This document shows positions 1 to 44,173 of a stretch of DNA of 44,173 nucleotides, one piece after another. The translations under genes were made by a program, and so were the position numbers. The DNA comes from Fastidiosipila sp. GTDB lineage: Bacteria; Bacillota; Clostridia; Saccharofermentanales; DTU023. The notes beneath the pieces were generated by a model. It saw nothing but the letters and a program-made list of their open reading frames with translations. It was not told the origin of the DNA and did no database searches. Location of the stretch: positions 1 to 44,173 of the forward strand of contig DUQI01000074.1 in assembly GCA_012837885.1 (NCBI GenBank), in the 5' to 3' direction. The first letter of the stretch is position 1; the number at the start of each line of letters is the position of its first letter.

Positions 1-1
1 C

Positions 2-586
2 CCCCCGCCGATCTACACGCCGATTTCAACGATCACGGATGATTCGCCGGAAGGTGATCTTCTTTTGACCCTGGCTGAACACAATATTGCGCTTTTTTCG
101 GCGCATACAAATGTCGATGCGACGGTCGGTGGACTGGCTGACTTGATGGCCGAGATGTTGTTCCCCGACAATCAGAGTGTCACGCCTCTGATCACCCTGC
201 CGGCACATGACGATGATCCGCCTGCCGGATTCGGTCGTGTCGTCTTCTTGCCGAAGCTGAAGGCGAAAACCATCTTCGAACGCAGCAAGAAAGCGTTCGC
301 GGCGCCTTTTGCCCGCTTGATCGGCGACGCCGACCGTGATGTGTCTTCCTGCTGTGTCTGGCCGGGTTCGATGGACGAACAGGTGGTCGACACGCTGCAA
401 CTACGAAAGATCGATCTGATCGTCTGCGGTGAAAGCAAACACCATATCAATCTCGCACTTCACGCCAGAGGCATCATGAACATCGTCGCCGGTCACGATT
501 CAACGGAGAACCCGTTTGTCGAGAAGGTCGCCTCCGTTATCCGCACCGCTTATCCCGAGATGACGGTCGAGGGCTTTCTGCCTTGA
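2..586 (+). CDS. Nif3-like dinuclear metal centre protein (3' part)
   Basis: The reading frame is open from the first bases of the window, so the N-terminal part of the gene lies outside; about 194 codons remain. The visible text matches the Nif3/DUF34 family (also annotated GTP cyclohydrolase 1 type 2-like): the early block with AAHTN-like 'SAHTNVDA' is a metal-ligand region, and the C-terminal block 'VCGESKHHINLALHARG' followed by 'AGHDSTEN' matches the conserved TGE(x)KHH and GHxxSE motifs that complete the two-metal site. Family members are cytosolic hexamers of uncertain substrate. In many Bacillota this gene follows a tRNA (adenine22-N1) methyltransferase gene (trmK), which would lie upstream of the window. 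The stop codon lies inside the promoter region of the RNase P RNA gene. Confidence 0.85.
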   Translation, partial: PPPIYTPISTITDDSPEGDLLLTLAEHNIALFSAHTNVDATVGGLADLMAEMLFPDNQSVTPLITLPAHDDDPPAGFGRVVFLPKLKAKTIFERSKKAFAAPFARLIGDADRDVSSCCVWPGSMDEQVVDTLQLRKIDLIVCGESKHHINLALHARGIMNIVAGHDSTENPFVEKVASVIRTAYPEMTVEGFLP

Positions 587-592
587 CATGCC

Positions 593-601
593 TGATATAC
601 T
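593..601 (+). promoter_or_regulatory. Extended -10 promoter of rnpB
   Basis: TGATATACT is a good extended -10 element (TGn + TATACT). It ends about 9 bases before the first base pair of the RNase P RNA P1 stem, which is the right distance for a start site near 608. No good -35 is seen at 17 bp; a TTGACA at 583-588 is too close to be its partner. Confidence 0.6.
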
Positions 602-610
602 TTTTAGGCA

Positions 611-962
611 GATGTCTCCGGTGATTTGAATCGTCGCGCCCGTAAAGCCAACGCGTTGCGGGTGAGGAAAGTCCGGGCTCCATAGGGTAAGCGCGCCGGG
701 TAATCCCCGGTGAAGGCAACTTCAAGGAAAGTGCAACAGAAAAGAACCGCCGCTTAGCGGTAAGGATGAAAAGGTGCGGTAAGAGCGCACCGGGAGACAG
801 GCGACTGTCTCCGCCCGTGTAAACCCCGCGCGGAGCAACACCGTGGTCGACAAGATATTTGACCCGAATGTCGATGGAGGTGGCTAGAGCCGCGTCGCGA
901 GACGCGCCCCAGATAGATGACGATTCCAGACAGAACCCGGCTTACAGAATCACCGGAGCCCT
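611..962 (+). ncRNA. rnpB: RNase P RNA, bacterial class A
   Basis: This is the catalytic RNA that removes 5' leaders from tRNA precursors. The universally conserved 5' element GAGGAAAGTCCGGGCTC is at 664-680 and its 3' partner ACAGAACCCGGCTTA is at about 930-944; together they form P4. The ends pair as P1 (TCTCCGGTGATT near 615-626 with AATCACCGGAG near 948-958). An internal ACAGAA box occurs near 735. The order and helix content fit the ancestral (class A) type rather than the Bacillus class B type, which is notable for a Bacillota-like genome but normal in Clostridia. P1 is followed by CTGCTTTTTT, so the terminal helix with the T run probably also acts as terminator. Exact ends are estimated. 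Confidence 0.95.
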
Positions 963-1014
963 GCTTTTTTGTATCTTTCTTCGAAAAACTTGAGGATCTT
1001 GTCGTTTCTTTAAA

Positions 1015-1042
1015 TTGTTACAACCGTTTCATGCGTTATTAT
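1015..1042 (+). promoter_or_regulatory. Candidate promoter of the YtxH unit
   Basis: TTGTTA (1015-1020), a 16-bp spacer and TATTAT (1037-1042) give a plausible housekeeping promoter. A second -10 candidate TATAAT lies at 1067-1072 without a clear -35. A short inverted repeat CTAAC...GTTAG (1075-1092) lies just downstream and could be an operator. About 90 bases of leader separate it from the start codon. Confidence 0.45.
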
Positions 1043-1130
1043 ACAGTGCCGATTCGGATTTTACGTTATAATGCCTAACTACAACGTGTTAGTCGCGTTT
1101 AGATACATTAAATGAACAAAGGAGTATATC

Positions 1131-1514
1131 ATGAACAAGAAATTGATGGATTATTTCAACGTCGTTGAGAAACCTCGTTCAAGAAGCCGCGTCGGGATCG
1201 GACTGTTGACCGGCGTCATCGCCGGTGGTGTGGCTGGATTACTGTTCGCACCGAAAGCGGGTAAAGAGACAAGAGCTGATCTGATGGCGCAGGCTGAGAT
1301 CGGCATTGACAAAGTAAAAGAAGCGGCCGAGAAGGTGAAAGATTTCGCCCACGACAAAGTGGAAGATGTCAAAACCGGTTTCGAGCGCACCAAGGACAAA
1401 GCGGAAGACGCATTTGAAAAAGGCAAGGACAAGGCCGCAGATGCCGTCGCTAATGCCGCCGGTAAGGTGGAAGATGCCGCTGGCCACGTAAAAGACGAAG
1501 CAAAGAAGGCCTAG
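1131..1514 (+). CDS. YtxH domain protein (stress-type)
   Basis: The 127-residue product has the YtxH layout: a short polar N-terminus, one membrane helix or glycine-rich hydrophobic segment around residues 22-41 ending in 'GLLFAPKAGKETR', which is the hallmark of the family, then a long charged helical tail with repeated K-A-x-D-A/E patterns like LEA/apolipoprotein helices. Family members in Bacillus belong to the general stress response; the molecular role is unknown. AAAGGAG 6-12 bases before the ATG is a strong ribosome binding site. It is one base away from the next gene, a second small membrane protein, so the two very probably work and are expressed together. Confidence 0.85.
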   Translation: MNKKLMDYFNVVEKPRSRSRVGIGLLTGVIAGGVAGLLFAPKAGKETRADLMAQAEIGIDKVKEAAEKVKDFAHDKVEDVKTGFERTKDKAEDAFEKGKDKAADAVANAAGKVEDAAGHVKDEAKKA

Positions 1515-1515
1515 T

Positions 1516-1980
1516 ATGTTGGCCGTAGTGTTGAGTGCGCAAATCTCCGTCGATGTACTTATCTCCGTTCTACTCGGCATCGCCGGTATCGTTGCACTCG
1601 TATTCTTGATCATTGTGTTGGCGCGGGTCGCCGGCATGTTGAAGTCAGTCTCTGACACGTTGAAGACGTCTGAGGAACCGCTGACCAAGGCGATCGAGCA
1701 ATTGCCGGAGATCACCGACAATGTAAACAAGCTGATCAAAGAGGCGAGCGAGACGGTGCCGAACATGCTGCATGACGCAGAATCACTGACCAGTTCGGTG
1801 ACCGATACGGTCTCGAGCGTCAGTGATGCGGCAGGCAATATCGCACAGACGGTGGCCGGCTTTACGGCACCGAAGAAGACGATGTTTGGTATCAAATCAG
1901 ATACGATGGAATCGGTAGCGCAGGTCGCTTCGATCGTCTACGGTCTGGTGACCCGGTTCACCGGTAAGAAAAAACGCTAA
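1516..1980 (+). CDS. Membrane-anchored coiled-coil protein (DUF948-like)
   Basis: A 154-residue protein with one N-terminal membrane helix (about residues 12-37) followed by an amphipathic region rich in S/T/D/E/V with heptad-like spacing ('LTKAIEQLPEITDNVNKLI' then 'SSVTDTVSSVSDAAG'). This looks like the DUF948 family, whose genes often sit beside ytxH genes in Bacillota, as here. The function is unknown; cytoplasmic-face membrane scaffold is a guess. The ATG follows the upstream stop by one base, with AGAAGG in the end of the upstream gene as ribosome binding site. The gene is followed by a hairpin. Confidence 0.7.
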   Translation: MLAVVLSAQISVDVLISVLLGIAGIVALVFLIIVLARVAGMLKSVSDTLKTSEEPLTKAIEQLPEITDNVNKLIKEASETVPNMLHDAESLTSSVTDTVSSVSDAAGNIAQTVAGFTAPKKTMFGIKSDTMESVAQVASIVYGLVTRFTGKKKR

Positions 1981-2010
1981 GTCTAAGCGGTTATAATGAA
2001 CCATCATCTG

Positions 2011-2036
2011 AAAGCGGTGCGAAGCGCCGCTTTCTT
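2011..2036 (+). terminator. Hairpin after the YtxH unit
   Basis: AAAGCGGTGC and GCGCCGCTTT pair over ten positions (one G-T) around a GAA loop and are followed by a weak T-rich stretch (TTTCTT). It is a plausible but not strong intrinsic terminator. Confidence 0.6.
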
Positions 2037-2074
2037 AATGCCATTAACTTGTTAAGGAATCGTTATATACTGCG

Positions 2075-2083
2075 TGCTATAAT
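2075..2083 (+). promoter_or_regulatory. Extended -10 promoter of the YfhO gene
   Basis: TGCTATAAT is a perfect extended -10 (TGn TATAAT), followed by a T run. A TTGTTA at 2049-2054 is too far (23 bp) to be a normal -35. The predicted start site is near 2090, which leaves a leader of about 26 bases with no clear Shine-Dalgarno sequence. Confidence 0.6.
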
Positions 2084-2115
2084 TTTTTCGATTGTATGCG
2101 AAATGAGTGTGATGT

Positions 2116-4998
2116 ATGAAGCGAAGTAAATGGACCAAGGACGGCCTGGTGCTGACCAAAGGCAGCAATGCATCCTACGGGTATCTCGCCCTGTTGCTAC
2201 CGTTCATCATATTGGCGATCGGCTATGCGACGAGACTCGTGTTCCCATTCGGCGACCGTCATATTCTGACCGTCGATCTATACCACCAGTACGCGCCTTT
2301 TTTGAATGAACTGAGAGATAAGATACTGTCCGGCGACAGTCTGTTTTATTCGTTCAGGGGAGGGGCAGGCGTCAACTTCTATGCCCTGCTCGCCTACTAC
2401 CTGGCAAGCCCGCTGAATATTATCCTGGTCATTTTCCCGAAAGCCTTTATCGCCGAAGCCGTCTTGATGCTGACCTTGATCAAGGTGGCGCTTGCAGGCT
2501 ATACATTCAATCTATTGCTCGGCCGGGCGTATCTTCGTACCGGACCTCTGTCCGTCGCGTTTTCCACGATGTACGCCTTGTCGGCATACCAGATGGCCTA
2601 CGCCTGGAATGTGATGTGGCTCGATGCGATCTACACGATGCCGCTCGTCATATTAGGCCTGATTCTCTTGGTCAGAGAGAGAAACTACTGGCTCTATCCG
2701 CTCTCCGTCGCCTATCTTCTGTTCGTCAATTACTACATGGCGATGTTTGTCCTGATCTTCACATTTTTCTACTTCCCGGTGCTACTCTTCCAATTCGCAC
2801 CGCATGGCTGGAAAGAAAAACTGTTTGCCTCGCTCCGCACCTTCGCTCTGACCTTACTCGGTATCGGGATGAGTGCGCTCATGGTGTGGCCGACATTTAA
2901 GTCACTGCAGCTGACGTCGGCCGCCGGTGACGCGTTTCCCACGACGGTGGAATCGACGTTCGAGCTGCTCCATTACTACGGCCAGCACTTCATGCTGCTG
3001 GAGCCGACAGTGCGTGACGGTATGCCGAACATGTACGCCGGGATCTTGCTTCTTTTACTGATCCCGATCTACTTTCTGGCGTCGTCCATCCGCCTCTGGA
3101 AGCGCGTGGCAAACCTCTCGATGCTCGGATTTTTAATCTTGAGCTTCAACACGAATGTCTTGAATTTTCTCTGGCACGGCACACATTTCCCGAATCAGCT
3201 GCCGTACCGTAACTCCTTTGTGTATATCTTCTTTCTAGTTTTCGTCTTGTATGACGCACTGCCGGCGGTCAAGACATTCAGTAACAGGGAACTCGGGTTT
3301 ATCGGTATCGTCTCGATACTCCTCGTCCTGCTATCGGCACCCGATACGCCGCTTCGCTTTACGCCGTTCACTGTCTATCTGACGGTCTTTTTCATGGTGA
3401 TCTATGTGATCATTTTGTCGCGCTTCAAAACGGCCAGACAAAAACGACAACCGATCGCGTTTATCTTGCTGTCGGTCATCTTCTTTGAGATGGTCGTCCA
3501 TACGGGTGGATCACTCTACTATCTCGATAAAAACGAGTATTTCGGGCGACGCGAAGGGTACGCCATTGGCGTCACGGCCGAAGCGATAAGAAAGGCGGAA
3601 GAGATGCTCGAAGAGACGGACGACTCACCGTTTTTCCGGACGGAAATCGTGCCGGATAAAACGTCGAATGATCCGTTTCTCTACGGTCTGAACGGCACCA
3701 CGATCTTCGCCTCGACGATGCGTAAAGCCGGCGTCACTTTCTTTAAAAATCTCGGCTATTCAAGTAACGCCATCAACAGCTACAAATACGACGGGCAGAC
3801 CCTGCTGATGGATTCACTGCTCGGCATCCGCTATCTGATTCATCGTGACAAACTGACGCTCGATGAAAGAAGCCGGGTGATGACCTTGAAAAATGAAGAG
3901 GGCAATGTCTATGTCTATGAAAACCGTCATGCTTTGCCGCTCGGGTACGTCGTCGACAGCGGCGTGACGAATTTTACATCGGACAACAACAGTCCATTCG
4001 GCAACCAGATCCGGCTCGTGCAGGCGATGCTACCGGATGAGCATGTCGCCGATATCTTAAAACCGGTCGATATCATGGTCACCAATAATGTCGGAGGCAT
4101 GCTGACGCCGACCGAGACGTTCGGCCTTTACAGCTTCACGAAAGACGGGGAAGGCAGCGAGGCGACCTATTCGATCTCCTGGAACACGTCGGAAGCGGCG
4201 ACGACCTACCTGGGCGTCGATATCCGGGGTAACAAGGGGCGTCACGCGGAGATCGTGATCAACGATGAAAGGTTCACCTCGTCGATCCGCCGAAGCGGGG
4301 TGATCGATCTCGGCTTCATACCGGAGAACGCGAACGTCGAAGTGAACATCGTGCTCGAAAAGGAAGCCGCGAAGAGCGGCGACCTCGAACTGTATGTGGC
4401 GACGCTTTCCGATAGCGAACTGACGAGAATAACGGAGAGGCTGAACGAGAGTCCGTTCCAGATCGAGTCATTTAAGTCGAGCCGGATCAGCGGCACCGTC
4501 GATGCCAAAGAAGACGGCAAGCTGTTCTTCACGATCCCCTATGATCCGGGCTGGACGATTACGATCGACGGCGAGCCGGTCGACATTGAGGAAGTCGACA
4601 ACAGCCTGATGGCCGTACCGATCACTGCCGGCGAACACCGAGTGATGCTCTCCTTCAGGCCGGACGGATTCGGCACGGGGCTCTTGGTGACGCTTGTTTC
4701 ACTCGTCATCTTTATTCTGCTCACGGTCGTAAGAAGCGTGGTCCTGCCTAAATTCGAAGCGAGACGCGAGAAGGCGAGAGAACAAAAAAGACTCGCCGCC
4801 GGGCTTACCGATTCACTCGAAGCATATGATCCGTATCCGGAGGACGAAGAGGTCCCGTACGGACCGGAAGAACTACCCTCTGCACACTACGTGCATAGCG
4901 ACAGCTACGAAGCACAAGATGAGGTAAAAGAGGAAGCCGTAGTCGAACACGATCTCGACTATCAGTTTAGACCAGGAGACGAAGATGAAAAAGCGTGA
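2116..4998 (+). CDS. YfhO-family polytopic membrane protein
   Basis: The 960-residue product matches the YfhO family, thought to be GT-C-type membrane glycosyltransferase-like proteins involved in decorating wall or lipoteichoic acids. About a dozen hydrophobic segments fill residues 20-460. The first loop carries 'DLYHQYAPFL' and 'FRGGAGVNFYALLAYYLASP', which is the family's conserved region with acidic/aromatic residues expected at the active site. Residues about 470-850 form an extracytoplasmic domain with beta-rich text; a last membrane helix lies near 853-876, followed by a strongly acidic cytoplasmic tail of about 80 residues. The ATG has no good ribosome binding site. The gene overlaps the dCMP deaminase start by 14 bases. 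The acceptor and sugar donor cannot be read from sequence. Confidence 0.85.
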   Translation: MKRSKWTKDGLVLTKGSNASYGYLALLLPFIILAIGYATRLVFPFGDRHILTVDLYHQYAPFLNELRDKILSGDSLFYSFRGGAGVNFYALLAYYLASPLNIILVIFPKAFIAEAVLMLTLIKVALAGYTFNLLLGRAYLRTGPLSVAFSTMYALSAYQMAYAWNVMWLDAIYTMPLVILGLILLVRERNYWLYPLSVAYLLFVNYYMAMFVLIFTFFYFPVLLFQFAPHGWKEKLFASLRTFALTLLGIGMSALMVWPTFKSLQLTSAAGDAFPTTVESTFELLHYYGQHFMLLEPTVRDGMPNMYAGILLLLLIPIYFLASSIRLWKRVANLSMLGFLILSFNTNVLNFLWHGTHFPNQLPYRNSFVYIFFLVFVLYDALPAVKTFSNRELGFIGIVSILLVLLSAPDTPLRFTPFTVYLTVFFMVIYVIILSRFKTARQKRQPIAFILLSVIFFEMVVHTGGSLYYLDKNEYFGRREGYAIGVTAEAIRKAEEMLEETDDSPFFRTEIVPDKTSNDPFLYGLNGTTIFASTMRKAGVTFFKNLGYSSNAINSYKYDGQTLLMDSLLGIRYLIHRDKLTLDERSRVMTLKNEEGNVYVYENRHALPLGYVVDSGVTNFTSDNNSPFGNQIRLVQAMLPDEHVADILKPVDIMVTNNVGGMLTPTETFGLYSFTKDGEGSEATYSISWNTSEAATTYLGVDIRGNKGRHAEIVINDERFTSSIRRSGVIDLGFIPENANVEVNIVLEKEAAKSGDLELYVATLSDSELTRITERLNESPFQIESFKSSRISGTVDAKEDGKLFFTIPYDPGWTITIDGEPVDIEEVDNSLMAVPITAGEHRVMLSFRPDGFGTGLLVTLVSLVIFILLTVVRSVVLPKFEARREKAREQKRLAAGLTDSLEAYDPYPEDEEVPYGPEELPSAHYVHSDSYEAQDEVKEEAVVEHDLDYQFRPGDEDEKA

Positions 4999-5482
4999 AG
5001 ATTATATCAGCTGGGATGAGTACTTCATGGGCATAGCGCTGCTCGCCGCGAAGAGAAGCAAGGATCCGAACACACAGGTCGGTGCCTGCATCGTGAACGA
5101 GCAAAACAAGATCATCAGTATCGGCTACAACGGCATGCCGAGAGGTTGCGACGATGATCTGTTCCCGTGGGCGAGAGAAGGCGCGTATCTCGATACGAAG
5201 TATCCGTACGTCACGCATGCTGAACTGAACGCCATCTTGAACAGCTCCGGTTTCAACCTCGAAGGCTGCAAGATCTACGTGCCGCTGTTTCCCTGCAACG
5301 AATGCAGCAAAGCGATCATCCAATCGGGCATCAAACACGTCTATTATCTATCCGACAAATACGCTGAAACGGATCAGGTGAAAGCTTCCAAACGCATGTT
5401 CGATGCGGCCAAGATCGCCTACGAACCGCTCATCACCACGATCCTGACCTTGACGCTCGACTTCGACGCGAGCCGCGTGTAA
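4985..5482 (+). CDS. comEB: dCMP deaminase
   Basis: Converts dCMP to dUMP, feeding thymidylate synthesis. The 165-residue protein has the zinc-dependent cytidine deaminase signature: HAE at 78-80 (zinc ligand plus catalytic glutamate) and PCNEC at 103-107 (two zinc-binding cysteines). The early 'SKDPNTQVGACIV' and 'GYNGMPRGCDD' are typical of deoxycytidylate deaminases. Length is normal. Start chosen because AGGAGA precedes the ATG at the right spacing within the end of the YfhO gene; the 14-base overlap suggests translation coupled to it. The next 89 bases hold the SOS promoter region and no terminator. Confidence 0.93.
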   Translation: MKKREDYISWDEYFMGIALLAAKRSKDPNTQVGACIVNEQNKIISIGYNGMPRGCDDDLFPWAREGAYLDTKYPYVTHAELNAILNSSGFNLEGCKIYVPLFPCNECSKAIIQSGIKHVYYLSDKYAETDQVKASKRMFDAAKIAYEPLITTILTLTLDFDASRV

Positions 5483-5486
5483 CAAG

Positions 5487-5500
5487 AAAACAATTGTTCG
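5487..5500 (+). promoter_or_regulatory. LexA-like half-conserved site 1
   Basis: AAAACAATTGTTCG matches CGAAC-N4-GTTCG at 8 of 10 fixed positions, with a perfect right arm. Its centre is 28 bp upstream of the perfect site, close to three helical turns. Confidence 0.5.
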
Positions 5501-5507
5501 ATAACCG

Positions 5508-5536
5508 TTGACTCCGAACACATGTTCGGATATACT
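5508..5536 (+). promoter_or_regulatory. SOS promoter
   Basis: TTGACT (5508-5513), a spacer of exactly 17 bp and TATACT (5531-5536) form a near-consensus housekeeping promoter. The spacer is occupied end to end by the perfect LexA palindrome, so repressor and RNA polymerase cannot bind together. It drives the 71-residue membrane protein and the thioredoxin-like gene. Confidence 0.9.
5515..5528 (+). promoter_or_regulatory. LexA/DinR box (perfect)
   Basis: CGAACACATGTTCG is an exact match to the Gram-positive LexA consensus CGAAC-N4-GTTCG, extended by one more C/G pair on each side. It lies between -35 and -10. Confidence 0.92.
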
Positions 5537-5544
5537 CACAAACA

Positions 5545-5558
5545 GAAACAAATGTTCG
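5545..5558 (+). promoter_or_regulatory. LexA-like half-conserved site 3
   Basis: GAAACAAATGTTCG matches the LexA consensus at 8 of 10 fixed positions with a perfect right arm. It lies over the expected transcription start and leader, 30 bp downstream of the perfect site, ending just before the ribosome binding site. Confidence 0.5.
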
Positions 5559-5571
5559 TGAGGTTGTTATT

Positions 5572-5787
5572 ATGCCGTTGGTCAATGGTTTGCTGTTTTT
5601 AGTACTGATACTGGTAGGTCTCGTTGGTTACGGGGTCGTGCATCGCTTTGAAAAGCGTGAGTCGAAGTTATATCTTGAATGGGTTGAGAAACAGTTGGAT
5701 CATGATGTGACAACGGAACCGGTTCTCAGAGTGCATCGGTTTCGTAGAGAGGACGGTATAACAGTCAATGGCAAGAAAGCTGGCTAG
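5572..5787 (+). CDS. SOS-controlled single-pass membrane microprotein
   Basis: I do not recognise a family. The 71-residue product has one hydrophobic helix (residues about 5-23) followed at once by basic residues (HRFEKRESK), which predicts an outside N-terminus and a cytoplasmic, strongly charged tail of about 48 residues. TGAGG eight bases before the ATG is the ribosome binding site. The gene is the first behind a LexA-regulated promoter. Known SOS genes of this size and shape encode cell-division inhibitors (YneA in Bacillus, SidA in Caulobacter), so a checkpoint role is the leading inference, but it lacks the LysM domain of YneA and appears to have the opposite orientation. Its last 20 bases overlap the thioredoxin-like gene. 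Confidence 0.8.
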   Translation: MPLVNGLLFLVLILVGLVGYGVVHRFEKRESKLYLEWVEKQLDHDVTTEPVLRVHRFRREDGITVNGKKAG

Positions 5788-6085
5788 AAGAAAGACGACG
5801 CAGGAACCGATCGGGGAAAAAGGAGAGATCTTATTTTTTTATCTGGCACACTGTCCGCACTGTCTGCGTGCGCGGCAATTGATGGCACAGGTCTTTTCGA
5901 ATCACCCGGAGTACAAGACGATTCCGATCCGCGAGATCAATGAGCGTAAAGAGCCGGAGATCGCCGACGCCTATGACTATTATTACGTACCGACCTATTA
6001 TGTGGACGGGAAGAAAGTGCACGAAGGCGTGCCGACCTATGAGAAAATCAAGGCCGTGTTCGAAGCGGCCGCCGCGAGCGATTGA
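5768..6085 (+). CDS. Cytoplasmic thioredoxin/glutaredoxin-like protein (CPHC)
   Basis: A 105-residue protein with a thioredoxin fold: first strand 'ILFFYLAHC', redox motif CPHC at residues 29-32, and the cis-proline segment 'YVPTYYVDGKK' at about 73-83. There is no signal peptide; the N-terminus is very basic (MARKLARRK), so it should act in the cytoplasm or near nucleic acid. It starts inside the end of the SOS-controlled microprotein gene (20-base overlap), with GAGGACGG upstream as ribosome binding site, so it should be DNA-damage-inducible too. The partner is unknown; a glutaredoxin-like reductant for a repair or nucleotide-reducing enzyme is possible. A strong terminator follows. Confidence 0.8.
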   Translation: MARKLARRKTTQEPIGEKGEILFFYLAHCPHCLRARQLMAQVFSNHPEYKTIPIREINERKEPEIADAYDYYYVPTYYVDGKKVHEGVPTYEKIKAVFEAAAASD

Positions 6086-6098
6086 TCTTCATATAAAA

Positions 6099-6806
6099 CT
6101 AATTGACCGAATCGGTGAGGAGATCCATCAGATCCCTCACCTCTTTTTTTGTCAGCATACGGTAGCGGCCGCTCTTTAGATTCCCCAGATTGATATGCAT
6201 GATCCTGATACGGGTCAATGCGACGACGGTCAGACCGACCGATTTCGCCATCTTTCTGATCTGGCGATTAAGCCCCTGTTTTAAGATGATGCGGTACGTG
6301 TGGGTGCCGGTCGGCGTGATCTTGCACGGCAATGTTTTCACACCGTCCAGGATGACGCCTTCTTCCATCTCTTTGAGCGCTTCCGGCGTATGCGCTTTGT
6401 CGACGGTCACGGCATATTCTTTTTCATGTCCGTTTTGCACGCGCAGGATGCGGTTTACGATGTCGCCATCGTTTGTCAAAAGGATCAGGCCGTCTGAATC
6501 ACGGTCGAGCCTGCCGACAGGGAAGATGCGCTTCGGGTAACCGATGTAGTCGATGATGTTGTCTCGTCGCCTCGGGTCGGTCGTTGTCGTCACGTTGATC
6601 GGTTTGTTGAACGCCATATAGATCAACTCGTCTTTCGTAACGGGCTCGATTTTCTTGCCGTCGATCGTCACCACATCACCTTTTTTGATGTCGACACCGA
6701 GCGGCGCGATTTCACCGTTTAAAAGCACCTTGCCGGCTGCCAGTAAACGGTCTGCCTGACGACGGCTGCAATGGCCGGAAGCGGCGATGTAGCGGTTAAT
6801 CCTCAC
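6099..6806 (-). CDS. rluF: RsuA/RluF-family rRNA pseudouridine synthase
   Basis: Converts a uridine in 23S rRNA to pseudouridine. The 235-residue protein begins with an S4 RNA-binding domain ('RINRYIAASGHCSRRQADRL', residues 2-50) and then the catalytic domain with 'FNKPINVTTT' and GRLDRDSDGL at 98-107, whose D101 is the catalytic aspartate. The end 'GLNRQIRKM' is the usual RsuA-type motif. Subtype RluF is the closest by motif text but RsuA/RluB cannot be excluded. Its start overlaps the end of the sensor kinase by 11 bases, so it is the third gene of the regulator-kinase operon. Its 3' end doubles as the terminator of the convergent SOS unit. Confidence 0.88.
   Translation of the reverse strand: MRINRYIAASGHCSRRQADRLLAAGKVLLNGEIAPLGVDIKKGDVVTIDGKKIEPVTKDELIYMAFNKPINVTTTTDPRRRDNIIDYIGYPKRIFPVGRLDRDSDGLILLTNDGDIVNRILRVQNGHEKEYAVTVDKAHTPEALKEMEEGVILDGVKTLPCKITPTGTHTYRIILKQGLNRQIRKMAKSVGLTVVALTRIRIMHINLGNLKSGRYRMLTKKEVRDLMDLLTDSVN
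6114..6150 (+). terminator. Intrinsic terminator of the SOS unit, inside rluF
   Basis: GGTGAGG (6114-6120) pairs with CCTCACC (6135-6141); GATC/GATC extends the stem inside with one bulged A. It is followed by TCTTTTTTT. It lies wholly within the last codons of the opposite-strand pseudouridine synthase gene. Confidence 0.85.
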
Positions 6807-8619
6807 CGGCTACATCCTCGGTGATCGGCATATCGCGGATCGCGGCATCGGCCCGACGTACTGTCACGCTGAAGATCGCACCTTCATCCGGTTCACTTTT
6901 GACGGAGAGCGAGGCACCGATCTGGCGCGCAATTTCGCTTGCGATCGAAAGACCGAGTCCCGTGCCCGGCTCATTATGGGCGCGGTCGGCTTTGAAGAAG
7001 CGGTCGAAAACATGATCGATATCTTCCGGCTGAATGCCGACCCCGCTGTCTCTGACGCTGATTTCCACCGTCGACTGACCGGCTTTCGCGTAGACGCTGA
7101 CCCGTCCGCCTGCCGGCGTGAATTTCAACGCATTGTCGAGATAGATACCGATGATCTGCGTCAGCCAGTCCCGGTTACTCCAGAGCGTCGGACACGCCTC
7201 TAGATCGTGCGGCATCTCCAGACGTATCTTTTGATCGTCCGCCTGGCTTTGGAAGCGAAGCATGATCGTCTCCATGACGTCTTCCAGTTTCACGATCGAC
7301 ATCTCGGCGTGATCCTCCGTCGCCTGCAGACGGGACAATTCGAGCATGTCGTTGATCAGGCGGGAAAGGCGCATCGTTTCATGCAGTAAGATCTCATAGT
7401 AGCGCTGCTTGTCTTCTTCCTTTTTGACCATATCCTCGGCCAGCGGCTCGAGTAAGGCACGCATGGCGGTGAGCGGTGTGCGCAGCTCGTGCGAAACGTT
7501 CGCGATATAATCGCGTCTCGTCTGCTCGAGGCGTTCGCTCTCCGTAATGTCTCTGAACAGACCGACCGCCCCGTCGATGTACCCGTCCTCGCTGACGAGC
7601 GGCGTGATCAGACAGAAGATCTGTCGGTGATCTTTGGATATGACGTGGGCGACCGCTTCTTTCAGCGCGATCGCTTCCTGGAAGAAATCGTTCAGGCGCG
7701 TCGTCTTTAAGAACAGATCGGGCGAGAGCGGCTCACTCAGATCAGTCGTGACACCAAACACTTCCCATACCTTCGTATTGTATTCCGTGACGATGCCGTC
7801 TTCATTGACGGCGATGATGCCTTCGGCGATACCGTCCAGGATCTGACGCAGGCGGTTTCTTTCAAACGTCAGCTGAGAGATCACGAGCGATAATTCACCG
7901 GCCAGATGGTTGACCGCGACGGCCAGGTCGTGGAATTCACCGGTCGTGTTCTCATCGGCGCGCTGCGAGAAATCGCCGCCGCTCATCGCGACCGCCACCC
8001 TGCGCACCGATTGGAGCGGTCTCAGAATGCGTACCGTCGCGAACATGATCGGGAAGATCATGATCAGCAAGACGGCGAGGGAAGAACTAAACAGCGCCAA
8101 ATTGAGGCTCAGTATTCCGGCATTGATCTCGGACATCGGTTGCACGATGGCGAGCGAGCCGTATTCCGATTCGATATCGCCGATCGGCACGACGACGAAA
8201 AGATAGGAGCTCGGATGGCCTTTATAGCCCTGCGTAAAAGTCACAGAGGTCATCTCTTCGTCGAGGCTTCGACTCGCTTCCGATACTGTATTGATGATCT
8301 CCTGCCTAATTGGATCCATGCGTTCCGGCAACTGGGTATGAAAGATAAACGGCGTATTGGCACTGACGACAAACATCCAGCTGCCAAACATCTCATACGA
8401 TAAGGTCACCGTGTTTTTCACAAAGTCGTTCATCGATTGAGCCGACAGACCGGCGCGATCGGCGAGCAGTTTGGCCAGAGGTTCGATTTCCTTCGTCTTC
8501 ATGTTCGTAAAGACGGGACGCGCGATAAACGCATAAAGCAGCGCCGTGAGGAATATCCACAGCAACAGTGCCACAGCCAGCAGGGCGAACACGCGTTTGA
8601 AGAGAAGGGAAGATCTCAC
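6796..8619 (-). CDS. Sensor histidine kinase (PhoR/WalK/ResE type)
   Basis: A 607-residue membrane kinase. Domains in order: membrane helix 1 (about 10-33), external sensor region (34-168), helix 2 (about 170-195), HAMP (196-250), PAS (about 255-362), HisKA with phospho-acceptor H377 in NVSHELRTPL, and HATPase with N-box N496, DSGVG 524-528 and GTGLGLSIA 552-560. All catalytic motifs are intact. It would phosphorylate the response regulator encoded just upstream, whose stop overlaps this start by four bases (ATGA). The PhoR/WalK/ResE layout suggests an envelope, phosphate or redox signal; the sensor domain itself does not say which. No WalH/WalI-like genes follow, arguing mildly against a strict WalRK identity. 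Confidence 0.92.
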   Translation of the reverse strand: MRSSLLFKRVFALLAVALLLWIFLTALLYAFIARPVFTNMKTKEIEPLAKLLADRAGLSAQSMNDFVKNTVTLSYEMFGSWMFVVSANTPFIFHTQLPERMDPIRQEIINTVSEASRSLDEEMTSVTFTQGYKGHPSSYLFVVVPIGDIESEYGSLAIVQPMSEINAGILSLNLALFSSSLAVLLIMIFPIMFATVRILRPLQSVRRVAVAMSGGDFSQRADENTTGEFHDLAVAVNHLAGELSLVISQLTFERNRLRQILDGIAEGIIAVNEDGIVTEYNTKVWEVFGVTTDLSEPLSPDLFLKTTRLNDFFQEAIALKEAVAHVISKDHRQIFCLITPLVSEDGYIDGAVGLFRDITESERLEQTRRDYIANVSHELRTPLTAMRALLEPLAEDMVKKEEDKQRYYEILLHETMRLSRLINDMLELSRLQATEDHAEMSIVKLEDVMETIMLRFQSQADDQKIRLEMPHDLEACPTLWSNRDWLTQIIGIYLDNALKFTPAGGRVSVYAKAGQSTVEISVRDSGVGIQPEDIDHVFDRFFKADRAHNEPGTGLGLSIASEIARQIGASLSVKSEPDEGAIFSVTVRRADAAIRDMPITEDVAGED

Positions 8620-9314
8620 GAGCCGGACGCTTCGAACTTATAGCCGACGCCGTAGACGGTGATCAGGCCGTAGACAGGATTATCCTGATCGATCTTTTGC
8701 CTGATCCGCTTGATGTGCGTGTCGACCGTTCGTGTATCACCGAAATAGTCATATCCCCAGACTTTGGACAGGATATGCTCTCGGTCCATGACCTGTCCCG
8801 GGTGAGAGGCGAGCAGATGCAGGATTTCGACTTCCTTCGGCGTGAACGGTACCTGTTGGCCGTTCACTTTGACCTGGTAATTGTCGAGATTGATCTCGAG
8901 GCCGGGAAAACGAAGCACCGATGGCGACACGCTCTGCAGCCCGTCGTTCATGCGGCGCAGCACGGCCTTGATTCTGGCGATCACCTCGCGCGGGGAAAAT
9001 GGCTTGACGATGTAATCGTCGGCGCCGAGTTCAAGTCCGAGCACGCGGTCGATCTCCTCACCTTTGGCGGTGAGCATAATGATCGGCACCGAGCTCGTCT
9101 TTCTTATCTCGCGGCACACTTCCGTGCCGGAGATCTTCGGCATCATCAAATCCAGGATGATCAAGTCGGGATGTTCGCGCTCGAACATCGTGAGCGCTTC
9201 CTCTCCGTCGAACGCCGATGCATGCGTAAAATGCTCCGCATCGAGATAGAGACCGAGCGACTCGTGGACGACGGTGTCGTCATCACAGATAAGAATGTGA
9301 GAAACGGAAGCCAT
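8616..9314 (-). CDS. OmpR/PhoB-family response regulator
   Basis: A 232-residue two-domain regulator: receiver domain with acidic pocket DDD (11-13), phosphorylated D55 in LIILDLMMPK and the conserved 'MLTAKGEE' segment, then a winged-helix DNA-binding domain ending 'DTRTVDTHIKRIRQKID' and 'VYGVGYKF', which are classic for PhoB/WalR-type proteins. Start placed at the ATG giving MASVSHILIC because AAGGA lies nine bases before it; the longer open frame to 9362 adds 16 unlikely residues. It is the first gene of a minus-strand operon with the kinase and an rRNA pseudouridine synthase. Target genes cannot be read from here. Confidence 0.93.
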   Translation of the reverse strand: MASVSHILICDDDTVVHESLGLYLDAEHFTHASAFDGEEALTMFEREHPDLIILDLMMPKISGTEVCREIRKTSSVPIIMLTAKGEEIDRVLGLELGADDYIVKPFSPREVIARIKAVLRRMNDGLQSVSPSVLRFPGLEINLDNYQVKVNGQQVPFTPKEVEILHLLASHPGQVMDREHILSKVWGYDYFGDTRTVDTHIKRIRQKIDQDNPVYGLITVYGVGYKFEASGS

Positions 9315-9345
9315 ATTGAGTATTCCTTCTTTAACGTGATATCTA

Positions 9346-9351
9346 ATTATA
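9346..9351 (-). promoter_or_regulatory. -10 element of the two-component operon
   Basis: TATAAT on the minus strand, placed to start transcription near 9339 and give a leader of about 25 bases. No good -35 is seen. Confidence 0.5.
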
Positions 9352-9409
9352 TCGCAAGACAAATGGATTGCCTGTGAGCCGAAAGCGTCGTCTCAATCAC
9401 CGCTATCAG

Positions 9410-9418
9410 TGATACGAT
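9410..9418 (+). promoter_or_regulatory. Extended -10 directly before the RluA-type gene
   Basis: TGATACGAT is an extended -10; its last base is eight bases before the ATG at 9427. The start site would fall at or within two bases of the start codon, so the transcript is probably leaderless. It lies in a small inverted repeat TATCA-G-TGATA. Confidence 0.5.
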
Positions 9419-9426
9419 AAAGCGGC

Positions 9427-10170
9427 ATGGCTATCGATATTGTTTACGAGGACAACCATATACTCGTCTGTCTAAAGCCGGTCTTCATGCCGTCGCAGGC
9501 GGACCGCAGCGGCAAGCCGGATCTTTGCTCCACACTCGCCTCTTTTATCAAGATAAGAGACGAAAAGCCCGGCAACGTCTTTATGGGACTTGTGCACCGA
9601 CTCGATCAGCCGGTGTCCGGCCTGATGGTGTTTGCCAAAACGTCGAAAGCTGCAAAACGACTGGCCGACCAGTTTCGTCTCGACCAGGTCGATAAATACT
9701 ATCTGGCCATCACGCACGGTGCCGTCGACAACACCCCAGACAGATGGCGAGACTTCTTATCGACGAAGACAAAAAACGGCCGCTACTTTGTGACGGAGGA
9801 AAGCCGCGGTAAGGAAGCCGTTATGTACATCGATCGAATGGCATACGAAAAGGACGCCGACCTTTCCTTGGTGCAAATCAAGTTGATGACCGGAAGGTCG
9901 CATCAGATCCGCGTGCAGTGTCAGTCGCGCGGTTACCCGTTGCTCGGCGACCGGCGCTACGGTAATGAGCTCACAGCCGATCTCAACACGCCGTCGATCG
10001 CGCTTTACGCGTCGGCACTGGCCTTTACGCATCCTGTGAAAAAGACGCCGTTACTTTTTGTCGACATACCGGATATTCCGGCATTTCAAGGTTTTTCCAA
10101 GGCACTGACAGACGATGCGCTCAGCTGTTCGCGGGCGGCGCTCGCCGCGTATCAGGAGATGAACCCATAA
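9427..10170 (+). CDS. RluA-family pseudouridine synthase
   Basis: A 247-residue catalytic domain without S4 domain. 'IVYEDNHILVCLKP' opens the fold; HRLDQPVSGL at 57-66 holds the catalytic D60; 'LMTGRSHQIRVQ' and 'PLLGDRRYG' are the later family motifs. It would make pseudouridine in rRNA or tRNA, but the target site cannot be told; it resembles the short YhcT/RluA-like group. No Shine-Dalgarno sequence is visible, and an extended -10 lies eight bases upstream, suggesting leaderless translation. It is transcribed away from the two-component operon. No clear terminator follows; 134 bases then lead to the rubrerythrin gene. Confidence 0.88.
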   Translation: MAIDIVYEDNHILVCLKPVFMPSQADRSGKPDLCSTLASFIKIRDEKPGNVFMGLVHRLDQPVSGLMVFAKTSKAAKRLADQFRLDQVDKYYLAITHGAVDNTPDRWRDFLSTKTKNGRYFVTEESRGKEAVMYIDRMAYEKDADLSLVQIKLMTGRSHQIRVQCQSRGYPLLGDRRYGNELTADLNTPSIALYASALAFTHPVKKTPLLFVDIPDIPAFQGFSKALTDDALSCSRAALAAYQEMNP

Positions 10171-10234
10171 ACCGAGAAGATCAAATCACCAAAAGTAACG
10201 ACAGACACATGTTGTTTTCGGTCCTTGACCTTGT

Positions 10235-10247
10235 TTGTTTGAAACAA
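10235..10247 (+). promoter_or_regulatory. Palindrome over the rubrerythrin -35
   Basis: TTGTTT-G-AAACAA is a perfect 13-bp inverted repeat that covers the -35 element of the rubrerythrin promoter. The position is that of a repressor operator. It is not a standard PerR or Fur box. Confidence 0.45.
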
Positions 10248-10267
10248 TGCATAGGGATTGATATAAT
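10239..10267 (+). promoter_or_regulatory. Rubrerythrin promoter
   Basis: TTGAAA (10239-10244), 17 bp, TATAAT (10262-10267) with TGA just before it, making an extended -10. This is the best housekeeping promoter in the window next to the SOS one. Confidence 0.85.
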
Positions 10268-10304
10268 TTCAGATTGTTGAGAGTAATGCCACAAGGAGGA
10301 CTGT

Positions 10305-10898
10305 ATGGCACAATTGAAAGGCTCGAAAACCGAGCAAAACCTCATGAAAGCATTCGCCGGTGAGTCACAGGCGAGAAACCGCTACACGTACTATGCGGGC
10401 GTTGCCAATAAGGAAGGCTACCGTCAGATAGAAGCCATCTTTATTGAGACCGCCGAGCAGGAGAGAGAACACGCGAAAGTATTCTTCAAGCATCTGGTCG
10501 AAGGTCTCGGCGCCAACACACCGATTCCGGTCGGCATCGAAGCCGAATACCCGGTCGCCCTCGGCAACACGGCCGAAAACCTTCGCTCTGCAGCAGCAGG
10601 TGAGCGCGAAGAGTGGAGTGATCTTTACAAGAATTTTGGTGAAACCGCCAGAGAAGAAGGCTTCGACGCGATCGCTGATTCGTTCAAGCACGTCGCTGAA
10701 GTCGAAATGTATCACGAAGAGCGCTACAACTACTTCGCCGAGCTGGTCGAAGAAGGTAACGTCTTTAAACGTGACGAAGAAGTCATCTGGAGATGCCGCA
10801 ACTGCGGTTACCTCTACGAAGGTGCCGAAGCGCCGCGCGTCTGCCCGGCCTGTAAGCACGGCACGGCTCATTTCGAACAGTACGTCGCACTGAAATAA
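10305..10898 (+). CDS. Rubrerythrin
   Basis: Reduces hydrogen peroxide in the cytoplasm of anaerobes with electrons from NAD(P)H via rubredoxin-type carriers. The 197-residue protein has the di-iron ferritin-like domain with its EXXH-type ligands ('GESQARNRY' from residue 19, 'EQEREHAK' at 51-58, 'EVEMYHEERY' at 132-141) and a C-terminal rubredoxin-like domain with C164/C167 and C180/C183. Length and domain order are standard. AAGGAGG lies seven bases before the ATG. It has its own strong promoter with a palindrome at -35 and a strong terminator, so it is monocistronic and probably oxidative-stress controlled. Confidence 0.95.
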   Translation: MAQLKGSKTEQNLMKAFAGESQARNRYTYYAGVANKEGYRQIEAIFIETAEQEREHAKVFFKHLVEGLGANTPIPVGIEAEYPVALGNTAENLRSAAAGEREEWSDLYKNFGETAREEGFDAIADSFKHVAEVEMYHEERYNYFAELVEEGNVFKRDEEVIWRCRNCGYLYEGAEAPRVCPACKHGTAHFEQYVALK

Positions 10899-10929
10899 GC
10901 GACCTAGTGTACGAAGAAAAGGTACAAAC

Positions 10930-10957
10930 AAAAGGAGGCGCAACGCGCCTCCTTTTT
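10930..10957 (+). terminator. Terminator after rubrerythrin (bidirectional)
   Basis: AAAAGGAGGCGC and GCGCCTCCTTTT form a perfect 12-bp stem with an AAC loop, ending in TTTTT. The A run on the left side lets it serve the convergent minus-strand gene too. Confidence 0.93.
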
Positions 10958-10976
10958 GATGGTCATTTAACACTCA

Positions 10977-11702
10977 TTAATCTTGACTTAAACGAGCGAT
11001 TTCACCTTGTTTTTTGTAGATCGAAGAAGCCGGGACGACACCGCGCACGAATGACAGCGGATAGACGCGGGCATGTTTTCCGATGACGCTGCCCGGGGCT
11101 AATACGGCATTACAGCCGATCTCGGCATGATCGCCGATGATCGCACCAAACTTGCGAAGCCCCGTGTTGATGACCTTGTTATCGACACGTACCGAGATAT
11201 TGGTCTTGTCGGCTTTTAAGTTAGAGCAGATGACGCCGGCGCCGAGATGCGCGTAAAGACCGAGAACGGAGTCGCCGACATAATTGAAATGTGGTATATC
11301 GCAGTGTCCGAGCAGGATGCTGTTTTTTATCTCACAGGAGTTGCTGACCGTCGAATGAGGACCGATGATCGAGTTCTCTCTGATATATGCGGCATGCAGA
11401 ATCTTCGCTCCCTCAAAGACGATCGAAGGTCCCGCGATGTACGCCGATGGCCAGACGGTCGCTGACTTATGAATGTAGACACCATCTCGCGGCGAATCGA
11501 ATTCGGTAAGATCGAGTGTAGCAATCAATTCAGTGATGAAATGATTGATCTTCGGCAAGACCTCCCACGGATAGGTCACAGCGGCGAACAGTTTTTCGAA
11601 AACCGTGCCTTCGACGCTGAGCAGCCGGTCGGTCGTCAATGTGTTCATCTGATCTTTGATCCACTCTTTTTTTGCTGCCGGATCATTCGTTGAACCGTTC
11701 AT
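10977..11702 (-). CDS. Left-handed beta-helix (hexapeptide) protein, GlmU-like
   Basis: A 241-residue protein with an N-terminal helical region (about 1-70) and a left-handed beta-helix of hexapeptide repeats from about residue 72 ('VYIHKSATVWPSAYIAGPSIVFEGAKI', then 'NSIIGPHSTVSNSCEIKNSIL' and 'GAIIGDHAEIGCNAVLAPGSVIGKH'). The text resembles the C-terminal half of sugar-nucleotide acetyl/nucleotidyltransferases such as GlmU, but no nucleotidyltransferase domain is present. It probably acts on a sugar nucleotide as a trimer in the cytoplasm; the substrate is unknown. AGGAGA precedes the ATG. An intrinsic terminator and tRNA-Pro lie directly upstream, leaving no room for an ordinary separate promoter. 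Confidence 0.75.
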   Translation of the reverse strand: MNGSTNDPAAKKEWIKDQMNTLTTDRLLSVEGTVFEKLFAAVTYPWEVLPKINHFITELIATLDLTEFDSPRDGVYIHKSATVWPSAYIAGPSIVFEGAKILHAAYIRENSIIGPHSTVSNSCEIKNSILLGHCDIPHFNYVGDSVLGLYAHLGAGVICSNLKADKTNISVRVDNKVINTGLRKFGAIIGDHAEIGCNAVLAPGSVIGKHARVYPLSFVRGVVPASSIYKKQGEIARLSQD

Positions 11703-11713
11703 CTTTTTCTCCT

Positions 11714-11740
11714 AAAAAAACCGCAGTACGAATACTGCGG
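11714..11740 (-). terminator. Terminator/attenuator between tRNA-Pro and the beta-helix gene
   Basis: On the minus strand, CCGCAGTA-TTCG-TACTGCGG is an 8-bp stem with a stable tetraloop followed by seven T. It ends the tRNA-Pro transcript; the T run touches the Shine-Dalgarno sequence of the downstream gene. Confidence 0.88.
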
Positions 11741-11745
11741 TGTAG

Positions 11746-11822
11746 TGGTCGAGGTGAAGGGACTCGAACCCCCGACATCTTGCTCCCAAAGCAAGCGCGC
11801 TAGCCAACTGCGCTACACCTCG
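11746..11822 (-). tRNA. tRNA-Pro (TGG)
   Basis: The minus strand folds as a full cloverleaf: acceptor CGAGGTG / CACCTCG, D arm GTAGCGCAGTTGGCTAGCGC, anticodon loop TTTGGGA (anticodon TGG) and T arm with GTTCGAGTC. The CCA end is encoded. Confidence 0.97.
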
Positions 11823-11832
11823 ATCTGGGACA

Positions 11833-11862
11833 ATTCTAGCCTCCAGATCGAACGCTTGTCAA
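11833..11862 (-). promoter_or_regulatory. Promoter of tRNA-Pro
   Basis: Minus strand TTGACA, 18 bp, TAGAAT; the start site would be about four bases before the tRNA 5' end. Confidence 0.85.
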
Positions 11863-11906
11863 TTTTGTAAAATTTTCAGAACCGTCATATATCGTACGAA
11901 GCTTTA

Positions 11907-11915
11907 TGATATGAT
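11907..11915 (+). promoter_or_regulatory. Candidate extended -10 for the GNAT gene
   Basis: TGATATGAT fits the extended -10 pattern seen before other genes in this window. It gives a leader of about 65 bases. No -35 is evident. Confidence 0.35.
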
Positions 11916-11986
11916 CGAAGCAGGAACCTAAACGTCCTTTAACCTTGTAGACCGTACGGACCCTTTCGCCGGGGTCATTGATATAA

Positions 11987-12535
11987 ATGACAATTGCACG
12001 TAAACAACTCGATCTCGACCAACCGATCGTCGGGAAGGCGCTTACCCTCGAGCCTGTAAAACAAGCTCATATAAGCGCATTTGCGCCATTCTTCAAGGAT
12101 GAAGACGCGCTCTATTACTATCTGCCGTCGACACTGCGGCAGTATGACGCCCATCAATTGGAAACCCTCTTTAAGGAGTGGGATAACGGGGAGACCGATG
12201 TGCTCCTCACGATCCGTCGTAATGACGCCGTGATCGGCTTGATGAGCGTTGACAATATCGATCTTGCGAATCGTAATGCGGAGGTCGGTATTGCCCTGAC
12301 CGATCGGGAGATGCGCGGCAGAGGGCTTGCAAAGGCCGCGCTACAGTTGTTGATGACGCACTTACTGGACCAGAAAAGATTACACCGGGTATACGCCCGG
12401 GTCGCCGTCGGCAATCGCCACTCCAGACAGCTTTTTGAGTCGCTTGGCTTCGCTTTTGAAGGCACCATGCGCGACGCGCTCTATCGCGCGGACGGCTATC
12501 TGGACATGGATCTTTTGGGCAAGGTGGGCGAATAG
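11987..12535 (+). CDS. GNAT N-acetyltransferase (RimJ/RimL type)
   Basis: A 182-residue acetyltransferase. 'VIGLMSVDNIDLANRNAEVGIAL' is the central beta-strand pair, 'REMRGRGLAKAAL' (about residues 105-117) is the acetyl-CoA pyrophosphate-binding loop, and 'RVYARVAVGNRHSRQLFESLGFAFEG' is the C-terminal motif typical of RimJ/RimL and SpeG-like members. It transfers acetyl from acetyl-CoA to an amino group on a protein N-terminus or small molecule; the substrate is not known. No strong ribosome binding site is visible before the ATG. Fifty-two bases separate it from the next gene, in which a small hairpin (AGCGGC-TTT-GCCGCT, 12555-12569) precedes the next ribosome binding site, so the two may be co-transcribed. 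Confidence 0.82.
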   Translation: MTIARKQLDLDQPIVGKALTLEPVKQAHISAFAPFFKDEDALYYYLPSTLRQYDAHQLETLFKEWDNGETDVLLTIRRNDAVIGLMSVDNIDLANRNAEVGIALTDREMRGRGLAKAALQLLMTHLLDQKRLHRVYARVAVGNRHSRQLFESLGFAFEGTMRDALYRADGYLDMDLLGKVGE

Positions 12536-12587
12536 TGGTTCCGGTTCAAAAAGAAGCGGCTTTGCCGCTCATTGACCGGAGGCATAT

Positions 12588-13952
12588 ATGATTAGAGCAA
12601 CGATAACGGCACATATACCGACAGCTTCTTTAAAAGAGCTGACGTTTCAAATTAACGATAGAAGTTTGGGCGGCCTAGCGCTGCAGCGCCAGCAGAGTTT
12701 CGTCATGACCGGCAACCGTCGCGTGCAGATGGTGACGGGGCTTTTGACGGATCGAAAACGAGCGAACGCCATCGCCGAGGACCGCTACCAGTTAAGACAG
12801 TGGGAAGCCGGCTTTCGCGACCTTCAGACGAGCGGTCTGACCGTCTTTCCGGCGGTCGTCGAACGTGAGCATCTGCGTTGCGATTTCCTCGTATTGATCG
12901 ATGAATCGCGCTTTGTCTGCTATACATCGCCGCGCTTCGGCATCTATCTAAACCGCGCCAAGCGGCTGTTTCGCGTACAACCGATCGAGCCGCCGTCCGG
13001 CGTACCGCACTTCATGGGGCTCGACATGTACACATTTGAGGTCGATGCCGGAGACAACATCATGATCTTATCGCCCGAATTCGTCGATCTGTTCGATGCC
13101 GGTGAGCTGATCGATACGTTCAGTGCACTGAGGCAGGTGTCGACCGTGATGACGAAGCTTTCAGATCTGGCTGAAACGTACGGCGAAGGGCTCGTGAAGC
13201 CGTGGCTCGCGATTCACGTGCAGCGTCTCTCGGACGATCAAAGTAATCCCGGGTTGCCGCTTCGCTCAACCAAATCTTTTCCCGGAAATCTCGACCGCTC
13301 TAAGGTCGTGCGACTCGAAAACGGCAACATGCTGATCCCCGTAAAATCGGCTCCGCCAGAACCGAAGCCGCGAAAGAGCGACCGTATCCACTTGGTTGAA
13401 CCGGAGCCGCATCAGATTCACCTCGAATCGAAGAACGGATTCTATCCGTCGGGGAGCCGTACGATGGAAGCAAGCGAACGCAATGCGTCACGTCTCGATC
13501 GCTTGAAGACGAAGGATATGGCGTCGATCGGCCGCTCCGGAAACCGCTTACTCTACCATCTGATGAACCTGGTGCCAAAGAATAAGATGCTCTCGAGACT
13601 CCTGTTTTTCGGCATCATAATCATACTGATTCTGCTACTCGTCCTCGGTGGAAAATCGCTAATCGACAGCCGCAGTAACCGCCAGACGGAACCGACCGCA
13701 ACGAACCTTATCCAGTCGCCGTTTGATCCGGAGCATGAGCGATCGACGCTGCGTACCGACTATGAGATCGAATGGACGGTGACGGCGCAGTCGATCACGC
13801 TGTACAGTGAACCGGGCGGCGGAGACGCGATCGCCTCGGTCATGCGCGGCGATAAGGTTTGGAAATTAACTGAACCGATCGACGACTGGGTATTAATCCG
13901 CCTGATCGACGGCCGCACCGGCTACGTCTATGCAGCGATGGTCAACAACTAA
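12588..13952 (+). CDS. PP2C-like/transmembrane/SH3b protein of unknown function
   Basis: A 454-residue protein I cannot place in a named family. Residues about 60-215 read like the C-terminal half of a PP2C-type phosphatase: 'MYTFEVDAGDNIMILSPEFVDLFDAGELIDTF' parallels the PP2C segment where a D-G-D/N motif precedes 'LLSDGL', followed by a helix and 'LAIHVQRL'. The metal-binding aspartates of true PP2C (the DG near the start and the terminal DN) are not evident, so it would be a pseudophosphatase. A basic/proline linker (250-335) leads to one membrane helix (about 337-358) and an external SH3b domain (about 394-451, 'SITLYSEPGGGDAIASVMRGDKVWKL'). Inside-signalling with outside wall-binding is the inferred plan. 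CCGGAGG precedes the ATG. Confidence 0.65.
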   Translation: MIRATITAHIPTASLKELTFQINDRSLGGLALQRQQSFVMTGNRRVQMVTGLLTDRKRANAIAEDRYQLRQWEAGFRDLQTSGLTVFPAVVEREHLRCDFLVLIDESRFVCYTSPRFGIYLNRAKRLFRVQPIEPPSGVPHFMGLDMYTFEVDAGDNIMILSPEFVDLFDAGELIDTFSALRQVSTVMTKLSDLAETYGEGLVKPWLAIHVQRLSDDQSNPGLPLRSTKSFPGNLDRSKVVRLENGNMLIPVKSAPPEPKPRKSDRIHLVEPEPHQIHLESKNGFYPSGSRTMEASERNASRLDRLKTKDMASIGRSGNRLLYHLMNLVPKNKMLSRLLFFGIIIILILLLVLGGKSLIDSRSNRQTEPTATNLIQSPFDPEHERSTLRTDYEIEWTVTAQSITLYSEPGGGDAIASVMRGDKVWKLTEPIDDWVLIRLIDGRTGYVYAAMVNN

Positions 13953-14007
13953 GCATAGGAGTGTTTCGCTTAGACACTCACCCGAGTGGAAAACAGCGAT
14001 TAGGTAG

Positions 14008-14040
14008 AAAATGAAAACGGGACGTCTCGAGACGTCCCGT
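14008..14040 (-). terminator. Terminator of the tRNA-Gly/tRNA-Arg transcript
   Basis: A 24-bp perfect palindrome (14017-14040; arms ACGGGACGTC/GACGTCCCGT, loop TCGA) followed on the minus strand by TTTTCATTTTC. On the plus strand no T run follows, so it is oriented for the tRNAs. Confidence 0.85.
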
Positions 14041-14064
14041 CTATTCGGCATACAGGCCGGATGG

Positions 14065-14141
14065 TGGCGAGCATAGCAGGACTCGAACCTGCGACCCACA
14101 GCTTAGAAGGCTGTTGCTCTATCCAACTGAGCTATATGCCC
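14065..14141 (-). tRNA. tRNA-Arg (TCT)
   Basis: Minus strand cloverleaf: acceptor GGGCATA / TATGCTC (one G-T pair), D arm TAGCTCAGTTGGATAGAGC, anticodon stem ACAGC/GCTGT with loop CTTCTAA (anticodon TCT), T loop GTTCGAGTC. CCA is encoded and followed by a second CCA. Confidence 0.96.
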
Positions 14142-14156
14142 ATGCGGCCTGTTTCG

Positions 14157-14230
14157 TGGAGCGGATGAAGAGAATCGAACTCTCACGGTCAGCTTGGAAG
14201 GCTGATGTTCTACCATTAAACTACACCCGC
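14157..14230 (-). tRNA. tRNA-Gly (TCC)
   Basis: Minus strand cloverleaf beginning GCGGGTGTAGTTTAATGG, anticodon loop CTTCCAA (anticodon TCC), T loop GTTCGATTC, acceptor end CATCCGC, T73 and encoded CCA. Fifteen bases separate it from tRNA-Arg, so both are cut from one transcript. Confidence 0.97.
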
Positions 14231-14258
14231 GGATCGGTTTTTGCCGATTGCAAAGGCC

Positions 14259-14287
14259 ATTGTATCAGATGATCGAATGTTTGACAC
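14259..14287 (-). promoter_or_regulatory. Promoter of tRNA-Gly/tRNA-Arg
   Basis: Minus strand GTGTCA, 17 bp, TACAAT with TGA before it (extended -10). The leader carries a small stem ATCGG/CCGAT before the tRNA-Gly 5' end. Confidence 0.7.
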
Positions 14288-14327
14288 GTGGAATTTGAAA
14301 ATTTGTCTGAAGAAGACGCCGGAGTGC

Positions 14328-14357
14328 TTGACTGATCGTTATTAAGCATGTGACAAT
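14328..14357 (+). promoter_or_regulatory. Promoter of the topoisomerase operon
   Basis: TTGACT (14328-14333), 18 bp, GACAAT (14352-14357) preceded by TGT as extended -10. The start site near 14364 leaves a leader of about 15 bases carrying GGAGGG. Confidence 0.65.
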
Positions 14358-14378
14358 CGTAGGTTGAACGGAGGGCAA

Positions 14379-16361
14379 ATGGCCAAAAAACAATACGGTA
14401 ACGAAAGCATCACAGCGCTCAGGGGACCAGATCGTGTCAGGCTGCGACCGGGAGTCATCTTCGGCTCCGACGATTTACACGGTTGCTTCCAGGCATTTTT
14501 TGAGATCCTCTCGAACTCGATCGACGAGGCGAGGGAAGGCTATGGCAAGACGATCAAGGTCACGCGCTTCGCCGATCATTCATTGCAGATCGAAGACGAG
14601 GCGCGCGGTATCCCTTTAGACTTTAACCCACGCGAAAAGCGATTCAACTGGGAGCTCGTGTTCTGTGAATTGTACGCCGGCGGCAAGTACTACAACGCCG
14701 AGGGCGGTCATTACACTTACAGTTTAGGTCTGAATGGACTCGGCGCCTGTGCGACGCAGTACGCGTCAAGCTGGTATGACGTTACCGTCTGGCGCGATCA
14801 GACGAAGTACTCCCTGCGTTTTGAAAAAGGCGAAAATGTCGGCGGACTGCAGAAGGAACCGTTTAAGGGTAGAAGAACCGGTACGACCCAGCGCTTTATG
14901 CCGGATCTCGAAGTGTTCACCGAGATCAACATTCCGAAGGAATGGTTTGAAAGAGTTTTGAAGCAGCAGGCGATCGTGAACGCCGGTATCACCTTTGAGT
15001 TTATCGATAAAATCGACAACACGAGTCAGACCTACTGTTATGCGGAAGGCGTACTCGGCTACGTCGAAGAACTGGCGGCCACCGATTACCTCTCAGCTCC
15101 TTTCCTTATTAAAGGAGAAGGAGAGGGCAGCGATCGTAAGGACAAAGAACCTTATCGCGCGTTCGCCGAAATCGCGTTTTCGTTCACGAACCGCTCGCCG
15201 CAGATCAGTTACTTTCATAACTCTTCATGGCTCGAACACGGCGGCTCTCCCGACCGGGCGGTCAGAAGCGCATTCGTCTCGGAAGTCGACCGCTGGATCA
15301 AGTCGGCCGGCAAGTACCGTGCGAACGAGAGCAAGATCGCCTTTCAAGATATTGAAGACAGCCTTATTCTGGTCACCAGTTCGTTTTCCACGGTGACCTC
15401 CTACGCCAATCAGACGAAGAAGGCGATCAGCAATCGATTTATACAGGAATTCATGACTGATCTGATCCGCAGTTCGCTCGAGATCTGGTTTATCGAACAC
15501 CAGGCGGAAGGACTGCGCGTCGTCGACCAGTTGCTGGCCAATAAGCGAAGCCGCGAGAGTGCAGAGAAGCAGCGCCTCAATCTGCGTAAGAAACTGATGG
15601 GCAAAACCGACTTCACAAATCGCGTGGCGAATTTTGTCGACTGTCGTTCGAAAGATATCGAGGAGAGAGAGCTCTATATCGTCGAGGGAAACTCGGCGCT
15701 CGGCTCGGTGAAGATGGCGCGCGACTCTGAATTTCAGGCGGTGATCCCGCTGCGCGGTAAGATCCTCAATTGCTTAAAGGCCGATTACGCCCAGATCTTT
15801 CGAAACCAGATCATCGTCGATCTGATCCGTATCCTCGGCTGCGGCGTGGAGATCAGCGGCAAGCATGTAAAGGACATTACCGCCTTTGATATTGACAACC
15901 TGCGCTTTGGCAAGGTGATCATCTGTACCGATGCCGACGTCGACGGCTTCCAGATCCGGACGCTGATTCTCGCGATGTTTTACCGGCTGATGCCGAGCCT
16001 GATCTCGGCCGGCAAGATCCATATTGCCGAATCGCCGCTCTACGAGATCACCCATACGGATAAACGGCTGGAGACGACGTACTTCGCCTACAGTGAGCCG
16101 GAGAAAAACGAGATTGTCGCCGGCTTGAACGGCGGCAAGATCAAATTGCAACGCTCCAAAGGCCTCGGTGAAAACGAACCGGAGATGATGTGGCAGACGA
16201 CGATGAATCCGGAGACGAGACGCCTGATCGCGGTCGTACCGGAGGCTGCTGAATCGATGCGTGAGATGTTCGATATCTTACTCGGTGATGACTTACCGGG
16301 AAGAAAACTGTTCATTGAAACGTACGGACAAGATTATATGGGAGATCTCGATGTCGTCTAA
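14379..16361 (+). CDS. parE: Divergent type IIA DNA topoisomerase, B subunit (ParE/GyrB-like)
   Basis: ATPase and TOPRIM subunit of a gyrase/topoisomerase IV enzyme. In the 660-residue product: GHKL ATPase with 'SNSIDEARE' (45-53), D73 in DEARGIP and LGLNGLG (117-122); QRSKGLGE (591-598); TOPRIM with EGNSA (436-440), PLRGKILN (457-464) and TDADVDG (517-523). The two aspartate-rich metal residues and the catalytic glutamate are present, but the usual EGDSA reads EGNSA and DDGRGIP reads DEARGIP. I recall EGNSA as a mark of the divergent second topoisomerase of Clostridia; that needs checking. Start placed at the ATG after GGAGGG; an in-frame TTG at 14364 lies about on the transcription start and is less likely. 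Overlaps parC by 11 bases. Confidence 0.88.
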   Translation: MAKKQYGNESITALRGPDRVRLRPGVIFGSDDLHGCFQAFFEILSNSIDEAREGYGKTIKVTRFADHSLQIEDEARGIPLDFNPREKRFNWELVFCELYAGGKYYNAEGGHYTYSLGLNGLGACATQYASSWYDVTVWRDQTKYSLRFEKGENVGGLQKEPFKGRRTGTTQRFMPDLEVFTEINIPKEWFERVLKQQAIVNAGITFEFIDKIDNTSQTYCYAEGVLGYVEELAATDYLSAPFLIKGEGEGSDRKDKEPYRAFAEIAFSFTNRSPQISYFHNSSWLEHGGSPDRAVRSAFVSEVDRWIKSAGKYRANESKIAFQDIEDSLILVTSSFSTVTSYANQTKKAISNRFIQEFMTDLIRSSLEIWFIEHQAEGLRVVDQLLANKRSRESAEKQRLNLRKKLMGKTDFTNRVANFVDCRSKDIEERELYIVEGNSALGSVKMARDSEFQAVIPLRGKILNCLKADYAQIFRNQIIVDLIRILGCGVEISGKHVKDITAFDIDNLRFGKVIICTDADVDGFQIRTLILAMFYRLMPSLISAGKIHIAESPLYEITHTDKRLETTYFAYSEPEKNEIVAGLNGGKIKLQRSKGLGENEPEMMWQTTMNPETRRLIAVVPEAAESMREMFDILLGDDLPGRKLFIETYGQDYMGDLDVV

Positions 16362-18597
16362 AAAGAAGCCGAAGGCAAAGGTTAATCCGAAAGAGCGAAC
16401 TGAACCGATCGTCGACGCGCCTGTCACCGTACAGGCGATTACCGATACCTTAAAAGAAAACTATATGCCGTACGCGATGAGCGTCATCGTCTCCCGGGCG
16501 ATTCCGGAGATCGACGGATTTAAGCCGTCGCATCGAAAGCTCCTATACACGATGTACCGGATGAAGCTTTTGGGCGGCAGCCGGGCCAAGTCGGCCGATG
16601 TCGTCGGTCAGACGATGGCTCTGAGTCCGCATGGCGATCAGGCGATCTATGAGACGATGGTGCGTCTGACGAGAGGCAATGGCTCCTTGATCCATCCGTG
16701 GATCGATTCCAAAGGTAATTTCGGCCGCGTCTTCTCGCGCGATATGCAGTATGCCGCCTCTAGGTATACGGAGGTTCGACTCGATCAAAGTGCGGAACTT
16801 TTATTTTCCGGTCTGAATCGTAACAGCGTCGATTTCATGGACAACTACAGCGGCACGATGAAAGAACCGGTGCTCTTGCCTGTGCAGTTCCCGACGATCC
16901 TGGTGAACGCCAATCAGGGGATCGCGGTCAGCATGGCGAGCAATATTTGTTCGTTTAACCTGAAAGAAGTCTGTGAGGCGACGGCCGCCTTCATCGATGA
17001 TCCCGATGTCGATTTGCTGACCTTGATGCCAGCGCCTGATTTTTCAACCGGTGGTCGCCTACTCTATGATGAAGATGAGATGCGGCGCATCTATGAGACC
17101 GGTCGGGGAACGTTTCAGCTCCGTGCCGTCTATTCGGTCGATAAGAAGGCGGGACGGATTCAGGTAACCGAGATCCCGTATACGACGACGGTCGAAGCGA
17201 TCATCGATGAGATTGCGGCACTCGCGAAATCAGGAAAGATCCGCGATCTGACCGATGTCAGAGACGAGACCGATTTAAACGGCCTGTCGATCAGTTTGGA
17301 ATACAAGCGCGGTGTCGATCCCGACGTCCTGATGCAAAAGCTGCTCCAGATGACATCGCTGCAAAGCGGCTTTTCAGCCAACTTCAATATTCTCGTCGCA
17401 AACCAGCCGCAGCTTTTGGGCGTGCGAGGCATATTGGAAGCATGGCTCTCCTGGCGGCGCAATTGCGTGCGCAGGGAAGCCGACTTTATGCGTGCCGAAC
17501 TGGAGGATCGCCTGCATCTTTTGCGTGGTCTCGAAGAGATCATGCTCGACATCGATCTGGCGATTGCGATCATCCGCAAGACGGAGTTTGAAAAAGACGT
17601 CGTGCCGCGCCTCATGGCCGGTTTTTCGATCGACGAGCGTCAGGCTGAGTTTGTCGCCGAGATCAGGCTGCGGCAGTTGAACCGTGAAGTCTTGCTGCGT
17701 CGCACGGCCGAGATCGCCTCTCTTGAAAAGGAGATCGAGGATCTGCGCCAACTGGCGGCGAGCAAACGCCGGATCAATACGAAGATCAAGCGCGAGTTGC
17801 TCGATATCGCCAAAAAATACGGGCGTGAACGAAAGACGATCCTAATCGACAAGGAAGAAGTGAAGACGTTTAAAAAGACGGACCTGATCGAGGACTACAA
17901 CGTCCGGATCTTCCTGACGAACGAAGGCTACTTTAAAAAACTTGCCTTGACGTCGCTGCGTACCGGTGCCGAATTGAAACTGAAAGAAAATGACGAGATC
18001 CGTCTCTCTTACGAAGCGACCAACAAGTCGGTCATTCTCTTTATCTCGAATAAGGCGAACGCCTATCGTCTGCCGCTCTATGAGGTCGATGACCATCGAC
18101 CGTCCGATTTCGGCGATTACACGCCGAATCTTTTGGAACTCGATCCGGGGGAGATCATCGAATACATCTTGCCGCTCGACGACGGCTATGAGGGAAAACT
18201 GCTTTACTGTTTCGAAAACGGGAAGGCGCTTCGTGTCGCGCTCTCCAACTACGAGACGAAATCGAAACGACGCAAACTGGTCAGTGCCTATTCCGACCGC
18301 TCACCGCTCGTCTACGTCGATCATCTGGCGAATGAGACGGTCGACTACGCATTCATCTCGACGCAGGGAAAACTGGCGGTCGTCTCCTCCGACCTGATCC
18401 CGATCAAGGCAACCCGTACGTCACAGGGCGTGCAGGTAATGCGCCTGCCGAAAGGACAAAAGGTCGAGATGGTCAGGCGCGCCGACGCCTTTGAAAATTT
18501 CAAGATGGATCCGTTTGTGATCAAAAAGATTCCGGCCGGCGGCCGTCCCGTCAAGGACAAGTTACTGGAGAGCCGTCAGCTCAGGTTTGATGCATGA
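16351..18597 (+). CDS. parC: Divergent type IIA DNA topoisomerase, A subunit (ParC/GyrA-like)
   Basis: DNA cleavage and rejoining subunit partnered with the gene just upstream. The 748-residue product carries 'YAMSVIVSRAIPEIDGFKPSHRK' (winged-helix start), the region equivalent to the quinolone pocket around 'PHGDQAIYETMVRL' (93-106; the usual serine and acidic positions read Q97 and Y100 region), and catalytic Y139 in AASRYTE. A coiled-coil region and a short beta-pinwheel-like C-terminal domain follow; no GyrA box is seen, which favours decatenase rather than supercoiling activity. Start at the ATG that follows GGGAG and overlaps the upstream stop by 11 bases; the longer open frame to 16261 lies inside parE. 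The last four bases (ATGA) start the next gene. Confidence 0.88.
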   Translation: MSSKKKPKAKVNPKERTEPIVDAPVTVQAITDTLKENYMPYAMSVIVSRAIPEIDGFKPSHRKLLYTMYRMKLLGGSRAKSADVVGQTMALSPHGDQAIYETMVRLTRGNGSLIHPWIDSKGNFGRVFSRDMQYAASRYTEVRLDQSAELLFSGLNRNSVDFMDNYSGTMKEPVLLPVQFPTILVNANQGIAVSMASNICSFNLKEVCEATAAFIDDPDVDLLTLMPAPDFSTGGRLLYDEDEMRRIYETGRGTFQLRAVYSVDKKAGRIQVTEIPYTTTVEAIIDEIAALAKSGKIRDLTDVRDETDLNGLSISLEYKRGVDPDVLMQKLLQMTSLQSGFSANFNILVANQPQLLGVRGILEAWLSWRRNCVRREADFMRAELEDRLHLLRGLEEIMLDIDLAIAIIRKTEFEKDVVPRLMAGFSIDERQAEFVAEIRLRQLNREVLLRRTAEIASLEKEIEDLRQLAASKRRINTKIKRELLDIAKKYGRERKTILIDKEEVKTFKKTDLIEDYNVRIFLTNEGYFKKLALTSLRTGAELKLKENDEIRLSYEATNKSVILFISNKANAYRLPLYEVDDHRPSDFGDYTPNLLELDPGEIIEYILPLDDGYEGKLLYCFENGKALRVALSNYETKSKRRKLVSAYSDRSPLVYVDHLANETVDYAFISTQGKLAVVSSDLIPIKATRTSQGVQVMRLPKGQKVEMVRRADAFENFKMDPFVIKKIPAGGRPVKDKLLESRQLRFDA

Positions 18598-20429
18598 AAC
18601 GCCGTTTCCCGCTTCGCACCGTGTTCGCCGTCGCGCTCGTCGTGCTCCTTATCGCCGGTATCTTCAGCGTCTGGTTCGTTACACGCTCGCACTGGCGTCC
18701 AGTCGTCTCGGAAGCAGCCTTCCGCGCGGCGTATGAGAAAGACGACCGCCAAGCTGTCTTGAAGATGTATGACGAGGCCGTCGAAGAAAAAAATACAGCA
18801 CCTGCCGACTCACCGCGCAGGGAAGCCGGGGAAAAGGTCGCATCCGCGATCGAAACGACGGTGTCGGAAGAGGCGGAACGTCGTTTTCAGGCGATTTTAG
18901 ACGGCGCGACGTTAAGCGATGACGACCGCGCTTTTTTCAGTGATTATGACCGGTTGTCGGCGAACGTCTTGCTCTCTTCCTTCTTAGACTTTGCCTACCG
19001 CTATCTGGGCGGTGAAGGAAGCGATGACGATATGTCGCACATGCTGGAGCAAAGTCTCAGAATCGATGTCGTATACCGTACCTACGGCCGGGTCGGACAG
19101 GAGTATGCCGAGATGGTCAGTACACGTCCGAAGATTCTGGAAGCCGAAGCGATCATGGCGGAAAGCCGCTGGTTCGACGCCGTGCAAAGCTGGAAACGAC
19201 TCGCCGAAGACCGCTCGATCCCGCACTTCACGGCCGGTTATGTGGCAAAGCGCAGCGAAGACGCGAAAGCACTGCTCCTCGATGAATCGAAGACGATCAT
19301 CTCCGGCCTGATTGAGCAGCGAAAGTTTTACTTCGCACGCGAGCGCTTAAATACGATCCTGCCGATCTTTCCCTATGATCAGACACTTCTGAATTACAAC
19401 GTCGAGATCGACCAGCATCTGCCGAAGTCATTTCTCGAATGGGATCGCCCGGTCGACCATATCGCACTGAGACCGTTGATCGCCGATCCGGAACGCGCGT
19501 TTGGCGGCGGTCCGTACGCGGCAGCCGCCGATCGACTTCTTTTGTTGACGAGTGAGTTTGAAGCGATGCTCAAAGCGCTCTACGACAATGACTATGTGTT
19601 GGTCGCCGATGACCTCTTTTTGACCGACAGCGGCGTCTTTCACAAATTCAAGATTCCCGAAGGCAAAAAACCGCTCGTCCTCGTGTTCGACAGCTTCCAT
19701 CTGGCGACGACCCGATATCTGAGCGGTACGGTGGAAAAACTGGCACTCGATGCTTCCGGCAGGGTCGTCGGCGCGATGACCGATGAAGGCGGCGAGACGG
19801 TCTTGAGAGAAGGAAGCGACGCGATCTCGATTCTCGAGTCGTTTATCGCCGACTATCCCGACTTTTCCTATAACGGGGCCAAGGCGACGATCGCCGTGCT
19901 CGGTCAATACGGGCTCTTTGGCTATGCATTAAATGAGACGCAGGCTCAGTTCAGAGCGGAGCAGCGTGCTGCGCACGGTCTTTCGGTCACCGCCTATTCG
20001 GAGGAATCGATCGAGGTGGAAAGGAAAGTCGCAAAAGCGATCGCCGACCAGTTGGTAGCCGACGGCTACCGTTTCGCTTCCAACACGTATGGAGATCTCA
20101 GTCTGCCGGATGTCTCCGCTGAAGCGATACGGCTCGACGACGAGACGTTCAAGGCGGAGATCAGCCCGCTGATCGGCCCGGTGAACACGCTCGTCTATCC
20201 GGGCGGCCGGCACGTGAACACGGTCCGCGAAAAGACCGATCTGCTCGTCGATTTAGGGTACTCGCGTCTGCTCGCCAAAGGCGGCGGCGCCTATTTCGGT
20301 TACGGCAACGGCTACACCCACATCGATATGAACTGGGTGAACGGGGAAGTCTTGAATAATCCCGGTGAGTCGCGCTTCAACCGTTTTTTCGATACGTCAC
20401 AGGTGATCGACCGCGCCAAAAGGCCGTAA
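18594..20429 (+). CDS. Membrane-anchored polysaccharide-deacetylase-like protein, probably inactive
   Basis: A 611-residue protein with one N-terminal membrane helix (about 8-30), an external helical repeat-like region (about 40-270) and a C-terminal NodB-like region (about 310-600). The text parallels a Clostridia deacetylase family with 'PLVLSFDD...', 'HPDFSYRGAKG...' and 'ASHTWGH'. Here these read PLVLVFDSF (360-368), 'YPDFSYNGAK' (421-430) and ASNTYGD (495-501): the second aspartate and both metal-binding histidines are missing. I infer a catalytically dead, substrate-binding relative acting on the outer face of the membrane. Its start overlaps the parC stop as ATGA, so it is translated with the topoisomerase, an odd partnership. 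It converges on aspartate kinase with only three bases between stops. Confidence 0.7.
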   Translation: MKRRFPLRTVFAVALVVLLIAGIFSVWFVTRSHWRPVVSEAAFRAAYEKDDRQAVLKMYDEAVEEKNTAPADSPRREAGEKVASAIETTVSEEAERRFQAILDGATLSDDDRAFFSDYDRLSANVLLSSFLDFAYRYLGGEGSDDDMSHMLEQSLRIDVVYRTYGRVGQEYAEMVSTRPKILEAEAIMAESRWFDAVQSWKRLAEDRSIPHFTAGYVAKRSEDAKALLLDESKTIISGLIEQRKFYFARERLNTILPIFPYDQTLLNYNVEIDQHLPKSFLEWDRPVDHIALRPLIADPERAFGGGPYAAAADRLLLLTSEFEAMLKALYDNDYVLVADDLFLTDSGVFHKFKIPEGKKPLVLVFDSFHLATTRYLSGTVEKLALDASGRVVGAMTDEGGETVLREGSDAISILESFIADYPDFSYNGAKATIAVLGQYGLFGYALNETQAQFRAEQRAAHGLSVTAYSEESIEVERKVAKAIADQLVADGYRFASNTYGDLSLPDVSAEAIRLDDETFKAEISPLIGPVNTLVYPGGRHVNTVREKTDLLVDLGYSRLLAKGGGAYFGYGNGYTHIDMNWVNGEVLNNPGESRFNRFFDTSQVIDRAKRP

Positions 20430-20432
20430 TCA

Positions 20433-21800
20433 TTAATCGGGGCAGGTACTGAAAAACTCCTGATAGAGCGCCGGTACGGCCCGCTCGCGCTCGGCTTCCG
20501 ACATCATGAACAAGATCGAAATCTCATAGTAGTCCTGCAGCATGACCTCCACGGAGATGCGTTGACTCGCGAGCGCTTCGGCCGCCCGCGAGACGACCGT
20601 GATGCTGTCTAACATCCCTTCGCCGACCAGCATGACGGCCGAGAGGTTTCTGGCGACCACCGGTGAAAAACCGAGTTCATGGATCAGGCGGTGCACGACG
20701 CGCTCTTCTTTTTCCGGTGGAAAATTGACCTCACGGATGACGATACTGACCGAGTCGATACCGGTCGGTGCGTGCTCGATTGAGATATCCTCATCGGCGA
20801 AGATATTCAAAATCGAGGCGAGGACGCCGACTTGCGGGTTGGACAACACGCGGCGCATGCTGACGGCGCAGAAATGATCGGCCGCGGCGATACCGGTCAC
20901 CGGATGGTCGATCGGGCCGCGTTCGTGGACGATGTTCGTGCCGGCTCCGTTCGGTTGATTCGTGTTCTTGACGGAGATCGGGATCCTTTTGTCGAAGACC
21001 GGCTGCAGTGCTTCGGGATGGACGATCGTAAAACCGATATAGGCGAGCTCACGCATTTCACGGTAGCTCATCTCATGGATCGGGCAGGGATGATGGACGA
21101 GTCCCGGATGAACGGCGTACACATGGTCGACGTCGCTCCACACTTCGTAGAGTTCGGCGTCGATCGCGGCAGCAGCGACGGCACCCGATATATCGGAACC
21201 GCCGCGTGAGAAGGTGACAATGTGCCCTCGCTCGTCGCCGCCGTAAAAGCCGGGCATGACAATGATTTCACCGTCTTTTTTCGGTTGCAGACTCTCGCCG
21301 AGTTTCTGGTAACTTTTATCGTCGATCACGGTATGACCCTGCACGCGGTGCAAAAGAAGACCGCCGGCGACCGGGTCGACAAAACGAGCCGGTAGGTGAT
21401 TGACGTTCAGGTAACGCGTGATGATGCGCGCCGAACACGTCTCGCCGAAAGCGACGATCTGATCGAAAAACGCTTCTTTAGACAGGTCTTTGCGAGAAAG
21501 TCTCGTCTCCAAGGTGCGGAGCAAGGACGACGCTAAATCACCGTCGAGACCGAGATCGTAGATCGTCTCCTGGAGCCGTTCTTCAAACACCTGAAAGACG
21601 GCGTCCGTCTCGAGACGACAAAATGCGAGCTCCGCCATCTGGTAGAGGAGATCCGTCACCTTCGTGTCATTCGCGTGGCGTTTGCCGGGTGCCGACACAA
21701 CCATCACGCGGCGTCTCGGATCTTCACGCATGATCGACACGACTTTTTTTATCTGCACGGCATCGGACAGACTCGTCCCGCCGAACTTACATACAATCAT
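20433..21800 (-). CDS. lysC: Aspartate kinase
   Basis: Phosphorylates aspartate, the first step to lysine, threonine and methionine. The 455-residue protein starts with KFGGTSLS (residues 5-12, nucleotide site), has 'FGETCSARI' and 'SRGGSDISGAVAAAAI' (active-site glycine-rich segment) and two C-terminal ACT domains for feedback control ('GIAAADHFCAVSMRR', 'SAVMLVGEGM'). The ACT arrangement and length resemble the monofunctional lysine/threonine-sensitive type, close to the Bacillus YclM group. TGAGG lies eight bases before the ATG. It stands alone on the minus strand, divergent from yqeG; the symbol is chosen for function, as isozyme type is uncertain. Confidence 0.88.
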   Translation of the reverse strand: MIVCKFGGTSLSDAVQIKKVVSIMREDPRRRVMVVSAPGKRHANDTKVTDLLYQMAELAFCRLETDAVFQVFEERLQETIYDLGLDGDLASSLLRTLETRLSRKDLSKEAFFDQIVAFGETCSARIITRYLNVNHLPARFVDPVAGGLLLHRVQGHTVIDDKSYQKLGESLQPKKDGEIIVMPGFYGGDERGHIVTFSRGGSDISGAVAAAAIDAELYEVWSDVDHVYAVHPGLVHHPCPIHEMSYREMRELAYIGFTIVHPEALQPVFDKRIPISVKNTNQPNGAGTNIVHERGPIDHPVTGIAAADHFCAVSMRRVLSNPQVGVLASILNIFADEDISIEHAPTGIDSVSIVIREVNFPPEKEERVVHRLIHELGFSPVVARNLSAVMLVGEGMLDSITVVSRAAEALASQRISVEVMLQDYYEISILFMMSEAERERAVPALYQEFFSTCPD

Positions 21801-21821
21801 AAGAATGCCTCACAAGGCGCA

Positions 21822-21830
21822 TGATACAAT
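21822..21830 (+). promoter_or_regulatory. Extended -10 at the start of yqeG (leaderless)
   Basis: TGATACAAT ends six bases before the ATG at 21837. The normal start-site distance puts transcription start on the A of the start codon. No -35 and no Shine-Dalgarno sequence are visible. Confidence 0.55.
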
Positions 21831-21836
21831 ACGCCC

Positions 21837-22424
21837 ATGACGGATACAACCTGGCGTAAAGAAAGCAGTAGAAAAGGCCTGATCGGGCGGTTTGTGCCGA
21901 CCATGCGGGCTGCCGACCTGCGGACAGTCGATTGGGCGTTACTAAAAGCACACGGCATCAAGCTGATCGCTGTCGACCTCGACAACACACTCGCGGTGCA
22001 CGGGAGCGATAGACCGGATGCATACGCGAAAGAAGCGGTCGCCCTTATGAGAGAGGCCGGCCTGACGGTCATGCTCTATTCGAATGCGGCGTATGACCGA
22101 GATAAGCGTTTTGCTTCGGGACTCGGGATCGAAGCGGTCGAAGGGGTGAAAAAGCCAAACACTGACGCATTAGAGACCTTGCTCGAAAGGAGAAAGTTAA
22201 CTCCTCGCGACGTTTTGGTCGTCGGCGACCAGTTGATCACGGACGTGTGGTCGGCCAACAGGCTCGGCGCACCGTCTCTCTGGGTGGCCTTGAGAGATCC
22301 GAAAGAACTGTTCACGATCCGTCTGAAACGGATCGCCGAAAAGGTGATGGGCGCGCTTTGGAAAAAGACGTATCGCTCTGTGCCGGAGGCGCCGCTCGTC
22401 GGTCGTTTACAAACGTCTGACTGA
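21837..22424 (+). CDS. yqeG: YqeG-family HAD IIIA phosphatase
   Basis: A 195-residue HAD-superfamily hydrolase: motif I VDLDNTLA (D47 nucleophile, D49), motif II in 'VMLYSNAA', motif III lysine in 'GVKKPNTDAL', motif IV GDQLITDVWSAN. YqeG family members act in the cytosol on an unknown phosphate ester; one mitochondrial relative dephosphorylates phosphatidylglycerophosphate, so a lipid role is possible. The N-terminal 'RFVPTMRAADLRTVDWALLKAHGIK' is typical. In Bacillus yqeG sits with yqeH and aroE; here it precedes efp. It appears to be read from a leaderless mRNA. A hairpin (GGGCAA 22437-22442 / TTGCCC 22463-22468) lies between it and efp. Confidence 0.9.
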   Translation: MTDTTWRKESSRKGLIGRFVPTMRAADLRTVDWALLKAHGIKLIAVDLDNTLAVHGSDRPDAYAKEAVALMREAGLTVMLYSNAAYDRDKRFASGLGIEAVEGVKKPNTDALETLLERRKLTPRDVLVVGDQLITDVWSANRLGAPSLWVALRDPKELFTIRLKRIAEKVMGALWKKTYRSVPEAPLVGRLQTSD

Positions 22425-22486
22425 TACCGTAAACTAGGGCAAGATAAGGCTCGGGCGAAAGTTTGCCCCCTAAAGAGGAGGTTCTT

Positions 22487-23044
22487 ATGATCAGTGCGGG
22501 TGATTTCCGCAACGGAATGACGTTCGAAATGGACGGTCAGGTTTACCAGGTAGTGGAGTTTCAGCATGTGAAACCGGGCAAAGGGGCCGCCTTTGTCAGA
22601 ACGAAATATCGAAACGTGAAGACAGGCAGCGTCGTGGAACGGTCGTTCAACCCTTCCGAGAAGTTTGAACAGGCACAGCTCTCACGCCGCGATATGTCGT
22701 ATCTGTATCAAGACGGCGATCTTTTCTACTTTATGGATACCGAATCATATGAGCAGTTGCCGTTCAGCCGTGAGATGCTGGCCGATATTCTGCCATTTTT
22801 GAAAGAGGGCACCGTCTGTCGTGTCATGAGCTATAAAGGCGAAGTGATCGAGGTCGAGCCGCCGACGTTTGTCGAGCTGGAGATCGTCGATACGGAACCG
22901 GCCGTGCGGGGCGACACCTCGAATAATCCGAGCAAGAATGCGACGCTGGAGACCGGTCACGTGGTGAAAGTGCCGTTATTCATCGGGCAGGGCGAAGTGA
23001 TCCGGATCGACACGAGAACCGGCGAATATCTGGAGCGCGCTTAA
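22487..23044 (+). CDS. efp: Elongation factor P
   Basis: Relieves ribosome stalling at consecutive prolines. The 185-residue protein has the KOW-like N-terminal domain with the modified-lysine loop KPGKGAA (K32), the central OB domain and the C-terminal OB domain ('[29 protein letters not shown]'), full length. Start chosen at the ATG six bases after AAGAGGAGG; an upstream TTG frame adds eight residues across the ribosome binding site. No epmA/epmB-like or ymfI-like modification gene is nearby. It leads into asp23 with five bases between. Confidence 0.97.
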
Positions 23045-23049
23045 GCGAG

Positions 23050-23421
23050 ATGGAACAAGATCGGGGCGGCTGGTCCATCAAGGGCGAACGAACGATGTCG
23101 AGAGGCTTCGTCGCGCAGTATGCGGCGGAAGCAGCCCTCGCGACGGAGGGCGTCGTCTCTTTGGATGCCGGAGTCGTCGCCTCGCTCAAGGAAGCGTTCG
23201 GCTATGAACACGAGGGCAACGGTGTACGGGTCTCATTTTCCGATGATGCGCGAAACGCCGTTGAGATGACCGTGTATCCGAATGTGCTTTACGGGCTGAC
23301 GATTCCCGATGTCGCCTGGCATATACAAGAAAACGTCAAGCGCGACGTGGAGCGTTTTACCGGTCTCGAAGTCGACTCGGTACATGTCCACGTGATGGGC
23401 GTGGAGATAGGTGAGGATTAG
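23050..23421 (+). CDS. Asp23/Gls24-family envelope stress protein
   Basis: A 123-residue Asp23 (alkaline shock) domain protein: N-terminal strand 'GGWSIKGERTMSRGFVAQYAAEAAL', middle 'GVVSLDAG', and C-terminal 'VAWHIQENVKRDVERFTGLEVDSVHVHVMGV', the family signature. Such proteins coat the inner face of the membrane by binding AmaP, encoded next. Start kept at 23050 because the first strand is part of the fold, although the ribosome binding site is weak; an ATG at 23095 would remove it. In the Bacillus order this equals yqhY before nusB. Confidence 0.88.
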   Translation: MEQDRGGWSIKGERTMSRGFVAQYAAEAALATEGVVSLDAGVVASLKEAFGYEHEGNGVRVSFSDDARNAVEMTVYPNVLYGLTIPDVAWHIQENVKRDVERFTGLEVDSVHVHVMGVEIGED

Positions 23422-23425
23422 CATT

Positions 23426-23977
23426 ATGAATCTGTTGACGCGGGCTTTGATACTGTTTATGGCGTTCTTACTGGGAGTTGTCTTCCTGTTTATCCTGACG
23501 CTCGGTATCTCACCGACCGTTCTGGACGGCTTTATCGTCTGGTTTTCCGGTCTCGCCAATCGCGCCGGAGATCGGCTGGTGGCGATCATTGTCGGCGGCG
23601 TCGGTCTGATCTTATCTCTTGTTTTGTTCGCTTTTGTCTTAATCACCGGCAGGCTGCGCAAAGCCCGCCTGCAAAAAAGTGAGATCGGTAATATCGATAT
23701 CGGCGTCGGCGCGATCGAAAGTATCGCCCTGAACGCCGCCAAGGCCTCCCAGTCAGGCGTTAAATACGCGAAAGCGGCCGTCGGTTCGATCGGCGGCGAT
23801 AAGCTGTCGGTCAGAATGACGATCATGACGTATCCCGACGTCGAATTGCCGGTCATGATGGCGCGCGTGCAAGAACGCGTGAAAAAGGACGTAGAGAAAT
23901 ACACCGGTATCGAAGTGGCTGAAGTGCCGGTCAGAATCAATAAGGTCGAAGCGATGGCCACGCGTGTGGAACGATAG
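23426..23977 (+). CDS. amaP: Asp23 membrane anchor protein AmaP
   Basis: A 183-residue protein with two N-terminal membrane helices (about 5-27 and 45-70) then a cytoplasmic domain whose end 'VELPVMMARVQERVKKDVEKYTGIEVAEVPVRIN' copies the Asp23 C-terminal motif, so the anchor carries its own Asp23-like domain. Family members recruit Asp23 to the membrane. Start at the ATG nine bases after AGGTGAGG; a GTG at 23411 inside that ribosome binding site is less likely. It sits between the soluble Asp23 protein and a DUF2273 protein, the normal trio. Confidence 0.85.
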   Translation: MNLLTRALILFMAFLLGVVFLFILTLGISPTVLDGFIVWFSGLANRAGDRLVAIIVGGVGLILSLVLFAFVLITGRLRKARLQKSEIGNIDIGVGAIESIALNAAKASQSGVKYAKAAVGSIGGDKLSVRMTIMTYPDVELPVMMARVQERVKKDVEKYTGIEVAEVPVRINKVEAMATRVER

Positions 23978-24223
23978 ATGCGTCAGATCAAGCAGGTATT
24001 GGTTTCGCTCGGCGATCGTCTCGCCTCCTGGAACCCGGGAGCCGTCGGTGCCGTTATCGGCCTGGTACTGTCTTTGCTCTGGGTCACCTTCGGCTTTTTC
24101 AGAATGCTCTTTGTGGTCGCCGCGACGCTCGGCGGCTATTTCGTCGGTATGCGCTGGTTTTCCAACCGTGAGACCGTGAGAAATTTGTTGGACAAAATAT
24201 TTCCGCCGGGGTTGTTTCGCTGA
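23978..24223 (+). CDS. DUF2273 small membrane protein
   Basis: An 81-residue protein with two predicted membrane helices (about 20-42 and 43-60, 'GAVGAVIGLVLSLLWVTFGFF' and 'LFVVAATLGGYFVGMRW'), typical of DUF2273 proteins that always accompany amaP and asp23. The function is unknown beyond this complex. It starts right after the amaP stop and ends in TGATG, in which the nusB ATG begins. Confidence 0.85.
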   Translation: MRQIKQVLVSLGDRLASWNPGAVGAVIGLVLSLLWVTFGFFRMLFVVAATLGGYFVGMRWFSNRETVRNLLDKIFPPGLFR

Positions 24224-24681
24224 TGGGTAGACGTAGTACAAGAGAAGCCGCCTTTAAACTTCTTTACAGCTATGAAGTGCAGCGGGACGACAAAGAAGCC
24301 CAGTTTCATCGCTTCGTCGAAGAAAACGAGATTTCTGGTGCTGATCTCTTATTTTTCAAACGGCTGATGAAAGGCGTCTGTCAAAAAGTGCGAGAGCTCG
24401 ACGACATGATCGCTCCGACCCTGCATAAGTGGGATATCTCGCGTTTGCCGCTCGTCGATCTGACGATTCTTAGAATCGGAACGTACGAGCTCTGCTACGC
24501 CGAGGACGTACCGAGCGCCGCCTCAATCAATGAGTGTGTCGTGTTGGCCAAGAAATATTCGAACGACGAATCCCGTTCCTATATCAACGCCGTACTCGGC
24601 ACGATCTACCGTCAACTCTGCCCCGACGAAGAACCGGACGAGAACTTGTTTGATGACGACGACATCGATGAGGTCAGCTGA
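24223..24681 (+). CDS. nusB: Transcription antitermination factor NusB
   Basis: With NusE (S10) binds boxA RNA in rRNA leaders. The 152-residue all-helical protein starts 'GRRSTREAAFKLLYSYE' and has the family segment 'LPLVDLTILRIGTYELCYAEDVPSAASINECVVLAKKYSNDESRSYINAVLG' in its C-terminal half (given in part). A short acidic tail (DEEPDENLFDDDDIDE) is extra. Start and stop both lie in TGATG junctions with neighbours, implying translational coupling. Confidence 0.95.
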   Translation: MGRRSTREAAFKLLYSYEVQRDDKEAQFHRFVEENEISGADLLFFKRLMKGVCQKVRELDDMIAPTLHKWDISRLPLVDLTILRIGTYELCYAEDVPSAASINECVVLAKKYSNDESRSYINAVLGTIYRQLCPDEEPDENLFDDDDIDEVS

Positions 24682-25973
24682 TGTCTGAACTCCTTCGTTC
24701 CGTCAGTTGGCTGAACGAATATGTGGCGGCGCGCTTAAGCGAGGATACGGTACTTTCGAATCTGTCGATCGTCGGCGAGATATCGGGCGGTCGCCGTTAC
24801 CCGTCGGGACACTACTATTTCACGTTGAAAGATGATAGAGCGCAGGTATCCTGCGTTTTTTTCAGTATCGCACGGGCGAGACTGGCGTTCGAACCGAAAG
24901 ACGGTATGAAGGTCGTCTGTCGGGCCAGGGCCGCGCTCTATCAAAAAGACGGTCGCTTCCAGCTGATCGTGCAGCACCTGGAAGAAGAAGGCGTTGGCCA
25001 GCTCTACCGGCGGTTCCTGGAAACGAAAGCGCGACTCGAAAAAGAAGGCCTCTTTGATCCAGCCAAAAAACGCCCGATCCCATACTGGCCGAAACGGATC
25101 GGCGTAATCACCTCGTCGGCCGGTGCCGTCTTATCCGACATGATCGTCGTCTTGCGAAAACAGGCGCCGTCTTTTGACCTTTTGCTCTACCCGACGGCTG
25201 TGCAGGGCGAAAACGCGCCGGGCGAGATCGTGCAGGCGATCGAGCAGGCGAACCGCGAACGAAAAGTCGATGTCTTAATCGTCGGTCGAGGCGGCGGCTC
25301 GTTTGAAGATCTCTATGCCTATAACGAAGAGATCGTCGTACGCGCCATCCGAGACTCAAAGATCCCCGTGATTTCAGCCGTCGGCCACGAGACGGATGTG
25401 ACGCTCGCCGATTTTGCCGCCGACCTTAGAATGCCGACGCCGACCGCAGCGGCCGGTGCTGTCATGCCGCAGAGGAAGGAATTGAGTACGGCACTCGAGC
25501 GCGTAAAAAACCGCCTCACGCTGTCGTTGCAGCGTTTGGTCGAACAGAGAAGACGGGAGCTTTCGTCCTGGCAGACGAGAATCGCGCTCAGGCATCCGGC
25601 CAGAGTGCTCGAGACGAAACGTCAGACGCTCGATCTGTTGCGCGATCAATTGTTGAGATCGCTTCGTCGGAAAAAAGAAGACGATGAACGATCGCTTCAC
25701 TTGCTGAAACAAACGATTGAAAGGCAGATTAGGGAAGCCTTGCACCGGGCCAGTGTGACGCTCGCCGGTACGAAGGAACGCTTGGCGCTTTTGCATCCGG
25801 CCGCCGCTTTGAAGCGCGGCTACGCATTTGTCACGACGAGTGACGGCCGGATCATACAGAGTACGACAGAGACAAACGTAGGTGCCGATTTGATAATACG
25901 CCTGACCGACGGCAGCCTCGCGGTGACGGTCGATGATATAAAGAAAGAGACGGAGGACGAATCCGATGGATAA
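24681..25973 (+). CDS. xseA: Exodeoxyribonuclease VII large subunit
   Basis: Catalytic subunit of a single-strand DNA exonuclease. In 430 residues: N-terminal OB fold ('LSIVGEISGGRRYPSGHYYFTLKD'), then the XseA catalytic core with 'RIGVITSSAGAVLSDMIVVL', 'VLIVGRGGGSFEDLYAYNEE' and 'VISAVGHETDVTLADFAADLRMPTP', the latter two carrying the conserved glycine, aspartate and histidine residues. The C-terminal coiled-coil region binds XseB, whose gene overlaps the end by eight bases. Starts in a TGATG junction with nusB. Confidence 0.96.
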   Translation: MSELLRSVSWLNEYVAARLSEDTVLSNLSIVGEISGGRRYPSGHYYFTLKDDRAQVSCVFFSIARARLAFEPKDGMKVVCRARAALYQKDGRFQLIVQHLEEEGVGQLYRRFLETKARLEKEGLFDPAKKRPIPYWPKRIGVITSSAGAVLSDMIVVLRKQAPSFDLLLYPTAVQGENAPGEIVQAIEQANRERKVDVLIVGRGGGSFEDLYAYNEEIVVRAIRDSKIPVISAVGHETDVTLADFAADLRMPTPTAAAGAVMPQRKELSTALERVKNRLTLSLQRLVEQRRRELSSWQTRIALRHPARVLETKRQTLDLLRDQLLRSLRRKKEDDERSLHLLKQTIERQIREALHRASVTLAGTKERLALLHPAAALKRGYAFVTTSDGRIIQSTTETNVGADLIIRLTDGSLAVTVDDIKKETEDESDG

Positions 25974-26232
25974 CGAACAGATGCAGATTCCGGGGCTCGA
26001 AATAAGCGGGCAAGAAGAGCAACGAGAGCATTCATATGAAGAAGATATGAAACGCTTGGAGATCATCGCCGCCGAATTGGAACGAGGGGAACTCGGCCTA
26101 AACGATCAGCTCGCTCGTTTTGAAGAAGCGATGGCACTGGTGAAGCGCTGCCAGAAGGAACTTGACCGGGTGGAAGAGCGCCTCGCCAAAATGGAAAAAG
26201 ATGAGACGGAGACACCGCTCGATGACCGCTGA
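25966..26232 (+). CDS. xseB: Exodeoxyribonuclease VII small subunit
   Basis: An 88-residue helical hairpin with the family signature 'SYEEDMKRLEIIAAELERGEL' and 'ARFEEAMALVKRCQKELDRVEERL'. Several copies wrap the XseA coiled coil. It has a slightly long N-terminus before the fold. It overlaps xseA by eight bases and ispA by eleven. GGAGG just upstream. Confidence 0.93.
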   Translation: MDNEQMQIPGLEISGQEEQREHSYEEDMKRLEIIAAELERGELGLNDQLARFEEAMALVKRCQKELDRVEERLAKMEKDETETPLDDR

Positions 26233-27109
26233 TCACCTCTTGCTCGAGCGGATCGAAAGCGCGCTGTCAGGATTGTTGCCGGCCATTTCCAAGATGGAAG
26301 GTGGTCGCGCGGTCGAGGCTGCCGCCTACAGTCTGACCGCCGGCGGCAAAAGAATCAGGCCGACACTGCTGCTTCGCACGGCCGCCATGTTTGACATTGA
26401 GGAAACAGTAGCCATGCCGTTCGCCGCCGCTTTGGAAATGATCCACACCTATTCGTTGATCCATGACGATCTGCCGGCGATGGATGATGACGATACGAGA
26501 CGTGGCCGGCCTTCGAACCACAAAGCGTTCGGTGAAGCGAACGCGATTCTGGCAGGTGACGGCCTCTTGAATCTGGCCTACGAGACGATGCTGGCTGCGA
26601 TCAGGGACAATCCTGATGAAAAGCGCATCGAAGCCGCTTCGATCATCGGTCGAGCAGCCGGCTTTCATGGCATGATCGGCGGTCAATGCCTCGATCTGGA
26701 AGAGGAAAGACCCCATGATCCGGAGCAGGCGCTTCGCCTGATTCAACAAAAGAAGACGGGCGCCTTGATCTCGGCGGCCGTGCTGGCCGGGGCCGCGCTC
26801 GGCGGTGCCTCGGACGATGTGCGCGAGGCGCTTCTATTGTTTTCCGACAATCTCGGGCTCGCCTTTCAAATCAAGGACGATCTGCTCGACGTTCAGTCGA
26901 CCAGCAAAAAACTCGGCAAGACGGTCGGCAAGGATCAGCGTGACGACAAACTGACGTTTGTCACCTGGTACGGTGAAGCAAAGGCGGAGCGTTTCTTTTC
27001 TGAGACGATGCAACGGGCGAAAGAAGGCCTCGAGCGGGCGGCAAAAGCCGGCTTGGATGTTACGGATCTAGCCTCCATTTGGCATTACCTTGAGCAAAGA
27101 GATTATTAA
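26222..27109 (+). CDS. ispA: Farnesyl/geranyl diphosphate synthase
   Basis: Condenses isopentenyl diphosphate with allylic diphosphates for undecaprenyl and quinone precursors. The 295-residue protein has 'GGKRIRPTLLL', the first aspartate-rich motif DDLPAMDDDDTRRG (about residues 80-93) and the second motif KDDLLDV; chain-length context suggests C15. The start was set at the ATG giving MTADHLLLER, inside the end of xseB, since the longer open frame reads through xseB. Follows the normal order xseA-xseB-ispA-dxs. Confidence 0.93.
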   Translation: MTADHLLLERIESALSGLLPAISKMEGGRAVEAAAYSLTAGGKRIRPTLLLRTAAMFDIEETVAMPFAAALEMIHTYSLIHDDLPAMDDDDTRRGRPSNHKAFGEANAILAGDGLLNLAYETMLAAIRDNPDEKRIEAASIIGRAAGFHGMIGGQCLDLEEERPHDPEQALRLIQQKKTGALISAAVLAGAALGGASDDVREALLLFSDNLGLAFQIKDDLLDVQSTSKKLGKTVGKDQRDDKLTFVTWYGEAKAERFFSETMQRAKEGLERAAKAGLDVTDLASIWHYLEQRDY

Positions 27110-27149
27110 CACGTCAAGACGGATTACGGATTTAAAGATATAAAGAGAC

Positions 27150-29042
27150 ATGGTGACAGTTAACGATGTGAATCAGGCACTGCCGGCACCGGACGCGCTG
27201 AAAAAAATGACGATAGACGAGCTACGCCAGTTGGCCGGCCGGATACGCGAGATGATTATCAAGCAGGTCGCCTCGTCCGGAGGTCATTTAGCGTCGAATC
27301 TCGGTGTCGTCGAACTGACCATCGCGCTCTTGTACGTTTTCGATTTCCCGAACGATCAGATGATCTTCGATGTCGGGCATCAGTGTTATCCCTGGAAACT
27401 TCTGACCGGTCGCGGTGACCGTTTTTCAACGCTCAGAAAAGAAGACGGTATCGCCGGCTTTCCGAAGCGCGCAGAGAGTCCGTATGATGTCTTTGAGACA
27501 GGCCACAGTAGTACATCCGTCTCGGCGGCGGCCGGGCTGGCGCGCGCTGCGCGCCTGCAAGGCGTAGAGTGCCAGGTCATCGCCATGATCGGCGACGGAG
27601 CGCTCTCGGGCGGTATGGCTTTTGAAGCGTTGAATGATGTCGGTCAACATGAAGACAACGTGATCATCATCCTGAATGATAATCAGATGTCGATCGATCG
27701 AGCCGTCGGCGGCCTCAGCCGCCACTTGGAGAAGGTCAGGCTCTCGCGCCGTTACTGGAAATTGAAATCGACCTGGGAGCCGCGCCTCGAACGGATGGGG
27801 CGCCCCGGGCGTCGCATCTCGACCTGGCTTCGTTATCTGAAGCGAAAAGGCCGATCGTATATCGCGGCCGACTTGAACAGCGTCTTTTTCGAACAGTTGG
27901 GATTTCGCTATTACGGTCCGGTCGACGGACATGATCTCTTTCAGCTGATCGATTACTTTAGACATATCAAAGAGATTCCGGGGCCGGTCTTACTCCACGT
28001 CTCGACCGTCAAAGGCAAAGGCTACGATTTTGCCGAGTCGGAACCGTCCGAGTACCACGGCGTCGCACCGTTTGTGATTGAAAACGGCGCGTGTCGCACC
28101 TCGACCAAATGCGAGACGTTTTCCGACGTGTTCGGTAAGGAGATGCTGGCGCTCGCCGAGAAGGAACCGCGACTGATCGCGATCTCCGCGGCGATGACGT
28201 CCGGTACCGGGCTTCTGGCTTTCGAAACGACGTATCCGAACCGTTTCTTCGACGTCGGCATCGCCGAGCAGCATGCCGTCACTTTGGCGGCAGGCTTCGC
28301 AGCCGGAGGTTTAAAGCCGGTAGTCGCTCTATACAGCACGTTCTTGCAGCGCGCCGTCGATCAGGTGATCCACGACGTCTGTCTGCAAAACCTGCCGGTC
28401 GTCTTTGCGATCGATCGAGCCGGTGCCGTCGGCGCCGACGGACCGACGCATCAGGGCTATTATGATCTGGCGATTGCCAAATTGCCGCCAAACCTCACGG
28501 TATTCGCGCCGGCGACAAAGGAAGAATTAAGCATGTCGCTGAAGGAAGCCGTGTCGCTCTCGTCTCCCGTCTTAATCCGCTATCCACGCAGTGAAGCGCC
28601 GGCCGGGCTCTTCAAGAGAGACAACCCGTACGACGTCATTTCGCACGGCGCTGAAGGCGATGTCGCGATCTTGTCGATCGGTGCGCTCTTCGAAGAGGCG
28701 AGCGATGCCTCGGCAATATTGAGGAGAAAAGGCATAGCGACCAGACATTTATCGACACTTTGCACGAAACCGTTCGATTTTGATGGTATGATGGAATGGA
28801 TCGAAACGGTTGAGCTTCTCGTGATCGTGGAAGACGGAGTCGCCCTGGGCGGTGCCGCTGAATCGATCGCAGCCGAACTGAAAGCCCGCGGCTTTGCCGG
28901 TCAGATCGTGTGCCTCGGGCATAGAGATCTGACGACCGGACAGGCATCGCGAGAACGGCTTTTGGCGAAAGAGAAGCTTGATGCGGAAGGCATCGCCGAG
29001 ACTGTCATAAACATACAAGTCGAGACGAGAGGACATCGATGA
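27150..29042 (+). CDS. dxs: 1-deoxy-D-xylulose-5-phosphate synthase
   Basis: First enzyme of the MEP isoprenoid pathway, joining pyruvate and glyceraldehyde 3-phosphate with thiamine diphosphate. In 630 residues: 'GGHLASNLG' (44-52), 'DVGHQCYPWKLLTGR', ThDP/Mg motif GDGALSGG (148-155) with its ND partner, then the transketolase pyrimidine domain with 'DVGIAEQHAVTLAAG' and the C-terminal domain. Only a weak SD (AAAGAGA) precedes ATG, and a TATAAA at 27139-27144 lies six bases upstream of it, so an extra leaderless transcript is possible. TlyA (often next) is absent; the stop overlaps nadK as ATGA. Confidence 0.95.
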   Translation: MVTVNDVNQALPAPDALKKMTIDELRQLAGRIREMIIKQVASSGGHLASNLGVVELTIALLYVFDFPNDQMIFDVGHQCYPWKLLTGRGDRFSTLRKEDGIAGFPKRAESPYDVFETGHSSTSVSAAAGLARAARLQGVECQVIAMIGDGALSGGMAFEALNDVGQHEDNVIIILNDNQMSIDRAVGGLSRHLEKVRLSRRYWKLKSTWEPRLERMGRPGRRISTWLRYLKRKGRSYIAADLNSVFFEQLGFRYYGPVDGHDLFQLIDYFRHIKEIPGPVLLHVSTVKGKGYDFAESEPSEYHGVAPFVIENGACRTSTKCETFSDVFGKEMLALAEKEPRLIAISAAMTSGTGLLAFETTYPNRFFDVGIAEQHAVTLAAGFAAGGLKPVVALYSTFLQRAVDQVIHDVCLQNLPVVFAIDRAGAVGADGPTHQGYYDLAIAKLPPNLTVFAPATKEELSMSLKEAVSLSSPVLIRYPRSEAPAGLFKRDNPYDVISHGAEGDVAILSIGALFEEASDASAILRRKGIATRHLSTLCTKPFDFDGMMEWIETVELLVIVEDGVALGGAAESIAAELKARGFAGQIVCLGHRDLTTGQASRERLLAKEKLDAEGIAETVINIQVETRGHR

Positions 29043-29899
29043 AAATAGCGGTTTTTCCCAATGCGTTACGGGATACAGCTTTTACGTATACAAAGCAACT
29101 GATCACGCATATCCGAAGGAAAGGTGGCGTTTCGCTGATGCTCCCCGAGATGAAGGAGCATGTCGATCTACCGGGTGTCAAGTACGTCGAGTCGCTTCAT
29201 GAAGACGCCGATCTGTTGATCTGTCTTGGCGGCGACGGCACGTTTCTCTCGTCACTCAATCTGCCGGGTTGGCAAAACGTGCCGACGATCGGAGTCAACC
29301 TCGGAAGCGTCGGTTTTTTACCGCAGATCATGCCGGAACGGCTCGAGGCGGCGATCGATCAACTGTTTGCCAGAGAATACGTGATCGAAGAACGGATGAT
29401 GCTCTCGGCCACGGCCGTCGATGCCGGCGGCAGGGTGATCCATCAGCAACGCGCTTTAAACGATATTGTCCTCGGTCGCGGACTGTCCGGCCGAATCGTC
29501 ACGATTTCGCTTCAGATCGACGAGGAGATGGTCGAGCGCGTACCCGGTGACGGACTGATCGTCTCGTCGCCGACCGGATCGACCGCCTATGCGCTGTCAG
29601 CCGGCGGCCCGATCGTCCATCCGGGCGTGCAGCTCCTCCTGATCACACCGATCTGTCCGCATTCACTGCATAATCGAAGCTATATCGCTTCAGAAGATTC
29701 CTATATAAGACTGTCGATCGACTGGTATCCGGAACCGGCCATCGTGTCGGTCGACGGTCAGACTAATTTTCCTTTAAGTCACGGCGAATATCTCGATATT
29801 CGACGTGCAGAGGACGTATTTCGTCTAATAAGGCTCGGCGGTAATCGATTCTATGAGACGCTGTCGGCAAAAATACAGCAACGGGGGACCACTGCATGA
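29039..29899 (+). CDS. nadK: NAD kinase
   Basis: Makes NADP+ from NAD+ and ATP or polyphosphate. The 286-residue protein has the GGDGT motif (64-68), 'GVNLGSVGFL', the conserved 'ALNDIVL' segment and the glycine-rich 'GDGLIVSSPTGSTAYALSAGGPIVHP'. All key residues are present. ATGA overlaps at both ends (with dxs and argR) show tight coupling. Confidence 0.95.
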   Translation: MKIAVFPNALRDTAFTYTKQLITHIRRKGGVSLMLPEMKEHVDLPGVKYVESLHEDADLLICLGGDGTFLSSLNLPGWQNVPTIGVNLGSVGFLPQIMPERLEAAIDQLFAREYVIEERMMLSATAVDAGGRVIHQQRALNDIVLGRGLSGRIVTISLQIDEEMVERVPGDGLIVSSPTGSTAYALSAGGPIVHPGVQLLLITPICPHSLHNRSYIASEDSYIRLSIDWYPEPAIVSVDGQTNFPLSHGEYLDIRRAEDVFRLIRLGGNRFYETLSAKIQQRGTTA

Positions 29900-30390
29900 A
29901 ACCGGACAAAAATCAACGACAATCACGCATTATTCGTTTGATCAAGGACCATGTCGTCGAGACACAGGAAGAACTGGTACGTTTGCTGATCGAATCGGAT
30001 ATGGAGGTCACGCAGGCGACCGTATCGCGTGACATCATGGAACTCGGCATCATCAAGGTGATGACAGGCGAAGGCCAGAAGCGCTACGTACTGATGGATC
30101 GCTCGGGCGAAGGCGCTTCGGGACGACAACTGAACGCGTTTCGCGATTCGGTCGTCTCGATCGACGTGGCGCAAAACTTCGTGATCATCAAGACGCTGCC
30201 CGGCATGGCGCCCGGCTCAGCTGCCGCGCTCGATTCGATGCATCTGCAGGATCTGATGGGATCTCTGGCCGGTGACGACACGATCTTCATCGCCACGCAC
30301 ACGAATCAGCATGCCGAACAGATGCGTGAACGACTGATCGAGATTTCACAGGCCGATCCGATGATGGGAAGAAAACTGCCAAAAAACTAA
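29896..30390 (+). CDS. argR: Arginine repressor ArgR/AhrC
   Basis: Hexameric arginine-sensing repressor. The 164-residue protein has the N-terminal winged helix ('QEELVRLLI...VTQATVSRDIMELGIIKV', residues about 18-55) and the C-terminal arginine-binding domain with 'GMAPGSAAALDSM' and 'GSLAGDDTIFIATH', in which the DD pair contacts arginine. It is longer at the C-terminus by about ten residues than usual. The place between nadK and recN is the standard one. Confidence 0.94.
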   Translation: MKPDKNQRQSRIIRLIKDHVVETQEELVRLLIESDMEVTQATVSRDIMELGIIKVMTGEGQKRYVLMDRSGEGASGRQLNAFRDSVVSIDVAQNFVIIKTLPGMAPGSAAALDSMHLQDLMGSLAGDDTIFIATHTNQHAEQMRERLIEISQADPMMGRKLPKN

Positions 30391-30393
30391 CCG

Positions 30394-32034
30394 ATGCTGC
30401 GTGAACTCGACATTCGGGATTTCGCTCTGATCGCCGATCTGACGTTTCGGCCGGAGCCGGGATTTGTCGTGCTGACAGGTGAGACCGGTGCCGGAAAATC
30501 GATCCTGATCGGAGCACTCGCCCAGTTGTCGGGAGATCGGGCCGATACGACGATGGTTCGTACCGGTGCGAACGAAGCTTTGCTCTCCGCCGTCGTCGAA
30601 ACGGCGGACGGGGAGGAGACGATTTTAGGCAGAGATGTTCTGGCTAGCGGTCGCACCGTCGCCAGGATCGACGGCCGGATCGTGACCGTCGGTCAACTGA
30701 AAGAGGTCGGTCAAACCTGGATCGCGATCCACGGTCAGCGCGAAGGTCAACGCATTTTCGATGAGACGACGCACCGGCCGTTACTCGATCGCTTCTGCCG
30801 TGAAGGACTCGAAGCGCCACACAGCGCATTTGAAACGGCTCGTCAGGAATGGCTCTCGCTACGTCGAGAGCTTTCGGCTTTCGGACGCGATCCGGAAAAA
30901 CGAGCGAGACGTGCCGATCTTCTAACGCATCAGATTAGAGAGATCGAAGACGCCGAACTGAAAGCAGGCGAGGAAGAACGTCTGCAGGAGACGAGCCGGC
31001 TGAATAAGACGCTCGCCAAGGTCCAAGGCGATCTGGCAGGTGCGATCGATTTGCTCGGTGAATCCGAAGAGAAAAATGCACTCGATCTTTTAAACGAGAT
31101 AGGTGACAAATTGAGCGTAGCCGCCAAGGCGAGTCGTACCGTCGCCGGTTTAAAAGATCGCGTGAATGAAGCGCTCGCCGTTCTGGACGGTGTGCAGCAT
31201 GAACTGACGCGCTTTTTTGAGCGGATCGATCTCGACCCGGAAGCGCTCGAAGCGACGGAAAAGCGACTTGATGTCTACGGCAAATTAAAGTACAAGTACG
31301 GTCCGACGATCGACGATATTTTTCATTTTCTTGATCAGAGTAAAAAAGAGTACGACACGCTGATCAATGCGGAATCGCGTATCGCCGAGATCGAAGCAAG
31401 ACTTGACGTACTGGAGCAAGAGCTTCTGACCGGTTCCAACGAACTGCATAAGATCAGGAGTGAAGCGGCCAAAAAGGTTGCCGATTCCATCCGCCAGGCG
31501 CTTTTAGATCTCGACATGAAAAACGTGCGCTTCGAAATCGAGGTGGAAGAAGCCGACACGAAAGACTGGCAAAACGCGGCCGGTGGAAGAGACGTCGTAC
31601 GTTTCTTAATCGCGCCGAATATCGGCGAGCCGCTATTGCCTTTGGCCAAGATCGCCTCGGGCGGGGAAGCGGCGCGCGTGTTGCTCGCGATCAAGAGCAT
31701 CCTCGCGGAAAAAGACGATGTGCCGATACTCGTGTTTGACGAAATCGACGCCGGTATCTCCGGCCATACGGCGCGCCTCGTCGGCGAAAAGATGCGCGCG
31801 CTCGGCGCTCTGCACCACGTCTTTTGCGTCACGCATAGTGCCGCTATCGCCGCTGCTGCCGATCACCACTACCTGATCGAAAAAAGAGAAGTCGCTGCCA
31901 GAACGAATACGTCACTCGAAAAACTGGAAGGCGAGAGTCGCATCAAAGAGATTGCGAGGCTTTTGTCCGGCAGACCGGATGATAAAGCGACCTTGGCCCT
32001 GGCGGAAACGATGCTCGCTGAAAGGCGGACATAG
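30394..32034 (+). CDS. recN: DNA repair protein RecN
   Basis: SMC-like ATPase of double-strand break repair. 546 residues: Walker A GETGAGKS (29-36), head domain, two coiled-coil arms (about 150-340), and C-terminal signature 'KIASGGEAARVLLAIKSI' with Walker B 'PILVFDEIDAGISG'. Starts three bases after argR. The Walker B 'DEID' and the H-loop region 'HVFCVTHSAAIAAAADHH' are intact. No LexA box is seen before it, as it is deep in an operon. In sporulators spoIVB and spo0A often follow; here a 107-base gap with repeats leads to deoD. Confidence 0.95.
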   Translation: MLRELDIRDFALIADLTFRPEPGFVVLTGETGAGKSILIGALAQLSGDRADTTMVRTGANEALLSAVVETADGEETILGRDVLASGRTVARIDGRIVTVGQLKEVGQTWIAIHGQREGQRIFDETTHRPLLDRFCREGLEAPHSAFETARQEWLSLRRELSAFGRDPEKRARRADLLTHQIREIEDAELKAGEEERLQETSRLNKTLAKVQGDLAGAIDLLGESEEKNALDLLNEIGDKLSVAAKASRTVAGLKDRVNEALAVLDGVQHELTRFFERIDLDPEALEATEKRLDVYGKLKYKYGPTIDDIFHFLDQSKKEYDTLINAESRIAEIEARLDVLEQELLTGSNELHKIRSEAAKKVADSIRQALLDLDMKNVRFEIEVEEADTKDWQNAAGGRDVVRFLIAPNIGEPLLPLAKIASGGEAARVLLAIKSILAEKDDVPILVFDEIDAGISGHTARLVGEKMRALGALHHVFCVTHSAAIAAAADHHYLIEKREVAARTNTSLEKLEGESRIKEIARLLSGRPDDKATLALAETMLAERRT

Positions 32035-32071
32035 GGTGATGGTCAGCGAACGACAGAATAATCAAAAAATA

Positions 32072-32119
32072 ACGATGCTTATTTGATAAACGATGCTTAT
32101 TTATAAAAGATGCTTACTT
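32072..32119 (+). repeat. Three tandem ~18-bp direct repeats (operator candidate)
   Basis: ACGATGCTTATTT occurs at 32072-32084 and 32090-32102, and a close copy AAGATGCTTACTT at 32107-32119. Spacing of starts is 18 and 17 bp, under two helical turns. They end just before the ribosome binding site of deoD and overlap any promoter there (TATAAA at 32102-32107 is a -10 candidate). They are the only obvious control sequence of the histidine-degradation operon. Confidence 0.75.
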
Positions 32120-32141
32120 GCAAAGAGGGGGAAAGACATTT

Positions 32142-32852
32142 ATGAGTACACCGCATATTGAAGCCAAAAAAGGGCAGATCGCCGAGACGATTCTGTTACC
32201 GGGCGACCCGCTGCGGGCAAAATTTGTCGCTGAAAACTATCTCGAAGACGCCGCGTGTTTCAACCGGATCAGAAATATGTTCGGTTACACCGGCACGTTT
32301 GAAGGAAAAAAAGTCTCGGTGATGGGGACCGGGATGGGCATGCCGTCGATGGGGATCTACAGCCATGAGCTGATCACCGAGTACGGCGTTAAGAACCTGA
32401 TCCGGATCGGCACGGCCGGTGCCTACAGCGACGACGTCAACATCGGTGATCTCTTGGCCGCCGGATTCGTCTCGACCGACTCCAACTGGGCGAACCAGTT
32501 CCACGTGCAGGGCACGCTGTCGGCCGGCCCGTCGTTTGAGCTCCTGGCAAAAGCCGCCGCGATCAGTGAGGAGATGGGAAAAAATCTGCGCGTGTCGCAC
32601 ATCAAGAGCGCCGACGTATTCTATGAACCGTCGAAAGCCGACAGAGATATCTGGATCGACCTCGGGGTCGATGCCGTCGAGATGGAGACATACGCACTCT
32701 ACGTGACGGCGATGCGCCACCGCGTGCGCGCCCTGACGCTTTTATCGATCTCCGACCATGTGATTAAAGGCGATCAACTGTCGCCGGAAGCGCGTGAGAA
32801 GGGGCTCGACCAGATGATCACGATCGCATTGAAACTGGCGGCCTCCCAATGA
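32142..32852 (+). CDS. deoD: Purine nucleoside phosphorylase (DeoD type)
   Basis: Phosphorolysis of purine nucleosides to base and (deoxy)ribose 1-phosphate, as a hexamer. The 236-residue protein has 'LLPGDPLRAKF' (phosphate site), 'MGTGMGMPSMGIYSHELI', 'RIGTAGAYSDDV' and 'VDAVEMETYALYV' with the EMET ribose-binding motif, and the catalytic aspartate in 'SISDHVIKGD'. Start at the ATG after GAGGGGG; the TTG frame from 32118 lies in the repeats. It is first in the histidine operon, overlapping hutH as ATGA. Confidence 0.93.
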   Translation: MSTPHIEAKKGQIAETILLPGDPLRAKFVAENYLEDAACFNRIRNMFGYTGTFEGKKVSVMGTGMGMPSMGIYSHELITEYGVKNLIRIGTAGAYSDDVNIGDLLAAGFVSTDSNWANQFHVQGTLSAGPSFELLAKAAAISEEMGKNLRVSHIKSADVFYEPSKADRDIWIDLGVDAVEMETYALYVTAMRHRVRALTLLSISDHVIKGDQLSPEAREKGLDQMITIALKLAASQ

Positions 32853-34393
32853 AGACATCTCTGATTCTCGACGGTCATACGCTCGATCTCGACACCTTCG
32901 TCGAGGTCGCGCGACACAAAAGAAAAATAACCCTCAGCGAGACGGCACTCGAGCGTGTCAACGAGAGTTTTGCGACGGTCGGTCGGATCGTCGAGTCGGG
33001 GGTGCCGACCTACGGTATTTCGACCGGGTTCGGTGAGCTGAGCCGGGTCACGATCAAGCCTGAAGAAAATGAGACGCTTCAACTGAACCTGATTCGAAGC
33101 CACGCCTCCGCCGTCGGCGAACCGCTCGCCGAAGCCGAAGTAAGAGGCATGATGCTGCTTCGTCTTAACACGATGCTCAAAGGCTTCTCCGGCGTCAATC
33201 CGGCCATCTGTCGGCTGTTGACCGAGCTGTTGAACCGAAACATCGTGCCGTACATCCCGGAAAAGGGATCGCTCGGCGCGAGTGGCGATCTGGCCAATCT
33301 GGCCCATATGGCGCTCGTCTTGATCGGTGAAGGCGAGGCGTTTGTCGAAGGGAAAAAAGTAGCGGGAATCGACGCGCTCTCGAAGGCGGGACTTTCACCG
33401 GTACGACTGTCCGGTAAAGACGGGCTCGCCCTGATCAACGGCACGCAGCTGATCACCTCGATCGGCGCGCTGGCACTTTTCGACGCGTTCAGATTATATG
33501 AGACGGCCGCCGGATCGCTCTCTCTGACGCTCGAAGCTCTGCGCGGGATCACGGCCGCGTTCCTGCCGGAAGTGCATGAATTGAGACCGCATCCGGGACA
33601 GATCGACACGGCCGCGCTCGTGCTGGCGCTCGTCGCCGGCAGTGATCTGACGAACAGTCGCCCCGGTGATGTGCAAGACGCATATTCGCTGCGCTGTGCG
33701 CCGCAGGTACATGGTGCCGTGCTCGATGCTCTCAACACCTGTCGCCTCGCGATCGAGATCGAAATGAACGCCGTCAACGATAACCCGCTTGTCTTGCGAG
33801 ATGGACGTATCCTCTCCGGTGGTCATTTCCACGGTGAGCCGTTGGCCTTGCCGCTCGACTACGCGGCGATCGCCGTAGCGGAACTGGCGAATATTGCCGA
33901 GCGCCGTATCGAGCGCATGGTGAATCCGCAGTTGTCCGGTTTACCGGCCTTTTTAACACCGCAAAGCGGGCTCAATTCCGGTTACATGATCCCGCAGTAC
34001 GTGGCGGCTGCGCTCGTATCGGAGAACAAGGTACTGGCGCATCCGGCCAGTGTCGACTCGATACCGTCCTCGGCAAATAAAGAAGACCACGTCAGTATGG
34101 GTTCGCATGCGGCCAGAAAATTCTCTGCCATCGTGAAAAATGCAGCCTACGTCCTGGCGATTGAGCTGATGGTCGCCGCTCAGGCGATCGATTTGGGTAA
34201 ACACACAGACGAAAAGCTCGGTCGGGCGACAAACGCGTTGTATGATCTAATCAGAACGCATATACCGACGCTCGGCGACGACCGCATGCCGGCAGGAGAT
34301 ATTGAGGCGTTGAAGGTCCTCACGCTCGACGGCGCATTTGCCAGGATCGTCTCTGACGTACGTGAAAAAACAAACGAAGATCAACATAGATAA
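32849..34393 (+). CDS. hutH: Histidine ammonia-lyase
   Basis: Removes ammonia from histidine to give urocanate. The 514-residue protein has the self-forming MIO cofactor triad A144-S145-G146 in 'GSLGASGDLANLAHM', the 'YGISTGFGEL' start of the active site with its tyrosine, and 'NPQLSGLPAFL...SGYMIPQYVAAALVSE'. Length is normal. ATGA overlap with deoD. The next step, urocanase, has no gene in the window. Confidence 0.96.
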   Translation: MKTSLILDGHTLDLDTFVEVARHKRKITLSETALERVNESFATVGRIVESGVPTYGISTGFGELSRVTIKPEENETLQLNLIRSHASAVGEPLAEAEVRGMMLLRLNTMLKGFSGVNPAICRLLTELLNRNIVPYIPEKGSLGASGDLANLAHMALVLIGEGEAFVEGKKVAGIDALSKAGLSPVRLSGKDGLALINGTQLITSIGALALFDAFRLYETAAGSLSLTLEALRGITAAFLPEVHELRPHPGQIDTAALVLALVAGSDLTNSRPGDVQDAYSLRCAPQVHGAVLDALNTCRLAIEIEMNAVNDNPLVLRDGRILSGGHFHGEPLALPLDYAAIAVAELANIAERRIERMVNPQLSGLPAFLTPQSGLNSGYMIPQYVAAALVSENKVLAHPASVDSIPSSANKEDHVSMGSHAARKFSAIVKNAAYVLAIELMVAAQAIDLGKHTDEKLGRATNALYDLIRTHIPTLGDDRMPAGDIEALKVLTLDGAFARIVSDVREKTNEDQHR

Positions 34394-34410
34394 CGAAAGA
34401 GGGAGGCAAC

Positions 34411-35316
34411 ATGAAACTGATTGAATCGGTTCCGAATTTCAGTTGTACAGGAGATACACTCGAAAAAATCGTCGATGTCTTTCGTCAAGCCGACGAAGTG
34501 ACGCTGCTCGACTACAGCGACGATATTGACCATAACCGCTCCGTCGTGACCGTGATCGGTCCGCCGGAGGCACTCGCCGATGCACTTTTTCTGGCGATCA
34601 AAAAGGCGTCCGAACTGATCGACCTGCGCACCCACAAAGGCGCGCATCCGCGTATGGGTGCGACCGACGTCGTGCCGTTCATCCCGATTTCACAGGCGAC
34701 GATGGAAGACTGCATCGAGTTATCGAAAACAGTCGCGGAAAGAGTTGCATCCGAACTCAACATCCCGGCATTTTTGTACGAACAGTCGGCGGCGACGCCG
34801 GACAGAGAGAATCTGGCCACGATCCGAAGAGGTCAGTTCGAAGGCATGAAAGAGAAGATGGCCGGCGGCTTTACGCCTGATTACGGTCCCGCTGAACCGC
34901 ATGTATCGGCCGGTGTGACGGCGTTCGGCGCGAGAAAACCGTTGATCGCCTACAACATCAATCTGGGCACGAGTGATCTTTCGATCGCCGATAAAATCGC
35001 CAAAAAAATCCGGCACGCCGGCGGCGGGCTCCGCTACGTCAAGGCGATGGGCGTGATGCTCGAAGACCGAAACATCGCCCAGGTCTCGATGAATCTGACC
35101 GACTATGAAAAATCGTCGCTCTATCAGGTGATGGAGACGGTGAAATACGAGGCGGCGCGCTACGGCGTGTCGGTCGTCGGCAGCGAACTGATCGGCCTGA
35201 TGCCGATGAAAGCGATGTTCGATGCGGCGTCCTACTACCTTCAGCTTGAATCGTTCGAACCTGAACAGATCATAGAGCAACATTTATTACCGAAAGAAGA
35301 AGGTGACCAAGCATGA
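34411..35316 (+). CDS. ftcD: Glutamate formimidoyltransferase
   Basis: Transfers the formimino group from formiminoglutamate to tetrahydrofolate. The 301-residue protein covers the transferase part of animal FTCD only: 'KLIESVPNFS', 'DIDHNRSVVTVIG', 'HKGAHPRMGATDVVPFIPI' and 'RRGQFEG', all typical of the folate-binding and catalytic groove. The deaminase part is encoded separately downstream (36599-37240), as usual in bacteria. AGGGAGG lies before the ATG. ATGA overlap with hutI. Confidence 0.95.
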   Translation: MKLIESVPNFSCTGDTLEKIVDVFRQADEVTLLDYSDDIDHNRSVVTVIGPPEALADALFLAIKKASELIDLRTHKGAHPRMGATDVVPFIPISQATMEDCIELSKTVAERVASELNIPAFLYEQSAATPDRENLATIRRGQFEGMKEKMAGGFTPDYGPAEPHVSAGVTAFGARKPLIAYNINLGTSDLSIADKIAKKIRHAGGGLRYVKAMGVMLEDRNIAQVSMNLTDYEKSSLYQVMETVKYEAARYGVSVVGSELIGLMPMKAMFDAASYYLQLESFEPEQIIEQHLLPKEEGDQA

Positions 35317-36542
35317 GTAATGAATTGTACATTCGCTCCGATCGCATTTTTACGGCCGATCCGGAGAAACCTGTGTTGTTTGACGGTTACATCAAGATCG
35401 TCGATGACAAGATTGACGCACTGCTGACCGTCAATGAGGCCGATATCCCGGACGGTGTCAAGGTTCATGACTACACCGGACACCTCGTCACGCCGGGTTT
35501 CATCGATGCGCACACCCATCTCGTGCATGCCGGGTCGAGACACCATGAACTCGGTGCCAAACTGAGAGGGGAGAGCTACCTCGACATCCACGAGATGAGC
35601 GGCATCTTGTATACGGTCAGAAAGACACGCGACGCGTCCTACGAAGCGCTCTACGAGCGTTCCAAAGCGACGCTGCAGCGTATGCTCGCCTGCGGTGTGA
35701 CGACGCTTGAGGCGAAGTCCGGTTACGGACTCGACAAAGAGACGGAGATCCGCTGCCTCGAAGTGGCACGCGATCTGAACGGCTACCAATGGATCGATAT
35801 CGAGTCGACCTTCATGGGAGCGCATGCGATTCCGCCGGAATTCGAAGGCCGACCGGACGATTATCTCGATTACCTGATCAAGGACGTTTTGCCGGTTATC
35901 AAAAGAAAGCGTTTGGCGCGTTTTGTCGACGTGTTCTGTGAAGATAAATTCTTCACGATCGAGCAAAGTGAGCGTTTCTTGAAGGCGGCCAAGGAGATGG
36001 GCTTTTTACTGAAGATTCACGCCGATGAGATCACGTCGTCCGGTGGCGCGGAACTCGCAGCCAAACTCGGTTGTGTGTCGGCCGAGCACCTGATGGCCGT
36101 CTCGGACAAGGGGATCAAGGATATGGCGAAAGCCGGCACCGTCGCCTGCGTTTTACCGAATACGACGTACTTCCTGATGGAAGACACATACGCCCCGGTA
36201 AAGAAGATGCTGAAAGAAGGGGTGACACTCGCGATCTCAACCGATTACAACCCGGGATCGAGCCCGACCGAAAACATCCAGTTTGCGATGGCGCTCGCCG
36301 TCTTCATGATGAAGATGAATCCGGTCGACGTTTTGCTCGCGGTGACGCGTGGTGCGGCCGCAGCGATCGACCGCCACGATATCGGCCAATTGAAAGAAGG
36401 CTATCTGGCCGACATCTTCGTCTCCTACTCGAGAGATCCGGACCAGCTGTTCTATCGTCCGGGCAGTAACCAGACGAAGCGCGTCTTCAAAAAAGGCAAA
36501 ATGGTCTACCGCGGAACTGCGGTGCCGCATATTCTGCATTAA
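35313..36542 (+). CDS. hutI: Imidazolonepropionase
   Basis: Hydrolyses imidazolonepropionate to formiminoglutamate. A 409-residue amidohydrolase: metal motif HTHLVHAG (about 69-76), 'EAKSGYGLDKETE', 'IHADEITSSGGAELAAKLG' and 'STDYNPGSSPTENIQFAMALA' with the conserved metal-binding aspartate. Normal length. ATGA overlap with ftcD; followed by a terminator before the last gene of the pathway. Confidence 0.95.
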   Translation: MSNELYIRSDRIFTADPEKPVLFDGYIKIVDDKIDALLTVNEADIPDGVKVHDYTGHLVTPGFIDAHTHLVHAGSRHHELGAKLRGESYLDIHEMSGILYTVRKTRDASYEALYERSKATLQRMLACGVTTLEAKSGYGLDKETEIRCLEVARDLNGYQWIDIESTFMGAHAIPPEFEGRPDDYLDYLIKDVLPVIKRKRLARFVDVFCEDKFFTIEQSERFLKAAKEMGFLLKIHADEITSSGGAELAAKLGCVSAEHLMAVSDKGIKDMAKAGTVACVLPNTTYFLMEDTYAPVKKMLKEGVTLAISTDYNPGSSPTENIQFAMALAVFMMKMNPVDVLLAVTRGAAAAIDRHDIGQLKEGYLADIFVSYSRDPDQLFYRPGSNQTKRVFKKGKMVYRGTAVPHILH

Positions 36543-36547
36543 TCGAT

Positions 36548-36577
36548 ACGGCGCCTACGGGCGCCGTTTATTTTTTT
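36548..36577 (+). terminator. Intrinsic terminator between hutI and fchA
   Basis: ACGGCGCC-TACG-GGCGCCGT is an 8-bp GC-rich stem with a tetraloop, followed by TTTATTTTTTT. It lies 21 bases before the next ATG, so it should lower expression of fchA. Confidence 0.85.
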
Positions 36578-36598
36578 GACAAGAGAGGGAAAGAAACG

Positions 36599-37240
36599 AT
36601 GAGGATAGAGAACCAGACGATAGGATCGTATGTCGAGGACGTGATCTCTTCAAAACCGGTGCCGGGCGGCGGCAGCGTCTCTGCTCTGGCTGGCAGCCAG
36701 GGAGCCGCCCTGATCGCGATGGTCATCGCGTTGACGGTAAACAAGAAGTATTTTGCGGACTTTGCTCCGGAGGATCAAGAACAGATGAAAGCGCTGGCGG
36801 AGTATTTTGCCGCCAAAAAAGATCGGTTGCTCGAGCTATCCGGCGAAGACATCGCCGCCTATGACGGCTTCATGGTCGCGCTTCGTCTACCGAAAGACAC
36901 GGAAGAAGAAAAGCGGGCGAGGAAAGAAGCGATGCAAAAAGCGCAGATCCATGCGATGGACATCCCGCTTTATTTTGCCCGCCTGGCCGCGCAGGCGCTG
37001 GAGCGGGTCCCGCTCGTGGCAAGGCTCGGTAACGTGAATGCGATCTCGGACGCGGCGGTCGGGACACTTTGTCTCGAAGTTGCGGTCAGAGGCGGCGTCT
37101 ATAACGCCCGCATCAATCTGCCCGGTATCGAAGATCAGGCCTTGGTCAACCAAGTCGCGGTCGAGTGTAAGAGTCTGATCGAGAAGACGGAGGCGCTGGT
37201 TAAAGAGATTCTTCAGATCGTCGAGGAGCGTCTCGGCTGA
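36599..37240 (+). CDS. fchA: Formimidoyltetrahydrofolate cyclodeaminase
   Basis: Releases ammonia from 5-formimino-THF to give 5,10-methenyl-THF, passing the histidine C1 unit to folate metabolism. The 213-residue all-helical protein has 'SSKPVPGGGSVSALAGSQGAAL' near the start and 'LPKDTEEEKRARKEAMQKA' and 'GNVNAISDAAVG' further on, the family motifs. GAGAGGGA is the ribosome binding site. There is no room for a promoter of its own after the terminator, so it depends on readthrough. Its last 41 bases overlap the 3' end of the opposite-strand gene. Confidence 0.93.
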   Translation: MRIENQTIGSYVEDVISSKPVPGGGSVSALAGSQGAALIAMVIALTVNKKYFADFAPEDQEQMKALAEYFAAKKDRLLELSGEDIAAYDGFMVALRLPKDTEEEKRARKEAMQKAQIHAMDIPLYFARLAAQALERVPLVARLGNVNAISDAAVGTLCLEVAVRGGVYNARINLPGIEDQALVNQVAVECKSLIEKTEALVKEILQIVEERLG

Positions 37241-38168
37241 TTGATCCACAAAGGCGCTTCAGGTCGCTAGGAAGCGGTGCGACAACCCGCTGATAGCGAT
37301 GCGTCAACGGATGATAAAAGGTCAATGCATAGGCGTGGAGGGCGGCGCGACCGATCAGGTCGTCCGTCCGAAACGCCTTTTCCGTGTAAAGCGACGCCGC
37401 ATAGGCCGCGCGATCTTCTTTGACGAGACCTTTCCCGGGGAATATATCTTCCAGATTTTGCAGGCCGTAGAGCCAGTCTCCGACGAGCGGATTGCCGTTC
37501 CAGAGCGTATGCACGCGGATCTGATGCGTGCGTCCCGTCTCGAGCCGAAAAGCGGCGAGGCTGATATGTCGGGTCTCGTCATAACCGAGCATAAGGACAC
37601 GTGTTCTCGCTTTTTTCCCGGTCGGATGGACGACCCGCCTGATGTATTGCTGATTCGAACGCCGGATCGGCCCTTCCAAGGTAACGCGTTTTTCTTGAAA
37701 TCTACCGTGACAGATGCCGAGATAGAGCTTTCGAGACGGCATCGTCGAGGCGACAAAATGGCTGTGCGCGTCTTTCGCGAGCAACAGGACACCGCTCGTC
37801 CCTTTGTCGAGTCGACCGACGGCGCGCAGGGACGGACCGAGTGTATCGAGCACGCTCTCATCATCCCGGATCGACGGGTGCGTCAATAGACCGGCCGGTT
37901 TGTTGACGGCAATAAAGTACTGGTCTTCATATAAAACGGAAAACCGATGCCCTGATTTCACCTCACCCGGTGACTCGCCGTCACTGACGGTGATCTCATC
38001 GCCGGCATAGACGGGATCGATCAGGCGATGCGGTTGACCGTTTCTTAAGGCCGAACCGTATAAACGCACCTGTTTTTTCTGTCTCGTCGACATGAGCTCC
38101 TGCTCAGTCAGAACGTCGCCGAGCCGTCTGCCGTCGTATACGGCTTTGACCTTAAATGAAAGCTCCAT
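37200..38168 (-). CDS. RluA-family pseudouridine synthase with S4-like N-terminus
   Basis: A 322-residue enzyme making pseudouridine in rRNA or tRNA. An S4-like RNA-binding domain occupies residues 1-70 ('RRLGDVLTEQELMSTRQKKQVRLYG'), followed by 'FIAVNKPAGLLTHPS', GRLDKGTSGVLLL with the catalytic aspartate, 'LETGRTHQIRVH' and 'GNPLVGDWLYG'. It resembles the RluD/YlyB group, but rluD proper seems to be the gene at 43088, so this is a further paralogue (third RluA-type in the window). It is monocistronic on the minus strand and converges with fchA with a 41-base overlap. Confidence 0.9.
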   Translation of the reverse strand: MELSFKVKAVYDGRRLGDVLTEQELMSTRQKKQVRLYGSALRNGQPHRLIDPVYAGDEITVSDGESPGEVKSGHRFSVLYEDQYFIAVNKPAGLLTHPSIRDDESVLDTLGPSLRAVGRLDKGTSGVLLLAKDAHSHFVASTMPSRKLYLGICHGRFQEKRVTLEGPIRRSNQQYIRRVVHPTGKKARTRVLMLGYDETRHISLAAFRLETGRTHQIRVHTLWNGNPLVGDWLYGLQNLEDIFPGKGLVKEDRAAYAASLYTEKAFRTDDLIGRAALHAYALTFYHPLTHRYQRVVAPLPSDLKRLCGSISRDAPRRSEESL

Positions 38169-38235
38169 GCCGCAAAGCTTAGCAGATTACGGAACTTTCC
38201 GTGTCTATTTAGTGCACTTGTTGTGTGTTGTTTCA

Positions 38236-38265
38236 TTGACAAGCCAGTACTCTGGTGGATATCAT
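38236..38265 (+). promoter_or_regulatory. Promoter of rny
   Basis: TTGACA (38236-38241), 18 bp, TATCAT (38260-38265). The spacer contains a small inverted repeat CCAG-TACT-CTGG. The start site near 38272 gives a leader of about 50 bases. Confidence 0.7.
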
Positions 38266-38323
38266 GAGCCAAGATTCGAGTAATCGACGGCGGACTTTAC
38301 CGCTTGTATCTTGAAAACTGAAT

Positions 38324-39901
38324 ATGGAGGTGATTGGCATAATATTTGTATATATTGCCATTGGCTTAATTGTCGGTGCCGCCATCGCTTGGTGGGCAAC
38401 CGTTAACTATTATCGCAAAGGATTAAGCAAGGAAAGCATACGTCTGGCTGAAGAACAAAAGCGGACCGAAGAGAAGGCGGAACGCCTGATCGGAGAAGCG
38501 AGAAAAGAAGGTGAAGAGAAGAAACGCGAGTTTCTACTCGAAGCCAGACAGGAAGTACAAAAGGTTCGATCAGAGATCGAACGAGAAGTCAAAAGCCGGC
38601 GACAAGAGCTTCAGAGAGAGCGAAACAGGATCGACCAGAAAGAGTCGAACCTCGATAAAAAGCTCGAACAAGCTGAAGAACAAAACCGGCAGGCCGAGCA
38701 AAAAGCGAGGCAGCTCCAGATCACGGAGCAAAGCCTGTTGGCACTGGAGGAAGAACGAATCCAGGCCCTGGAGCGTGTATCGGGATTGACCGTACAAGAA
38801 GCGCAGACGCAGGTATTAGACGAAGCGAGACATGCATATCACCATGACCTGGCGGTCATGTACCGTCAGATGGAGGAAGAGACGAAAGCGCGGGCGGATG
38901 AGCGGGCGAAAGAGATCGTCGTCACGGCGATTCAGCGCTATGCCTCCGATTACGTGTCGGATGCGACCGTAACGGTGGTGGCGCTGCCGAATGAGGAGAT
39001 GAAAGGTCGAATCATCGGTAGAGAAGGCCGAAACATCCGTACGATCGAGACCTTGACCGGCGTCGACTTGATCATCGACGACACGCCGGAAGCCGTTATC
39101 TTGTCCTCGTTCGATCCGATCAGGCGGGAAATCGCCCGGTTGACGATCGAAAAGCTGGTGCAGGATGGACGTATCCATCCAGCCCGTATCGAGGAGATGG
39201 TCAATAAGGCGACCAAGGACATTGAGGTATCGATTCGCGAAGCCGGCGAACAGGCGATCTTCGAGACGGGCGTCATCGGCGTCCATCCGGAAGCGGTCAA
39301 GCTTCTCGGACGTCTGAAGTATCGTACGAGCTACGGGCAAAACGTCTTGCAGCACGCGATCGAGGTATCCTGGCTGACCGGTATTATGGCCGCCGATCTC
39401 GATCTCGACGTGACGGTCGCGAAGCGCGCCGGCCTGCTGCATGATATCGGCAAAGCGATCGATTTCGAGCTGGAAGGCACGCACATCTCTCTGGGATCTG
39501 AACTTGCCAGAAAGTACAAGTTCGACGAACCGACGATCAATGCGATTGAATCGCATCACGGCGATGTCGAACCGAGCGGGTTCATCTCTTATCTGGTCGC
39601 GGCAGCCGATGCGATTTCGGCGGCGAGACCTGGTGCGAGGAGAGAGAACATCGAGACGTATATCAAACGTATCGAGAAACTCGAAGAGATCGCAAACTCC
39701 ATGGAAGGCGTCGAAAAATCGTTTGCCATCCAAGCTGGAAGAGAGATCCGCGTCATGGTGTTGCCGGATAAGATCAGCGACGATGAACTGCCCTTGAAGG
39801 CAAGAGAAATCGCCAAGCAGATCGAAAATGAAGTCAGCTTCCCGGGACAGATCAAGGTATCGATGATCCGGGAGTCACGCTACGTTGACTACGCAAAATA
39901 A
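38324..39901 (+). CDS. rny: Ribonuclease Y
   Basis: Membrane-bound endoribonuclease that starts mRNA decay. The 525-residue protein has an N-terminal membrane helix (about 4-26), a long coiled coil (about 35-170), a KH domain with [10 protein letters not shown] (near 228-237) and an HD domain with LHDIGKAID (near 373); the end '[16 protein letters not shown]...[14 protein letters not shown]' is standard. The ATG has no SD upstream, but GGAGGTGA lies immediately after it (38326-38333), which raises the possibility of a different, non-ATG start a few codons downstream. A terminator follows. Confidence 0.96.
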
Positions 39902-39920
39902 GAAGTTTAGAAACGACACA

Positions 39921-39951
39921 AAGAGGGGAGACCGAAACGTCTCCCTTTTTT
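39921..39951 (+). terminator. Terminator after rny
   Basis: GGGAGAC-CGAAAC-GTCTCCC, extended outward by A-T and G-T pairs, ends in TTTTTT. It separates rny from ymdB. Confidence 0.9.
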
Positions 39952-39957
39952 GTTTGG

Positions 39958-39966
39958 TGCTACAAT
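39958..39966 (+). promoter_or_regulatory. Extended -10 promoter of the ymdB operon
   Basis: TGCTACAAT is an extended -10 just seven bases after the rny terminator. The predicted start is near 39973. No -35 is evident. Confidence 0.6.
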
Positions 39967-39987
39967 GTTCCGGTGAAAGGAACAGGC

Positions 39988-40008
39988 ATGGCCTGTATAG
40001 TTTTTTGA
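39988..40008 (+). CDS. Six-codon leader ORF coupled to ymdB
   Basis: ATG GCC TGT ATA GTT TTT TGA encodes MACIVF. AAAGGA at 39976-39981 is six bases before its ATG, a proper ribosome binding site. Its stop shares one base with the ymdB start in TGATG, the same junction used by nusB and xseA in this window. The ATG sits in the loop of a small hairpin (ACAGGC 39982-39987 / GCCTGT 39991-39996) followed by TTTTTT. ymdB itself has no ribosome binding site at the normal distance, so this short ORF probably delivers ribosomes to it. Confidence 0.55.
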   Translation: MACIVF

Positions 40009-40799
40009 TGAACATTTTAGCCATCGGCGATATCGTCGGTCAGCCGGGAAGACGCGCTGTAGAGATGTGGCTTCCGGCGCTGAAAGCACAATATTCGATC
40101 GATTTTTGTTTTGCGAACGCCGAGAACGCGAGCGGCGGTCTCGGCCTTGATGAAAAATGTGCGAGGCAGCTCCTGGACGCCGGTCTCGATGCGTTGACCC
40201 TGGGAAACCACGCGTTCGCCAAAAAACAGGTGATCGAGCTACTAGAAGCCGATTGGCCGATTCTGCGACCGATCAACGGACCTTCGGACTGGCCTGGTAA
40301 ACCGTATCTCGTCCATGCCGGAAAACTGCCGATCGTCCTGATCAATCTGAGCGGGAGCGTCTTCATGGACAGTCTCGATGATCCGTTTCAGGCAATCGAT
40401 CAGTGGCTTAAGAGCATCGCTGAACAAAAGCTCGGCAAATGCGTCATCATCGATTTTCACGCTGAAGCGACGGCCGAAAAAACGGCGATGGGACACTTCC
40501 TGAAAGATCGGGTCAGTGCCGTACTCGGTACGCATACGCATGTCCAGACGGCCGATGAGAGAATACTGGGACAGGGGACGGCCTATATCACCGATTTGGG
40601 GATGACCGGTCCATCGAACTCCGTGATCGGCATGAATATCGAGTCGTCACTTCGCCGTTTTACGAAACGTCTGCCGAGTCGCTACGAGATCGGTGACGGT
40701 CCGGCTGTTTTACAAGGGGCGGTGATTACGCTCGATCCGCTTTGCGGTCAGGCGAGGTCGATCAGCCGCGTCTCCCTTCAGGAGGATACGACCGTATGA
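40008..40799 (+). CDS. ymdB: YmdB-type metallophosphodiesterase
   Basis: A 263-residue calcineurin-like phosphodiesterase; Bacillus YmdB hydrolyses 2',3'-cyclic nucleotides and affects biofilm and motility decisions. Motifs: 'AIGDIVGQPGR' (metal D near residue 8), 'ANAENASGG' (N/E ligands), 'LTLGNHAF' (GNH), 'CVIIDFHAEATAEK' and 'AVLGTHTHVQTAD' (GTHTH). The start at 40008 gives the family N-terminus MNILAIGDIVG; a longer open frame from 39885 runs through the terminator. Pairing with rny is the usual order. It ends in an ATGA overlap with the lipoprotein gene. Confidence 0.93.
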   Translation: MNILAIGDIVGQPGRRAVEMWLPALKAQYSIDFCFANAENASGGLGLDEKCARQLLDAGLDALTLGNHAFAKKQVIELLEADWPILRPINGPSDWPGKPYLVHAGKLPIVLINLSGSVFMDSLDDPFQAIDQWLKSIAEQKLGKCVIIDFHAEATAEKTAMGHFLKDRVSAVLGTHTHVQTADERILGQGTAYITDLGMTGPSNSVIGMNIESSLRRFTKRLPSRYEIGDGPAVLQGAVITLDPLCGQARSISRVSLQEDTTV

Positions 40800-42544
40800 A
40801 ACGGCTGACCGTTTACTTGGTGGCGTTTGTCTTGCTTTTTCTGCCGCTTGCTTCCTGCGCACCGACAGTCTCTGAAACGAAGGTTCAGGTCAGCGATACG
40901 GTGCCGGTTCAGACCCTGCCGGCACCCGGTGTAGAATTGTCACCGGAACCGGTGCGGATCTGGACGACATCGAGGCAGCAGCATCATCCGCTCAGAGGCG
41001 GCACGTATCAAAATCGAGCGATCGATAAACTCCTCTATGACCCCTTGATCGATTACGAACAAGGCGGGCGTCTGAGCGGTGTGTTGGCCGAAAGCTTCGC
41101 CTGGAGTGATGACGGACTCTCGCTCATATTTACCTTGAAAGAAGGTGTCACGTTCTCTGACGGTACGTCGCTTACCGCGCGAGATGCGGTCGTCTCCCTG
41201 CAGACGCATGTGAACCACCGGCGCGGTCAGGAAAGTCAGCCGGAGGACGAGGAAGGGACCGCCGGCGGCGGTGTCGAAGTCGATAATCCTGAGGCTAGTG
41301 AAGAGCCTTTGCCTGAATCAGCGGATGACACGGCTGAACCGGTGGCGGATAACACGCAGGATGAGGCCGGCGCGCCTGTCCAACCGGAAACGTCGCCTGA
41401 ACCGGAGACGCCCGGAGATGCGCCTTTGGTGCGCCGTTTCGGCAGCGAAACGGACGTCTTTACGGCAATAACCGGTATATCTCAGGATGAAGAAGGCCGC
41501 GTCGTCGTCACGTTCTCCGAGCATTTCCGAAATGCGCCGGGCTTTTTGATCTGTCCCGTGTTACCGGCGACCGACGCGTCGAATCTCTATGCACCGACGG
41601 CGCCCGGCACCGGTACGTATCGCCTGACGCTCGTGTCGGATACGAATTATGAGGCGAGCACCGTCGAGGCTGGCGCCGGTCTGTCGGTCGATATCCGCGT
41701 CGTAAACAATATAGGTGACGCGATGAAACTGATGCAAAACGGCGAACTCGATCTCGTCTTGATGGATCAGGATCAGTATGCGCTCTACAGCGGACGCCAA
41801 AACCTTCGGTTTCAGGGTATTCCGGTCAATGCCTACACGTATCTGCGCATGGATGTGCAAAACGGCTTCTTAGCGGAGGGCGACCATCTCGAACAGTTCA
41901 TGGATATCCTCGGCTGGCAGCAAAAGCTCCTGGAGAACGCCGCCTTTCCGCACTGGCACAGCGTGCTGCCGGTCAGCCGAAGCGATGGCCGTATGCCGTT
42001 TCAGTTCAACTATTTCGACTACGCCGGCATCATTCCGGAACTGCCGCTCGGCGACGCACCGATACGCATCGTAAAAGGCACATCGACCTTCGATGCGGAA
42101 CTGGCTGAAAACATAAGGCTTTTGCTCGAGCGTTTCAATTATCAGGTGGAACTGCTCACCGAGACAGCCGAGAACCCGCAGCCGGCGGCTGAACTTCGTC
42201 TGTCGACGTATCATTACGAAGGCTACCCCGATGCCTATGAGTTTATCAGGCTCGCGGAGAACGGCCGTTTCCGGCCGGTGCTCGATGCGTTTCCGGAATC
42301 GGCGGAGACCTTGCTTTCACTGCGTGACGTGATCGATCTACCTGAGCCGGAGGCGATCGGCCACGCCGAGCGAATCGCGTATGCGTCTGAAGTACGTGCC
42401 TTGACCTTTCAGCTGCCGATCATCGGTATCGGCGTCCCGTCGGCCGGCATCGCCTACAGCACGCGTGTCGAAGGACAACTGAAGACAGCGTATAATTCGC
42501 CCTACACAGGATTGGAGGATCTGACCGTATGGCCTATACCATAG
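40796..42544 (+). CDS. Family 5 solute-binding lipoprotein with acidic insertion
   Basis: A 582-residue lipoprotein: signal peptide with lipobox LASC and lipidated C21, then an SBP_bac_5 (peptide/nickel-type) fold with 'KLLYDPLIDYEQGGRLSGVLAESFAWSDDGLSLIFTLKEGVTFSDG' features (quoted in part: FTLKEGVTFSDGTSLTARD, 112-130). Residues about 143-212 are an insertion very rich in E, D, P, A and T that splits domain 1. The ligand-binding C-lobe is weakly conserved. No permease or ATPase gene is near, so it may be an orphan or serve a distant transporter. AGGAGG precedes the ATG, and ATGA overlaps ymdB. The lipoprotein signal peptidase gene follows with a 16-base overlap. Confidence 0.82.
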   Translation: MKRLTVYLVAFVLLFLPLASCAPTVSETKVQVSDTVPVQTLPAPGVELSPEPVRIWTTSRQQHHPLRGGTYQNRAIDKLLYDPLIDYEQGGRLSGVLAESFAWSDDGLSLIFTLKEGVTFSDGTSLTARDAVVSLQTHVNHRRGQESQPEDEEGTAGGGVEVDNPEASEEPLPESADDTAEPVADNTQDEAGAPVQPETSPEPETPGDAPLVRRFGSETDVFTAITGISQDEEGRVVVTFSEHFRNAPGFLICPVLPATDASNLYAPTAPGTGTYRLTLVSDTNYEASTVEAGAGLSVDIRVVNNIGDAMKLMQNGELDLVLMDQDQYALYSGRQNLRFQGIPVNAYTYLRMDVQNGFLAEGDHLEQFMDILGWQQKLLENAAFPHWHSVLPVSRSDGRMPFQFNYFDYAGIIPELPLGDAPIRIVKGTSTFDAELAENIRLLLERFNYQVELLTETAENPQPAAELRLSTYHYEGYPDAYEFIRLAENGRFRPVLDAFPESAETLLSLRDVIDLPEPEAIGHAERIAYASEVRALTFQLPIIGIGVPSAGIAYSTRVEGQLKTAYNSPYTGLEDLTVWPIP

Positions 42545-43107
42545 CGACCATCATATTTGTGCTCGACCAGGTGACCAAAGCGCTGGTCGAAGCGCACATC
42601 CCTTACAGCTCTCATGTCACCCTGAGCGACGGCTTCTTTCATCTCGTCAATACGAGAAACACGGGCGCTGCCTGGAGCCTTTTTTCCGATCTGACGTTTT
42701 CCAGACTTCTGCTTTCCGCCGTTTCCCTGGCCGCCGCCTGGCTGATTGCCGTGGCGATCCAAAAGGCGAAGTCGAAATCGGGTATGATCCTGCTCGGCAT
42801 CGTGCTCGGCGGAACGGTCGGGAACATGGTCGATCGTATTCGCCTCGGCTATGTGACGGACTTCTTTTCTTTCACTTTCGGCAAGTACGCGTTTCCCGCG
42901 TTCAATGTCGCCGATATGGCGATCACGCTCGGCGCCCTGATCATCGTGATCAAAGCGATCGCCGATCGCGGATTTATCGATAAACTGTTCCCCTGGCTCG
43001 ATAAGACGCCAGCGGAAAAGCGAACGGTCGGCCTCGATGAGACGATCAGAGAAGCGCTCGAGGCGATAGACGAAGAACGAGACCACGATGAAAAAAGCGA
43101 CGGTTAA
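42529..43107 (+). CDS. lspA: Lipoprotein signal peptidase (signal peptidase II)
   Basis: Cuts signal peptides before the lipidated cysteine of prolipoproteins. The 192-residue protein has four membrane helices and the catalytic aspartates D102 ('GNMVDRI') and D129 ('FNVADMAITLG'), with 'NTRNTGAAWSLF' at 41-52. A hydrophilic C-terminal tail of about 35 residues after the fourth helix is longer than usual. GGAGG is the ribosome binding site inside the end of the upstream gene. It overlaps the lipoprotein gene by 16 bases and rluD by 20. Confidence 0.95.
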   Translation: MAYTIATIIFVLDQVTKALVEAHIPYSSHVTLSDGFFHLVNTRNTGAAWSLFSDLTFSRLLLSAVSLAAAWLIAVAIQKAKSKSGMILLGIVLGGTVGNMVDRIRLGYVTDFFSFTFGKYAFPAFNVADMAITLGALIIVIKAIADRGFIDKLFPWLDKTPAEKRTVGLDETIREALEAIDEERDHDEKSDG

Positions 43108-43990
43108 CAGGGAAGATCCGATCAGGCTCGACCGCTTCATGCAGGAGCTGGAACCGGAATTTTCACGCGCCGCCTGGCAGCGGGTGATCGATGAAGGAAG
43201 CATCCTGGTTAACGAGACGATCGCCAAAGCATCACTCAAAGTAAAACAAGGTGACGTCATTTCCTACGAACTGCCGGTTGCGCCGCCGACGAGCGTCATA
43301 CCGGAAGCGATCGCACTCGACATCGTGTATGAAGACGAGTGGCTCGCCGTGATCAACAAGCCGCGCGGTATGGTCGTCCATCCGGCGCCGGGGCATCCGA
43401 GTGGAACCTTGGTCAACGCCCTGATGGCCCGCTTCGGAACTGAGTTGTCGTCGGTCGGAGGCGATACGAGACCAGGTATCGTGCACCGTATCGATAAGGA
43501 CACGTCCGGCCTGATTCTCGCCGTCAAAGATAATACGATGCACAAAAAACTGGCCGCCTTATTGAAACGTCACGAGATCGTGCGCGCCTACGATGCGCTC
43601 GTCTACGGCCAGCCCGATACGATCGAAGGCAGTATCGATGCGCCGATCGGCAGAGACCCGAGAAACCGCCAAAAGATGGCGGTCGTCGCCGACGGAAAAC
43701 CTGCCGTATCGCACTTTCGCTTAATCGATTCGCTGGCGCGGGGAAGTCACCTCCAGGTCGAGCTGGAGACGGGACGCACGCACCAGATCCGGGTGCATCT
43801 GGCCTTTATCGGTCTGCCGGTCGTCGGTGATCCCGTCTATGCCAAAGGCCGACCGGCCTTCGGCATCGAAGGTCAGGCGCTGCATGCCGGACGACTCTCT
43901 TTCACGCATCCGATAAGCGGTGAGTCAATCCAGGTCAGTGCCCCGCCGCCGGCTGATTTTCTCGCGTGTAAAGAAGCACTCAACCGCTAG
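43088..43990 (+). CDS. rluD: RluD-family 23S rRNA pseudouridine synthase
   Basis: A 300-residue enzyme with an N-terminal S4 domain ('IRLDRFMQELEPEFSRAAWQRVIDEG', residues about 10-60) and the catalytic domain with 'VVHPAPGHPSGTLVNAL', 'GIVHRIDKDTSGLILAVK' (HRIDKDTSGL with the catalytic aspartate), 'LETGRTHQIRVHLA' and 'PVVGDPVYA'. This is the RluD text and the gene order lspA-rluD is classical in Bacillota. It would act at helix 69 of 23S rRNA. It overlaps lspA by 20 bases. No terminator is seen after it. Confidence 0.95.
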   Translation: MKKATVNREDPIRLDRFMQELEPEFSRAAWQRVIDEGSILVNETIAKASLKVKQGDVISYELPVAPPTSVIPEAIALDIVYEDEWLAVINKPRGMVVHPAPGHPSGTLVNALMARFGTELSSVGGDTRPGIVHRIDKDTSGLILAVKDNTMHKKLAALLKRHEIVRAYDALVYGQPDTIEGSIDAPIGRDPRNRQKMAVVADGKPAVSHFRLIDSLARGSHLQVELETGRTHQIRVHLAFIGLPVVGDPVYAKGRPAFGIEGQALHAGRLSFTHPISGESIQVSAPPPADFLACKEALNR

Positions 43991-44043
43991 ATCGAGGGCG
44001 TGTGGGCGAAGAGTCGAAATTGCCTATATACTTAAAACAAATG

Positions 44044-44065
44044 CATGGTCTGCTTCATGGTCTGC
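44044..44065 (+). repeat. Short direct repeat after rluD
   Basis: CATGGTCTGC occurs twice, at 44044-44053 and 44056-44065, two bases apart. It lies in the gap between rluD and the last partial ORF, downstream of a TATACT (44027-44032). Meaning unclear. Confidence 0.5.
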
Positions 44066-44119
44066 GGCGCTGCGACGGCTCGCCGTTTGCCTCGTTGCAG
44101 ACGATAGCGTTCGTGTGAT

Positions 44120-44173
44120 ATGAAGGCATACTTTAGTAGAAAAACACTGATCTTGGAAATCGTTCTGGCGCTC
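44120..44173 (+). CDS. Start of a further gene, cut by the window end
   Basis: An ATG at 44120 opens a frame with no stop to the end of the window (18 codons: basic start KAYFSRK then hydrophobic ILEIVLAL), which may be the start of a membrane protein. There is no clear ribosome binding site. The gap after rluD (130 bases) has a -10-like TATACT at 44027-44032. Only a tentative call. Confidence 0.3.
   Translation, partial: MKAYFSRKTLILEIVLAL

Follow-up and report, generated by a model that had tools for sequence, protein, structure and literature searches.

We found that a gene encoding a 71-residue single-helix membrane protein is almost certainly under LexA control, judging from the operators at its promoter. 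The gene was located in the window, which here means the whole stretch of DNA analysed (44,173 nucleotides; contig C50 of a 1.93-Mb genome in 121 contigs, 92% complete, from an uncultured member of the Clostridia). It overlapped a thioredoxin-like gene, and because of this overlap the two genes probably form one co-transcribed operon under SOS control. The complete reading, in which the unit is an SOS operon and the microprotein delays cell division, may be given slightly less than an even chance. The features are listed in Table 1.

Table 1. Features at the microprotein locus (positions in the window)
Feature	Position	Strand	Basis or remark
dCMP deaminase gene	4985-5482		ends 6 nt before LexA box I
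LexA box I, AAACAATTGTTC(G)	5488..5499	+	G001 counterpart at the same place is AAACAATTGTTCG
-35 hexamer TTGACT	5508..5513	+	sequence; kept in G001 and the second genus
LexA box II, perfect core GAACACATGTTC, fills the promoter spacer	5516..5527	+	same register in G001, G014 and G029
-10 hexamer TATACT	5531..5536	+	sequence; 17-bp spacer after TTGACT
LexA box III, AAACAAATGTTC, between promoter and ribosome site	5546..5557	+	counterpart in 5/5 second-genus genomes
Likely ribosome-binding site GAGG, 8 nt 5' of ATG	5560..5563	+	sequence
71-aa single-helix membrane microprotein	5572..5787	+	ORF; G001 homologue; dN/dS about 0.33; AlphaFold helix
Predicted transmembrane segment, about residues 3-22	5578..5637	+	hydropathy and charge tally; charges only after the segment
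Thioredoxin/glutaredoxin-like protein, 105 aa, CPHC	5768..6085	+	PF13192; start overlaps microprotein gene end by 20 nt
Likely intrinsic terminator, GGTGAGG...CCTCACC then T run	6114..6148	+	inverted repeat and T run; terminator scan did not list it

LexA boxes at the promoter and in the genome

The first-pass annotation had described a promoter of TTGACT, 17 bp and TATACT with a perfect LexA box in its spacer, and the sequence confirmed all of these elements at 5508-5536. The spacer box stood, but two flanking boxes at 5488 and 5546 had been missed. The spacing from box to box was 28 and 30 bp. When the loose motif GAACNNNNGTTC was searched with one mismatch allowed, 29 matches were found in the window compared to 24.6 expected, which meant no enrichment. 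A lone match to the loose motif therefore carries little weight, and its one-mismatch count was rejected as evidence. Since that count was near chance, the argument was based on the tighter motif RAACANNTGTTY. This motif gave 14 sites in the 1.93-Mb genome, three of them inside 70 bp at the microprotein promoter. A rough Poisson estimate put such a cluster at the order of one in a million.

The genome encoded one LexA (218-aa ORF, TIGR00498, E 5e-57), and CGAACTATTGTTTG was found 5' of its own lexA. The motif RAACAWWTGTTY was present at five sites in the 1.93 Mb. Three were at the microprotein promoter, one was 32 bp 5' of an ORF that we take from its sequence to be RecA, and one was directly 5' of an ORF that we likewise take to be RuvC. 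The same box motif gave nine sites in the same-genus genome G001, including those 5' of recA, ruvC and the microprotein gene, and the lexA of G001 was preceded by a box of the own-lexA form. In Clostridioides difficile, surface plasmon resonance has confirmed that LexA binds lexA, recA and ruvC operators of this form (PMC4234289). A host LexA recognising a different sequence had been named earlier as an outcome that would speak against LexA control. This was not observed, because the boxes of the genome's own lexA, recA and ruvC matched and those of G001 and C. difficile agreed.

The lexA gene was located on a different contig from the microprotein gene, with another gene divergent to it. The protein divergent from lexA (L001 1826-2419, + strand; G001 L097 444-1070, - strand) had one helix near its C-terminus and belonged to no Pfam family. 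Such a one-helix protein was also present in several genomes of a second genus, at the place where other Clostridia have yneA.

The microprotein, its homologue and its positional counterparts

The microprotein sequence was MPLVNGLLFLVLILVGLVGYGVVHRFEKRESKLYLEWVEKQLDHDVTTEPVLRVHRFRREDGITVNGKKAG. Its N-terminus had 24 residues without charge, followed by a charged tail. The ORF, the hydropathy and the charge tally agreed with the first-pass annotation of 71 residues, one N-terminal membrane helix and a charged tail. AlphaFold, which was given two sequences, modelled a single helix over residues 2-45 with the rest of the tail disordered (mean pLDDT 66); confidence was low beyond one helix. No significant match was obtained in Pfam, NCBIfam, PHROGs, PDB, phage and plasmid searches, and a single-protein search of genome contigs and viral contigs gave nothing significant. 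A LysM domain was absent in Pfam and NCBIfam scans. Both earlier statements, that the protein belongs to no known family and carries no LysM domain, were thus borne out. With its almost certain LexA control, a length under about 120 aa and one helix, the protein fits the description of the small membrane SOS division inhibitors.

A 66-aa homologue with 48% identity was found in G001 (DUPJ01000013.1). The gene order also matched: YfhO, dCMP deaminase, two LexA boxes, the homologue, thioredoxin-like, pseudouridine synthase and histidine kinase. Whether homologues also lie behind LexA boxes had been proposed as a check, and the G001 homologue kept both promoter and boxes. Comparison of the two genes gave pN 0.35 and pS 0.64, and dN 0.47 and dS 1.42 over 66 codons, corresponding to a dN/dS of about 0.33; the value was 0.35 in the N-terminal 37 codons. 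The synonymous excess was clearest in the true frame. This conservation under purifying selection in a same-genus genome indicates that the microprotein ORF is a real gene. A profile from the two-row alignment, run against the 38 family genomes, gave accepted matches in the two genomes of the genus and in no other. The other weak matches were parts of longer frames or stop-bearing frames and were rejected, leaving two true homologues, both in one genus.

The neighbour at 5768-6085 was thioredoxin-like, with a PF13192 match over the cut-off (E 3e-7) and the CxxC motif CPHC. In G001 the thioredoxin-like gene started 3 nt after the microprotein homologue. The neighbours in the window were chromosomal housekeeping genes. 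The 3' side of the dCMP deaminase gene was a variable slot, and it was inspected in the 22 family genomes where a deaminase was found. Five genomes of the second genus (G014, G019, G029, G002 and G008) carried there a LexA-boxed gene for a protein of 105-119 aa with an N-terminal helix, no charge ahead of the helix and a long charged tail. In G027 of the same genus the gene was absent 3' of the deaminase, and in G023 there was no deaminase match. The slot was empty in several genera. In the other deaminase-bearing genera of the family the pseudouridine synthase gene followed directly, with nothing between; in the remaining family genera no deaminase locus was detected.

An hhalign comparison between the proteins of the two genera gave a probability of 12% and an E value of 0.0026 over 33 columns. 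Because this profile similarity is weak, we call the second-genus proteins positional counterparts, not proven homologues. Their Pfam and NCBIfam matches were weak and scattered, each in one or two members. The thioredoxin-like gene was considered as a marker of the locus and rejected, since in the second genus its relative was away from the locus and had no LexA box before it; in several genomes it followed an amylase-like gene. The first-pass annotation had found the microprotein gene itself, but it had missed the thioredoxin-like gene that overlaps it, as well as the positional counterparts.

When the promoters of the seven genomes were aligned, TTGAC and a downstream box-like element were present in 7/7, and the third element was degraded in G001. 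The spacer box was kept in G000, G001, G014 and G029. It was absent from G019, G002 and G008, which kept the downstream one. The box-in-spacer layout was thus intact in 2/5 second-genus genomes, and LexA boxes were kept at the locus. The box shared with the genome's own lexA, recA and ruvC, together with the box and promoter conserved in G001, strongly supports LexA control, as the first-pass annotation had claimed. A conserved AAACCGAACAWAGTTTTC was also seen in the second genus just 5' of the -35 hexamer (L122, L123, L124, L126 and L129), at about the place of box I and off the box spacing.

In all seven proteins of the family, 19-24 uncharged residues were counted from the start, with charged residues afterwards. 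From this distribution, the microprotein is predicted to be N-out/C-in with a cytoplasmic tail. YneA-like proteins of the class, scored identically, served as a contrasting control. They had most of their positive charge before the helix and were predicted C-out. The cytoplasmic tail of the first-pass annotation therefore gained support from the charge in seven proteins, as a prediction. It is weaker in G014 and G029, because these proteins have little positive charge after the helix.

Promoter layout in the order and the class

The layout was searched as the fixed pattern TTGACNNNGAACNNNNGTTYNNNTANNNT, which accepts exact layouts only, and the reversed pattern was used as a control. In 188 genomes of the order, 13 pattern matches and no control matches were obtained. 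The 13 comprised four microprotein genomes, seven lexA genes in second-genus genomes, and two sites upstream of a YlxM-Ffh-like pair, which look like chance. In the window's genome the microprotein gene was the sole match.

Although rare in the order, the layout was common across the class: of 391 genomes drawn from the class, 92 contained the pattern, with one control match. Outside the order there were 106 distinct sites, whose gene names we assigned from the sequences and whose LysM domains were called by sequence motif, not by profile. At least 62 of these sites drive small YneA-like genes with a transmembrane segment and LysM, and a divergent lexA was visible at 47 of them. Among the remaining 44, some preceded dinB, uvrB or genes of unassigned kind, and at others no clear ORF was within reach. 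DAP-seq mapping of Clostridium thermocellum LexA placed a lexA-divergent yneA-like gene among the conserved targets (PMC8457756). The layout therefore marks LexA-controlled promoters, most often those of YneA-like genes. It shows regulation and not function, because dinB and uvrB are also driven by it.

Other genes were observed in the course of the search. A recurrent protein of about 193-203 aa was found behind a box-in-spacer promoter in several class genomes (L208, L211, L212, L235, L237 and L239). Two related proteins of 92-100 aa (GIFVK.NYK...GKY.KDGW) followed the same layout (L188 and L189). A further genus of the family had perfect LexA boxes followed by a small protein gene and then a dinB-like polymerase gene (L107, L108, L109 and L111).

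A possible role in division and its alternatives

In the proposed mechanism, LexA would occupy up to three boxes, one of them between -35 and -10, and keep the promoter off; this step is strongly supported by the sequence. DNA damage would lead to RecA-triggered cleavage of LexA and release the promoter. The first product would be the 71-aa protein, anchored by its N-terminal helix in the N-out/C-in orientation suggested by charge, and the thioredoxin-like protein would be co-induced. The microprotein would most likely delay division during repair, with the helix binding the division machinery and the tail on the cytoplasmic face. Such helix-mediated binding is likened to what YneA, SosA and SidA are thought to do.

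We rate the division-delay role as about even. It is favoured indirectly by the exact layout, which drives YneA-like genes at 62 or more of the 106 sites elsewhere in the class. In bacteria other than those with SulA, SOS inhibition of division is usually the task of small membrane proteins with one helix (PMC13396833, PMC6851548), and a C. difficile lexA mutant forms filaments (PMC4689574). However, dinB and uvrB share the layout, the topology is predicted to be the reverse of that in YneA and SosA, and LysM is absent. The similarity between the genera is weak, 3/5 second-genus genomes are without the spacer box, and another membrane protein holds the lexA-divergent position, typical of yneA, in the genus.

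YneA of Bacillus subtilis and the YneA-like proteins of Clostridia resemble the microprotein in being SOS-controlled and small with one N-terminal helix. They also share the promoter with a LexA box in the spacer, which is common in Clostridia yneA (at least 62 class sites) and not strictly defining. YneA blocks septal wall synthesis, contacts FtsW via its helix and needs the outer LysM domain (PMC13396833). YneA is N-in/C-out and lies beside lexA. In contrast, the microprotein is predicted C-in, lacks LysM and any sequence match to YneA, and its gene is not divergent from lexA. SosA of Staphylococcus aureus (77 aa) is closer in some respects, as it has one helix, SOS control and no LysM. However, its C-terminal part was shown outside and the outer tail is needed for activity (PMC6851548), whereas the microprotein tail is predicted inside. 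The known Gram-positive SOS division inhibitors are described with an outside C-terminus. SidA and DidA of Caulobacter crescentus are likewise very small proteins with one helix, and they inhibit division by acting on FtsW or FtsN. They come from an unrelated phylum, DidA is SOS-independent, and the likeness is by description, not by sequence.

The microprotein could also be a non-homologous replacement of YneA, fast-evolving and of inverted topology, which stops division from the cytoplasmic side and is coupled to a thioredoxin in one genus. We consider this possible but rather unlikely. A second SOS inhibitor could be missing from the genome, because it is 92% complete.

The main rival to the division role is a depolarising SOS peptide, which in the manner of TisB would lower membrane potential and growth and lead to dormancy, not to a division block. 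TisB of Escherichia coli is likewise an SOS-induced small membrane protein. The small hydrophobic helix, the rapid sequence change between genera and the tight multi-box repression are consistent with such a peptide. However, the proteins keep to a plan with a charged, helix-forming tail of 40-90 residues, more than depolarising peptides usually have, and TisB is shorter and without a long charged tail. This explanation appears unlikely.

Alternatively, the lexA-divergent one-helix protein (L001 1826-2419) could be what inhibits division in this lineage, leaving the microprotein with another SOS task; this is distinctly unlikely. That protein occupies the classical yneA position and is N-in/C-out in plan, and its start codon and that of lexA have one LexA box between them in the window's genome. 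However, its length is 197-292 aa, and its N-terminus is long and of low complexity. In the second genus, where found, it starts well over 150 bp from lexA and the boxes are close to lexA.

The microprotein might instead work with the thioredoxin-like protein that is probably transcribed with it, as its partner or its anchor in the membrane, in thiol repair or in the reduction of ribonucleotides during the SOS response. The two genes overlap or adjoin in both genomes of the genus, and a deoxynucleotide gene (dCMP deaminase) is just upstream. However, the LexA-controlled membrane protein of the second genus has no adjacent thioredoxin, and the unboxed relatives there lie elsewhere, which makes such a partnership quite improbable. 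Holin-like proteins of the BhlA/UviB kind, released on DNA damage and known from UV-induced bacteriocin genes, have the same overall plan as the microprotein (one N-terminal helix and a cytoplasmic charged tail), but such an identity is very unlikely, as no holin family matched in Pfam or NCBIfam, no BhlA/UviB was found in Pfam at E up to 1, the single PHROG holin match (G001 homologue, E 0.24) was not significant, no phage or plasmid relatives were found, and the neighbours are chromosomal housekeeping genes.

A role of the microprotein in delaying division would matter beyond this genome. Few lineages have known SOS division inhibitors, and these arose repeatedly from unrelated small membrane proteins. 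The locus provides a candidate inhibitor in a clade in which the search gave no YneA-type promoter. With an almost nil reversed-pattern background, the promoter-plus-box pattern picks out LexA-controlled genes across Clostridia, YneA-like ones among them. It is a practical handle for listing and testing further SOS microproteins that lack annotation. If the division-delay role is true, a protein predicted to face the other way from YneA and SosA would show that the outward domain is dispensable.
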